Assembly: GCA_950295325.1 (NCBI GenBank)
Contig: OX485805.1
Location: 45,966,758 to 46,030,757 of the forward strand
From: Polytrichum commune
Taxonomy: Eukaryota; Streptophyta; Polytrichopsida; Polytrichales; Polytrichaceae
Reading direction: 5' to 3'
Length of the DNA stretch: 64,000 nt
Below are positions 1 to 64,000 of this stretch, piece after piece (the first letter of the stretch is position 1; the number at the start of each line of letters is the position of its first letter). The notes under the pieces are model-generated. The model saw only the letters and a list, made by a program, of their open reading frames with translations. It had not been told where the DNA came from and did not search any database. The position numbers were made by a program, and so were the translations under genes.

Positions 1-59
1 TTTTTTTTTGAGATATTCTTGTTGAAATTTTGGGATTGAACATCTTAATTTTGGCACAC

Positions 60-920
60 ACCGTTTCCGGGTCAATTGACACCGAGGACCGTGTCCAAGA
101 GCCTTGGAAGTCAAAAAGCCCCCCTTGAACAAAAAACTCAAGGTCCAAGTCAAGATTGGCTCGACCTTGAAGAATGCTTTCTCAAATTAGGAGCGCCATT
201 TTCGTCATTAAGACTAACACAATTTCAATGCGGAAGTGGTGACACATTAAGTGACAACCTCCGTTTTTTCATACCTTGGACTTGGATGATAAGTGTAAAC
301 TCCTTATGAGGCCCATTTGGGCTATGCCCAAAGGGAGCGGGGACTTGGATTCTAGTGTAAACATATTGAATTCAAATAAATTATCTCGAAAATAGTTTTT
401 TTTTAAAATCTTAATTTTGGAGTTTCCTTTAATTTGGATTGTAGTGTGAACTTGCCCCTTAGGCCACAAGAATGTCGTCGTAAGCATTTAGGGGTTTTAA
501 GCCCTAACTTGTTGTGAGGTCTAACATTTAAATGTACACATGAAATAATGATGGAGTTCGAAAAAGGCACTAGCACAAGCAAAAAATAGTTGAAAAGTCT
601 ATTGTTTGAAAGATAGTGAAACAACCCATGATCCCGAGAGCTAATATGAGATCACCTTTTTGAATGCTAAGCAACAAATCCATACTGGATGATAACAAAT
701 GCCTACTCAATAACATTAAATGCTCTGGACTGGTAGAGATCTACCACATACAAAAATTAGTAAATTGAGGGGTGGGGGGTGAATGTTCATACCACTTGCC
801 AAGGGTGAGAATGAACTGGGGGAGAGAAAGACAAAATGTTGATTGTTAGTGTTTAGCATATGAGTTTTATTTTAAGAATATTGAACCCCAAATTGGGATC
901 AAAGACCCTAATTTAATCTA
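60..920. repeat. Fragment of the 5840-type repeat, then unassigned sequence
   Basis: Between about 170 and 470 there are ATACCTTGGACTTGGATGAT and GACTTGGATTCTAGTGTAAA motifs of the 5840 family. 480-920 shows nothing recognisable. Confidence 0.4.
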
Positions 921-1144
921 CAATTTTTATGGTAGTTAGTGCAACTTACTAGCTATTTGGATTTATTTAGTGCTAGAACTTTTTACATAGAATGTAATTT
1001 TTTTTATCGAGTATAGTCATTTAGGTTGTATAATGTCCATACAACCTATTTAATGTTTGTTGGGGTGAAAATGAAATCTATAGTAAGAAGTCATAGCATT
1101 GCATAATTCCAAATAGTAAGTGACACTAAATGCCATAAATGGTG
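921..1144. mobile_element. Short TA-flanked MITE, copy 1
   Basis: A 224-bp element: CAATTTTTATGGTAGTTAGT at the left, AGTGACACTAAATGCCATAA then ATGGTG at the right, TA both sides. It shares ends with the 541-bp family but has a different interior (AGAATGTAAT, GTATAATGTCCATACAACC). Confidence 0.65.
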
Positions 1145-1500
1145 TAGTAAGTTTAAACTAAGATGAATCTGCAACCAACTTATAGGGGTCCAGGGCTAGA
1201 CAACCATCACTACTACCAAGGCAAAAGGGAGTGGTAAAACTTGACCTCCATGCTAATAAGAAGGTCAAATAATCTAGAAAAGAAACCTACATGCTATACT
1301 ACAATGGCATGTGTTTTCACCTTGGGAATCATTGGTGAGGGCCCAACTCAAGATATGAGTGTCTAACCCTAGTTGGGTGAATGTTTGGAACACCTATCAA
1401 GGGGAAGGGTGAAAATGTTGATCACTATTGTAAATATTTCTATTGTTATCTCAATTCACCCCTAAATAAGGGCCACCCCCCCCCTCCCTGTATTAATCTA

Positions 1501-2177
1501 CACCACTTGTGGTTTTTAGTGTTGTATGCATACTAGTGTCACTTACCCTACTTTGAGGCGTGTGCCATGTCACACTATATAATGATCAACAAACTTCACC
1601 GTTAGTGTCACCTCATGGCACTTGGTGTCCAAGTGCACCTACTAATAACTTGGAATGAGCATGTCCAACATGTTACGAGGTATATGTCTATGTTCCTGAA
1701 TGGTCTACAAGTTGTCTAAAGTGTACCTATATGACACTTGGCATCAATCAATAATTAATATACAACGTCTGACAAATCAACGTGAATTTGAGCTCATTGG
1801 CCCTACTTTGCTCAAGGATCCCCTTGGTGTAGGGTAGGATTTACTGCCTACTTTGCAGTGGGTGGGCTCTTAATTTTTTTGTCAAGCAGAGAGGAGATTT
1901 CACACCCGGGAATCGAAACGGCAACCCCTCCGTTCTAATTTGGGTACCTCTCCACTGTCATCCGGTAGTTTAGGGTCATCTCGGACCAGATACTCAACAT
2001 TAGTTTGCTCAACAATATCTTCCCCTTGCACACTTCAATGCAAAACTACCATCTCAAGTATCCCAACGTGCTACACTCATGCCATAATGTAAATTCCACT
2101 TTAGGAAGTTACTTATCTGATGAGTAGCATCACATTGATAACTACTGGAAGCGACACTAAACACCATAAATACAATG
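1501..2177. mobile_element. TA-flanked element, reversed copy carrying the SINE-like unit
   Basis: CACCACTTGTGGTTTTTAGT follows TA at the left; ACACTAAACACCATAAATAC near the right. The interior is the reverse complement of 46059-46599 (GAGCATGTCCAACATG, ATGACACTTGGC, CAATATCTTCC) with an extra segment at about 1795-1988. Confidence 0.65.
1795..1988 (-). mobile_element. tRNA-derived SINE-like unit, copy 1
   Basis: On the minus strand it starts GGTCCGAGATGACCC, has an A-box-like ACAGTGGAGAGG and a good B box (GTTTCGATTCCCGGG), the spacing of a Pol III tRNA-type promoter, then a different tail from copy 2. It sits inside a TA-flanked element (1501-2177) that lacks this segment elsewhere in the window. 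The far boundary is approximate. Confidence 0.5.
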
Positions 2178-2419
2178 TACACAATGAACTCAAATTGGGA
2201 TGAATAAAAAACCAACATATAGGAGGCCAATCTTTGGCTATTAAATGAAACCGAACACTCGGGTGGCTCATTTGAGCATTCACTTCTTTAGGAGGGGCGG
2301 GGGTGATGGAAGAAGAAGAGTGTGGTGAAGGGGGACTAGAGAAGGGGGTTGGGTTTGTGGATTATTATTATCATTACTAAATTTATGAAATTTATGAAAT
2401 ATAATTAGTTTTTGTTGTA

Positions 2420-2871
2420 CACTCTAAACTCTATAGTATCACACCCGTGGCAACCAAAGTGCACGTGATATTACAGAGTTTTGTAGTGTTAACATGGATG
2501 TGTGATATTATAGAATGAGTGCAACATATGACACCATGGAATAACACAAAGTGCAACATTTTAACGGTGTGGTGTGGTCCACTCCACTCGGCCTTCCCGG
2601 GCGACGTGACATATCCATCCACCAACATTCATCATGTGGCAGAAGAAGAAGAAGAAGAAGAAGAAGAAGAAGAAGAAAACACTCCACATGTTGACACAAG
2701 GTGCAATGCGAGGGTGTGGACTGACTTCTTGGGTGGTTTAATTCGTGATAGAAGGGAGAGAAATGTGACAATAAGGAGCGAGTTGTGACCTACGAACACC
2801 CGTTCCGTAGGGTTTGGGGATATTAGAGAGCGAGTGACATTAGGGGGGTTGATATTACAGAGGTCAAGGTG
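2420..2871. mobile_element. TA-flanked MITE with CACTCTAAACTC ends, containing a GAA repeat
   Basis: CACTCTAAACTCTATAGTAT at the left, GATATTACAGAGGTCAAGGT and G at the right, TA flanks. Related to 55148-55512 (shared CACCAAAGTGCACGTGATATTA-like core). The 2519-2788 frames are only the GAA run read through. Confidence 0.7.
2641..2679. repeat. GAA microsatellite
   Basis: About 13 uninterrupted GAA units inside the 2420-2871 element. Confidence 0.95.
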
Positions 2872-2924
2872 TACTTGGTTGCCGTTGGGTGGGTGCCGGT
2901 GGGGGTGCCGTTGGGGGTCTGACT

Positions 2925-3040
2925 ACACTACTGGTGTTGAGCCTGGCCTGCAAGCCTAGGCTTCAGTTGGGGTGTATTCATGGGGAATGATTGGGAGTTC
3001 GATTCCGTTCAGTTGCCAGAGGCCTATGCTAGGAACTCAT
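2925..3040 (+). repeat. Possible Pol III (SINE-type) head before the tandem array
   Basis: GGGAGTTCGATTCCGTTC is a good box-B match; TGGCCTGCAAGCC about 50 bases upstream is a weak box A. The right side merges into the tandem array, so limits are unclear. Confidence 0.3.
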
Positions 3041-3059
3041 GAGAGTTATGTTATTTGCA

Positions 3060-4440
3060 CCGCCTATGAAGGCATGTAGGGGGTCATTATATATTCCCCC
3101 CCCCCCTTCTCCCTTTTCCTCTGCCATGTTACTGTTGGCAAGGCCATCAAGAAGTTGTACAATGTTGTCGTTGTTTCCCAATTAGTGTGGGTTACCATTT
3201 TGGAGTTATGTGTTGGTATTATAATTGTTTACCCACCTTATCGTCTTTTATCAACTAGGTCATTATATAGCACCCCCCTCCCCCCTTTGCCATTTTACTG
3301 TTGGCAAGGCCACCAAGAAGTTGTACGCTGTTGTCGTTGTTTCCCAATTAGTGTGGGTTACCGTTTTGGAGTTATGTGATGGTATTATAATTGTTTACCC
3401 ACCTTATCGTCTTTTATCAACTAGGTCGTTATATAGCCCCCCCCCCTTCCCCCCTTTGCCATTGGAGGGTTGGCAAGGACATCAAGAAGATGTACACTGT
3501 TATGGTTGTTTCTAATTAGTGTGGGTTAGGGTTCCATTTGGAGTTATGTGTTGCTATGATCATTTACCGACGTTATGGTTCTTACCAACTAAGTTATATC
3601 ATGTTATTTGCACTGCCTGTGAAGGCATGTAGAAGGGTCATTGTATAGGGGTCGCTTGCCGTGCCATGTTATTGTTGGCAAGGCCATCAAGGAGTTGTTG
3701 TTGTTGGTTTCTAATTAGTGTGGATTAGCATTTTGGAGTTATGTGTTGTTGCTGTAATCGTTGACTGACGTTATCGTTTTGTACCAACTAAGTTACATCA
3801 TGTTATTTGCACCGCCTATGAAGGCATGTAGGGGGTCATTATATAGCACCCCCCCCCCCACTCCGCCACGTTACTGTTGGCAAGGACATCAAGAAGATGT
3901 GCATTGTTATTGTTGTTTCTAATTAGTGTGGGTTAGGGTTCCATTTGGAGTTATGTGTTGCTATAATCGTTTACCGACGTTATCGTTCTTACCAACTAAG
4001 TTGTATCATGTTACTTGCATCGCCTGTGAAGGGTCATTGTATAGGGGCCGCTTGCCCTACCATGTTAATGTTGGCAAGGCCATCAAGAAGTTGTATATTG
4101 TTGTTGTTGTTGTTGGTTTGTAATTAGTGTGGGTTACCATTTTGTAGTTATGTGTTGATGTTGTGATCATTTACCGAGGTTATCATTTTTTACCAACTAA
4201 GTTACATCGTGTTATTTGCACCGCCTATGAAGGTATGTAGGGGGGTCATTATGTAGGCCCTCCCCCTGCCCTGCCATGTTACTGTTGGCAAGGCCATGAA
4301 GAAGATGTACACTGGTGTTGGTTTCTAATTAGTGTGGGTTAGGGTTACCATTTGGAGTTATGTGTTGCTATGATCATTTACCGACGTTATTGTTTGGGGT
4401 TTAGGTTTCAGTTATATCATGTTCTTGGGGTCTGCGTACT
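3060..4440. repeat. Tandem array of about seven 168-215 bp units
   Basis: GTTGGCAAGGMCATCAAGAA recurs near 3133, 3301, 3470, 3676, 3878, 4072 and 4287, and ATTAGTGTGGGTTA with the same spacing. Most units hold a C tract of 9-11 bases before the TGCCATGTTACTG motif, and a TTATRTGTTG ATT block. Unit length varies mainly by presence or absence of the GCACCGCCTATGAAGG segment. ORFs here are by-products. Confidence 0.85.
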
Positions 4441-4555
4441 GACTACACTAACTAAGATACTTTAGTGTCATATGGTAGTTAATGTCACTATGGTAACTTT
4501 TTGGATGACGCCTCTTATGTGTAAGTGAACGGAATATTGTCATGGACGATGGATG

Positions 4556-4812
4556 AGTTCATCCATTGGCTGAAACCACGTGTGATGAAATATTGTCATG
4601 GATGATTGAAACCTGGATGAGAAATCACTTGGTGAGTGATAGTAATTGCAACACTGTAAATCTATAATACACCATATTTTTTATTTTTTTAATAAATTTT
4701 CTACAAGGAAAGACAAATGATGTTGGGTGAACAATACTGTTGGTGACAATATACCGAGGTTTAAAATTAGTATTGAGCAAGACAATTGGAATTGGGGACA
4801 CAAAATATCATA
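4556..4812. repeat. Two-copy dispersed repeat (partner 30110-30320)
   Basis: Shares GGATGATTGAAAYYTGGATG, CAACAYTGTAAATCTATAAT and ATTAGTATTGAGCAAGACAA with 30110-30320. No terminal structure found. The rest of 4440-4915 shows nothing recognisable. Confidence 0.55.
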
Positions 4813-4915
4813 TTTAGTGTACTTATGCTATTTGGGTAAATGATGATACTCTTGGTAAGAATGATATAGCAATGCGTACCTCCAAATGGTAACCCACTCT
4901 AATATCACTATATTC

Positions 4916-5154
4916 GTTGATTGGAGACTTTTTCAAGATTTGGAGACTAATCAAGGACTTCAAGTCCGATACTGTGTTTAGTGCATGTTTTGATTATGAT
5001 ATAGATACTTGCTATGTTTAAAAATATATATTCCTCATGCATGAATATGTAGAAAGTTGATTACCAATGTTCCCTACGTTCACAATATTGCATTCTAAAC
5101 TATGAGTAAAGTTTATTTTGAGATTTCCAAAGTCTCCAATTAACGAATATAGTG
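4916..5154. mobile_element. Small CACTA-ended MITE
   Basis: CACTATATTCGTTGATTGGA on the left and TCCAATTAACGAATATAGTG on the right are inverted repeats extending into GAGACTTT. The element is 239 bp. The flanking triplets do not match, so superfamily is by terminus only. A partial relative (ATTGGAGACTTTCC) lies near 55576. Confidence 0.6.
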
Positions 5155-5839
5155 ATTAATTAGACAAACCAATGTAGTTGTTCATAGGTAAGATAGGTAC
5201 CCTAACTAGGAAATAAGGTACATATATGCTCATGTTACCAGTCAATGCTTGACTCCCTTTACGCATGGTCGTTGCTTTACCCCTAACTTCTTACGCCCGA
5301 TTTCCCTCAAAGTTTCTCGGAAAATGTGACCTCAATTTCAATGACTATAGTTGAAAATCTAAGGTTTTTTGACAAATCCAACCATATAGATATCCATTTA
5401 GAATTTTTTATAGGGTTGGTTTTTTGATTGAATCTCTACTTAAATCATCTCCAAATGACAAAATGTTACCCTCACTCCAAAGAGGGGTGATATACCTACT
5501 CAAATTAACTCACAAATCTTGAAACCATTATTTTGTAATTTTTTGGGAAGCTTTGCAATTTGAGGCCACGGGGCCACGATTGAGCATGTTCCACATGGAT
5601 TTACACCCACCAACACATGTCCAACTAAAAATTCCAATGATACATGTTTAGGATATGTTGCATTTGAGGTTCATGCAAATTTTCAGATCAATTGGGAATC
5701 ATTTGCATATAGGGATCAACAAAAAAACATGGGCCTAAAACTCTTGACCGATTGGTGCACTTCTTCATTGTAGTCTAAACTGGCTGTAAGCCCCCCCCCC
5801 CTATGAAGACCTTTGGTCTAATTTTTACCTCTACCAATA

Positions 5840-6780
5840 GGATTGCTCCACTTTTTTGGACCATTCCCCTTAGACCCCCCATCTAAAGTGCCCCTAAAGA
5901 GTGGATTTAACTTTACAGAAGGGTCCAAGACCAAAGAAACCCCAAAATAAAGTCATCTTATTAGTCGAGAGCCAAAACATTTGTGACCCTAGGAGTTTAC
6001 AATATGGTAAGTACACCTAAAACTGATAGATTAAGTGTTGAGGATAGTTTTATTTTTAGAATTGTCAAATTCATACATTTTCTTTTTTGCAAGGTGAATA
6101 GAATGCTAACACACCAAAGAACACATCATTTGGACAAGGGTTTAAAGCAACATTTGTAAGTGACCTTGAACCAACACTTATATCATTTGTTCTGGTGGTG
6201 CACATCTTTACTATCAAGATGTACTTGTTGTACAAGATATACATGTTTTGGGTTTGGATGTACTTAACTTAGGGTCTAGGTCCAAGGCATGAGAAAATGA
6301 AGAAGGTGACGTTGATGTGGCATCATTTCCTCACCAAATTTCAAAAGTGCCCACTCAAGAACATACTCCACCTCGTTTGATCTTTAAGGTTGTGTCTAAT
6401 GTCTTGTCTAGAATTAAGGTCCATGGAGGAATGTTTTGGACTCCACATTTTCTTGGACAAGAACTAGGGTCCAAGACCAAAGAAACTCCAAAATCAAGTG
6501 ATCTTGTTGGTTGAGGAGCAAAGCTATGAACCTATGGAGTTTACACTAGGGTCTGGGTTTAAGGTATGAATATTTTGAGAGTGGTGCAGATGTGGCATCA
6601 CTTTGCCACCAAATCTCTATGGCCCCACTCATGAAAATGCTCATCCTAATTCAAGAAACTAGTATTCAAGTTTGGGCCCCCAATCTTTAAATCCAAGATT
6701 AAGGTCCATTAAGGTGTGTGTTAAGACCTCGTGTCTCTTGGCACCAAATCCTAGTGTGGACCCACCCTAAGGTAATGCAA
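5840..6780. repeat. Dispersed repeat with an internal duplication of about 300 bp
   Basis: The units near 6245 and 6545 both run from AGGGTCTRGGTYYAAGGYAT to TGTGGCATCA and CACCAAAT. The same text is at 32400-32880 (CCGAGTCCAAAGTATGA, GGTACCACTTTCCCACC) and, reduced, at 60-470. GGACYYGGAYTCTAGTGTAA-type ends recur, and TTACACTAGGG marks junctions. Confidence 0.6.
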
Positions 6781-6789
6781 ACATGTAAT

Positions 6790-8540
6790 GGACACTTCCA
6801 ACCCCACACATACACTTGTGGGTGTTGGGTGAGATTGGAAATTGTCTTGTCAAGTTAGAACTTGTGATTCATGATCATTGTCACTAACGGTTTGAAACGT
6901 TTGTTGTTTAACTTTTATAGTGTTAAAATCATAGTTGAGTTGAAAAAAGCTAGAAGAAGTCAAAGTGAAAATTGTTCCTTCTCTTTCAATATTCATATAG
7001 GCCCACCCAATTGTGATGCTATATACGCAGCTTATAATGGTGTCCATACTCCAAGCACATAGTCCAATCTCATTGTAACACATGTCATTTTTGGTGAGGC
7101 CACCTAATCACGGGAAGTCCAATTTTCAATTTGGTTTTATGTCGATGCTTCATCATGGATTTCTTGATACAACACAAGTTTCATTAAAGCCAGTCCAATC
7201 AATAGAAGTTGGGAGAACACAAATAACGAGCCACTTCACACCCACATGGTCTACAAATTTATTGTTCAAAGAGTGAATTTTGTTCATGGGTGTTCGTAAC
7301 TACTTAGGGTATTATTTACACTAGTGACCAGTTACCGTGACCACCGTTTTCCAAACTCATTGGTGCAAAATATCTTTTAAACAAGAGCCCAACCCCCTAA
7401 CACCCCAATAGTAACTCCATCAAAAAAATTGCTAATTAGTGTGGGTGACAATATTTTGGAACAAATTGCATTGAATAACGTGGAACGCAATTTGTATACC
7501 AAAACAAGGTATTCATTTAGAAGTTAAGGACTACATTTCCGATCTCTACGGATGTTTATTGGTTCCTTTTGATAATAACATGGTGTACATGGAAACTAAC
7601 CCTTAGTGATAAGATGTTTTGTAGGTAAGAGTAGACATTTAAAAGACTCGTGTTACGAAAAGATTAAACTGTGTGCTCAAAATATAGACGTCATAACAAG
7701 TTCATTCATAATAGGGAAAGCAATTGGGAGGGCTTATATGACTACTTAAAGAGTTTATTTTTTATAAATAAAAACAAAAAACAAATCGATCTCCTATAGA
7801 TGTCCACATATCAACTCAAAGTCTAAAACTAAAAATGACAATCTTTGTGATGCACAATCGCTAATCGAGTGAAGCAAATCTCAATGCAAATCGAACATCC
7901 AAATATGTTTGTGGAGCTGGAAGTCGACTTCAACGTGGAAGTGCCCACTACAACAAGCTCGGGTATTCTCCAACGTCCACCTATTTAGATTCACACAACG
8001 TTCAAACTTGTGTTGCATTAGCAAACCTATGATGCACCATCACATGCGGTTTTGTTACGCTTATCATAAACACAAGGTTTGCTGATCCCTTAATTGGAAT
8101 ACAAAATTCCACCCACGTCGAGCATTTAGTCGTGCATCAAGTATGGAGTGGTTCATAAAATTCGAAGACGCAGTCCAATCTCTTTTAAGCATCACGTGTT
8201 GTTATGGTGTTTGTTCTTTGATCCCTCACCTAATCACACACCAATCAAAAATACATAAGCATCCGATTCAAGAGAAGTAGCTCAAAAACACACCCCACCC
8301 CGCATACCTCAAATGTTGAGAATGTGTTCATGCAATAAATGCGGGGTACTCTCGCATGCAATAATTCCCCCGCCCGCCCACCCGCCCAAGCTTGGCTCCC
8401 TTGGTCACCTACTTCCACATTATTGGCCACGGATAAGCAATCGTCGCCTTAGTGTTGTTAGCCTACAAATTTTCCGGTTGTTATTGGATGCGTCCCGTTC
8501 CATTTTCATCCCTCCCGAGATGATGGTTGGTACCACGGCT
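6790..8540. other. No gene seen; fragments only
   Basis: The small ORFs at 6850-7276 have no domain. A right-end fragment of the 48278 foldback family is at 7585-7607 and weak 20100-type fragments are near 7620-7700 and 8150-8260. Confidence 0.5.
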
Positions 8541-9010
8541 TGGGGAGAACCGGTGGTTAGTTGCAGATGAACCGGTTGAGTTTGAGAATTAACCGGTTGA
8601 AGCTGGAGAAATAACCGGTTGAGTTTGAGAATTAACCGGTTGAAGTTGGAGAAATAACCGGTTGAGTTTGAGAAATAACTGGTTGAAGGTTGACAAATAA
8701 CCGGTTGAAGTTGGAGAAATAACCGATTGAAGGTTGACAAATAACCGGTTGAAGGTTGAGAAACAACCGGTTGAAGTTGGAGAAATAACCGGTTGAAGGT
8801 TGACAAATAACTGGTTGAAGTTGGAGAAATAACCGGTTGAAGGTTGACAAATAACCGGTTGAAGTTCGAGACTTCTGGAGAATTACAGATCATTTTAGAG
8901 GAACCTGGGGAAGAATATACCTCGAATAATGAAGGAAAACCGGAAGATGTCAACATGTAACTGGCTGGATTTAGAATCACTAGGATCTTGACTGACTGGG
9001 CCCAAAAAAT
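8540..9010. repeat. AACCGGTT-bearing dispersed repeat, expanded copy
   Basis: The same framework occurs at 20555-20770 and 43975-44180, and reversed at 54360-54560 and 33120-33990: TTAGTTRCARATGAACCGG, a short AACCGGTTGA run, TTC(A/G)AGACTTC, a TTTAGAGG stretch, then GATGTCAACATGTAAC and a GGATTTRGRA...ACTAGGATC segment. Elsewhere the run has two or three units; here it has fourteen. Confidence 0.75.
8570..8870. repeat. AACCGGTTGA minisatellite, 14 units of 21-22 bp
   Basis: Each unit starts with the palindrome AACCGGTT (a few have AACTGGTT or AACCGATT). Three spacer types follow: GAGTTTGAGAATT, GAAGTTGGAGAAAT and GAAGGTTGACAAAT. The last two alternate in the right half, giving a 44-bp higher-order period. 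The array keeps a long reverse-strand frame open (8420-8980) purely because the unit lacks stops. Confidence 0.95.
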
Positions 9011-9757
9011 TCCCGGGCAGTGGGCTGGTAGAAAATTAAGCTTACATTCGTCCGAAGAAGCTTAAAATAATAAGAATGAATAAATAAAAAATCATGGAAG
9101 GGCATTAGGAAAGCTTTCCTGAGACAATCATCTGGCACTCTTACAACATATGTCAGATTGTTCCGTTGGTTGTGCAAGGGCCTTCAACGCGCTTGGGAAA
9201 TTATGATTTAAATAACGGGAAGTGGAAGAAAATTCCACTCGGAATCGCGCTTTTGCCAGGACCGACTCGTCGGTACAAAGAAATTCTGGAAATCATTCGG
9301 GCTGGCAGGCTGTCGGTGAAGGAAAGAAGGTTCTGATGGCGTACATATCAGGGCCCCTTCTCAGACACGGGACTGAGGGCCCGTGACCATGACACTTCAA
9401 GCACTCTCATTGGTGGAAAAGGTGGAGCCGGTCCAAGTTCGCTTCACACTACGCTTGGGGACCAACGGAGTATATATGTGAATGCAAGATGGATGGAAAG
9501 TCTACATGGATGGATTCCTACATGGCATCGAATGGATCATGTTTCATGGTCACTTGGATTGTTCTCAAGAACCACTTCTTGGAGGTAGGCCTAACACAAA
9601 ACCAGGAGACAACGGTGCACTACGAATGATGCATGAGGACCCACATGAATAGAAATCTATTGAAATAGCATTTGGTTGAGGGTCCATCACATATGACTTC
9701 ACACTATACTTGAGGATTTGTGACCACACTACATGATTTTGGAGGTTTGTTGGGACG
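8938..9757. repeat. Composite repeat, copy 1
   Basis: About 90% identical to 11868-12716. It joins the right part of the AACCGGTT repeat, a middle block with a protein-like frame, and a Tourist-like element starting near 9339 (GGGCCCCTTCTCAGACACG) that is truncated at about 9757. The middle block (about 9139-9336, plus) reads IVPLVVQGPSTRLGNYDL, then KWKKIPLGIALLPGPT without a stop, and could be a captured gene fragment. Confidence 0.7.
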
Positions 9758-10054
9758 GCAACCGTTTCAACAAATTCATCCACATGTTCACATACATTTT
9801 GTCTATTTCTCATCCAATGCCAGTAGTGGCAGTTGATTTATGTTGAACCTTTAAATAAAAATAAATTTTTTTATGCTACTTTACATTTAACAAAAAATAC
9901 CACAACCTAAACCACACTGTACATTATATATAATTCCCAAATTCACATTTTAGAGGACGCTATTGTATATCCAAGAAAAATGTCAAAATTGTGTGTCTTG
10001 AATAAAATCCACCCTACATTTTCTTGCACGTGGTTTTCTACATTTTGGCTAGTG

Positions 10055-10069
10055 CCCCCCCCCCCCCCC
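10055..10069. repeat. C tract, 15 bases
   Basis: Longest C run in the window. Comparable G or C tracts of 10-16 bases are at 3096, 3437, 3849, 5791, 17345, 18753, 19867, 26644, 62717 and 62922. 9760-10840 is otherwise without recognisable features. Confidence 0.95.
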
Positions 10070-10839
10070 GCGGGTTCAATCTGTTTAAGTCTTTTCTCTT
10101 TATGATGTTTGCTCTTTGATATTCACCAAACCACATGCAGTCGAATCTAGGGGTCCAATAAACAAAATAAGCCACTTTGCCCCTAGAGGACCATGTGCAG
10201 AGCAAAGTAGAATTTAGCAACAATTTTCACATCTTCATTTGTGGATGTTGGGTATTACTTTAGGTTTTTCCTTAGATCATTGATATTTTATTCTTAGATC
10301 ATTGAAGATTGCTTTGACTATTGAGATTAGGCCGTGAAATTCCAATGATGGAATAATCCAGGATGTGTCCAAGTCTGACATTTAGTTGGTGTTGCCTTCT
10401 TGATGGTTATATTATTATTTTTGTGATGACCTTTTTCCTTCTGGACCTCTGCATGCGAGTTTAACCCATCTACAAAAAGAAAAATCTACTTTTAGAGTTC
10501 TATTTACTATGTTTCCCTAGGCTTGCTTTGGACACATGTCAAACATGGGTTGTTTTGACAAATTTATTCCATAAAAACAAAGTTTCCTAAGTACTCAAAT
10601 CTAAGCGGTATATAAGAACTTACAAAAAGCCAAATATGTCCTTATGTTCCTTTAGGGGTTAAGATCTATCTACATCGGTTTTTGGAGCTCATAGGAATAT
10701 ATTCTTCAATATCAATCATTGCATCATGGGGACCATGATCAATATAAGGCTAAGGGACTCACATTCACGTTGGTAGCAACATTGGCATTACATATTCTTT
10801 TCTTGTTTTTGTTCGTCATTATCAAAGTGAAGATCCTCA

Positions 10840-11060
10840 TGCTCATTAAGTGGTCATACACATCCCACCGCCAATTAGGTTGGCTACTGAACCTAGAATG
10901 ATTAATCTTAATTTGAGCATGTAATTATGGTCTCTTTTAGACACATGTCTTTTTGGTATCCATTCTTTTACACCACACCACATATCATTCAAATATAAGT
11001 GTCCAATTAAGATGAGTAACCAAATTAAGTAGGTGTATCTTAGAAGTGAATGCATGGTAC
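10840..11060. repeat. Copy of the 20100-type dispersed repeat
   Basis: ACACATGTCTTTTTGGTATC at 10941, then ACACCACACCACATATC and a GTGTCCAATTAAGATGAG stretch. A shorter fragment in the other direction is at 11640-11770. Confidence 0.5.
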
Positions 11061-11867
11061 TAGTAATCAACTTCAACAATGGTATCAAAGAACCTACCCC
11101 CCGTGAGCAATTAAAATTGTAGTACCGGTCAAAAATTCACATTTGGGTGGGTGTATCAAGGTGAGAGAAGATTTGTATATGCAAGGTGTTCTTTGGGTCA
11201 ATGTCATTGTGAACTGCATCGTTACTATGGCAAGTTGACATAGGTATGAAGGTTCTTGCATGGTATATAGACATGCCTATTACCATCAAATATGCATACC
11301 CCATAGCATTCCTAAGCAGCTACATGATGATCCCTTTCCAAAACAAGAGGTTGCAATCTTAAAAACTCATATAACTTACATCTACTTGTCAAAAAGTTCA
11401 CAGTACACAATTTGAGTGCTCCTTATGAACACGGAGTCCCGAAATTAAAGAAGAAGTATGCTCATGCGATACATGGTCCCACGCAACACATACTTTTCCC
11501 GACCTTATATATGTAACCAAATTTCATTTCCTTCTAACAACAATCTCTTGTATGTCACACCCAAAAAGGTCTCCAACTCACATTTTTTTGAGTATAATAC
11601 ATCTTTGATTAAGTTGGACTCTCCAACCAATTAGGGGTTAATTATACACTATATGTGAGTGATATAAGGCAAGGTTTGTAATTAAGAATAGACACCTTAA
11701 AGAGAGAATTTATGTTGAAATTCGACTATGTGCTCAAAATACCGTAACCTATCCTTCTACGTTTACTTGTTAGCATAGTTAGAAGGGCATTGCTACATCA
11801 CTTTTTTCTTTTTCTTTTTTTCTTTTTTTTGTAAAGGAATGAATTTCTCCTCGACTTCCAATAAGGG

Positions 11868-12716
11868 CCGGAAGATGTCAACATGTAACTGGCTGGATTT
11901 AGAGTCACTAGGGCCTTGACCGACTCTGCCCAAAAACTTCCCGGGCAGTGGGCTGGTAGAAAACTTATTAGCTTACATTTGTCCCATGAAGCTTTAAAAA
12001 AAAATTAAAAAAAATCATGGAGGGGCATTAGGAAAGCTTTCCCAAAGCAATCAGCTCACACTCTCTTACAGTGTGTGTCAGATTGTTCCGTTGGTTGTGC
12101 AAGGGCCTTCAACGCGCTTGGGAAATTATGATTTAAAAAACGGGCAGTGGAAGAAAATTCCACTCGTAATCCTGCTTTTGCCAGGACCGACCGCGTTGGT
12201 ACAAAGAAATTCTGGAAATCATTCGGGCTGGCAGGCTGTCGGTGAAGGAAAGAAGGTTCCGATGCCGTACATATCAGGGCCCCTTCTCAGACACGAGACT
12301 GAGGGCCCGTGACCATGACACATCAAGCACTCTCATTGGTGGAAACGGCGGAGCCGGTCCGAGTTTGCTTCACATGACGCTTGAGGGACCAACGGAGTAT
12401 ATATGTGAATGCAAGATGGATGGAAAGTTTACATGGATGGATTCCTACATGGCATCGAATGGATCATGTTTCATGGTCACTTGGATTGTTCTCAACAACC
12501 ACTTCTTGGAGGTAGGCCTAACACAAAACCGGGAGACCATGGCACTCTGAACGCTCACAAATGTTGGTTTATTCTATTTCATCATGTGTGAGGACCTGCT
12601 TGAATAGAAATACTTTGAAATAGCATTTGGTTGAGAGGTCCGGTCACATATGACTTCACACTATACTTGAGGGTCCGTGACCACACCATATGATTTTGGA
12701 GGTGTGTTGGGACGGC
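11868..12716. repeat. Composite repeat, copy 2
   Basis: It is colinear with 8938-9757 from GGAAGATGTCAACATGTAAC onward. The plus-strand frame of 12073-12312 matches copy 1 (KWKK becomes QWKK), but one extra base near CCGACCGCGTTGG shifts it. Its Tourist-like part continues to a full right end at 12786. Confidence 0.7.
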
Positions 12717-12786
12717 CTTTGGACACTTTCTTTTGGGCTCTCACAATTTCATGGTCACGGCTCTTGGCTCGTGTGTGAAGTGGCCC
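12277..12786. mobile_element. Tourist-like MITE (GGGCCACTTCACAC family)
   Basis: The right end is GTGTGAAGTGGCCC followed by TTA. The left end is diverged (GGGCCCCTTCTCAGACACG), exactly as in the copy at 9339, so both descend from one altered parent. Internal GTGACCATGA and CTCTCATTGGTGGAAA blocks match the copies at 15901, 27643 and 37708. Confidence 0.65.
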
Positions 12787-13244
12787 TTAGTTATGCATCT
12801 CACGTCTAGTCTTAAAACATGAATGACAATCTACCTTCAATCACCATTGTTCGCAATTGCTAACTACATTAAACAAACGGTTGACCGTTGAAACAAACCG
12901 GGATTGTCAAATCAATAATCTTCCTCCCCGTGCTTACGGTTACAAAAACCAACCACCACCAAGACACTTACTACGATGAGATCAAATTATGAGCTCAAAA
13001 CATGCCAACCATTCTAAGTGTACTAGTTAAGACAATTGGAAGGGGCCACTCAATAAGAATCATAATCTTTATTTTGACCTCAAACCTTTACGACTTAGTT
13101 TTAAATTTGAAATTCGATAGCACAATCTTTATATATTGTGATTATTAACAGGATGAGACAATTCACGATCCTCGATTCCACCCAAATCTCAAAATTGTCT
13201 GTGGAATTAGAAGTGTCCACGTTAGGGATACGTACCTTGATTTA

Positions 13245-13808
13245 GGGCCACTTCACACATGAGCCAAGAGCCGTGACCTTGTAATGGTGAGGACCCTTGG
13301 CTCTCATCCAAAGGCCGTACCATGGGTGTTGGGAAAGCCGTTTTATGTAGTCACGGGCCCTCAAGCGTAGTGTGAAGTGAGAATGGACCATGTTGCGGGA
13401 CCATTGCATATTTTGATGGCGGAAAAAGAGAAGAGGATTTGGTTTAATATAATATGTCTCAAACTCTATCAATTTAAGAAAATTACGTGGTGGTGTTTGT
13501 CTGTGCTAGATTATGCCCTGTAATCTGTCCTGAAATATGTCATGCTAGAAAAAATATTAAAAAATCATGGTCTCCCGGGATTTGCAGGTGGGCCTAACAC
13601 AAATCCCGGGTGACCATGAAGCCTTATCCATAGTCCGCCATGTAGGACTCCATGTAGACTTGGTAAGTTCATCCATGAAGTCTTCTTTGGGCCTTTAGGC
13701 CTTCGCCTTGGTGTGTGAAGTGAACTTAAAGGGTCTCCGCCCTTTCGACCAATGAGAGCTCTTAGATTGCAATGGTCACGGGCCTTCAGTCTTGTGTGGA
13801 AGTGGCCC
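13245..13808. mobile_element. Tourist-like MITE with TTA duplication
   Basis: GGGCCACTTCACACATGAGC at the left; GTGTGGAAGTGGCCC at the right; TTA on both sides (13242-13244, 13809-13811). The interior differs from the 12277 copy, with GCCGTGACC and GTCACGGGCC blocks, so it is a distinct subfamily of 564 bp. Confidence 0.8.
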
Positions 13809-15245
13809 TTAAGCTCGAGGTCCGATTGTTGGTTCATCTTTTAATGTAAGTACACTTAGAGCATTAAAGTCCTCCTCCAGGCTGTGTACTGCACTTTGCA
13901 GGGATTGCATACATTGTCAAAGTGGACACGCTGTGTTGGAAAAATAAACAAACAAATATGTTTAAATATGTATAAATACGTCTCTATATCTTTTTGGTAA
14001 AGGGATTGGTTTCCAATCGTTTGTGCAGTGAAATGGTATTGATATTAAAGTCCATGAATTTAAAAAGGCTAATGGGACTGGAAGCACATCATGACGGTTT
14101 CAAACTGGCTAATTCCCCTGGAGTGGCAGAGTGCGGTAGCCTCTGCGAGATAGAGGTTGATATTGACTTGATGGTATGATTTGAAGAAATATTTGAGACT
14201 TCCTACACCTACATTCTCAAATAGTGAATGAGACTTATCTCTAATGGGGATGGCCATTATGAGGCAAATGGCCATAGGCATGATTTGGATTTGCTAATCA
14301 TCTCGCATTAGTTTTGTGTTTCATATCCCATGAGAAGTGGGTGCAGATCTTTAAGTATATGAATAACACACGTCTACCTTATTTGACTCTTCATCCAAAG
14401 TTATAATTTTTGGTTGGAGTACAAAAATTGGTGGCCAAAATAATTGCGAACAAAGTGGTTTTGGAACTTGAGGTTGAAGTACCAAATTGGCTGATGCTTG
14501 AAGGTTGATGCAATGTATTCCACTAGTTTACAAAAATAAATAAATTATTCGTATATTAACCTACTAGACTTAGATCCGTCTGAAGGGGTTTTTGCATAAG
14601 GCTCCTGGAGAGGCGATGTTGGATTGTTATTAGAATGGAGTGATCTAAGATTACTTATCTTTCAATTATGTCGTTATATAGTTATGGCATGCGGCTAACT
14701 TATTGAAAAGATTCAAACTCTCAACCCCAAATCCATAGTTTGGTGCTCTATCCGATTGAGCTACAAGCACAAGCGCAAGTTGAAATCGAAAGGTTGAGGA
14801 GGGGAGATCTAGAGCCTAGAAATTGGCTTTGATATGAAAGAATATGAAAGTAGATGGTGATAGAATCATCACTTTAGTTGTTGAATGTCGTCGACTATAA
14901 TTGGATAGACATAGTTTAAGATATTTCGTATCAACATGAGAATGAAACTTTGATGCATCAAAATAGGTCTCATTTGAACTCTGCCACAAAATTCTAAGAG
15001 TCCCAACTATTATTGTTAGATGACCCAAAACAAACACAAGATCTTGATGTTAAGCTAGTGGACGTTTTCAAAACCTATATGTATTTATTATACAAGATTT
15101 TGGGGTGTTCATTTTTGCACGCACGACCTTTGTTGACTTGCATGAACCTATCGGTGCAAGTTTGAAGTTTTGTGTTTGAACCATTTTTTTTTGTATGTCC
15201 CTCTATTTCAAGCTATGAAAACCTTCTCCAAACTTCTTGAATGGT
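13809..15245. other. No gene seen apart from the tRNA relic
   Basis: Around 14030-14350 there are faint 20100-type motifs (CATCTCGCATTAG, CCCATGAGAAGTGGG). Nothing else is recognisable. Confidence 0.5.
14699..14770 (-). pseudogene. tRNA relic, tRNA-Arg(ACG)-like
   Basis: A 72-base minus-strand cloverleaf. The D arm is GCTC-AATCGGATA-GAGC, the anticodon stem CCAAA/TTTGG is perfect around loop CTATGGA, and the T arm is GAGAG-TTTGAAT-CTTTT. The anticodon now reads ATG; ACG (Arg) with a CpG-to-TpG change is the likely origin, and the T loop shows the same change (TTCGAAT to TTTGAAT). The acceptor stem pairs at only 4 of 7 positions, so it is probably dead. Confidence 0.5.
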
Positions 15246-15730
15246 AGAGTTATCCGTAAAGTGAGCTGAAGAGAGGGTTTTGGGCCTGGATTTGAGAAAA
15301 TTGTGTGACAGGCCCTAAAAGTGGAGTAGGTGTCTGTAGCTATAAAAAAACACAGGCACAAATCTTTTGAGGGACCGGAAATGGTGAAAAAAAAATTTTG
15401 CTCTTGTGTTGCGAGCGCGCCCCGGGAATTTAGCGTCGCTTTGTCAGAGGGTGCTAATTCTGTCGCCCTGTTTTGCTAATTCTGTTAGGGGTGCAGACAA
15501 GACTAAGTAAGTAGTGAAGCACGCCCAAAATCAGCAAGCACGCATGACGGCCTCAACCACGAATAGGCGGATTCTCTCATCCAAAAACAAGCAAACCAGC
15601 TCTGACCCTAAACCCTGGCCTTGTGTATTATGCACGGGAATTAAAGAGCCTTACTTTGCGTTTCCATGGGTTTGTGTGAATAGTGCACTCAAAATTTGTC
15701 AAAACACCAGCTCACTTTACGGATAACTCT
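15246..15730. mobile_element. DNA element with perfect 23-bp inverted ends, GGT duplication
   Basis: The left terminus, starting AGAGTTATCCGTAAAGTGAG and ending CTG (15246-15268), is repeated exactly in inverted form at 15708-15730, and GGT flanks both ends. The 485-bp interior is more GC-rich than its surroundings (around 15412-15450, GCGAGCGCGCCCCGGG) and has a repeated GCTAATTCTGT. No transposase. The superfamily is uncertain. Confidence 0.7.
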
Positions 15731-15900
15731 GGTATGATGAACTTTGGATATATTTTCAAAATTGAAGGTATACACTTCAAAAAATATAGTCTAGTAAGAA
15801 GGGTAAAATGATAAAATTGAATGACTGTCACATTTCAATTGCATGTTTTGACCAAAAAAAAAGGAGGAAATCATCTACATCATATGTTGATGTCTATGTA

Positions 15901-16400
15901 GGGCCACTTCACACACGAGACTGAGGGCCCATGGTCATTGCACTTCAAGCACTCTCATTGGTGGAAAGAACGGAGCCAGTCCAAGTTCGCTTCACACTAC
16001 CCTTGAGGGACCAAGGGAGTATATTGAATGCAAGATGGAGGTAAAGTGTACATGGCTTTTTACATAACATCAAATGGATCATGTTTTGTGGTCTCTTGGA
16101 TTATTTTCAAAAACCGTTTCTTGGAGCTAGGCCTAACACAAAACTAGGAGACCATGACACTCTAAAATCTCACAACCGTTGATTTTGTTATGTTTTATCA
16201 TGTGTGAGGACCTTGCATGAATAGAAATTAATTGAAATAGCATTTGGTTGAGGTCCGGTCACCTATAACTTCACACTGCACTTGCGGATCCGTGACCTCA
16301 CTACATGATTTTGGAGGTGTCTTGGGACGGCCTTTGGACACTTCTTTTAGGCTCTCACAATTTTATGGTCATGGCTCTTGGCTCATATGTGAAGTGGTCG
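15901..16400. mobile_element. Tourist-like MITE, copy at 15.9 kb
   Basis: GGGCCACTTCACACACGAGA at the left and ATATGTGAAGTGGTCG, with TTA next, at the right. The flanks are GTA and TTA, so the duplication has one mismatch. Interior colinear with 12277-12786. Confidence 0.75.
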
Positions 16401-16595
16401 TTATACTCAACATAAAAGTGCTTGGTCAATAAAATGATGAGAAAATATGTTGAAAGCTTCACCGACATTGGCAAAATTTCAACTCCTTTGCTAGAACGTC
16501 CAACACACAAATTCATGCCCTTGGTGGGGTCCATATGACAAGTGGGCAATTTAAGGATTTCCTAACAACATTCAAGTGGGTATATCTTTTGTTTC

Positions 16596-16845
16596 TTGAG
16601 GTCACTTCGCACACGAAACCAAATGCTTGTGACCACTACATTCTAAGAACTCTAATTGGTCGACAAGGCCAAGACCATCCAAGTTCACGTCACACTAGAA
16701 AGTGGAGGACTAAGGGCCCAATGAAAATACCATGGATGAAAGTCTACATGGACTCCTCTATGATAGACTATGGTTCTTGTTTCACAGTTTACCAAAATTT
16801 GTGTTAAGCCCACCTCCAAGAGGTAGGCTTGACACAAAGAGGTAT
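16596..16845. mobile_element. Truncated Tourist-like MITE
   Basis: It starts GGTCACTTCGCACACGAAAC and keeps CTCTAATTGGTCGACAAG, GTCTACATGGACTC and TTAAGCCCACCTCCAAGAGG-like motifs of the family. The right terminus is missing. Confidence 0.55.
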
Positions 16846-16910
16846 GTGGTGGGATCTGTAGAGGAATGGTGACTTTCTAGGTGATTGATTATGGAGATAT
16901 GAGTGGCCAT

Positions 16911-16912
<2 letters not shown>

Positions 16913-16960
<48 letters not shown>
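16913..16960. repeat. AG microsatellite, 24 units
   Basis: An uninterrupted 48-base AG run. Confidence 0.97.
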
Positions 16961-16965
<5 letters not shown>

Positions 16966-17639
16966 CTTGAGAATTTGCTGAAAAATTGGGCTTTGTGGAT
17001 GGGATATCATGTATGTATGCTCCAAATTAACCCTAACTAGAAAATTGGGAGAATACATTGATTGTTGGAGAAACTCATAGAGTAGGGTAGGCAAGCCTAA
17101 ATTGGTTGCTCATCTTAACCCCTAAATGCCTACTTTCTGGTTGCCTCAAAATGACTTTGGAAACAAATCATGATTTTTTTTTTATAAAGCTACTTGTGGA
17201 CTTCAAAATCCAAATCTCAACCGTAGATTTGGCAGAAAAATATTAAACAAGTTCAAAAGCATTTGGAAGATAAATCCTCAAATCAAAGGGAGACATGGCC
17301 CCCAATAATTAACACATGAAAACCCTAAACTGACTAGTTTGGGAGGGGGGGGGGGACAAATCTAGGAAAGTGCACTCATTGTTAAAAATATTGACCCACA
17401 TGTGTGCACAAATAGGGTATTAATGGTGCCTAGGGGTTACAAAATATACAAAAGATATGGGTATTATTTATTCTAGCTTTGTAAATATACTAGGCGTATT
17501 ATTCATATACTCCTAGTTGTATTTATACCTTTAGGCCCATAGTCAATTATATAATGAATATATGAAGTGAATCACAATTATAATGAAGTGGGTAATCTAC
17601 AAGAGAATATATGAATATTTCATCCCATATGCGAGTTGA

Positions 17640-18145
17640 ATGGTGATCCCACATTGTGCAAGGATAGATTCACTAGAATCAAGTATGGTATGTTGTATGT
17701 CAAACCTAAAGTTCAACTATTTGAAGCCAAGATAATGGTTAATCATTGAAATTGAGATGTGATCGTGCAGTATTGTTTGTGTCTCAAGCAGTAGTTGAAG
17801 AAGTGAAGAAAAGAGGGATACAAAAAGCAATTCGGCTTATACATCGACCACCAAGACTTGGTATTTGGGAAGGGTCTTTAGGATGCACCTCAAAATTGGC
17901 AACATGTGGATTGACTATCGACAACTTATTGACCTCTAGGACCGGCCTTCCAGTATGGAAATAAGGTTATGTTGGTATCAAATTAAGAATGGGTCAATGT
18001 GGACCTACGATCTGACAAATGATTTGATGGTAGAGTTAGAAACCATTATTGCATTGGCTACAAGGATTTGTATTGTAGAAACAAATTTGCATGAGTTAAA
18101 TCCAATGGGCGAGCAAGTGTTCAATGGTTTCATTAATGATAAATA
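17640..18145 (+). pseudogene. Unrecognised coding-like stretch, probably decayed
   Basis: Two adjacent plus-strand ORFs (17746-17964, 72 residues, and 17955-18146, 63 residues, in different frames) have a more protein-like composition than most of the window, for example VVEEVKKRGIQKAIRLIHRP and then LVELETIIALATRICIVETN-like text. They could be one gene broken by a frameshift near 17955. No domain is recognised and no splice sites are convincing. Chance remains possible. Confidence 0.2.
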
Positions 18146-18579
18146 AATGTGTCTTGCTAAGGGTGTTTTAACCATATGTTGTTTTCATCGTATACGTATG
18201 ATTGGGGTCTATACGATTCAATTATTCTTCACTTGTGTAGGTATTCGAGGGGATTTCCTAGCTGTATTTTGTATGTATATCATTTTTAAGAGAGGGAAAG
18301 TCTTGTAGATTTGGGGTATTAATTTCAAGGTCATGCACGCATGTGCTTCCCAATTCTAACGATGAGTGCACCCCTCGTCGGACAAATGCAATGAAAATCT
18401 TAACTAGCGAAACTTCATAATATTCCCATAGGTTGGAGGATTTTTCTAAACCCAAACAAAAAAAAATTACCACATATTCCAAATCTTAAAGCCCACACCA
18501 TAGAATCAATGCATTTGGATAAACTTAGCTTACCCAAACCCTTAAAAATCAATTACATTTTGGTTGGTTACGACTTCTT

Positions 18580-18740
18580 AGGTGATTATGACTTAAACAA
18601 ACACCTAAATTTGAGTGATGCGAAATCAGGTGTGGATCTAAGAATGGACACCAAAAAACATGTGTTTCAAAAAAGATTGAATTGAATGCTCAAATTTCAA
18701 AACCATTTTAGGCTTTATAGTCCCAAAACAAATTGGGGGA
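18580..18740. repeat. Reversed copy of the 20100-type repeat
   Basis: AACACCTAAATTTGAGTGAT, GGTGTGGATCTAAGAATGGA and CACCAAAAAACATGTG. A 14-base G tract follows at 18753. Confidence 0.5.
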
Positions 18741-20095
18741 GGATGGTGGTGTGGGGGGGGGGGGGGACTTATATGACATTCAGTAAAATATCAACAAAAA
18801 CTTGACAATACAAAACATATTCATACCAGCTCCAAAACAAATGAAAAAACTGGCTACATGTACGATTTGCATTTGATATTCATGTAGCACTAGTTCCGTG
18901 TTTCATAGCCCACAGGAAGTGGGTTTAAAGTTGAAAAGTGTCCATTTAAGACTCGGTCACTCTCTTCTTAAGTGGGGTACAAGCAACATTCCATCACAAT
19001 TGACACTATAATGTGACACAAACATTAAATAAATTTTTAGTGACGTTAGGCTAATATTGTAGCTCTTTAGTAGCTTGGGCACTTTTATGCTTAATAGTTA
19101 ATTAAAGTGGGAAAGTAAGTTGGGCAACCCATCAAATAATATTCTAAAATTGGGAAGATTCAAAAATTAGTTAGACATTCATCCAAGTGATTTTTGTACT
19201 TCATGGATGGTTTTCCTAATTTCATCTATAACGGCTATAATCAACCTAAAAACTTCCCTTAAGCAATATCCTTTACCCTAAAGTTTGTTTTTTGCTTGTA
19301 TGTCAGTGTTTTAGGCATTATTGTGATTTCATTCACTCTTTGAATGGGGTTTTTTTGGACACTCAACAAAATTCATTTCCCATAAATTTAGGCACCTTTA
19401 AAATTAATTATTTTGTGCCCAAGCTGATAAAGAACTACGGTAACCTATGCTAGATGGGGCTTTAATGCTTATCCCATCTAGCCCACTTCTCCTAAGATAT
19501 GAAACACTTGATTAGTACAAGATGGTTAGCAATTCCAATTTGACCCATAACCACTGTCCTCATAAAATGGAGCTCTCATGATTTTAAACCAAACAAGCAA
19601 TACGGCATTGGTATATTATTATTATTATTACACTAATATTTTAAATGAAAAAATGGCCATATGTATGAAGCCTTGATATTATCAAATCAAAACCCAATCT
19701 TTTGATATAGGTACATGTAGAACTCAAAATTCAAAACCCAATCATGGATGTGGCAAAAATAATATATATAAAAAAATCTCCAAAATAAAATAAAATTTGG
19801 TGTCCAAAATCAAAAGGAGGTATGGCCTCCAATCGTTAACACCCTCAACCCTCCAAACCGGCCAATGGGGGGGGGGGGGGGGCAAATACACTAGAAATCC
19901 CAACTGGCGAAAGTTTGAAAAAAATCCTCATGTTTGATTTGCAAATGACGTTTCACCTTTGGATTCTTGATATTATAACACCTGATAACTAGGATATTAA
20001 GGAACATAGATCGAATTCAATTAACAAAACAACAACATGCTTTGTTGGCACATGTGGGTTCCATGGGCACTTAGGGGTTAACACCTAGTTTGTGG
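18741..20095. other. Unassigned AT-rich sequence
   Basis: G tracts at 18753 and 19867, a TTA run at 19613-19630, and no coding or terminal structure that I can see. 16961-17640 is similar, with a G tract at 17345. Confidence 0.5.
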
Positions 20096-20099
20096 CTAA

Positions 20100-20470
20100 G
20101 GTGGATCACTTATGTTAATCAGACACTTGAATTTGAGTGACAAGCGGTCAAGTGTGGCTTCAAGAATGGATATTCAAAAGACGATTGTTTAAAAGAGACT
20201 AGACTGCATGCTCAAAATACGATAACCATAATAAGTTGAACAACCAACATGTTTTGAGGCCCTAGATGACCATCAGACGAGCACGCGACATTCACTTCGA
20301 TAATGATCAAGATATTCATACGAGCTCTAAACATCATAAGAAAAGTGGCTACAACCCATGATTTGAATCCGCTAACCATCTTGTACGAACCGTGTTTTTC
20401 ATGTCCTACGAGAAGTGGGTTGGTTGGAAAAAGTAACCATTTAAAGACCCATCTGTGTCCTTATGCACAT
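20100..20470. repeat. Abundant dispersed repeat (ACATGTCTTTTGGTGT family), reversed copy
   Basis: One of at least ten copies in the window. Shared landmarks are ACACTTGAATTTGAGTGACA, GGATATTCAAAAGAC (the reverse of GTCTTTTGGTGTCC), GAAAAGTGGCTACA, and CCTACGAGAAGTGGGT. No clean terminal inverted repeat was found, so the class is unknown. Confidence 0.55.
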
Positions 20471-20554
20471 GGCAGGTCTCATTTGACCGGTTACAACAAA
20501 CCGAACAATTGTTCATTCTCATCAACATTCATTCCAACCAATGAACAGGGAGAA

Positions 20555-20770
20555 CCGACTGCTAGTTACAAATGAACCGGTTGAGTTTGAGGAATAACCG
20601 GTTGAAGTTTGAGGAATAACCGGTTGAGGTTCAAGACTTCATTCAGGGAAATAACCCACCGATTTAGAGGTATCAATAAAGAGAACCAAAAGCTCACAAC
20701 ATGTAAAGGTTGGACTTGGAAATAGTAGCATTTGACCGATTATGCTCAAACCCTCCCCGGACATTGACTC
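20555..20770. repeat. AACCGGTT-bearing dispersed repeat, copy with three units
   Basis: CTAGTTACAAATGAACCGG is followed by three AACCGGTTGA units, CAAGACTTC, ACCGATTTAGAGG and a decayed ACATGTAAAGGTTGGAC block. It ends near CTCCCCGGACATTG. Confidence 0.7.
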
Positions 20771-21743
20771 CAATTGGATATCGAACATTCAAAGAGCATT
20801 TTTATGACACATGCTTGGTTTTGTTCCAAGGTAATGAAGCCACGTTTCCTAAGGCAATCAGTGGTAAAGCTATTTTATGGGTACATTGAGCTCCGCCAAA
20901 ACTTTAAGTCCCATTTTTGGAGGCTTTACTAGGCCAACTAAGAGATGTGCCACATCTCATATGCCAATTGGTCGAGAATCGGCCATGTACCCATGTGTAG
21001 AATATAATAATGGGATGAAAATCTAGGGGTTTGGGTTCCATTTGCGGGAATTTCGAACCTAACGGGTGTTGTTTGTTGCTTTGCGCTCTTTGCATAATTT
21101 GGCAATAATGGTCCGACTCAATAATTACTCCAAAAGTTATTCTCAAATGTTGTGTAAGTATCACTTCACATGTAAAAAGTTGGGGTTGGTTTTGAAAGGG
21201 GACTTTGTTTATGGTTAAAGAAAACATGGGATGATTTGCATGTGGACGTGCGTTAGCTACTTTCAATTCAAAAAAAAACCCACACAAATTTTTTGGGTGG
21301 TAAAATCACTTTTTGGCCCATAGCCTAGCCAAATTAGGCAATTTTCAAATTTTGACGTGTTTCATCCGGTCATTGGTGGTTGGAAGTCATCCAAGGTAAG
21401 AAGTCGGGGCAATTGCCGTTAGGAAGTGGTTACAGAGTCTCACCGACTCCTCTCCTTTCTCGACATAATAAGGAGGAGGCGAGAGACGATTTAGACATGC
21501 TATTTTCAATGATAGAATTCAGGCATAGTCTCATACTTGAAGCAATAGGCTTTCTGAAGCACCACCACTCAGTGATTGAGGTTGAGTGGCAATTAGGCAG
21601 TCCCAAGTGAGATGCTTGTGGGCATAGGATGAGTTTTTCAGAGCCGAGCGATTCGGACTCTAGTTGTTTTCAAACTCTGACATTGAGAGTAAAGTCATGA
21701 TTTCAGTGCTATTATCTTGGTAAACTTGGAGTGCAAGTTCTTG

Positions 21744-21767
21744 TTGTGTGCGTGTGTGTGTGTGTGT
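21744..21767. repeat. GT microsatellite
   Basis: A GT run with one C, in a stretch (20780-22490) that otherwise shows no gene or repeat I can name. The 127-residue minus-strand ORF at 20904-21287 in that stretch has no recognisable domain. Confidence 0.9.
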
Positions 21768-22501
21768 ATTTATCTTGAAGTGGAGTGATGTTCTGGATAT
21801 GTAAGTGTAGGACTGTCAAATGGAAATCAAACAAGTAGTCTGTCAAGGAGTATGAACGAGAGTGAGTAAATATTACAGTGTTTAAGATGAGATGTAGGGA
21901 AGATATGGTGGTAGGCCGAGTAAGAGGATTCTGAGTGCGAACTTCAGAGAGTAATGTGTGTAGAGACCAATGGTGTTTGAAGTTAGGGCATATTCGAGTG
22001 TCTTGAGAGCAATGGTCAGTAAGACATTTGATCGACTAGAAAGGCAAGTAAACTTGTGAAGGCTGTGAGAACCATAGGCCAATCTAAAGGAGTGATCCTC
22101 TGGCTATAACCTAAGAGGTATAAGAGAGATGTACAAGTCTTTGGAAGGAGAGTAAAGTCTTGGCAATAAGCAAGAGTGTTCTTACCTTAGTCTGTGTGAG
22201 AGAAAGGAAGACGAGTTGTCATAAGAAGGGCGACACCCTGTATGCAAGTTAAAGGCCATAAGTTGAGTGGCTGAAGCTTAAGATATGTCAAAAAGAAAGA
22301 AAGGAGGCAAGTAGCCAGAGGGTAAGTGGTAAAGACAAAGTGGCCTAGGATGGGCAAAGTTGTTGTTGAGAGAGTCTAATAGGCTATAGCTGTATCCAAA
22401 GGCTTGAGCCTTGTCATCAAGAAATGACATTACCTGGTGGTGATCACCAATGTAGGGGTATAGTGTCGAGGTCACCTTCAAACCCTCAACAAACTTAGAC
22501 G

Positions 22502-24580
22502 GTGTAACCCGCTGCTGACCGGTTTACATGGAAGTTACTCCCACCAAAATTAGATTCTCTTAGTTTCCAAAACTTGTGAAGGTGTCCGTTAACTCTTTGT
22601 TGACTAATTCTTGTAATCTGTAATTTATCGCTTTTGAAATCCTCTTGGAATCGTTGACCTGAGGTTACAAGTTTATGTTCCCCGAAATCTAATATTAAAG
22701 TGCTCTCTAAGAAACTACTTTCCTTAGTTCTTAATCATCTATTCGCTCTTGCATCTTTCATGGTTTGAAAGATCTCGCAAGATAATCTTATTTCTTCAAT
22801 TCCGGAATGTTGTATTTGAAGATCCCTTTTTATAAATCTCCAAGGAGAAAGTGTCTTAGGTTTTCGAGATTATGTTCCCCGAAATCCTAATGTCGAGGTT
22901 AAGTGTTTCAAGGGAAACTCTAAATGTTGCAAACAATATCTTTCATGGTTCGAATGCATCTAATCTTCATTACTTTCTAAGAATATTCCGAGAATGTCTT
23001 CATAAAGAGTTTCTAGTTCAAAACATATTCTTTAACATTATGGAAATCTTGAGAATCATCTTGCCTCTTTAACCTTGATTATATTGTTCTGATGGTATCC
23101 TTGGTCCTTCAACATTCCAAATTCACTTGAGAATATTGGAGGGATTAGAATCCTTGTTGATTCTAATGTATATGGTAAACCGATTTCCACTTAAAGATGT
23201 TTGATTACTATCACCCTCATTTATGAGGTATTAAACTTATGGCCTAAATTTCCCCAAGTGTTCCCCTTAGGCTAATTCCCTTTGAATTGGATTTGGCACC
23301 GCGTAATAATTTAGTATCTAGTCATACCTGGTATGACGTGATGGTAAGCCGGTAAGCCCACAACTTACCTTCCTCAAATATGAGTGACTTGGGCTTTTAC
23401 TGTAATAATTTATCTTACTTGGCCGGCTTGAGGTCGGGGATTAACTCGAGTGTACCGCCGAATGAGATTTCCTCCTCTCTGTAATTATTTCCCTTCGGGT
23501 CCTTCGGCTCGAAATTCTCCTTCGTCAAAGGTCTTAGTTACCGGAGCAAACTTAATCCGAAGCTTTGACTAATTTGCCTTAGTGTAGTAACATGTGCTAA
23601 TATCCTCCGAGTTAGGATTTGAGAACCTCGGCTAAATATTTTAACACTTTAGAATGCCCTCCGAGTTAGGGTATGTATTTGCCTCGGCTAGCTATCTTCG
23701 TGCATGATTGTCTCCAATGCCCTCCGAGTTAGGGCTTAAGTATGCCTCGGCTACTCGCATTAATATTCCAATGCCCTCCGAGTTAGGGCTCGAATGCCTC
23801 GGCTAATCGCATTAGTATTCCAATGCCCTCTGAGTTAGGGCTCGAATGCCTCGGCTAATTGCGATGCTAGCTCGATTGCCCTCCAAGTTAGGGCACGAAA
23901 ACCTCGGCTAAATATACTAGCTTGAGAGAGTGCTAGAGGCTCCGACACTCATGTAGAGTTTGCGTGTTCAAATGAAGTGTATTAGGTGCCTTAAGTTTGG
24001 CTTCTTATATAGTATTCAACATCTATCTTTAATTAGATGTGGCGGTTAGGCCTAACTTCCCCTAATGCCACATGTTCATTTTAGGCTATTTTTATCCATG
24101 TATCCGGTCACAGTCTAATTTTAGGCTGACCGGATCTATTTACAGCAGTTATAATGTCCGAATGTAAAATGTACTTATGAAGTTCATTCGTTGGATTTCT
24201 TGGCTTAACCTAGATGTGCCTCGTGGTTCGGTTATCATCCATGGGCCTCCTTCATCCGGAATGCAACTATTCATTTAAAGGGAATAGTTTATGTTCATCT
24301 AAAAAGGACTTTCATCCTTTTAGGCATGTCTTTCATCTACCCTTGCTTAGGTGTTTACTAGACTACTAACTATCCTATCTCACTAACTTGTCCGTTCTCG
24401 GAACTATGGTGGCGTTCCCGGTGTGCTCCCGGTATGCCTTCTCGTTCCCGGGCGTTCCCTCGATGAAGCTCCTTGTGCCCGATACGTTCCCGCGTTCCCA
24501 GCATTCTCATGGAGGCTCCCGGGTACGTTCCCGCCGGCTCCTTCATTCCCGGGCGTTCCCCTTGTTCCCGGTGCGTTACA
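22502..24580. mobile_element. Possible LTR (TGTAAC...GTTACA), no target duplication found
   Basis: The segment starts TGTAACCCGCTGCTGACC and ends CCGGTGCGTTACA, 6-bp inverted LTR-like ends. It has repeats with a period near 197 (GTTCCCCGAAATC at 22677 and 22874) and many small palindromes. Flanking pentamers do not match and no primer-binding site follows, so the borders are tentative. No protein domain. The array at 23602-23897 is inside. Confidence 0.35.
23602..23897. repeat. Six-unit hairpin array with CCGAGTT loop
   Basis: Hairpins at 23602 (ATCCT/AGGAT), 23654 (ATGCCCT/AGGGTAT), 23719, 23772, 23824 (GCCCT/AGGGC) and about 23877 (TGCCCT/AGGGCA), with loops CCGAGTT, CTGAGTT or CCAAGTT. 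Each is followed 5-17 bases later by CCTCGGCTA, whose CTCGG is complementary to the loop CCGAG. Confidence 0.8.
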
Positions 24581-24800
24581 TAACCGGTGGCCGGTCCTCA
24601 TCCGGTCTTCAAGGCCTTCTTGCCATCTGTCCTCTCTTCCTCGATTGTTGGCTTCCCTTCGCGCTCCCTTGTCGATTGCTGGCCCCTCGGTGCTCCGGTC
24701 CTCGACCGCTCTCAATCCTTCTCTGCACACTGTTCTTCATTGGCATCCTGCTCCTTGATCTGCTTCCTTCTGGCACTCTGATTCCCTTGTGGCTACACAT
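24388..24800. repeat. GC-rich island with GTTCCCG word repeats
   Basis: About ten GTTCCC or CTCCCGG words between 24394 and 24577 (for example TCGTTCCCGGGCGTTCCC), then a pyrimidine-rich GC-rich stretch to 24800. Overlapping ORFs occur in several frames on both strands, which is expected from composition; none is recognisable. Confidence 0.6.
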
Positions 24801-24911
24801 ATAGCCTAGGTAGGTCCCCTGCACCAAGAAGGTAAAAGGCAAAGAACATATATGCAAGAATGGTTAGAGAGTAATTAACTTTGTGTTTCATAACCTTGGT
24901 GTGTTTTCTAA

Positions 24912-25360
24912 GGGCCACTTTATGCACATTGTCAATCCAAAGAGTTGTGACCATGAATGCGAGGGCCCTTGAAACTCACCCAAAGGTTGCACCATGGGAA
25001 ATAGCAATTGGTGGCCCCTCAAGCTTAGTGTACAGTGAAAGTGGACTATGTAAAGGGGTCGCACCATAATTTTAGAGTTTGGGTTTTCCACCATGAAAAT
25101 ATCATATTTTCTTGAGCCAATGGCTACTTAATTGATTGCCGCAACCCCTAGTTTTGCGTTAGACTCACCTCTTTTTGATGGGCCTAACACAATATCTAGT
25201 GGACCATCAGATATCATGCATTGGTTGCCATGTAGATTTATCATCCTTTTAAATTTCCTTGGTCCCTCAAGCCTTCAAAGTCTAATCTAAAGTGAACTTG
25301 GACCATCTTTGACTTCACAACCAATTACATAATTTGTATACATCACGTGTGAAAGAGCCC
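24912..25360. mobile_element. Tourist-like MITE, diverged copy
   Basis: TAA then GGGCCACTTTATGCACATTG on the left; CACGTGTGAAAGAGCCCCC on the right. The internal CAAGCTTAGTGTACAGTGAA and GGGCCTAACACAA blocks fit the family. The ends are too diverged to fix the duplication. Confidence 0.6.
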
Positions 25361-25479
25361 CCTTCCAGCTCTCATGTAAATTGGTCCAAAGTGTAATTCA
25401 TTTATCTGTTTTGTCAAACTGTAAAGATGATAACATCCCTTATAGAAACATGATCATGAACAAGGCATATGAGCTCAAA

Positions 25480-25880
25480 AATTTATAGAAGAAAAGTAGC
25501 TACAACCTTGATTTGGATTCGCTAATCATCTCCACTTTATCGTGTGTTTCATGTCCTAGGAGAAATGGGCTACTCGAAAAATGTAACCATTCAAGACCCA
25601 TCTACTATTAATATTTCAGATAAGTTCCCCTAATTATGATCATGTTGATTGTTGAATCTAGAATAGTTAACAAATTTTTGACACATGTGCAATCTTTTTA
25701 AAACACGCGCAGTTATTTTACATCCATTCTTAGATCCACACCTAACCACACACCACTCAAATGTAAGGATCCAATTAAGTTAGTGAACTAAATTAAGACC
25801 CCTTACTAACTTACCTCAAAGTCAGAATCTCATTGAATTCAAGCTCAAAATTTGGGCGATATAATAGTATCGGACAATAT
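25480..25880. repeat. Copy of the 20100-type repeat with flanking arm
   Basis: Contains GAAAAGTAGCTACAACC, GTCCTAGGAGAAATGGG, and CATTCTTAGATCCACACC followed by AACCACACACCACTC. The two arms appear in inverted order relative to 20100. Confidence 0.5.
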
Positions 25881-26112
25881 AATACGCTACTTGATTTTGG
25901 GTCCCAAGTGGTGGCCCGACTTCGAGTTGAACGTGGGTTATTCCATTATGAATGGATAATAAAAGCCCATTTTCCGTCATAATCGCCGCCTTAGTTAAGC
26001 CCTACCGCCACCGTCTAGGCAAGATCCTCTTAATTTCCGAAACAAATTCCATGGATTTACAATGACTTGGAGCCCGAATTATACACTTACCGCTTGACTT
26101 CGGATTAACTTA

Positions 26113-26600
26113 GGGCCACTTCACATTATGGCCGAAGGTCGAGAGGCCGTCGATTTCCACCAATCATATTGTAAGAGACCAAGATTTCAGTCTCTCGACT
26201 CTTCACACTAGAGACCAAAGTCCAAAGGCCATCGCTCTTCAAAATGCTTACATGGCAGTGGTTTTTCACCAAGGCGGCGGACTCTTGTAGGAAGTTTGGG
26301 TCGGACAGGAATGGAAACCCAAATTATGGTCAAGTGGCTGTCGAATTAAAAAATCAAAAACTGACAAGATCTTGGCCGTTAGATTGGAGGGGTTGTTTTG
26401 GGCAGGGAATAAAGTGGGATGCTTCTTCTTTCTTTGGACTTTGGGCTTGGCCTTTCGAGGCTTCACACTATGCCCAGGTGAAGGCTCCAATTCCTATATT
26501 GTATTGGCTATTTTCAACCCATTTCTTTGGACTCTCAACAAAGTTTGGCCATTCAATCCCGCGGCCTCTTGACTTGGACGGCCATAGTGTGAAGCGGCCC
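26113..26600. mobile_element. Tourist-like MITE with TTA duplication, copy at 26.1 kb
   Basis: GGGCCACTTCACATTATGGC at the left, ATAGTGTGAAGCGGCCC at the right, TTA on both sides (26110-26112, 26601-26603), 488 bp. Its interior, with sub-terminal GGCCGAAGGTCGAGAGGCCG and AAAGGCCATCG, is unlike the other copies, so only the ends are shared. Confidence 0.75.
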
Positions 26601-26798
26601 TTATTGATGGCTTCATCCTTAATTGATCTCAATACAAGAATTTGGGGGGGGGGGGGTCCATGACCTCAGTTTTAGGTGTCATTTGTGCTTAAAATAATAC
26701 TTCCATGCCTCACATAAGAATCAACATTCTCACCCTTCCTGATGGTATGTGTTGTGAACATGTATCTAGATTGCAATTGGTTTTAGGTGCACTAAGTA

Positions 26799-27013
26799 CA
26801 CCGTTCATGGTATTTAGTGTCACTTACATCTCGGAGTTACACATTGCTATAACTTTTTTGTTGAGAATGTAACTTTTTATCAAGTAAAATCGTGTACGTT
26901 CTATATTGTCCATATAACCCATTTGATCTTTGTTGGTAGCAAATGAAATCTATTTCAAGAAGTTATAGACTTGTGTGATTCCAAATAGTAAGTGACACTA
27001 AACACCGTAAACA
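26799..27013. mobile_element. Short TA-flanked MITE, copy 2
   Basis: CACCGTTCATGGTATTTAGT after TA; AGTGACACTAAACACCGTAA at the right. The interior matches 921-1144 (GAATGTAACTTTTTATC, ATTGTCCATATAACCC). The right boundary is slightly uncertain. A right-end relic also sits at about 34640-34788, next to the 34791 element. Confidence 0.65.
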
Positions 27014-27642
27014 ATCTTGTCGTATCAACGTGGATGGAAAATGAGAGTGGAAATTATTAATGTGGGTCACACTCATTTTTTGGTCAAGTTGAAATTAACA
27101 CGGGTTCAAGACCCGGGTCTTCCCCTAAGTCTTTATGAAGACTTATGATCAACACCTTACATAAAACAAAACAATCACCATACATCCAAAAGAGCACAAA
27201 AGAAAATATTTACCCACATTAATTTCTAGAAGTACAATTCTTGTGACCCATGGTACTATTTATTATGTGTTGAAAATCAATGTGGCCCAAATTAATTCTC
27301 GATATGAGATTCAATGCGGGCTCTAGAAAATTATTGAGGCCCAAAGTATTAGGACTATTGAGTGTAGTGTGGGGTGAATGTTCATACTGAGGGCATGGGA
27401 GAGTGTGGGATGGTGAGGGTGGGGATGAGGGTGAAAACATTGATTGTTATTGTAGGGTTTGAGTTTCTTATTACTTTAAGAACAAAGAACTCCTAAATTG
27501 TGGTCAGAGATCCTGAATTAGTATAATAATTCCAAATTCAAAGAATCAACACCCAACCTATCAGGAGAAGGCTTTTATATTACCCTCTCGATAGGTGTTA
27601 TGAAACCAAACCCTATTGGGTGTGAGTGTGCGGGTCATGTAA

Positions 27643-28123
27643 GGACCACTTCACACATGAACCAAGAATTGTGACCATGAAATTGTGAGAGCCCAAAAGA
27701 AAGTGTCCAAAGGCCGTCCCAACATACCTCCAAAATCATGTAGTGTGGTCACATATCCTCAAGTGGAGTGTGAAGTTATATGTGACCGGGTCCTCAACCA
27801 AATGCATTTTCAATGAATTTCTATTCATGCAGGTCCTCGCACATGATAAAATAAAATGAACCAACATTTGTGAGCATTCGGAGTGCCATGTTGTCCTAGT
27901 TTTGTGTTAGGCCTACCTCCAAGAGGTGGTTTCTGAAAATAGTCCAAGTGACCATGAAACATGATCCATTCAATGCCATATAGGAATCCATGTAGACTTC
28001 ACATACTCCGTTGGATCCTTGAGCATAGTGTGAAGCAAACTTGGACCAGCTCCGCCTTTTCCACCAATGAGAGTGCTTGAAATGCAATGGTCACGGGCTC
28101 TCAGTCTCGTGTGTGAAGTGGCC
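27643..28123. mobile_element. Tourist-like MITE, reversed copy at 27.6 kb
   Basis: TAA|GGACCACTTCACACATGAAC on the left, GTGTGTGAAGTGGCC then TTAA on the right. The interior is the reverse complement of the 12277 type, for example CCAAAGGCCGTCCCAACA and TTTTCCACCAATGAGAGTGC. Confidence 0.75.
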
Positions 28124-28729
28124 TTAAGTTGAGGGTCAAAACATGCATAACTCCGTACATCTCATATATTAGTTTTTCAAGTTCATACTTTAAAGTACAA
28201 TTGGAGTTCTAAATTAGTCTACTGATAGTTAATTACGATGAATTACCCATAAATTTAGTATGGGGTCAAGTTTGCATCAAATCCCTTTACATGGCCTCCA
28301 CGAATCCCAACTTTGTATGTGTTTGTACTTGTTACGACTCTTGTGTTTTGGATGTAGCAAGTTTAGTACTTGGCCTACCCTAAATTGAGGCATGATTTTG
28401 GGGGAGTTTCTTGTTTAGTTTAGTTTTTAGTTCTCGGTTTCTCTAGTTTTTGGTCTTCTAAAATGTGGGTTGTAACTTAGAATAGTATAATTACTCAAGC
28501 CGAGTAAAGGCGACATGTTTTTTTTTGTCATTTGACATTGCTTCTTAGATGTCTTTCTCTTTGACCCCCCGGCAACCAATCTTACCAAGGTGAAGAGGTT
28601 CACGTCCCTATCCCATAGGTTTGTAATTAATTCGTCATGGTTGAGTTCCAATAGATGAATTTGAGGTCGCTATGTTAATTCTAAAGTTGAATTAACTAAA
28701 AGTCTTTATTTTGGTCTATAATCCTATTC

Positions 28730-28985
28730 ATTGTCAAAGTGAAGATTCTCCAAGTTATAAAATGATCATATATGCGTCCCTCTTCAAATTATGTTAACTA
28801 TTGTGTCTAGAGAGGTTAATAAAATTTGAGCATGTGGTCCAATCTCTTTTCAACACAAGTCTTCCTGGGGTTTGTTCTTAGATACATACACAACCATCCA
28901 CTGCTCAATATAGGTGTCTATTTAAGACAAGGCAACAAATTAGGCATATCCACTTAATTGATGACCAATTATGTTATAGTCACAA
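28730..28985. repeat. Copy of the 20100-type repeat
   Basis: ATTGTCAAAGTGAAGATTCT, TGGTCCAATCTCTTTTCAAC, GTTTGTTCTTAGATACATAC and ATAGGTGTCTATTTAAGAC. Confidence 0.5.
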
Positions 28986-29062
28986 CAATTACAATGTTAC
29001 GATTAAAATCAAAAGCTATTGTTTTTGTATGAATCTAATCAACATCAAGACATACCCACATT

Positions 29063-29558
29063 CCCAGGGAGTGCACTGTTCAAGTACTGTATTTATACAC
29101 GTGGGTGCACAAAAGGGGTATTATTTAAAACAAGCATGTACAAAATGTACGTACAAGAGACATATTGCTATTAAGCAAGAAGTAGATATACATGAGGCTA
29201 TAGAAAAATATATGTAAAGTACGCATTTACGCGTTTACGCGTTCAAGTCAAACCTGGACCAAGAATCATGTGTTTTTTCATCCACTAAGTAACGACTTTA
29301 TAACTAAAAATCCATGATTTGATATTATACATATAATAGGGCCATATTTTTGCATTTCCAAACATTTGTACACATGTTATATACAAATTCTGTATTTGTT
29401 TTTGGACCCTTGTGTACGTATGGAAATATATTTTGAAGCAATGAGATTTGTAAGTATATTGCTTGATTTTAGCAAAAATAAAATGTATACAGGGGTATTT
29501 TAATAAGGGGCATGCACGCACGTGATGCTTGGTTTTAATGAATAGTGCACTCCTTGAG
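29063..29558. mobile_element. hAT-like element with 8-bp duplication CCCACATT
   Basis: The left end CCCAGGGAGTGCACTGTTCA and the right end, read inward, CTCAAGGAGTGCACTATTCA match at 17 of 20 positions. CCCACATT flanks both sides (29055-29062, 29559-29566). It is 496 bp and AT-rich, without transposase. The shared AGGGGTATT and GGGCATGCA words near both ends support it. Confidence 0.75.
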
Positions 29559-30109
29559 CCCACATTGTCTCACAATCTAGGATGAGGTTTGGAATTGTCA
29601 TGAACTATCAATATATATGTTGGATTTTATGTATCAACGCCTTATATTGACCCAATATTATAGAGTCTATGATCAACTCCGCTCAAATGCAATTGTTTCT
29701 AATCTTCTTCTTTCGAAACAATAAAGTAACTGAACCCTTCAAGGACGTGGGGTCTTAATATACATCCAAATACCAATTTAGACGGGCTTCACCAAGTTCA
29801 TAAATCATATTTTATATGTACATGTGTTGAAATCTTATTATTTATTCTTTCTTTTGTCAAGGAGAACCAAAAATTTATTCAAACTAGACATTGATGATAA
29901 AAAATACAACACATGGATATGCATAAAAAACACCTAGGTTGCTATCTAAACCCTAAATCTTCTGTAATATCAAAGTGTTTAACTTATTTGAAAAATGGTA
30001 ACTTCTCTTATGACACTTCTTATGAATAAGTTTGCAAATATCATCATCCCAATTACTTTTCGTGCATCCACGTTTGGTATATTTTGCATCCTTACATTTT
30101 TGTAATGAA

Positions 30110-30320
30110 GTACTCGTGGATGATTGAAATTTGGATGAAAAATCACCTCATAGGTATCAGTATATGCAACATTGTAAATCTATAATGTACAAGTTTTTAA
30201 CAAGGGATGACAACTAATGTTAGGTTTAAGTTTAGTGTTGGTGACACTACACGGGTGGTTTACAATTAGTATTGAGCAAGACAAATAGAATTGGTGACAC
30301 TAAATTAGTGACAATATGTA
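30110..30320. repeat. Two-copy dispersed repeat (partner 4556-4812)
   Basis: Same order of shared blocks as the partner; here it ends in GACACTAAATTAGTGACA, a fragment resembling the TA-flanked family terminus. Confidence 0.55.
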
Positions 30321-30324
30321 GTGT

Positions 30325-31555
30325 CACCAAGCTTTGGAATCTCCAAATTTCAACACATCACAAAGGAGGAGTGAATACCGCCGATTCATGCTTTCAATGT
30401 GTGGAGCTTTGGCAAGTAGTGTAGCCGGTAAGGTACTACTTACAATGACTAGAGATGTCTCATCATGTGTCTCTTTCGTGGTGTAAATTGTAATGTAAGG
30501 TACCAAACCTTCACGTAAATTGGTACAATTGTCCTAGGTTTTCATATTAAAATGAATAGAATACATCAAAGAATTCAAGGAAATCGTAGCCACTTATTCC
30601 ATCGCCATCAAAGGAACACTCTTGGAGCACATAACTAGCTTACCTTCTCAAAATGATGTCTTCGGGTCTTGCTCAATGCTAAGCTTATGTATTCTCAAAT
30701 CTTCACCACCATGTATGTATGGTTTATTGCCACCAAACAAATAACACACAAGTGATCAACGCTCAAAATCGGTTACAAATGTAATGTGATCTACCTCATG
30801 TGTTCAATAAACGACAAAGGTCCAAAACAACAATATTTTCAGATCTAGAAGAATTATCAATGTGGAGAGAGAGGTCTATTACCAAGACCTATTTTGAAGC
30901 GGTTGAATGCCAATGCACATTTAGCTCAGCAGATTTGTGTTATATGAAATGAATAGACATATAATGTTTTTAGAGTTCATAACATTACTCAGTTGCGGGA
31001 CACTACACTAGGGTTCGGGAATCCCACATGCATTGTGCCCCACTTATTCCGAAATGTCTCCCTTATTGAGCCCCAACTAGCTTGACTTTTATTCACCTTA
31101 TGAATCTCTTATTGACAATTATGGCCCACCGGTTTACTAGGCTCTGATTATGTAGTTGTGCTTTTATTCTAAAATATATTGAAAATATTGTTGGCCCCAT
31201 ATGACGGGCCCCACATGCATGCGGGTAGCATGTCATGCATGACATTATTTTCATCACAAATACCATAATGTCATGCATCGGTGGTCAAGTGCACATAATT
31301 TCTAACAACTTTTCATTGTTAAAAAAAAGAGGAGTGGCAATGCGAGGCTGAGTAATGTAATGATTGATATCGACTTCTTCAGGAAGGGTATTCATGATAG
31401 GCACTTCTATCTTATAAGGATAGGTTTACACTACATGGTCGAAGACTAAATACACTTCAATGCTGAGCAATCCTATCGGTCAAGAGAAAGCATGGACTGG
31501 ACTCAAGAAGTATACTCTAGAGCCCAAAGTCCAAAGTACGAAAGGAATGAAGTGG
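30325..31555. other. No feature recognised
   Basis: AT-rich sequence with short ORFs lacking domains; 29567-30105 is the same. A locally symmetric CATGCATGCGGG and GCATGTCATGCATG stretch at 31210-31240 is the only pattern noticed. Confidence 0.45.
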
Positions 31556-31563
31556 TGTTGATG

Positions 31564-32397
31564 CACGGGTAGATCACTTAGTGTATTTTAAAAACGACGT
31601 GCGGCATAATATAGAGAGGATTAAAATCATTTGAAATAAAAATTATAAAGGAATTCCAAATAATGAAGGGGCCATTAAATGTAGACAATCATGTTATAAG
31701 TAAGTTAGATGGACATAAAATGTGAGCCATTATTCTTTTGTAAAATTAATATAGGGGCTGAAGATAAGGATCCTAGAAGGTATGTTTAGTATGGTATGTA
31801 AATGGATCAACATTTTGTAAACCGCATGTTGTGTTTGTGAACACACGGACACTTTTCCTCTGTTTCCACCCTTACCCTATTTGTGGTGTACTTGGGGTTA
31901 TTTTGTACGCGCTGTAACATTGTGGACTCCACCCTAAATTGTAAATTCTAAACCCGCTTTACTATGCTTTGTGTTTTTGGTCACTTGCATTGCAATGACC
32001 GCTATGGTATTTGTGTTGGCATCTCCTATGTGTTTTCATCATAACAATGTTTGCAATGGTATTACTTTGCTATGGTCTCCTATGTGTTTTCTTCATAACT
32101 CTGTTTGCAATGGTATTATTGTTTGCACCCTTCTTTGTTTCCATGCTTTCCCTCAACACTTGTCAATTGCGTTAGGAAGTAGATTAGCTTTTATTACTTA
32201 AAAGGAATATAGAGTACAAAAAAATGCAGTGAATTGGACAATATAAGTAATGGAAGGGTGCAAGCAAATGGGCCATTTTTGAAATTTAAGTAATTATAGG
32301 GAGGCTTTAATTCAGCCCTTGAAGGTAAATAGCCCCAAAACAAAAAACCCCCAGCCGCACGTGGTGCACGAAAATGCCTTAGAGTGATCTACCCGTG
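31564..32397. mobile_element. hAT-like element with 8-bp duplication TGTTGATG
   Basis: CACGGGTAGATCACTTAGTG at the left against AGAGTGATCTACCCGTG at the right; the inverted similarity continues to ACGTGCGGC. TGTTGATG flanks both sides (31556-31563, 32398-32405). It is 834 bp. Its terminus resembles the one at 56515 (CACGGGGAGGTCACT), suggesting one transposase family. An internal two-unit repeat (CTCCTATGTGTTTTC, 32026 and 32077) is present. Confidence 0.8.
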
Positions 32398-32399
32398 TG

Positions 32400-32880
32400 T
32401 TGATGTGACACCATTCTCATGCCAATTCATGTTGGTGCCAACTCAAGAAAAGACTCCTAGGTCTGTAAACGAATCTCGAGATAGAAAATAAGGTCCGTTA
32501 TGGGATGTTTTGGACCCCAAGTTTCTTGGACCCGCACCCAAATATAAAATGAGTCCCCTAAAAATGAGTTTCTTGTGGGTTTCCACTAGGGTTCAAACCA
32601 AAAATAGTTTGAAACCGAATGGGTCCTGTTAATCAAGGAATTTACACTAGGATCCGAGTCCAAAGTATGAAATATTGAAGTGATGCAAACATGGTACCAC
32701 TTTCCCACCAAATCTTGACCGTCCTAACTTAAGAGAACACTCCACAAAATTCGAGAAACCAAATTTCAAGCTCGAATCCAAGCTTGAGTCCAAAAAGAAG
32801 GTCCATGAAGGGGGCTTTCGGGGACCCAAAATTCTTGGACCCGGACTCTAATGTAAACTCGCCCAAAGTCACGATTCCCA
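32400..32880. repeat. Dispersed repeat, partner of 5840-6780
   Basis: TTTACACTAGGATCCGAGTC starts a unit near 32641. It abuts the hAT-like element at 31564-32397. The ORFs on either strand are not convincing. Confidence 0.5.
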
Positions 32881-33119
32881 TTTGAAGCTGACTAGGGAAT
32901 GTTCCTTAAAATGAGAATATCCAACATTTCCACATATGAAAGCAAATGCTTGCTTCTTTGTTCTTCTTCCAATGTGTCCATGTTAGACTTCGAATTGTAC
33001 CCAAACATTAGAAACCGTGTCGGGTCATTGCCCCAATTTAGGTCCAAATCGATTGCTAGCGGCAAAACTGAGCTAATCAAATTTTCTCAAAAAAACACCA
33101 CAAAAAGTTCCTCAAAATA

Positions 33120-33990
33120 GTGTCCTGGGAGATTTTTGGGCATGATCGGTCAAATCCTCGTGTTTCCAAGTCCAACCGGTTACATGTTGTGATCCATAAC
33201 ATTATCCCGATTCATAATATAGTCCACCCTCAATAAATGTTACACTTATAAACGTTAACTCATTATATTTGTTAACAAAATCGTACTCCCCTCATATTGC
33301 TAACTAGAATGTTAACTATGTTAAGTGTTAACAATAATTTACTCCCCTCTTTGTTAATTTGCCACTTATAAATGTTAACCTACGAAATACATCCAATATT
33401 GTGTGATGACATCCATTACATTGACTCACAACCTTTCAAAGTGGCAAAAGCCACCAAATTTGACTTTTGTGATCAGATTATTCATCTGGACTATATTGAT
33501 TCTTATTTAGTTTCATGAAAATAAAAGACTGACTTGATACACATATTTTATATATGATAATTTTTCAAAACTCTCCCTCCATAATTGTAATGAATTTATA
33601 TTTGTTAAGCATTCAAAAAGCTCCCTTTATAACTGTTACAATGTTAACTCACTATAAATGTTAGGAAAATTTTACTCCAGAGCCTAACATTTATAGAGGG
33701 TGGACTGTAGTGTTATGTGGGACCGACAATATTTCATGGAATATTCCTCACATTCAGACAAAATGTGGGACTATCCGAGAATATTCCATGGAATGTTGTT
33801 AGTCCCATAGTACATTGCTATGGATCTGAATAATGTTATGTCTTGCGGTTTTTCTTTACTTAATTGAGTCATATTCTATAAATTCCTCTAAAATGATGGG
33901 TAATTTTCATGAAGTCTTGAACTTCAACATGTTATTTCTCAAAATCAAGTGGTTTATTTGTAAGTAACTGGCAGTTGGTTCTCTTGTTCA
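33120..33990. repeat. AACCGGTT-bearing dispersed repeat, reversed and split by an insertion
   Basis: The left part (33120-33200) has TTTCCAAGTCCAACCGG. The right part (33835-33990) has TTGCGGTTTTTC, TCCTCTAAAATGA and AGTCTTGAACTTCAACATG. About 630 bp of unrelated sequence separates them. Confidence 0.6.
33195..33834. mobile_element. Insertion with inverted ends inside the split repeat
   Basis: The left edge CATAACATTATCCCGATTCA is matched in inverted form on the right (GATCTGAATAATGTTATG). Internally CACCCTCAATAAATGTTA near 33222 pairs with TAACATTTATAGAGGGTG near 33687. A nested foldback at about 33717-33812 pairs TGGGACCGACAATATT with AATGTTGTTAGTCCCA. Target duplication not clear. Confidence 0.5.
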
Positions 33991-34089
33991 TTGCATCAAA
34001 AGTGAAATTAGTATATGTGGGTGTTATTTAGTTCGTTTTTTTTATGTTCTCCACCTTCTACTAATTACGTTCATGCTATGAAACTTGTG

Positions 34090-34620
34090 TTGCATTAGCA
34101 AATCTACAATGAAGCATCATCAAAAACCGGATCGGAAATCGGGCTTCTCTTGATTTGGGTATGAATACCAAAATTGTATATGTGTTGCTTTTTGTTAATG
34201 AATGTCATCGTCTCCCCAATTGGTTTTGATTATTGAGTTCAAAGTAGTTTATAAATTTTGACTACGCAAACCAATCTATTTTAAATACATGTCTTGTCAG
34301 TTCCATTTTCATATCCAACCTAATCACACACCACTCACATATAAGTGTTTGATTGAGATATATAATCGCATAAGCTTGCATCCCTAACACATCAATTATC
34401 TAAAATCATCATGTTCTCGAACTTATACTTATCATTGAAATGTGGAGATATGGAAGTCACATGAGGTGTGGGGGTGTAATTCAATCCATTTTTCATGTTC
34501 TGCAACTTCTATTGATTAGATTTACATGACAAAACTTGTGTTGCATGAGCAAATCTAGGATGAAGCATCAACAAGTATTGGAGTGAGAATCCCATCAATG
34601 CCAGCTATGTTGATTATCCC
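34090..34620. repeat. 20100-type copy with a repeated AAACTTGTGTTGCAT segment
   Basis: AAACTTGTGTTGCATTAGCA at 34080 recurs at 34544, and is also at 8008. Between them are TACATGTCTTGTCAG and CTAATCACACACCACTCACA of the 20100 family. Confidence 0.45.
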
Positions 34621-34790
34621 TATTAAGGCGTTCTACTATTAAATAAGAATGTAACATTTTACCAAGCAAAGTCATTTGTGTTCTATAATGTCTGAATTTT
34701 GTTAGTAAAAATTGAACTCATGAGTATGACATTATTGCACTTCATAACTCCAAATAGTAACACAAACTAAGTAGGATCATCAGTGTAGTA

Positions 34791-35639
34791 CACTCTTTAT
34801 GGTAGTCAATGTCACACACATTATTTGTGAAGGGCTTAAACTAGACGCCTAGAGGTCTCAAAGCATCACTTCGCTAATTGCACCAATAAGATTCCATTCG
34901 TCAACATAATTAACTTTTCTAAGTGAAAAAATAACTACATTATGACATTTAGAGTGGCACATTAAGATACTTTAAATGATAGTTTTGTGTTTTAGTATGC
35001 AAGGGGAAGATGTTTTTGAGCATACAAATGGCAAGTGTCATGTGTTTGCATTTTAATATGCAAGAGGAAGATATCATCAAGCAAATTGATGTCTCATTTG
35101 TGTACACTTTAGTCAACTTTGTAGAGTATTGTGTAGCATAGGCATATACCCCATAACACTATTGGACATACTCATGCCAAAATATTAGTAAATGTACTTA
35201 ACCGTCAAGTGTTCTTGGAAACATATGGTGAAGTTGTTAGTGTAACCTACGCTAGTAAAAACTATGTTAAAAAAATATCGCGGCTAAAATCGTCTGCGGT
35301 TCTTTTGACTGGCTTGATCTGCAATCGCTACACGACTGCGATGTTTTTTTTTTTATTGAAATTTTAATTTTTTAGGGGGTGTAATATACTTGTGAAAAGG
35401 TATTTTCAAGACCTTTCCAACAACATATTACACGCCGTCAATTTCCAAAAAAATTATTCACTAAACCAAAAAAACAAATTTGCAGTTGTTTAGAGATTGC
35501 AGATCAGGTTGGTCAAAAGAACCGCAACCAATTTCGGGTGTGGGTTTTTTTGACATAGTTTTCTACTAGTGCTTATGTACGCCTCAAAATAGGGTAAGTG
35601 ACACTATTACAAATGTGACACTAAATACCATAAACGGTG
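34791..35639. mobile_element. TA-flanked element containing a CACTA insertion
   Basis: CACTCTTTATGGTAGTCAAT at the left, ACCATAAACGGTG at the right, TA at both flanks. It is colinear with 46059-46599 except for 322 bp at 35250-35571. Confidence 0.8.
35250..35571. mobile_element. Non-autonomous CACTA element
   Basis: The right end read inward is CACTAGTAGAAAACTATGTC, the classic plant CACTA terminus. The left end is CGCTAGTAAAAACTATGT. Inverted similarity runs about 75 bp, including GCGGTTCTTTTGAC and GATCTGCAAT. The uninterrupted homologue at 46530-46545 gives the empty site. The flanking triplets are CTA and CTT. Confidence 0.8.
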
Positions 35640-36885
35640 TACTTCCTTTTATCGAATCATCATAAAACGATCACTTGGAATGAAAGGTAACATAACATGA
35701 AAGTCCACCGACTGTGATATTCATGAGAACATGGCCTTTGGTGTTTGAAAGTACACTTAACAACTACAATTTTTGATAATAAGAATTTTTTTAGGGAGAA
35801 TATGGAACACAATTTGAGCACCACGATGTAAGTATAGTTTTGCAATGGAATTCGCTTGCCATCATGGGGTAGTGAGGAATTTAAGGTAGACACGATGTAA
35901 GCATTTGTCATCACAATTATGATATTGTTCTACTATGTCTTTCTATGTAGATAGGTCCACTTTAGTCACATTGTTTATCCATTGCGCTTTCATGTGTCAC
36001 ATGCATGAATTGTCATGGACCTCTCATGAAGTTTCGTGGAAACACTACCCATGATCGTTCGAAGTTTGAAGACACTTGGTCATAATAAGCACACAAGTGT
36101 CACTCATGGACATACATTGATATTGAAAAACTTAACTACCAAAAACTTAAAAAACAATTTATGTAGGTTGTTGATCAATGCGTGGTTGATTCGAACTACA
36201 TTCTTTATGATAATATTGTGGGTGCATATGTATAGTGTGAATTATGCTTTTCTTCCTTGAATTTTGGTTCAAAGTTTGCACACCATCACGCATGAAAATA
36301 GCATGCGATGTTAAATAAATTGGAATCCTCAACGATTTATAATGTTTTCATTCTTTCAGTTTTGGATGTGGGTTAGGTATAAATAATTGAAAGCATATGA
36401 ACTTGTGCAAATTCAACGAGCATAAACTCACTTCTCAAGTTTTAAAATTCAAAGGAAAAGTCATAAAAAAATCAGCATAAAGGTGTTTCTTGAAGGTATA
36501 TATGCAACAAATCTTTAAACAAGTCATTGATCTTTAAAATAAATTGTTTGTTTGTGAAATACAAACAAATGTTAGATGAGAAACTATTCTGAGTTTCTTG
36601 GACCTCCAATGTTATATAATATTGGTTGGTAAATAGTGTGCACCCACCATATTATCCCCATCGATTTTAGTATTGGTTCCTTGTTATTAGTGTGGCCCAC
36701 AATTGTTACTAAACATAATCCGTGTAGCTAGTCCAATTTAAATTGTGTATGTGGACATGGTGAAGGACAACTACCAATTTGTAAGATTAGTGGCTAAAGA
36801 GATGATGAAGTTCCAGTTTGTAGAATATGAATTCCAATGGAGCAAAGGTTAACAATTTGGGACATCCTTAGGGGACATAACTATG
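35640..36885. other. No feature recognised
   Basis: Only short ORFs (35660-35914 minus, 36036-36260 plus) without domains. The same holds for 38211-38960. Confidence 0.45.
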
Positions 36886-36889
36886 AACA

Positions 36890-37336
36890 TAAATTGATAT
36901 GCACTAGTTGGACCTTATGACACTTGGCGACCAAGCGCACTTACTAATATCTTGGCATGAGCATGTTCAATAGTGTTATGAGGTGTAAACCTATGTTATA
37001 GGGTCTACAAGTTGACTACAGTGTGCACAAATGACACTTGGCATTAGGAAGCTCAAGACTATCTTCCTCTTGTAATATGTAAACACATAACAATTGTCAT
37101 TAGTATGCTCAATAATATCTTCCTTTTGATACTAAAACACATAACTAGCGCCTCAAGTATCTCAGAGTGCTACGTTAAATGTTATAATGTGAATTTTTTT
37201 TCACTTGGAAAAGGTTACTTAGGTTAACGAATAGTATCATATTGGCAATTAGAAGATGTGACAATTTGAGACCTCTAGGTGTCTAGTTTAGGTCCTTCGC
37301 AAATGATGTACATGACACTAAATACCATAGATGGTG
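36890..37336. mobile_element. TA-flanked element, reversed and left-truncated copy
   Basis: The right end GACACTAAATACCATAGATG plus GTG is followed by TA. The interior matches the 46059 type in reverse (GAGACCTCTAGGTGTCTAG, TCAATAATATCTTCC). The left terminus is missing. Confidence 0.65.
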
Positions 37337-37707
37337 TAGTTATGTACACTATTTTTTGTAATTAAGTTGTCTTTGCGAATAAGTTTCCTCCTTACCCATG
37401 CAAATTACCTTGGGTCAAAATCAGAATACGAAAACTTATAACTTTTGTTTCATCAAATATTTGGAAACCATGATTACAAAACAATACATATATTCTGACT
37501 GTGGTAATAAACATTCAAAATAGTGTGGAATGTCAATAAATTAGTGTGGGTCTTCCTAATTGCACATTTTAGTGAAGGTCATCCTCCATTGGTGACGCTA
37601 CTAGAGCTTGTCCCAAAAGGATTCTTTTTGTAGCTGATGAAATTACTGGAAGAGATAAGGATATTATGTTGATTCAAGGTGCTCATAGAGATCACATGCA
37701 TGACTTA

Positions 37708-38210
37708 GGGCCACTCCACACACGAGCCAAGAGCCGTGACCATGAAATTATGAGAGCTAAAAAGGAAGTGTCCAAAGGCCGTCCCAACACACCTCCAAAA
37801 TCATATATTATGGTCACAGACCCTCAATTGTAGTGTGAAGTCATATGTGACTGGGCCCTCAACCAAATGCTATTTCAATGAATTTCTATTCATGCGGGTC
37901 CTCACACATGATATAATAGAATAAATCAACGGTTGTGAGCATTCGGAGTGGCATGGTCTCTTGGTTTTGTGTTAGGCCTACCTTCAAGAGGTGGTTTTTG
38001 AAAATAATCCAAGTGACCATGAAACATGATCCATTTGATGCCATGTAGGAATCCATGTAGACTTTCCATCCATCTTGCATTCACACACATACTCTGTTGG
38101 TCCCTCAAGGGTAGTGTGAAGCGAACTTGGACTGGCTCCGCCTTTTCCACCAATGAGAGTGCTTGAAGTGTAATGGTCACGGGCTCTCAGTCTCGTGTGT
38201 GAGGTGGCCC
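37708..38210. mobile_element. Tourist-like MITE with TTA duplication, copy at 37.7 kb
   Basis: GGGCCACTCCACACACGAGC at the left, GTGTGTGAGGTGGCCC at the right, TTA on both sides, 503 bp. It is close to the 27643 copy throughout and has the best-preserved interior. Confidence 0.8.
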
Positions 38211-38961
38211 TTAGGTTCATTATTGCATAGGGGGTGCCCTAGGTAAATTGCAATTGTTCCTTTTGTACGATGACATTGTTATTTAAAAAAATTGGTTGGT
38301 TGTTCCTTCCCACAAACCTCATAACTATATCGATGCATATGATTGGAAGGAAAGCATGCACGTTTGTCGAATTATGATCTCATACAAACTGTGTCATGTT
38401 ACAGGGAAACGTGTTGACAAGGAGAACAAGCTCTCAATACAGGAATTAGAATTATAGTCAACACAGACACACAATATTATCCAAGAATTTGAGTAGGCGA
38501 TGATACTGATGTGAGCTTGCACATGAGCAAACATAACAACACTGAAACAAAGATCTTCGGAGTTGCATGATTTGGGGATAATTTGTTAGCACAAAATAGC
38601 AAGGGTCAGGGAAAAGTGGGCAGCTAAAATTTGGATTGTGGGCGATTCAAAATGAATTGGTTGTGCTCGAAAGATTTTTTTATAACTTCACACCTGCTGC
38701 ACTCTTACAAATAATTTTCCATCACTGACATGAACTATCTGCCTTCTGTGAAGAAGTTAAAAGCATGTTTGATAAACCCTGTCGTGGAAAGTAAGTTATC
38801 CTTTGAAGGACATGAGCAACCACCTAGTCTTTAGAGGTGCATTGTGTTCTTGGTGTGTTAGTTGAGAAACTTTCTGGTTTCAAGACATACTATGGATATG
38901 GACAAGCGAGGCCCATCAACTCCCTCGTGGCTCCCAAGAAGTTTTCATCTTCAACAACTTA

Positions 38962-39355
38962 AGGCCGGTTTAGAATATGGTGAAGAAGTGCACCGGTTAG
39001 TCAAGGATTTCAACCCATGACAAGGTTATTTGAGGCAATGCTTGGTATGGTGGACAAGATGGACATTTAAAAAAAAGAAAACATGCCTAAAGTTGGAGTT
39101 CTCTGGAGGTCAAGTTTCTTGTCCGAGGCTTTGAAGTTGCCCAAGAAACTTGACCTCCAGAGACCTCCCCTTGCAAAAAGTGTTGCCATGTTGGCAACCA
39201 TGTCATTTTTTCATCCATTCTTGAAGATGTCCACTGGAGAAGACTTGGGAGTAGTGTGAACTTAGGTTGATGAAGAACCTCTTTTGTAGCCAATCATATT
39301 GCTCCATTCCCCTAAATTCTCGACCAATGCGCTTCACCATAGTCTAAACTGGTCC
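38962..39355. mobile_element. MITE with AAGGCCGGTTTAGA ends
   Basis: The left end AAGGCCGGTTTAGAATATGG and the right end CCATAGTCTAAACTGGTCC are inverted repeats, with TTA or TAA at both flanks, which fits a PIF/Harbinger-type element. It encloses the perfect 21-bp hairpin at 39101-39162. Confidence 0.65.
39101..39162. repeat. Perfect 21-bp hairpin with 20-base loop
   Basis: 39101-39121 (CTCTGGAGGTCAAGTTTCTT plus G) is the exact reverse complement of 39142-39162. The loop is TCCGAGGCTTTGAAGTTGCC. A perfect 21-bp stem is unusual among the otherwise decayed repeats here and would give a small-RNA-precursor-like fold if transcribed. Confidence 0.9.
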
Positions 39356-39639
39356 TTACATGTTTCCAAGAGATTCTTCACCATCTTTATTGTACAAGTT
39401 TCTTCATGATATGTTCCGATTTTTGACAATTGAATAAATTATTACTAGAGATCACCTAGCTGTTGGCTACAGGCATCAAATCCTTCAAGTACTCAATTTT
39501 GGGTCTCACATCTATCTCCTAGTTTCTTTTGCTACTTCACACTTTGTCATATGCATGACTTGCTGCAAAGCAAGCCTGTATGATACTCACTCCATTTCTA
39601 ATTACTAGCTAGAATAGAGTGAAACCCCAAAAGGGGTAG

Positions 39640-40411
39640 TAGGATGTGGGCGAAGAGGCTCTTCATTCATTCTTACTTCTGTGGGAGTTGATGTTTATAT
39701 CCATCTATCTATCTATTTATTTACCTATTTCAATGGCTAAATTTTTTCTCCCTCTTGAGTAGAACTGATATAGAACCAATTTGCAATGCGGGAATAAATA
39801 CATGAGGTCATGCACCTTGGAGTTGCTTCTGAAGGAGAAATTTGGTACAAATATGAAATTGGACGTGCTCTTCATTCATGCTTACTTCTACAGGAGCTGA
39901 TGTTTTAATCTCCGTACGTGACTCTCTATTTGGACATAATTAATTATATTTCCCTCAAGTTTTGCCACGTGTCGATCTTATATTGTTATATTGGTTGAGA
40001 CCCTCCTGAATCTCACGTGGAAACTACATTCTGGCACTAGCAAAGATGAAATAGAGCGCCTTCTACAAGTATCTAACTCTCAATCTATCTATCTATCTAG
40101 TCTGCTGCTGCTTTGTTCTTGAGAGCAGAATCAATCGACAAGCAGATTGTCTGCGACATGGATATATTACATGAGGTCATGCACCTTGCAGTTGCTCCTC
40201 AGGATCTCAAGTTAAATTTTCGATATGAAAATGAAAATGGACATGCTCTTCATTCATGCTTGGTTCTACTGGAGCCAATGTTCATACCTATCTATATATA
40301 CTATATATATTTTACCGGCTGCAAGTTTGGTCTTTGGAGTAGAATCAATGTACAACCAGTTTGGGATGCGGGAAAATTACGTAAGCTCCTGCACCTTGCA
40401 ATTGCTGATAC
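39640..40411. repeat. Degenerate tandem copies of the 3' end of F-box gene 1
   Basis: Blocks near 39640-39720, 39760-39945 and 40115-40310 repeat the end of gene 1 (40330-40470). They share ACATGAGGTCATGCACCTTG, CTTCATTCATGCTT and a stretch colinear with the gene's final coding bases (compare TTCGATATGAAAATGAAA at about 40219 with TTCGGTTCGAAAACAAAA at about 40432). Short CTAT-rich runs accompany the units (39703, 40083, 40288). The copies have no open frame. Confidence 0.65.
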
Positions 40412-42917
40412 TCATGGTCTTGAGTCGAAATTCGGTTCGAAAACAAAACTGGACAGGCACCCCGGTTCGAATCTGCTGTCTGTAACATCGCTCCATGTTT
40501 TCGTGCACATGTCATACATGAGCATGAGAATCGTGTCAGTGCGATCTACAAGCATGAGTTCATCAGCTTCCTCATTGTATGAGGCACCCTTGAACAAGTC
40601 TTTTCTCTCGCCAAGCACCAGAAGCACGTGCCTGCACGCAAACACGCGCCAGTAGTAAGCTCGCAACTGGTCTGGTCTTGGGTGGTGGCAAAATTCCCTC
40701 CATCTTAGGGTTAGGGTTTGGAGCTCCAAAACAACGCCACAATCCAGGTCGAGAACAAACACCAGGCGGCCATCGTTTGCCCCAGCCGGGAAGAACCCTT
40801 GGTCTTGATGAACACCGTTGCGAATCTCATGTAGACGCGGCACAAGGTTTGAGATTGACACACCGGGCTGCAGGTCCCATGTGTGTAAGAATCCGCGGTT
40901 ACAATCCAGTAGAATGTAGCGGCCGTTGGCACAACTATATTGAGGTCGAAGACATCTTTCCCACTTATCTGTGTTTGGGAGACACCTCTCCCATTTGTTT
41001 GTGTGCAATAAACACCGAACCCATGTGTTTGTGTTTGAGTTGAAAATGTAAAAATATCGGGGCTCAGTTGCAATGAGATTCTCTGCGCAAAGCAACAACT
41101 ATGCAAGTCAAGGTGAAGGTCATCAAAAAGAAGAAGAATAAAAGAAAACAATGAACATCGGTGTTATCACCGATGTGAATTTGAACTTGTTAAGGTGGGT
41201 TCCATGTATGCTACTCGCCCACCAAACTTTGGTGCGAGTAAGGACAAATGTAGATGAAATCTAGTGGGGTAGGATTCATATGAGCCAACCCACCTAGAAC
41301 ACCCTGTTATCTGTAGTGTTTAATAGATGCCTGAAGTCTAGTGGCCCATGGTCACGGCCCTTCACATTCTAATAGACAGTCAAAATGTGGTTGATTGGTT
41401 GCTTGCTTTTGTTATTTTCATGAGAACACATCTAACCCACTATTATCTAGAATCTAGTGGTTCAACGACAGACATGGAAACCCACCGTTAGTCAGCTGCT
41501 CAAGGGTTACCCCCTTAATACAAGGTTGGTTGTAAGGTGAAGATCCTCAACAGTCTGAAGATTCACCTTAATGAGTATTTGCAGAAGAGAGCTCAAAGGA
41601 TTCGCTGAGTTAGCGTAGACCTCAATGATTTATTTACAAGATGCCGCCATTTTAGGTATTCACAATTTTGAATACCATAACTTATCATATTTTCATATGT
41701 TTGAAGGCTGTCATGTCCTGTGGAATAGACATGATGGGACCCTTGCATGATCGACTTCTGATATAAAAGTTGACCAACATGCCCCCAAAAAACAAAAAAT
41801 TAAACCAACCACCAAATTGGATCTCATTTGCCTGATTGATCGGGCATGGACTGGTAAATTTGTTCAAATTTGCCTAGTTGGCCGGTTCATTTTCCAGTTT
41901 TCGGGTTCTCTCACAAATCTGGTCAAGTTTGAAAAGAGGAAAAGTTCTCATCTGACCCCGAACTGGGTCTAACTGTTGTCATATTGCATCATATCCAGGA
42001 ATGACAACATTGGAGTAGAGTGAATAAGCGTCAAAACCCCTGGTTGCAATGAACCCACTGAGCAGTCGAGCTGCAGCAAACTCCCTTGTCAACATTCAAC
42101 ATACAGACATGTAAGACCGACCGATCGATCGAGTACCTACATAACATTCTTTAGCAACACTCATATGTTCACTTATTATATACTTTTGATCTTAACACCT
42201 TACAGTATTCGATTCAATCAGAAATCAGAGGAACCTACAACAATCTCGAATGTTTGATGTATGGAGATCTCTTTACATTATTCTCCACCAGGCCCAGTAG
42301 TAGGTGAAAATATCTGGGTGATTCAACTGAAGAACGTTATGTCTTAACTTACCTTTGCAGAAGATGGAATACTGCCTCGATTCCGAGTCCACCACCATCA
42401 GAAACACGGCGGGCATAGCGTGCACTCCATGCAGACAGGGAAGCTCGCGCCACACTTGTATGAGTGGGTTGCACACAATGACCTGAACCAGAAGCTGTGG
42501 TGGCCCTGCAGATGCATTCAAGTTCATGTGCAAACCGAGCTTCGCAAAGCACAGTAAGCCTCCGTCGGCGGCCACTGGAACGGGGTCGGAGAAGGGCAGG
42601 TAGTGAAGGGGAAGGCCATGCCACCTCCTCCGGCTCTGGCTACCTGTCGAGTCCGATAATGTTGTTGACGTGCTGTAGGCATCAAACACCCAAACGCGCT
42701 TTGGCTGCGCCCTCCAATTCTCCATCACGACCGCGATATCGTTCCTCGCGCGGTGGTGCTTCGTATCCCTCAAAGCGTGCTGGAAATCGGCCGAGGCGAT
42801 GGCCGAGTGCCAGTGCTTGGAGAGCGTCCGGAGCTGCACTATGCAATGGAGCGGCAACCGCGCGAATATCAATTCCAACAAGATGTTCGGCAACGTGCTC
42901 CAGAGCTTCGGGTCCAT
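40412..42917 (-). CDS. F-box/kelch-type protein, gene 1 (two exons)
   Basis: The coding exons are 42917-42353 and 41082-40412, joined through a phase-1 intron (donor AAAG|GTAAGT, acceptor TTTGCGCAG|AG), giving 411 residues. Residues 1-45 form an F-box (LP at 9-10, then RLPL and LSKHW), the part that docks on SKP1 in an SCF ubiquitin ligase. A central block has the plant F-box-associated pattern AADGGLLCF followed by VCNPLIQVWRELP. The C-terminal half has kelch-like W and G spacing and probably binds the substrate, which is unknown. Residues about 207-233 are three tandem 10-residue units of the NTxKWERCL type, with W at 209, 219 and 229. I chose ATG 42917 because the paralogue starts at the matching MD-K-W. 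A CAG|GCAAC acceptor-like site just upstream in both genes suggests an intron in the 5' untranslated region. The gene appears intact. Family assignment is firm; the target is not known. Confidence 0.85.
41083..42352 (-). other. Intron of F-box gene 1
   Basis: This is a 1270-bp phase-1 intron with GT-AG ends, at the same codon as the intron of gene 2. It contains a degenerate copy of the small TTA-flanked foldback element described at 48278 (about 41185-41290, GGGTTCCATGTATGC and GCCCACC motifs) and a stub of the Tourist-like family near 41340. I see no coding exon inside it. Confidence 0.75.
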
Positions 42918-43089
42918 AGTGGACGTCGGAGTAGTTGTTGCCTGCGTCCACACCAAATCATAAGGCACTAGATGGGTCTTTTAGTTCTCGTTACAACCAG
43001 CCCACTTCTTCTATGATGTGGAACACAAGATTAGCTCGAGATGGTTAGCAAAATTTCCAAATTAAGGCCGTAGCTCTTTTCCGCATAAT

Positions 43090-43330
43090 TTTCGGAGCTC
43101 CTACGAACATCTTGTTCATTATGAAAGTGAAGGTTCTCATGCTCATTAAATGGTTGTATAGGTCCCTCCTGGGCGCCAATTATGTTGACAATGGAACCTA
43201 GAATGGTGATCGTATTTTGAACATGCAATCCACTTTCTTTCAAACACATGTCTTTTTGATATCTGTCAAGCCATACCAAAACACATGCAGCTAAAATGTA
43301 GGTGTTTGAATAAGATATGTAATCAGATTA
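43090..43330. repeat. Copy of the 20100-type repeat upstream of F-box gene 1
   Basis: ATGAAAGTGAAGGTTCTCAT, ACACATGTCTTTTTGATATC and AACACATGCAGCTAAAATGT. It starts about 170 bp upstream of the gene 1 ATG, within the presumed promoter or 5' intron. Confidence 0.5.
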
Positions 43331-43974
43331 GGCATGTCTACGTTAGCGCGATTCGTGACTCAATCGCACAAGAGACCCCACTAAAAGGTGGCAACAACTA
43401 GTAGACACAAATGTTCTTCATTCACGCTTGCTTCCACGACAAGCTGAGGTTTATGTCTATCTATTTCAAGTGCACATAATGTTATGCAACCATGGCCTAC
43501 CTTGTATTTGTGTTTTTAGAGTCAACAAACCTGCTCCGGGTTCACATATGAGCTCGCGGCTATGATCAAGGTGAAGCATTCCTTATTGACGCCAATTTGA
43601 CGCCAACCTTAATTATGGTGTCATCTCCCTCTACGTTTCCAGATAAAAAGCCTTGTATAATAGGGCTTGCATACCCTTAGCATGTTCAAGGCTTTACCTG
43701 GGCATAAAGCCCACATATTTCCATGCCCATGAAACTCCAATGTAAGGTTGAATAATGTTGTGCAATCTGCTTCTCATTTTATCCATGAAATTATCCTAAA
43801 TTATGTTGACATCGACCTCGAAATTACTTAAGGGGGACAAGTGCTGCAGAGGGGTTGCTGTCATCTCTCTCCGCCCATTGCATTTTTAGGCTGCTGCCTC
43901 TCGCAACCTTCTAATCTCACTACCTCCTTTCTACCAACTCAATTTTTGAAACTCAAACAATGAAAGTAGAAATG

Positions 43975-44180
43975 GCCGCTAGTTACAGATGAACCGGTTG
44001 AGTTTGAGAAATAACCGGTTGAAGATCAAGACTTCAGGAAATTCATCGATCTTTTTAGAGGAATATGTAGAATATGCTTCAAATTAACAAAGAAAAACCA
44101 AAAGATGTCAGCACGAAACCGGTTGGACTTGGGAACACTAGGATCTCGACCGGATATGCTCAAAACCCTCCCCCCACACT
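43975..44180. repeat. AACCGGTT-bearing dispersed repeat, copy with two units
   Basis: GCTAGTTACAGATGAACCGG, two AACCGGTTGA units, TCAAGACTTCAGG, then GATGTCAGCACGAAACCGG and CACTAGGATCTCGACCGG. It is the shortest-array copy. Confidence 0.7.
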
Positions 44181-44855
44181 GAATCCGAACATGTGTGATC
44201 AACCCTTAAGATTCTCCGCAAGAGCTTTAAAACCATGACGACCTAGTGCACGGCCCGGTGACTGTCCTGTCTTGAATGCAAACCCTCCTCGCTCCGCTCT
44301 ATAGGGTTTTGCATGATTCTAGGGTTCTAGGGTTTTGCATGCAACCCTATCCCTACCCAAGGAACCAAGTTGAGGGCCAAAAAGAGAGAGATTGGGGTAT
44401 AATTTACAGCACTTGACTACCCAATTAAACTACTACATCATGTTGATATAAACCTCCAAATTAGTTGGACAGTTCTTGAATTATTCTGTTATGGGCATGG
44501 CGGATGACAGAAGGCAATCACATACTTCAACCATCATACAACAACTCCAACTTTGCAAGGAAGAATACTGCTCGATATACTAGAATAAATTATCGCTCTT
44601 GATTACGTAGATCCAGATCTGCAGACTGAAGATGGCAGTTTCTGCTCGAACATCAATTCAAATGGGACAATCTCCTTATTTTGGAGGAGAATTGGGACAA
44701 AGGGGAGGGAGGGAAGTTCGGAAAGTGGCAATTTTACGCTAGACCAAAACCTGAATAGTTCAGCTAGGGTTATGTTGTGGAATAATATCATGGCCATCCA
44801 TCCTCACAATATTCTCTCCAAACTCCAAACCTGCCATTATACCGATGCCTCTCCA

Positions 44856-45077
44856 CTAAAGTGCATCACAATTATCTGAATCATCCCTGTAGAGTAGACA
44901 AATCAAATTTGGATCTCTCCAAGGGTAGCATGAGAGGAGGCTTACCGAAGAAATCTCATCCTCCCACAGATCATCAGAACCTGGGATGTCACCAAACGGA
45001 GAGTCTTCTAGTAATTCCAGTCCCTCCTGCTGATCATCTAAAGAGGATCCACACATTTCAGCCTCAGATGCCTCCAT
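44856..45077 (-). CDS. Acidic exon-like ORF, unknown
   Basis: A 73-residue minus-strand ORF whose first 44 residues are strongly acidic (SSLDDQQEGLELLEDSPFGD and following). An acceptor-like GATTACAG precedes the ATG by two bases, and a good donor (TCTTCG|GTAAGCC) falls after residue 44, so this may be one internal or first exon, not a complete ORF. A further acceptor-like CTACTCTACAG lies 59 bases on and is followed by a short frame. No neighbour extends it convincingly and I do not recognise it. It could also be an untranslated exon or chance. Confidence 0.25.
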   Translation of the reverse strand: MEASEAEMCGSSLDDQQEGLELLEDSPFGDIPGSDDLWEDEISSVSLLSCYPWRDPNLICLLYRDDSDNCDAL

Positions 45078-45162
45078 TCCCTGTAATCCTCAAGCAACAA
45101 AATCTCAACAGATTTCGAAGAGGCTAATGAAGCTTATACATTCAAATAGCGGGTAGGAAAAG

Positions 45163-45210
45163 AAGGCAAGACAAGACAAGACAAGCCAAGGCAAGGCAAG
45201 GCAAGGCAAG
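45163..45210. repeat. CAAGR pentamer repeat
   Basis: GCAAG and ACAAG units, about nine in a row, immediately upstream (minus sense) of the acidic exon-like ORF. Confidence 0.9.
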
Positions 45211-46058
45211 CAGCTCCAAATAAAAAGCAAGACAATCAATCTTCGGCTTTTTGGTGTCCAGGCCAAGTCAATATTGTTTTGGGGCATCGTGATGATGAAT
45301 AGCAACACAATCTGAGCAGTCATTGGGAGCCAGATATTTGTTGGCTCTGTCTGTAGGACAGAGTCTATGCATCAACTTCTTCGTTTCAAGAGCAAATTTC
45401 CTAACCACTTTGCGTTCACACTTGGACGTTACTTGTTCTTGTTATTTTTGGTCCACCTTATTTAATGTGGACTCTCTCTCTCTCTCTAATTGCTCCCTAA
45501 AATGTATTGAAAGAAATCTAGTTAACTATAGTTATTTCGGCAGTTCTTGATTATTCATTTTAAAAATTTCGAGTGATAAATGAGTAGCTTCAATCCTTGA
45601 CCTGCATTTGAGAAGAAGGTGCCCAAAATCCAAGAAAGGTTTGGTATAGTGAATAACCATGGATTGGCATGAGCAAAGTGGACAACTACAATTATAGTCT
45701 TTCATAGTAAAGGACAGAGCCTCACGGTTTACCGTTTTCTTGTTCAATTCACCCAAAAAACTCTGCAAACTTCACAACTAGTCAAGCTAAGAATGAGCTC
45801 ACCAGAAAGCTGTGCAACCTGCAAAGTCTGGAATTTTTCTTTGCTTCATGATCCAAACTGTAATTTCTGTTCATGCAAGATATTTGTGAAGACGATTTCA
45901 TGGAGTTCTTCTAACTTTAGTCTCGCAGTGAGTGCACGAGTTCAGAAATTGTGATTGGTTCCTGGCCACTGGATGGATTTATGATAGGCTTTGAAGGTAG
46001 TAGATTCTCAATTTATATTCATGGATTTTGCAACCTTCTAGTAGGCTCAGAACCAGTA

Positions 46059-46599
46059 CACCGTTTATGGTATTTAGTGTCATGTACACTATTTGCGAAG
46101 GGCCTAAACTAGATGCCTAGAGGTCTCAAAGTGTCACAACTGTTAATTGCCTGTATGAATCCATACGTCAACATAAGTTATTTTTTCAAGTGAAAAAGAA
46201 TTTTCATTATGACATTTAGAGTAGCACATTGTGATACGTTAGATGATAGTCTTGCGCTTTAGTATGCAAGGGGAAGATATTTTTGAGCTTACAAATAACA
46301 AGTGTGATGCGTTTACATTTTAGTATGCAAGAGGAAGATATTCTTGAACATACTAATGGCAAGTGTCATTTGTGTACACTTTAGTCAACTTATAGACCAT
46401 TGTGGAACATACACATCCACCTCATAACACTATTGAACATGCTCATGTTAAGATATTAGTAAGTGCACTCAAACGCCAAGTGTCCTGATGAGATGACAAT
46501 TATAATGAAGTTGTTAATCATCAATGTAAACCTAGCATATGCTTCAAAACAGGGTAAGTGATTCTATTTCGCATCTGACACTAAATACCATAAACGGTG
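46059..46599. mobile_element. TA-flanked element with perfect 24-bp inverted ends
   Basis: The terminus CACCGTTTATGGTATTTAGT continues with GTCA and is repeated exactly in inverted form at the right; TA flanks both sides. It is 541 bp with no coding. TA duplication fits Tc1/mariner-type mobilisation. It is the intact reference for copies at 1501, 34791 and 36890. Confidence 0.8.
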
Positions 46600-46601
46600 T
46601 A

Positions 46602-48275
46602 GTGAGTTAAGACGCAAGTGATCCTCGATACTCGGCGAGACACGCATATTCATCGTGAACCTCAGAATGTGTGCCTCTTTTTGTTTTTTTTTCAAGTAGC
46701 TTAGTACTTTGTTGCACTGTCTCACAAGGGTGGATACACACTGATCACAAGATGCGATGTATACTTAGTGCACCTCTATATTTAGCTCATATTTAAGCAA
46801 AAATGGATATCCATGGGCGGGGTCACCCATAAACTTTCACATCGTATGAATTTCTCAAGAGATATGTAAACACTCAGTGTTCATTTGACTGTGATAATAC
46901 AGAAAAAAACATGAATGTGTTTCAATCCCAGATACTGGAATATAGAGAGATGCAGGGTAAAAGTCTGGATGTCTCCATGACTTTAAAAAAAAAAACTATT
47001 GCAATCATGTTAAATGTAAAAATTTAACAACCTAAGTGGATTTTGTGAGTCCAATAGTAGATACAAACAGCATACTGTTTTTCATACCTTGAATTCGGTT
47101 CCTTGTTGATTTCTAGGGACTACTTACTTCATGATAGTATGGGCGACCAGTTACGTATTCAAAACGATTTAGGGCTATTCAAGCATTGCAAATTCAATCT
47201 TCCCCAAAAATCGCGTTTCTTGCATCTCTCAAGAGGTTTCCTTATGCCTATGGATGCGGAAAACCATGGAGAGTTTTGTGGTAGATTTTGGTAGAAAAAG
47301 TCTGCGGCTGGCTTGTATTGAGTGTTCTTGTAAGCAGCGTTTTGCGTGCCCTTGGTTTGGGGTCCTCGACTTCAAGAACGGCCTCCACTTAAGCCCTATC
47401 AGATGGGTATGGCTACTGTAGTGAACCCTGGATGGTCCCACACGGCCATTTTGGGAGGTGTTGAGGTAATTTATTGCTATCTTAAGCTGATAATGTTAAC
47501 AGTGACCCCATCTAAAATAAACTATTTTTCTCGATTGCAAGCCCCCCATCTGTAAATTGTTTGAGAAATGGAAGTCCAGAGGTAATTTGAAGAGACTTGG
47601 TTCATCAGTCAGTGCAAGATGATTACATTGATATGTGCAACTGGGTTGCCCCACGCTAATTTATCAATATTCCACACTATTTTGAAACGTTATTATCATC
47701 ATGACAAAAGAGATGAATAGGTTTGATTTTTTTATTGCAGTTGCTATATGGACTATTCAACAAATTTATAATTTTTTGTGATTTGATTTTAATCCAAGGT
47801 ATTATGTATGGGTATAGAGGCAACTTATTCGCGAAGGCAATCTAATTGCACATATCATTGTAGCAAATCCAAGTACTCGTTTTCCTTGACATAGTTTTTA
47901 GACCTCATATGTATTTCATTCTTTCTTTAACTGAAGATTCACATGCTCATTAAATAGCCATATAGAGTAGAGGTGCCCATAACTGATCCCTTTGAGATTC
48001 TATGCCACATATGGAGAAGTATAAGGCGGTGCAAATTTATCTTGTGTATGAAGATAGAAATCAAGAGGATTTTGAATTTTTTGGTAGATTGTTTTCCTTA
48101 AATTGAAAATCTTGTGAATTTTTGAAGCCAAAAGCCCGGACACATTACAAGTATCTAGAGTATGCCATAACCGTTCATTTTGAGACGATTTCCTCCTCAC
48201 ATTAGCGCTCAAAATTAGGAACATGTGTCTGGCATTATCGATTCCTTGATGATACCATATCCGAAGTTGGAGTCT
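46602..48275. other. No feature recognised
   Basis: Short ORFs only (47103-47294, 47346-47555). The GC content rises slightly at 47200-47440 but no domain or splice pattern supports a gene. 45215-46055 likewise shows nothing firm. Confidence 0.4.
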
Positions 48276-48277
48276 TA

Positions 48278-48399
48278 GGGCTAGTTTTCATGTAGGCCAC
48301 TTTGCCCACCATATTCTAGTGAAAATGCAAATCCCACTTGGTGGCATCTACATTTCCACTAGAATCTGGTGGGTGAGCAACATACATGGAAACTAACCC
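48278..48399. mobile_element. Small foldback MITE (122 bp) with TTA duplication
   Basis: GGGCTAGTTTTCATGTAGGC on the left and ACATGGAAACTAACCC on the right, TTA on both sides. The inverted ends run about 50 bp on each side (CCCACCATATTCTAGTG against CACTAGAATCTGGTGGG), so nearly the whole element is a hairpin. A right-end fragment also lies at 7585-7607. Confidence 0.8.
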
Positions 48400-48960
48400 T
48401 TAGAACCTCTGAAACGTGGAACCTTATTTTAACCACCCATGAAACGAAATTACTGAAATTAGTCCCAAGCCAATAAAAAAATATGGCATCTTATAAATTC
48501 CCGATGGGACCCTGATTGGGAATAGGTGGTTTGACTCTAAGTGCCCCTCAATGTTGTTGAGTGTTGAGCACAAAATGGTTAACATATAAGGCTGAGGCAT
48601 CTATAACCAACGAAACAATAGAGTTTGCATCTGTTTAGGAGGAGCAATAGCTGGGGATTATTTTTCTTGCGAATAGAACATACTCTAAGGAGAATGCAAT
48701 TTTTCTTTTATTCTTTCTTTCATGAATATGGAAATTGCTACAAATTTGAAATAGTAAAGTTTAGGGTAATACACAATCTATTTATAGGTTAACCGATAAC
48801 TGCTCCTCTAAATGCTAATTCTTGGCTACGACAATTGTCAAAACTCTTGTGAGGGTAATCAATCACAAACCACCACATCATAAACCTTATCTCCAAGTGC
48901 CTAAAAAAATAAAGATGTCATCCATGTCGGCATTACATGACCCTGGTGAGTGGTTGAATG

Positions 48961-49334
48961 AACATGGTCGACTATGGATGCCTCGACCTTATTGAACACA
49001 TACTCGAATCTCTTTTAAACACATGTCTTTTGGTGTCTGTTCTTAGATGTATGTCGAACAAGACACAACTTAAATTAATATAGGCATCCACATTTCGGAG
49101 GTGTTAACTTTGGATTTAACACCATTTTGCCTATAATACATACTCTGGAACATGGTTGACTATGGATGCCTCGACCTTATTGAACACGTACTCGAATCTC
49201 TTTTAAACACATGTCTTTTGGTGTTTGTTCTTAGATGTATGTCGAACAAGACACCACTTAAATTAATATAAGTGTCCACATTTCGGAGGTGTTAACTTTG
49301 GATTTAACACCAGTTTGCCTATAATACATACTCT
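48961..49334. repeat. 188-bp tandem duplication of a 20100-type copy
   Basis: The units 48961-49148 and 49149-49334 are about 95% identical (CATGGTYGACTATGGATGCC, CTTTTGGTGTYTGTTCTTAG, GGAGGTGTTAACTTTGG). The age of the duplication is low relative to the repeat itself. Confidence 0.85.
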
Positions 49335-49693
49335 TTTGCAGATTTCACGTTCCTTTTCTATACACTGGAGCTAGACTTGATCTAGATCACTATGTAGTTA
49401 TATAGGTCACCCTCGCCTTTCAAAGCTTTACAAACATCTCTACTCCAAACTATTTCCATCCCTTTCTACAACAACATTAGTTACTGCTGACGAGGAACAA
49501 ACATTATAATCCGGTCTCTGAACTCAACACACAAGATGCCCTAATTTGCGGATGGAATTGTTGCAAAGGATACCCACATAAACTCATGCACATTTCCTCA
49601 TGGACGAGTTACTACCCATTCTTGGCCATGCTCGATTCAAATAAAGCCCGCACCTCCTCCTAAGTAGTTTTCAGCTCCTCCTCCCCCTTCTTC

Positions 49694-52323
49694 TCAAGGA
49701 ATTGTGTCGAATTTCGGTTCGAAAATGAAACTGGATTTGCACAATGGTGCGTCTCCGGCTCGGTGAGCAATATTGCACCACGTTTTTGTGGACATGTCAT
49801 ACACGAGCATGAGAACCATATCCTTGAGATCGTCACCACATTGACTGAGCTCATCTGTTTCCTCGACAGCCGATTCTCTCCTCACGCCGAGCAACAAAAT
49901 CTTCCTATCGCATGCAAACACATGCCAGCCATAATCTTGTAACTCGTCGAGCCTTGGATGGCGACAAATCTCCTTCAAAACCTCGGAATGGGCCTGGAAT
50001 TCCATCAACTTGCCTGCAACCAAGTCCAGTACAACTAATAGTCGACCATTGTTGGCCCCCTCAGGGAAGAACCCTGGACCTTGTGCAGCTGAAGAGCTAT
50101 GGAAATTGTACAAAGTTTCAGGCAGGTTGCTAGAAATCAGCACTCCTGAATGGAGGTCCCATGTATGGATGAGTCCAGCCATGAAGTCGACCGAAATGTA
50201 GCGACCATCTGCAGTAATGTCCTGAGGCCGGAGACATCTTTCCCACGTATTCGTATTTGGCTGACATCTTTCCCATTTATTTGTATGAGGCAGACGCCGA
50301 ACCCAAGTATTTGATACTGAGTTGTAGACCCAAAAATGTGTGGGCTCCTTAGAATCCAAGTTAAGTGCTGCACAGAACAGACGAAGGCAAGTTAATTAAA
50401 GACATACAGGGTATTAAATAACTAGCACCACCTAGCATGTCAGTTACAGATGTACCAATTGATGTACACTTTAGAATGGTTCTGCATTTCTGCATTTGGA
50501 ACACCACATCAATTATATTGCGAGCAGAGTAAACTTAATCACAGCATCTATCTGTTAGATGCTTAGAACCCCCTTAGGAGTAGTGTTGGAGCATGACTTT
50601 CTCATCACATGGAACTTCGAGCGATTCACCATGAACTAGGTAAATGGATGCGAGGAGCCTGGCCATGGGTCGTAGTAGGCGCATGACATATTGCCCTAGA
50701 GGTGCGGTAGTTTTTTGGGTGCCTACTATAAGTTGGTGTAGGGCAACACGTGTCCATTATCAGACATAGTGGTCCAACATGTTCATTGTTTATGGATGAT
50801 ATTGTGTCTCCTCCTATCCAGTTAAATTTTAAACAAGTCAACAATAATTGTGTGGCTTAACCACTACATCCTAGATGTTGTACTTGAGGAACCTTGCTAC
50901 AGAGAGTAGCAATCTATCTTTGTACGACAACCCATAGCAAGGCAATGTACATGTACAATATGAGACATAGCACTAATCATATCACGAGGACAACATGTCA
51001 TCATCCTTGTGTGCGATGATGAGGCAAGGAAAGTCTTTGAGTTTTGAGACGGTCACGGCTTAAATTGCAGGGAAACATGAGGTAAGGAAAACATGAGGTA
51101 AGGTAGACACACCTTATTCCAACATAGCTAGAATATTGACACCTAAGTTTGAGTGGTATTTCGTTAGGTGTGGATCTAAGATTGGACACCAAAAAAGCAT
51201 CATGTCTTTGAAATTTGAGATTGGACTTCGTGTTCAAAATATGCAAACCCATTCTAGATCCAATAGTCAACATGATCAAGGGGACCTATATGACCACTTA
51301 ATGAGGAGGACGTAGTCTTCACTTTGATCAAAGAAATTTTCATATGATCTCCAAATATCATGAGGCTAGCAAATGGCTACATGCACGATATGGACTTGCT
51401 AATCATCATCTCGCACTAATCGCGTATTCCATTCATATCCTACGAGAAGTGGGTGCAAAGATAAGAATGTACCCAAATAACACACAAAATCTACCTCAGC
51501 ATGGACAAATCACGAAAACTTGGGGAAGTGGAGTGATGGGCCTCTAAAAAGTGCGACAAATTTGTGACGAGACGTAGTACTACGTATGTACATTACAGAA
51601 AATGGAATATTGGCTCAATTCTGCATGCACGATATGGACTTGCTAATCGTTATTTCGCACTAATCATGGATTCCATTCATATCCTACGAGAAGTGGGTGC
51701 AAAGAGAAGAATGTACCCAAATAACACACGAAATCTACCTTAACATGGACAAATCATGAAAAACTTGGGGAAGTGGAGTGATGGGCCTCTACAAAGTGCG
51801 ACAAATTTGTGACGAGATGTAGTAATATGCATGTACCTTCACAGAAAATGGAATATTGGCTCAATTCTGCGTCCACCACCATCAGAAACACGGTGCGGTG
51901 GGGGTTCGCTTCCATTCCAAGTAGAGGGGGAAGGTGGTGCGATGCTTGTGTGAGTGGATTGGAAACAACCAAATGAACACATGGAGTCTCCTCGAACTCC
52001 GGGTGCAAATCAAACTTTGCAAAGCACAGCAAGCCTCCGTCTGCGGCAACTGGTTGGCCATCGTACTGGGAGGGAAGACCATACCACTTCCCCTCCATCC
52101 CATCGTAGGCCCAAACCTTCTTCGGCCTCGTTTCCATCACGACCGCCATATTCCTCGAGTGGGCCTTGGACTCGTTCAAAGCTTGCTGGAAACCCGGTGA
52201 CACGATTTTCGAGTACCAGTGCTTGGAGAGCGTCCGAATCTGCACTATGCAATGTAATGGCAAGCGTGCGAATATCAACTCCATCGCCACTTGTGGCAGT
52301 TTGCTCCAGATCTTGTGGTCCAT
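49694..52323 (-). CDS. F-box/kelch-type protein, gene 2 (two exons)
   Basis: The coding exons are 52323-51837 and 50367-49694, joined by a phase-1 intron (donor GAAG|GTACAT, acceptor TTCTGTGCAG|CA, junction codon GCA), giving 386 residues. It is a clear paralogue of gene 1: the same F-box start (MDHKIWSKLP, then ELIFARLPLHCIVQ and LSKHW), the same VAADGGLLCFAK and SNPLTQ blocks, the same intron position, and the same C-terminal FIFEPKFD motif. The three 10-residue WERC-type repeats are present, with W at 184, 194 and 204. The donor lacks the usual GTAAG. It lies in the younger copy-bearing part of a 244-246 bp tandem duplication that places a second, damaged copy of the exon end inside the intron. 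The role is expected to be substrate selection in an SCF complex; the substrate is unknown. No stop or frameshift is seen. Confidence 0.83.
50368..51836 (-). other. Intron of F-box gene 2
   Basis: This is a 1469-bp phase-1 intron. Its donor-proximal 450 bp is the tandem duplication at 51381-51870. The 51080-51540 part carries a copy of the dispersed repeat described at 20100. The rest (50400-51080) shows no coding potential or repeat I recognise. Confidence 0.7.
51381..51870. repeat. Tandem duplication across the exon 1/intron junction of F-box gene 2
   Basis: The units are 51381-51624 and 51625-51870, nearly identical apart from scattered substitutions and small indels. Each contains dispersed-repeat sequence, the donor region and the last 30 or so bases of exon 1. 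Unit 2 holds the working exon end (TTCTGTGAAG|GTACAT on the minus strand). In unit 1 the same site reads TTCTGTAATGTACAT, so the copied donor has lost its exon-side bases. Confidence 0.9.
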
Positions 52324-52817
52324 AGATGGGGTTGCCTGTGCAAATTGCAATATGAATTGAAGTTACAGCAAACCAGAAAAACTTGTCAGTTAAGGGCAAT
52401 CAATCTGCTGAAGCTGATGTCCTCTATGAATAAGTAATCACATGGCGTCGTCGACAGTACTAACCTGCAAACTAGGTATGGTTAGTGTGTGTGTGTGGAA
52501 GTTGTGTTTTTTTAGGGTTTGTTGTTTGATCTGCTTGCTGGGAGCATCCCCAGTCCAAAGGGATGGAGTTTCGGTTTGCCCAAACTCTAAGCTTTTGCTT
52601 ACTACAAACCTTTGCACCTGGCAATACTGACGAGTTTGAGAGCCCTAAAAGAGGCAAACACACGACAATGTTGGAGTGATACTGATCTGAGAATGAAGTT
52701 AGTTTTCTTTGTCCAATTTCTAGTTTCTCTGCTACTGCAACCTCTTGAACTCCACCATATCATTGCTTCTAATGAGTTTGCTTTACGAAATTTGAAGGCA
52801 TGTTATTTCAAACCTAA

Positions 52818-53640
52818 CTAATACTTTGAAGTCTTGTTGATGGCCATGGCAATGCAATTCTCTACACGCCTCCACAACTGGCATTCCGCTTCATCACTCA
52901 AGTCACCGAAGTGTGTCAAATCGTCCAATGAGCTGAAACATCCTAGCCACTTCACAGACAACCCACTATCAAAGGGAGCAAAGTTTTGCCAAAGCTGGAT
53001 CAATCACTCCACAGGTAGAAGAAAGAGACTTACCGGGATGTCATGGATGCACAGATCACCAATTGGGATGATGTCAGCATCCAAAGGAATTTTGTGCTTT
53101 GCTTCCATAACCACTAATCTGTAAGCAACAATCTCTTGACAGCTTCCAGAAGGAGTTTATTCACACCCGGGAGCCTTCAAAGAGTGTCAAGTAAGCAGGA
53201 GCTCAACAGCTTCACCAGAGATCCATCAACACTGGAACACAACATAACCCAAGATCCGGTTGAAATCCTCAAAGCTCTTCAATGTGCTAGACTTTGTCTT
53301 TGCATCTTGAAAACTAAAAATGATTGCAATTTCAAGCTGCAGTTACACCTTTACTTGGATGATTAGTCCGCATGCAGTGTGTACGAGTTGTGCAGCTTCT
53401 AGTTGGGCAAATATGAGACGCAGTCGATCAATAGATATTCATGTTGGCTTACTTAGGAAGCAAGCATGTATGGAGAGTAGATGTCTATGTACTGCTTGTT
53501 TGACAAAGTGAACCTTAGAATGTGTGCCTAAGTTGTATTTTTGAGCTGCGTAAGCTATTTTTCTTGGAGGCTCGCACTAAGTTACTTACCTTGGGCTTGC
53601 AGGCCGCGTCCACAATTCGAAGGTGATTAAGTTTTAGAGT
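52818..53640 (-). CDS. Possible multi-exon gene or pseudogene of unknown function
   Basis: Four minus-strand pieces look exonic. One ends at 53590 with a strong donor (CCCAAG|GTAAGT, preceded by a frame reading HLRIVDAACKPK). One around 53225-53330 contains TKSSTLKSFEDFNRILG. One of 85 bp (about 53113-53029) is bounded by TTGCTTACAG and CCCG|GTAAGTC and reads VVMEAKHKIPLDADIIPIG. The last (about 52990-52822) reads LWQNFAPFDSGLSVKWLG and ends in a stop. The spacing between the last two is only about 40 bp, short for a plant intron, and the second piece hits stops in one frame, so exon limits are uncertain and the locus may be decayed. I do not recognise the family. It lies head-to-tail just upstream of F-box gene 2. 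Confidence 0.35.
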
Positions 53641-53847
53641 CATTTATTAAGTTGTCATGACAATTCTCATTGCATTGGTAATAAAGTTTGTGAGTGGAAA
53701 AATATCTGACAGAGTACAGTTGCAAACAACAGAGCTATTACTGACACACATCATTTTGGTTTCTGCGGATCATTTTGGCTTCGATAACTTACTGCTCGGA
53801 AACTGGAATACACGCAAGCTTGGGAGAAGATGATCCTCCTGGGCGAG

Positions 53848-54340
53848 GTTTGGAGCCACTTTACACACAGACCAAGAGCCATGACCATGTTAATCTAAGA
53901 GCCCTTGAAAATCAATCCAAAGGCCGTATGACTGTGAGAAAGAGATCTCCTATTTCACATATGATGGGCCCTCAAGTTTAATGTACAAGTCAAAGTGGGC
54001 CATGTTAGAGAGATTGCAAGATGTGTTCAACTTCGGGTCCCCACCATGGCAGTATAATATTTCTAGGAGTTAATTATAATTTAACTGATTATCACAACCC
54101 TTCATTGCATTAATGAGTCCCACATCTTCTTGACATGCCTCATGCAATATCCGTTAGATCATGAAACATTATCCACTTGCGACCATATGCGATGCCATGT
54201 AAATGTTTTCATTCATTCAAATTTATTTGGTCCCTCGGACCTTCAATGTCTAGTTTAAAGTGAACTTGGATCATTTCCAGCTTCTCGACCAATCAAGTCA
54301 TTCGTATATCACGGGAAAAGGCCCCTCAATCCCTAGTGTA
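53848..54340. mobile_element. Tourist-like MITE, degenerate copy
   Basis: GAGCCACTTTACACACAGAC, GAGCCATGACCATG and AAAGGCCGTATGACTG on the left; TTCTCGACCAATCAAG and ATCACGGGAAAAGGCCCC on the right. It is interrupted by no other recognised unit. Confidence 0.5.
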
Positions 54341-54359
54341 GAGTTGCCTAGTAATGTCC

Positions 54360-54560
54360 AAGGACATTTTCGGGCATAATCCATCATTGTGATCCTCAGG
54401 TTTCCAAGTCCAACCGGTCACATGCTTTAATCTTTCGGTTTTCCTCTACTAATATGAAGTACATTCCATAGGTTCTCTAGAACAATCCCTAATTCTCATG
54501 AAATCTTGAACTTCAACCGGTTATTTCTCAACCTCAACCCATTCAACTGTACCTACACTA
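54360..54560. repeat. AACCGGTT-bearing dispersed repeat, reversed copy
   Basis: In reverse orientation it keeps TCCAAGTCCAACCGGTCACA, TTTCGGTTTTCCTC, TCTTGAACTTCAACCGG and one clear AACCGGTT unit. Confidence 0.65.
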
Positions 54561-55147
54561 AACTATGGGCCACGTATTGCTAAAACTCTACAAAATTAAC
54601 GTGGACGATTATTTTATTTGGTGCTACTTGTTTCATACAACTAATATTCAATGTATCGGTCGGACGTCTTCATGAAGACTCGTCTTGAACCCACATTAGT
54701 TCCACGTCGACTAGAGAATTAACGTGGCCCATCCTAATTATTTCCACACTAATTTCCCACCCACACTCATAGGACTCTTCAGTGTAACCCGTTCACTGGA
54801 GTGGGCCTCAGTCCCTTCTAAAATACATAGCTACCATTAATTGATTCGATTAGGTGTGTCAATGTTAACAGCTAAACACTGTGTCAAGGCATCCAGACTA
54901 GGGTTAATGTATGTCGGTCACTCGGAGCAATCAGGCCCCCATTTCCGGGAAGCCAGAGAAAACGACTGGGCATCATTCTCCAGGCGGAGTGAATATCGCG
55001 CTTGTGTCGATGCAACTTCGCGTTCTTTTAGTGCACCGAGCAACCTTTACACGCGCTTGCTAACCACGAAGGGCGAATGAATAGTGGGGCCAATCGGTGT
55101 GGCAAAGGATGCAAGTGGACACCCGAATGGGCACGAAAACACACATA

Positions 55148-55512
55148 CACTTTAAACTCCGTAATATCACGCTCATGGCCACCAAAGTGCACGTGATATT
55201 AAGGAGTTGTGTAGTGTTGACATGGACGTCGCGTGATGAAAGAGAATCAGTCTAGCATGTGACATTATGGAATTTTTCACAATGTCAATAGTGTAGTAAA
55301 TGACAATAGTTATGATTATGATGGTAGCGGGACGCGTGTGAGCATGTGGTTTGAGTCCTTCGGGGGTTTATTTTAATGTCGAAAACCTGTGATGTGTGTG
55401 AGGGATACGTGATAACAAGGAGCGAGATGTAAACTGAGAGCATCTGTTCCCTAGGGTTTTGGGATATAAGAGAAGTGGCATTAAGGAAGTTGATATTATG
55501 GAGTTTGGGGTG
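55148..55512. mobile_element. TA-flanked MITE with CACTTTAAACTCC ends
   Basis: CACTTTAAACTCCGTAATAT at the left and ATATTATGGAGTTTGGGGTG at the right are inverted; TA on both sides; 365 bp. It keeps GTTCCCTAGGG and the GCACGTGATATTA motif of the 2420 copy but lacks the GAA run. Confidence 0.75.
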
Positions 55513-56514
55513 TAATTTACATATTTGTAATTTACATTGGTTTTTGCTTTTCATTCACTGACACTATCTTAGGTAATTGGAGACTTTCCATAGTCTCAAA
55601 GTAATATATGGATGACTACAACATGAAGTCGCCCTAAACATAGGCTACGCTATATCCAAAAAAAAAATGTTATTAGTCGAGTCTCAGAGTTAATGGTTGG
55701 CCAATATAAGCACATTAGGTAGAGCACTTGAAACTTATTATAACATAAAATCCAAGGAATACATGCATATTCAATATATAATAAACCCCAAATCCTTCAA
55801 CCTACAAAACTAGAGTGTAATAAATGCATTTTTCATTGAAACATAAGAGTTTTGTCCCAATAAAATAATAAAATAAATAACATTCATTGGATATTCTATA
55901 TGGATATTCATCCAAACCCAAACATAATAGGATTTGTAAGTAACCCAAAGTCTAGTCCAATTGTACTGAACACACAATGCACGTAGACTTACTAGTAGAC
56001 TACTATAATTTTAAACATGCTAGATCTATAATAATAGATTATGTACAAAATTGTTAGATATTATTGGTGGTTGTTCACAACCAAACAACTTGACTTCTAC
56101 CAAGGTCTCATTGGCTTGATTCACCCACAAGGTGAGCAAGGTGTTTTTTACAAATGTTATGTACTTTTGAGGGATGGATAGTGACCCACTATGATTCTCC
56201 CTTGGTTTCCATGCTATAAATACAAAATTTGTGTCTATCCAACTTGCACCATGATCAGAATCCACCCTCAGAAGAAAATTATGCTTTATATCCCAATCTA
56301 TGTAATGATGGATCACATCTTCAGTACATGTTGTTGGTCGGTAGTATTCCATCTGAGCTATTGGAAATGAGGACTAGAAATTACCAAATTTGGTTGAGAC
56401 AAGGCTTTTGCCACCCAAACCGGTTTAGCATATGTCTCATCTCTGGGATGCAATATGAGTATATAACCTTCACGACAGTCCAATGCAACACGGAAAGATT
56501 GTAGGGGACGATTC

Positions 56515-57379
56515 ACGGGGAGGTCACTCCCTCTTTAAATAATGCATACATGCGCGCTCAGTACCTATTTATCGGGGGGCTATTTACCTTGCAATTTTTT
56601 TTATAAGGTATGGTATTTTTCAAAATAAAGGTAAATGCTTGTCTTTTCATAAACCCTATTAGTTATTATAATTTTTTGGTGGAATCATTTAAAAATGCCC
56701 TATTTCATTTATACTTTAATTTTTTCTTATATTCCAAGTAACCAATTTGTTTTTTCTCGGAGCCCAATTGTTGTCCATTTTTTCTTAAACCGCATTTTAT
56801 TTTGTACGCCCCATTTTTTTTGGTTATGTAAGTGACATTTTTTTTCATGAAGGAAATTTCTCTTCTTACAACCATGAATTGTGAAGTTCAGCTACAATGC
56901 TAAACTCACATGAACTAAATCAAAACAATAAACCTAAGGCAAAGGCATGCAACTAAAGCATTGTCTTAGACTATGAAATAAAGTCAAACAAAGCACCGAA
57001 ATTTTCCCTCCCGGCATGTGGGTAGAGACCATTAACTCCACATTCGAACCGTTGGTTCAGTAACGTTCAAGCAAGCCAAACCATCCATCCAAGCATTTTC
57101 AACATAAAATTGCCTTTTTTCATCCACTAGCACATACCCTACCCTAGACCTGCTACCCCTAGTAATTGTTTCCAAGCTATTTTACATATACTGACTAGAT
57201 AAAGGAGGCCATTATATGTGATGTTATTTTACATGTATACAAGTTTCATTATTTTAGAACCCCCTATATTATATGTATGATTTTTTATTTTTTTGCAAAA
57301 TTTACCTACAATGAATATATTAAACTTTTTTTTTTATCACATGTTGTTTTTACAATTTTTGCCAATGACCTCCCTGTGG
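56515..57379. mobile_element. Non-autonomous hAT-like element inside the DUF7869 gene
   Basis: The ends are inverted: CACGGGGAGGTCACT on the left and, read from the other side, CACAGGGAGGTCATT on the right. Both flanks carry GGACGATT, an 8-bp target duplication typical of hAT elements. It is 865 bp and AT-rich with no transposase. It interrupts the C-terminal part of the transposon gene, whose coding trace continues across it. A truncated, inverted second copy lies at 62922-63403. Confidence 0.75.
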
Positions 57380-60348
57380 GACGATTACTAGCAAGCCCAA
57401 CATAATGGTTGTCCTCGTCAAACTCCTCACAAACTCTCCATTCTCCAAAGCCTAGTCTCCGATGCAGGAACATCTACACGACTTTGTGGTCAAAAACCAT
57501 GCCTTAAAATAAGGGGACCATCTTGATGAATGTCCATCAAAGCTGAACAAACATGTGTCCAATAGCCTATGCAAGTTTCATATTGGTGGCAAAATGATCC
57601 ACCAACATTCACTACCCACAAACAAATCCCAATATTGTATGAAGCCCGATATGCCTTTTAAAATGTTCTTCGCATTCTTCATGGATATTGGTTTGTAAGG
57701 TTTGGACTCCCCATCCAGTAACATCATCTTACCCTCCTCATCAACACACCAAACAAGAAGCCCTTGTGGTCGGCTTCAATCTTGCATCGTACACAATAGC
57801 TTGTATTACATGGCCAGAATACCGTTATCACGCACATAAAAACCAAAATTGTTGAGCCTTTGTGTGCCCAATCAGATGATGAACTCCACTCCGAAGATAT
57901 GTTTCTATAAATGTTTTGAAGTCTTGCACCTCCTCAATCATATGTGGGATGATGGGAGCGTTGTTCAAATCCATATACAACTTCATTGTAGGTAGGATTT
58001 TTGGATTGAATTCCGTTCAACAAAACCACAAAGGAAAAACTAAATAGGTGATAGATAGAACTCTAATTATCACTATTAGGTTAATTGATATGTCACAAGG
58101 ATTTAGGAATGAGATCTAAATACAAAACCTAAGTGAAACTTTTTTTAAGTATCTTTTGGAAAAATATGAGATTAAGGAGTGGATTTTGAGGGTCACTCAG
58201 TGCAGTACTTGCAATTGCGCAATCTCTCCCTCATGGCCAACCATAGTCCAGTAGTAACGACTTGCTATACCATGGATTTTTAATGCAAGGAGTCTCAACT
58301 CATCAAATGTCTTTTGGAGTAACCAATAACCACATGTAAATTGGGCCAAGGGCATTCCAATATCAACAATATTTTCTCCTTAATTATATGATAATTTAAT
58401 AGATCATGAAATACTATAGAATGAACCTTGCAGGTTACAACATATATTGATTTTTATTTATTTTAATGAGGCAACAATTGTCCTTACCTGGACCAACTGA
58501 AGGACTTCTACCTGTGAGTTTCCAAAGCCATTAGCCATAACAAGTTAGTTCATATGCTACTACCATAGTTTATTTTATTTTATTTTTCTTTGACTACACT
58601 TTATGTGGGTCTTTGGTTCATTAATTTTGAAATGATTCATATGTTGATCTCTAATATCCCTTTTGTAATAGACATTTAATTGGGATAATTTGTAGAGTCC
58701 ATCCCAGGCGGTAGAGTTCAATTTTTTTATTATATGCCTTTATGCAATTACAAGATTAATTAGATATGATGAAATTACTTGAGAAAAATGTTAAAAAAAA
58801 TGGCCAACTCATTTGGCCATCAACCTTTGATACAAGGTACTTCAGTGGCATGTAGCACATCACCTTATCCTTGTTATGCTACATCACTTTGACTCTTCAA
58901 TAGACCATGTTCAAGATGGATCATGTAACCTTCATGCCTCTTCCATAATGTGTACTCTTTGTATGGCCCTTCTAGGCTCCCTTTTATGCAATGGTTGGTG
59001 GTGGATTCCATTGACTATGGGATAATTTTGATCGCTAGTAGACAACTCCCTCTTTCAAGGATCACGTCATGGTCTCCAGTCCTTGTTTCTTCACCTCCAA
59101 CAAACTATTGTATCAATGTTGGCTAGTGCTTTGTTTCTCACAAATCCCAGAGCTTCATGCCATGATTTTTCTCCACAAAGATTATGGCTTTAACAATTAA
59201 TTTTTTATGGATTCAACTACTTTCTACCCGAGAGTCGATACTTTGAAAAACCCAGTTTGTTTCGAACAACTTGCAGTAGTCGAATTGCTTTGCGCAATAT
59301 TTACTTAAGGACTAAGTTTATGAATTCCAAGGCTTTTCACATGGATTACTCACTTGTAGACTATGGCTGCAATAAATTATGAGTGTGTCAATTTGTTGCA
59401 GTGAATAGCTTCTTATTTATTTATGGTTCATTCCTCAAGACTTCTCACCTTGTGGAATTGACTTAGGCTAGTGCGCCACTAATGCTTTCAATGTAGAACA
59501 CATGTTTTCTTGAGAAGATGGTAACCATTCAAATGAGACACTTGACCATGAATAAATCCAATGTGCAACAAACAATTGGTCACTTCCCAAATCTACGTAT
59601 TAGAAGCTATGGTGATTCTCTCAAAGGCTTCACACCTTGTAATTTTAGTTTAAATTATAGCCATGACAAACTTCTTCACTTAAACACTTCACCCTATTCT
59701 TAAGGTTCAAGCTAATGGCCATGCCAACATTCATGATAAATTGTTAGATTTGATTATTTTTCAAAAGATGTTACTTTATCAACCAAGGGCTTTCCACCTT
59801 GGAATTCTCATAGACTATGGTGATGCTCAAAAATTCTTAATAATCTCAATTTGCTCTCTTCCTGAGAGCTTAGTCAATAGATTTTAACCATCACACAAAG
59901 CCAATACAATCAAATAGTATCTCATAAATAATCATACAACATAAGCCAAGGTTTCACACCTTCTTGTTGCACTCAAACTATGGCCCTTGGCAAAATTCCA
60001 TAATTTTAGGTCAACTTTCACTCCCTTCTTCAAGAATGAAACTTATAGATTACACAATTATGGAGAAAATTGTCACCACTATCTGTTACGAACCTCTCAC
60101 CAGTTGGCAATTTGTTTCTTGACAACAAAATCTCAAAGTAAAGAATTGAAACAAACACCAATTTTATTTCTTCTTCTAAGTACAAACCACAACCAAATAA
60201 AGTTTGGTCAACGAAGCTCTACCACCCGACCATAGGAGAGAGACAAAAAAGATCCCCTCTCCTCCCCCGAGCTTCCTCTTATACCGAAACACTACTTTTA
60301 CTTTCTATATTTACATATAGCAAAAGTATTCTATTCATAGCTCTATCT

Positions 60349-60826
60349 CATAGTTCTACTATGAATCTTCTATCTTTGGTTCTTCTAGAACCTTCTTTCA
60401 TCTCTTATCTCAATTCCATTCTTCCAATTGAAACTGTCTAATTCCAATTGGATTCATCCATTCTTCTTTCTAGTTGGAACTGTCTAATTCCAACTAAATA
60501 CATCCATCCTTCATTCCAGTTGGAACTGTCTAATTCCAACTTGGTTCATCCAACCTTTCTCTTAGTTGGAACTGTCTAATTCCAACTAGCTTTATCTATT
60601 CATTGAGAGTTGTCTAACTCCAATGAATAACTTCCAAATATGGAGTGGTCTAACTCCTGTGCACCTCATCGAGAGTTGTCTAACTCACATGCACATGTTC
60701 TCAATTGGAATGGTCTAGTTCCAATGCACTAAATGCGGAGCTGTCTAACTCCAGTGCACATGTTGTCAATCTGGAGTTGTCTTACTCCTTTCCATTCATC
60801 CTCAACTGAGAGTTGTCTAGCTCTCA
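60349..60826. repeat. Array of covarying hairpins with a near-constant loop
   Basis: Consecutive inverted repeats: CATAG/CTATG (60349), GGTTC/GAACC (60378), CCAATTG-type (60423), TAGTTGGAA/TTCCAACTA (60471, perfect 9 bp), a near-copy (60516), another perfect one (60563), TATTCATTG/CAATGAATA with an inner GAGTT/AACTC stem (60597), GGAGT/ACTCC (60642), GAGTT/AACTC (about 60673), ATTGGAA/TTCCAAT (60704), GGAG/CTCC (60737), GGAGT/ACTCC (60773) and TGAGAG/CTCTCA (60807). The loops are TTCTA in the first two and TGTCTAA or GGTCTA variants in the rest. Stem changes are paired, so the fold is kept while sequence changes. Confidence 0.8.
60383..60395. promoter_or_regulatory. Heat-shock-element-like motif in the solo LTR
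   Basis: TTCTAGAACCTTC matches the alternating TTCnnGAAnnTTC pattern bound by heat shock factors. It sits inside an LTR, as in heat-activated plant retrotransposons, but also overlaps the second hairpin, so it may be incidental. Confidence 0.35.
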
Positions 60827-62715
60827 TCTTTCTCTGCTTACACACTGGCACATGTAGTTAGAATATTCCTTAATAATTCTAGTTACATTACACTATCTCT
60901 AACTCATTACAAGACATTTCAAAACCAAGGGCTTCACACCCAATATTGAACTTCTTACAATTGTCCTATTCAAGCTTCAAGAAATCCCATCTCTTCCCGA
61001 GGGAGATACTAATTTTTGATACAACCACTTGAGTATATAAAACAATTGCTACCTCTCATTATGGCCTACAAGGTTAAATGGGATAGGGGAGTACGGTGCT
61101 TGACCCTCAAGAGTTGTGACTATCCATAACCAAAACTCAAGAGGTTTTGCTAATTTCCCACATGTCTATAGTCTCTTCATTCAAATACCTCCTAATTAAC
61201 CCTTGCCAATGGTTAGAACGTCCAATTTAGCATTATTAACCTTCTTTTGGCTTAATAATCATTAAAAACATTGTCTCTTCACTAATTCAAGAACCAAAAT
61301 GAAGATTTGAGCTCAAAAATCACCAAAGCTCAAAATTTGAGCTAATCTAACTAAAAAGTTGGATCACATTCATCAAGATGGTATTGTTGGGAAATCCTCC
61401 TCATGCGACTTCATGCTTCACCATCCAGAAGATGCATAAATATCATTGTGCATGTGGCCCACCAATAGAAAAGATACAAACACTTCCTTGAAAATGCCAT
61501 TTGCAACTAGTAAAGACCAGTAGGCAAACACAAATTTGTTTGTATTGTCTTTGGCGCAGTCGTCGAGTTGGACCCACATAATGGGGGATAATTTTTGTGC
61601 AACCACATGCTCATTAGGGGGTTTTGGCAATGAATCCAAGGATGATTATTTTCCATCCAACACCGCCTCATATTGAGGTGTCGATCTAGCATTTTCAAAT
61701 AACGACCTTGAGGAGTACGAATGCAGTTTCTTCTAATCACAAAAAAACTGTGCAAATGAGCCAATGGTGTGGTTTGAATCTACTAGATACAAATCAAGGG
61801 CATATTGGGCAAAGTTGACATCACCATGGCCATGCGCAATTGTCCCTACAAGAACAACCCAAAGGCTTGTTGTTGAGTAAACAATCCAAATATATTACGC
61901 TTATGCTACTAATTACCATAACGAACAAATAGAGTTGTGAGACCCCATAAAACAAAGATTCACAAGCTATGAGACATTGGAGAGAAAAATATTACATGTA
62001 ACCGAAACATGTAGCTTAAAGAGTCCATTTGTAGCCTAGATTCAATGCGTAAAACATGATGAGGTTATTTTGGCATGGTCCATTTTATCATAGATGACCG
62101 TGAGGATTTCCAATGGCCTAGTGATGGACAACGCTTTATTGGTGTAATAATCATTATGATGGGCCTCTCGCATGTTCACGTGCTTAGATTTATTCAATTG
62201 ATGTGCAGCGTAAGACTCGGTCCCAATCGTAATGTATCCAAAGGCGCTTCAATATCTCACATTTGGGACACCGAGCAAACTTGTCACCATGTCTTTTTAT
62301 AATGTAATCGCTAAAGTTTATTTTCTTACTCGCACTCAATTTGGACAACAAAATGAACACAATTAACCTTCTCACCAACCGTATTTACATCCAACAAGAG
62401 GTCTTTCCATTTCGTTCGAATGGGAAGAACCTTTTCAACAACCTTCACCCCTATCTGGAGTCTATGTGTTTTGTGCAGCATTACGTTAGCAAAATACACA
62501 ATGATGGTGGCTAGAGATGCTTGTTGTGTTACTTCTTTAGGTTTCTAGAATCTTAAATTTCCATGATTACAAGATCAACGGCCTTTTTTTGGCATAAGCT
62601 GCTTGTCAATTAAATTTTGCTTTAGACACATCATGAATGATATACCATGCCGTACAACACAAATCTATGCTTTCAAGCATGTTCATCTTGCATCCCATCT
62701 AATTCACATCTCGGT

Positions 62716-62905
62716 TGGGGGGGGGGGGGGGGTCTGAGATGACCCTAAACTACAAGATGATGGTGGAGAGATACCCAAATCTCAAGGACGAGGTTGGCAA
62801 TTCAATTCCCAGCTGTGAAATTTCCTCTCTTCTTGACCGAAAACTTGCTAGGTGGTCAATTGCCTCCTCTGCTTTGGCGCTGGCCTGTCAAAATTATGCC
62901 TTACA
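62716..62905 (+). mobile_element. tRNA-derived SINE-like unit, copy 2
   Basis: After a 16-base G tract, the sequence from GTCTGAGATGACCC shares about 105 bp with the reverse complement of 1880-1988, including GGTGGAGAGATACCC and GTGAAATTTCCTCTC, ending at CTTGAC. The box-B-like site is decayed (CAATTCAATTCCC). It lies inside the DUF7869 gene remnant. An A-rich run follows at 62904-62913. Confidence 0.5.
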
Positions 62906-62921
62906 AAAAAAAACATCTTAA

Positions 62922-63403
62922 GGGGGGGGGGGTCACTAATAAAAATCGTAGAAACAACATGCGATAAAAATAAGGTCTAATATATTCATTGTAGATAAAT
63001 TTTGCAAACAACATACATATAATATAGGAGGTTCTAGAATAGTGAAAGATATTCACATGTAAAAATATCATCACATGTAATGGCCTCTTTTATGTAGTTA
63101 GTATATGTAAAATAACGTGGAAATAATTATTAGGGATAGCGGGTCTAGGGTAGGGTTTGTGCTAGTGGATGAAAAGAGATAATTTTTTGTTGAAAAAACT
63201 TGGATGGATGACTTTGCAAGCTGGCTGACTTGAATGTTATTGAACCAACGTATCCAATGTGGAGTTAATATTCTCTACCTACGTGCCAGGAGGGAGAATT
63301 TTAGCGCATTATTTGAATTGCAATCTTCTTTCCAATTTTCTTTGGTAGTATAAGTAAAATAGGGTATTTTTAAATGATTCCCCAAAAAATTGATAATAAT
63401 TGA
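62922..63403. mobile_element. Truncated inverted copy of the 56515 hAT-like element
   Basis: This is the reverse complement of about 56680-57375, sharing for example AAACAACATG, TAATATATTCATTGTAG, ACATACATATAATATA, GGGTCTAGGGTAGGG and AAATGATTCC. The inner terminus has become a G tract followed by GTCACT. The other end, about 150 bp, is missing. With 56515-57379 it forms a 6-kb-spaced inverted pair. Confidence 0.7.
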
Positions 63404-64000
63404 TAAGGTGTTTTAAAATACACCAATCTTTCATGGCCACTTCTCTATGGACTCATCTATGAGTAGTTTTTGGTGTTTACACTCATTTGCAGAGTGGGAA
63501 AACATGTAATGAATCATACTTTTGTAGGCCTTTGCATAGTCGCATGTTGGCTTGGAGTTCCTCTTGGAGCTGCAAATAACAACACTCATGATCATGCAAG
63601 CCAACGCCTTCAAACATAACATTTTGGAGCGGCCACCTACAGAGTGAAAAACATTGAGTGGGATGCACTTCGGAATGAACAAACAACTCAATGATGACAA
63701 CCCCAACATCCTTATTGCCAAGTGGATATTGGTCAACACAATCATGCAGGTGGGTATTATGACAAACACCCTCCGCAACATGAACTCCACTCTCGTTAAG
63801 GAGGACCACCTCCAAGTTCACCCATTTCAATTTGGAAAGCCCGGAACACTCAACAATAGGCTCCGTATGTACAGATGGCAAAAGAGTCGCCAAATGCATC
63901 TCTTCTTCAGCATCATCAATCTCTCCCTCTCCAACGATGTCAAATTCATCCTTAGAATAAGAGGCCATGTCCATCATGTCCCTTGAGGACCGAGCCACAT

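What the first reader, a model, noticed from the sequence alone, without database searches (positions are those of the whole stretch)
60349..60826. Thirteen consecutive hairpins with paired stem changes and a near-fixed TGTCTAA loop inside an LTR
The stems differ (GTTGGAA/TTCCAAC, GGAGT/ACTCC, GAGTT/AACTC, ATTGGAA/TTCCAAT, TGAGAG/CTCTCA, TATTCATTG/CAATGAATA), yet each remains paired and the loop keeps TGTCTAA or a one- or two-base variant (TTCTA in the first two). Compensatory change with a fixed loop is the mark of selection on a folded nucleic acid, or of a copying process that rebuilds palindromes. If the LTR transcript spans it, it would form a bead-like structured leader that could serve in packaging, dimerisation or translation control. 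I know of no described LTR feature like this.
Basis: partly seen in the sequence, partly recalled or inferred. Interest (0 to 1): 0.8.

Follow-up and report, generated by a model that had tools for sequence, protein, structure and literature searches.

The report
Conserved palindrome array in a retrotransposon
A common family of jumping genes in this probably plant genome carries a row of short, hairpin-capable DNA motifs in its control region, and evolution has held their core steady in active copies, so they probably act as repeated docking sites for an unknown factor.

Summary
The array is real: 11 perfect hairpins against 2.45 in shuffles, inside a solo LTR (60084-60892, minus strand) of a Ty3/gypsy chromovirus. 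It is not unique: two related LTR families carry it (93 loci aligned). Eleven units have an AGAC centre and fit GGARYTAGACARYTCC on the sense strand with 0-2 differences.

The core is under purifying selection. On terminal branches (mostly after insertion) it changes as fast as the rest of the LTR; on internal branches (lineages that went on transposing) about half as fast (internal/terminal ratio 0.25 against 0.60).

Paired stem changes exceed the null (21 against 8.7 at positions 3-6), but many are deep-branch changes, unit exchanges or misalignments. The RNA strand is not singled out: at positions 3-8 G.U is not favoured over A.C (35 against 47), and the antisense strand folds as unusually.

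Best reading: a directional, dyad-symmetric factor-binding array in LTR control DNA, working like the palindromic repeated motifs of Sirevirus LTRs (PMC2829016), in another superfamily with another motif. New variant of a known kind.

The parts
60084..60892 (-). Solo LTR of a Ty3/gypsy chromovirus family (809 bp, TGTAATG...CGTAACA)
   Evidence: no PBS or PPT beside it, whereas full copies show them
60893..60897 (-). Target-site duplication GATAG, upstream side on the sense strand
   Evidence: row L001
60079..60083 (-). Target-site duplication GATAG, downstream side on the sense strand
   Evidence: row L001
60807..60826 (-). Unit 1 (TGAGAG/CTCTCA)
60773..60788 (-). Unit 2 (GGAGT/ACTCC)
60737..60752 (-). 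Unit 3 (GGAG/CTCC; a G.U pair extends it on the sense strand)
60704..60725 (-). Unit 4 (ATTGGAA/TTCCAAT)
60673..60686 (-). Unit 5 (GAGTT/AACTC)
60642..60657 (-). Unit 6 (GGAGT/ACTCC)
60597..60629 (-). Unit 7 (TATTCATTG..GAGTT/AACTC..CAATGAATA); replaced by a different unit in part of the copies
60563..60588 (-). Unit 8 (TAGTTGGAA/TTCCAACTA)
60518..60541 (-). Unit 9 (AGTTGGAA/TTCCAACT)
60471..60496 (-). Unit 10 (TAGTTGGAA/TTCCAACTA)
60424..60451 (-). Unit 11 (CCAATTG..CAATTGG, one mismatch in this copy)
60378..60392 (-). Hairpin without the AGAC core (GGTTCT/AGAACC)
60348..60364 (-). Hairpin without the AGAC core (TCATAGT/ACTATGA)
60279..60283 (-). TATAA, possible core promoter; reads CATAA in 12 of 12 other copies printed, so inferred only
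60163..60168 (-). AATAAA, possible poly(A) signal (LTR position 725)
   Evidence: role inferred

Best explanation
The units are repeated binding sites in the LTR's cis-regulatory (U3) DNA. An unknown host or element-borne factor reads a roughly 16-bp, nearly dyad-symmetric, directional site (about GGARYTAGACARYTCC on the sense strand), and many copies side by side raise or set expression of the element. Shown: the conserved core, its constraint in active lineages, its near-uniform orientation, its position in the 5' part of the LTR. Inferred: that this part is U3, that a protein binds the DNA, and that the effect is on transcription. The palindromy is kept partly by recognition of both half-sites and possibly by arm-to-arm copying; outer stems are at most weakly constrained.
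For: Core (stem 3-6 plus loop) internal/terminal change ratio 0.248 (155/625) against 0.604 (834/1380) for 24 identically treated pseudo-anchors in the 93-locus set, Fisher p 9e-21 with changes taken as independent; 0.212 against 0.560 in the smaller, overlapping 52-locus set. Stem positions 3-6 also lie below 14-20 anchors matched for conservation. Core letters, not only pairing, are kept: mean identity 0.93 at L-4 and 0.92 at R+4 against 0.73 in other columns. Units in one orientation in 492 of 493 counted. GGAGTTNNNNAACTCC occurs at 437 places against 100 for the reversed control, and 41 of the 50 places listed have AGAC loops. RNA strand not singled out. Published parallel: Sirevirus LTR palindromic repeated motifs upstream of the TATA box (PMC2829016, abstract part, table and Figure 4 legend).
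Against: The centre AGAC is not palindromic yet is as constrained as the arms. Left and right arms change together more than the null at positions 3-6 and at 7-10 (14 against 8.25, 8 of 300 simulations), which a simple two-half-site model does not predict. Position 2 favours G.U over A.C (26 to 6 internal). No expression, binding or chromatin data. The promoter position is inferred: TATAA in the window reads CATAA in 12 of 12 other copies printed, and a pattern tally over 93 loci was uninformative.
Confidence: 0.55

Rival explanations
1. The array works as RNA: AGAC-loop hairpins near the 3' end of the genomic RNA (U3) are bound by Gag or a host protein for packaging, export or stability.
For: Paired changes exceed the null; loop and stem constrained, units directional; absolute folding energy is lower on the sense strand in 17 of 19 arrays; in the 52-locus set internal one-sided changes at positions 3-8 were 25 G.U to 12 A.C against 83 to 82 on terminal branches; position 2 favours G.U also in the 93-locus set (26 to 6).
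Against: The G.U excess at positions 3-8 vanished in the 93-locus set (35 to 47; 61 to 53 with position 2), and genome counts at position 3 are 20 to 28; relative to shuffles the sense strand is the more structured in only 6 of 19. Few double changes are clean within-family cases.
Confidence: 0.2
2. The paired changes are made by a copying process (quasi-palindrome correction by template switching during replication or reverse transcription), on top of selection on the core sequence.
For: No strand bias among mismatches at positions 3-8, as a process blind to RNA pairing predicts; double changes also exceed the null on terminal branches (16 against 8.3 at positions 3-6); outer stems covary although not clearly constrained.
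Against: Internal doubles are more enriched (5 against 0.7) than terminal ones, though 4 of those 5 are deep-branch changes or a unit exchange; copying alone does not explain the slow internal rate of the loop. Several terminal doubles in the listing are misalignments.
Confidence: 0.15
3. The array is a chromatin or silencing interface: a target of an anti-silencing protein, or a small-RNA source as reported for maize Sirevirus palindromes.
For: Same general design as VANC21 target arrays: short motifs, same orientation, tandem gain and loss (PMC5735166, passages); small-RNA hotspots over Sirevirus palindromes (PMC5311732 and PMC10760457, passages).
Against: The three element frames scanned show gag, protease and integrase-chromodomain matches; the rest of the interior was not examined. 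No small-RNA or methylation data.
Confidence: 0.1

Closest known systems
Repeated motif (RM) arrays of Sirevirus (Ty1/copia) LTRs, Bousios et al. 2010, PMC2829016 (passages read); palindromes in maize Sirevirus LTRs, Bousios et al. 2016 (not held; known here only through citing papers)
   Same: Multi-copy short palindromes in the LTR (3-14 per 3' LTR in the table seen), described as a short distance upstream of a promoter region, dyad-symmetric with or without a short intervening stretch
   Different: Ty3/gypsy chromovirus, not Sirevirus; GGA..TCC arms with AGAC centre instead of the CGG-CCG core (which Tnd-1 also lacks in that table); CpG-poor here (7 CpG in 809 bp); constraint on the core measured here
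VANC21 target arrays in VANDAL21 DNA transposons (PMC5735166, passages read)
   Same: Short motif repeated in the same orientation in non-coding parts of an element, tandem gain and loss
   Different: YAGTATTAY is not an inverted repeat with a loop like this; binding by an element-encoded protein is shown there, whereas no such protein was sought exhaustively here
Tandem enhancer boxes in plant LTR U3 regions such as Tnt1 (recalled; only a general statement on tandem cis boxes was seen, in PMC2829016)
   Same: Repeated cis boxes in the LTR
   Different: Two or three boxes in the statement seen; no systematic hairpin form (recalled)

Membership tests
Ty3/gypsy chromovirus | gag and protease at the 5' end, integrase followed by a chromodomain next to the 3' LTR | tested here: met
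   Retrotrans_gag, Ty3_capsid, RVP_2 downstream of one LTR (L014); SH3_Tf2-1, Integrase_H2C2 and Chromo (31.2 bits, cutoff 25.1) upstream of another (L019). Reverse transcriptase not examined.
Ty3/gypsy chromovirus | LTRs with TG..CA ends, 5-bp target duplication, PBS and PPT | tested here: met
   GATAG duplication at the window copy; TGGTATCAGAGC PBS and ATGGAAGGGGGAGAT PPT at full copies; L009-L030 (22 of 30) end CGTAATA, not CA
Sirevirus LTR repeated motif array | Palindromic motif with dyad symmetry in high copy in the LTR | tested here: met
   0-11 units per locus in 93 loci, some truncated
Sirevirus LTR repeated motif array | CGG-CCG core signature | tested here: not met
   arms are GGA..TCC around AGAC
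Sirevirus LTR repeated motif array | Carrier is a Sirevirus (Ty1/copia) | tested here: not met
[quoted passage not shown]
   last AGAC unit at LTR 454, TATAA at 610 in the window copy, but CATAA in 12 of 12 other copies printed
Structured RNA selected in the transcript strand | Compensatory pair changes beyond phylogenetic expectation | tested here: inconclusive
   21 against 8.7 (1 of 300 simulations) at positions 3-6, but slide +2 is also high (10 against 5.1, 6 of 300), 3 of 5 internal cases are on branches of 45-46 leaves where unit homology is doubtful, and 1 is a unit exchange
Structured RNA selected in the transcript strand | G.U tolerated better than A.C | tested here: not met
   35 against 47 internal at positions 3-8 (position 2: 26 against 6); 20 against 28; (smaller set) 25 against 12

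The most novel reading that the evidence does not exclude
Base pairing itself is selected: the array is a multivalent structured signal (RNA hairpins with an AGAC loop near the 3' end of the genomic RNA, or DNA cruciforms in the LTR) read by an element or host protein, a kind of LTR signal that my searches did not find described for a chromovirus.
Probability: 0.22. Interest if true: 0.75.

Novelty: new variant of a known kind. Interest (0 to 1): 0.45.

Why it matters
It shows a palindrome array, described for Copia-type Sireviruses, in a Ty3/gypsy element with a different sequence, and it shows by rate comparison that the motif is selected while the element is active. That makes the question of why plant LTRs gather palindromes testable: the same unit can be scored as a DNA site, an RNA hairpin or a silencing target.

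Tried and rejected
Chance or simple tandem repeat: rejected. Unique to one copy: rejected (41 matches from 40 scored of 707 candidates). Copia assignment: my first notebook note says Copia-type because of the PBS; rejected after domain searches. Sense-strand G.U preference at positions 3-8: seen in 52 loci, not in 93 loci; dropped. Constraint following pairing in outer stems: looked significant (p 5e-4), but that test was circular; cross-validated it is not (0.43 against 0.54, p 0.11). Heat-shock-element spacing was considered and rejected on spacing (recalled rule, no call). ARF/TGTC likeness is a recalled lead only; no motif library was on hand. Host species not identified: one literature search with a guessed moss name gave nothing useful. 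A TATA tally by pattern was uninformative: 63 of 93 loci had no pattern match. L075 was taken in the wrong orientation in early passes; its inverted unit was missed by the count because only 350 bases of that locus entered the set.

Rows dropped: 22 of the 30 loci as near-duplicates and 11 of the remaining 104 loci for short matches, leaving 93. One of 20 loci chosen for folding was not scored. Alignment columns 87 and 203 were left out of the main 12 sites; their internal/terminal stem counts are 21/51 and 8/16.

Full report
What is there. The window lies in a 408-Mb genome; that it is a plant is inferred, not shown. The reported stretch is part of an 809-bp LTR on the minus strand, 60084-60892, with TGT..ACA ends and the 5-bp duplication GATAG on both sides; it lacks the PBS and PPT seen beside full copies, so it is a solo LTR. 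The search listed 41 matches from 40 scored candidates of 707; 30 of 30 fetched LTRs, the window's own included, align over 807-809 of 809 bases. LTR pairs start about 5.3 kb apart (coordinates). Gag, Ty3 capsid and protease matches lie near a 5' LTR and integrase with a chromodomain near a 3' LTR: a Ty3/gypsy chromovirus.

The array. On the sense strand 11 AGAC cores stand at LTR positions 75 to 454, spaced 30-46 bp. Against GGARYTAGACARYTCC, 4 of 11 fit exactly, 5 differ at one base and 2 at two. Two further hairpins lack the core. The number of perfect hairpins (11) exceeds all of 1000 shuffles (maximum 8) and all of 260 tiles outside the LTR (maximum 8).

Spread. GGAGTTAGACAACTCC with up to one mismatch occurs 1458 times genome-wide against 11 for its reversed control. 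With any loop the stem occurs at 437 places against 100; 41 of the 50 places listed have AGAC. Of 126 loci held, 104 remained after dropping 22 near-duplicates, and 93 of these aligned well to one of two LTR queries, 50 best to A (the window's) and 43 to B. The B query itself is 70% identical to the window LTR over 586 aligned positions; of the loci, nearly all matches to A or B fall between about 62 and 86%. Units stand in one orientation in 492 of 493 cases counted; the exception resembles the R region rather than the array, and one real inverted unit in L075, seen, escaped that count.

Selection. Twelve orthologous sites were scored on a tree made from other LTR columns. Changes on terminal branches per cell are alike in loop (0.062), inner stem 3-6 (0.059) and linkers (0.055); on internal branches loop (0.016) and inner stem (0.014) change about half as often as linkers (0.026) or R-U5 (0.034). 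Pseudo-anchors treated the same way give a ratio of 0.604 against 0.248, and anchors matched for conservation give 0.60-0.64 against 0.24 for stem positions 3-6. The p-values treat changes as independent and use parsimony. I read this as purifying selection while elements are active and decay afterwards. Loci were picked for one intact 16-mer, which should lower terminal changes in the core and so work against the result. Stem positions 1-2 (0.425, p 0.025) and flanks 10-12 (0.467, p 0.035) are slightly low; stem 7-9 is not distinguishable from the reference (0.51, p 0.22).

Pairing. Double changes from one Watson-Crick pair to another, with the two root branches left out, number 21 against a null of 8.7 at positions 3-6 (1 of 300 simulations reach it) and 14 against 8.25 at positions 7-10 (8 of 300). 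Internal branches alone give 5 against 0.7 (0 of 300). Three of four slide controls at positions 3-6 are near the null; slide +2 is high (10 against 5.1, 6 of 300). Reading the listing: of the 5 internal cases at positions 3-6, 3 sit on branches of 45-46 leaves, near the split of the two families where unit homology is doubtful, 1 (site 728) is a unit exchange, and 1 (site 148, 11 leaves) is a clean within-family case; of the 4 internal cases at 7-10, 2 are deep and 2 (site 1431) within family; several terminal cases are misaligned units. At position 3 genome-wide the A-T form occurs 286 times, the one-sided G.U form 20 times and the A.C form 28 times; the G-C form is estimated at about 360. 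Two old unit classes may explain much of this. So covariation is suggestive, not strong.

Which molecule. RNA selection predicts G.U above A.C on internal branches. At positions 3-8 the 52-locus set gave 25 to 12; the 93-locus set, which overlaps it, gave 35 to 47. Position 2, beside the loop, favours G.U in both sets (14 to 2; 26 to 6), and with it the total is 61 to 53. Folding of 19 arrays gives mean z of -5.7 sense and -6.9 antisense, the sense strand being the lower in 6 of 19, although its absolute energy is lower in 17 of 19. The evidence does not choose the transcript strand. Constraint on the arm letters at positions 4-6 and on the loop fits a sequence-read site; joint arm changes leave structure or arm copying open.

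Known relatives. Bousios et al. 2010 (PMC2829016; abstract part, table and passages read) describe in Sirevirus LTRs a high-copy palindromic repeated motif, mostly with a CGG-CCG core, upstream of the TATA box. Later work ties such palindromes to small-RNA hotspots (PMC5311732, PMC10760457; passages read; the 2016 source paper is not held). [quoted passage not shown] PMC3601003 was read in passages only and showed nothing like this array. Seven literature searches showed in the titles and abstract starts listed no report of this motif or of such an array in a chromovirus; they cover an open-licence library only.

Verdict. Real, widespread in this genome, with a selected core; works like a Sirevirus-type cis array but is not a member of that set; mechanism not proven.

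Noticed in passing
window 23650-23920: A second array of imperfect palindromes (GCCCTCCGAGTTAGGGC alternating with GCCTCGGC) with TATATA about 90 bp downstream (24006-24011); 43 matches listed genome-wide (40 of 156 candidates scored), four pairs of them 17.4-17.9 kb apart, so perhaps the LTR of a very large element with its own palindrome array.
   Followed up: partly
window 8570-8871 and 20575-20631: Nearly the same 22-bp unit, AACCGGTTGAAGTTTGAGAAAT, containing the palindrome AACCGGTT, in 13.9 and 2.6 copies 12 kb apart.
   Followed up: no
window 56640-57230 and 63062-63422: Inverted repeat arms of 76-161 bp, 81-86% complementary, about 6 kb apart, enclosing the solo LTR.
   Followed up: no
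L075 (about 775-800): One unit with intact stem but the loop inverted relative to its array, perhaps a loop inversion.
   Followed up: partly
LTR positions about 255-310 (window about 60585-60640): A unit with a long stem (TATTCATTG/CAATGAATA) in the window copy is replaced in other copies (for example L004, L006-L010) by a GTTGGAATT-type unit with changed flanks: unit exchange within the array.
   Followed up: partly
window 49694-52362, minus strand: Open frames of a possible F-box gene (PF00646 in 51754-52362), and direct repeats 244-245 bp apart at 51377-51839.
   Followed up: no
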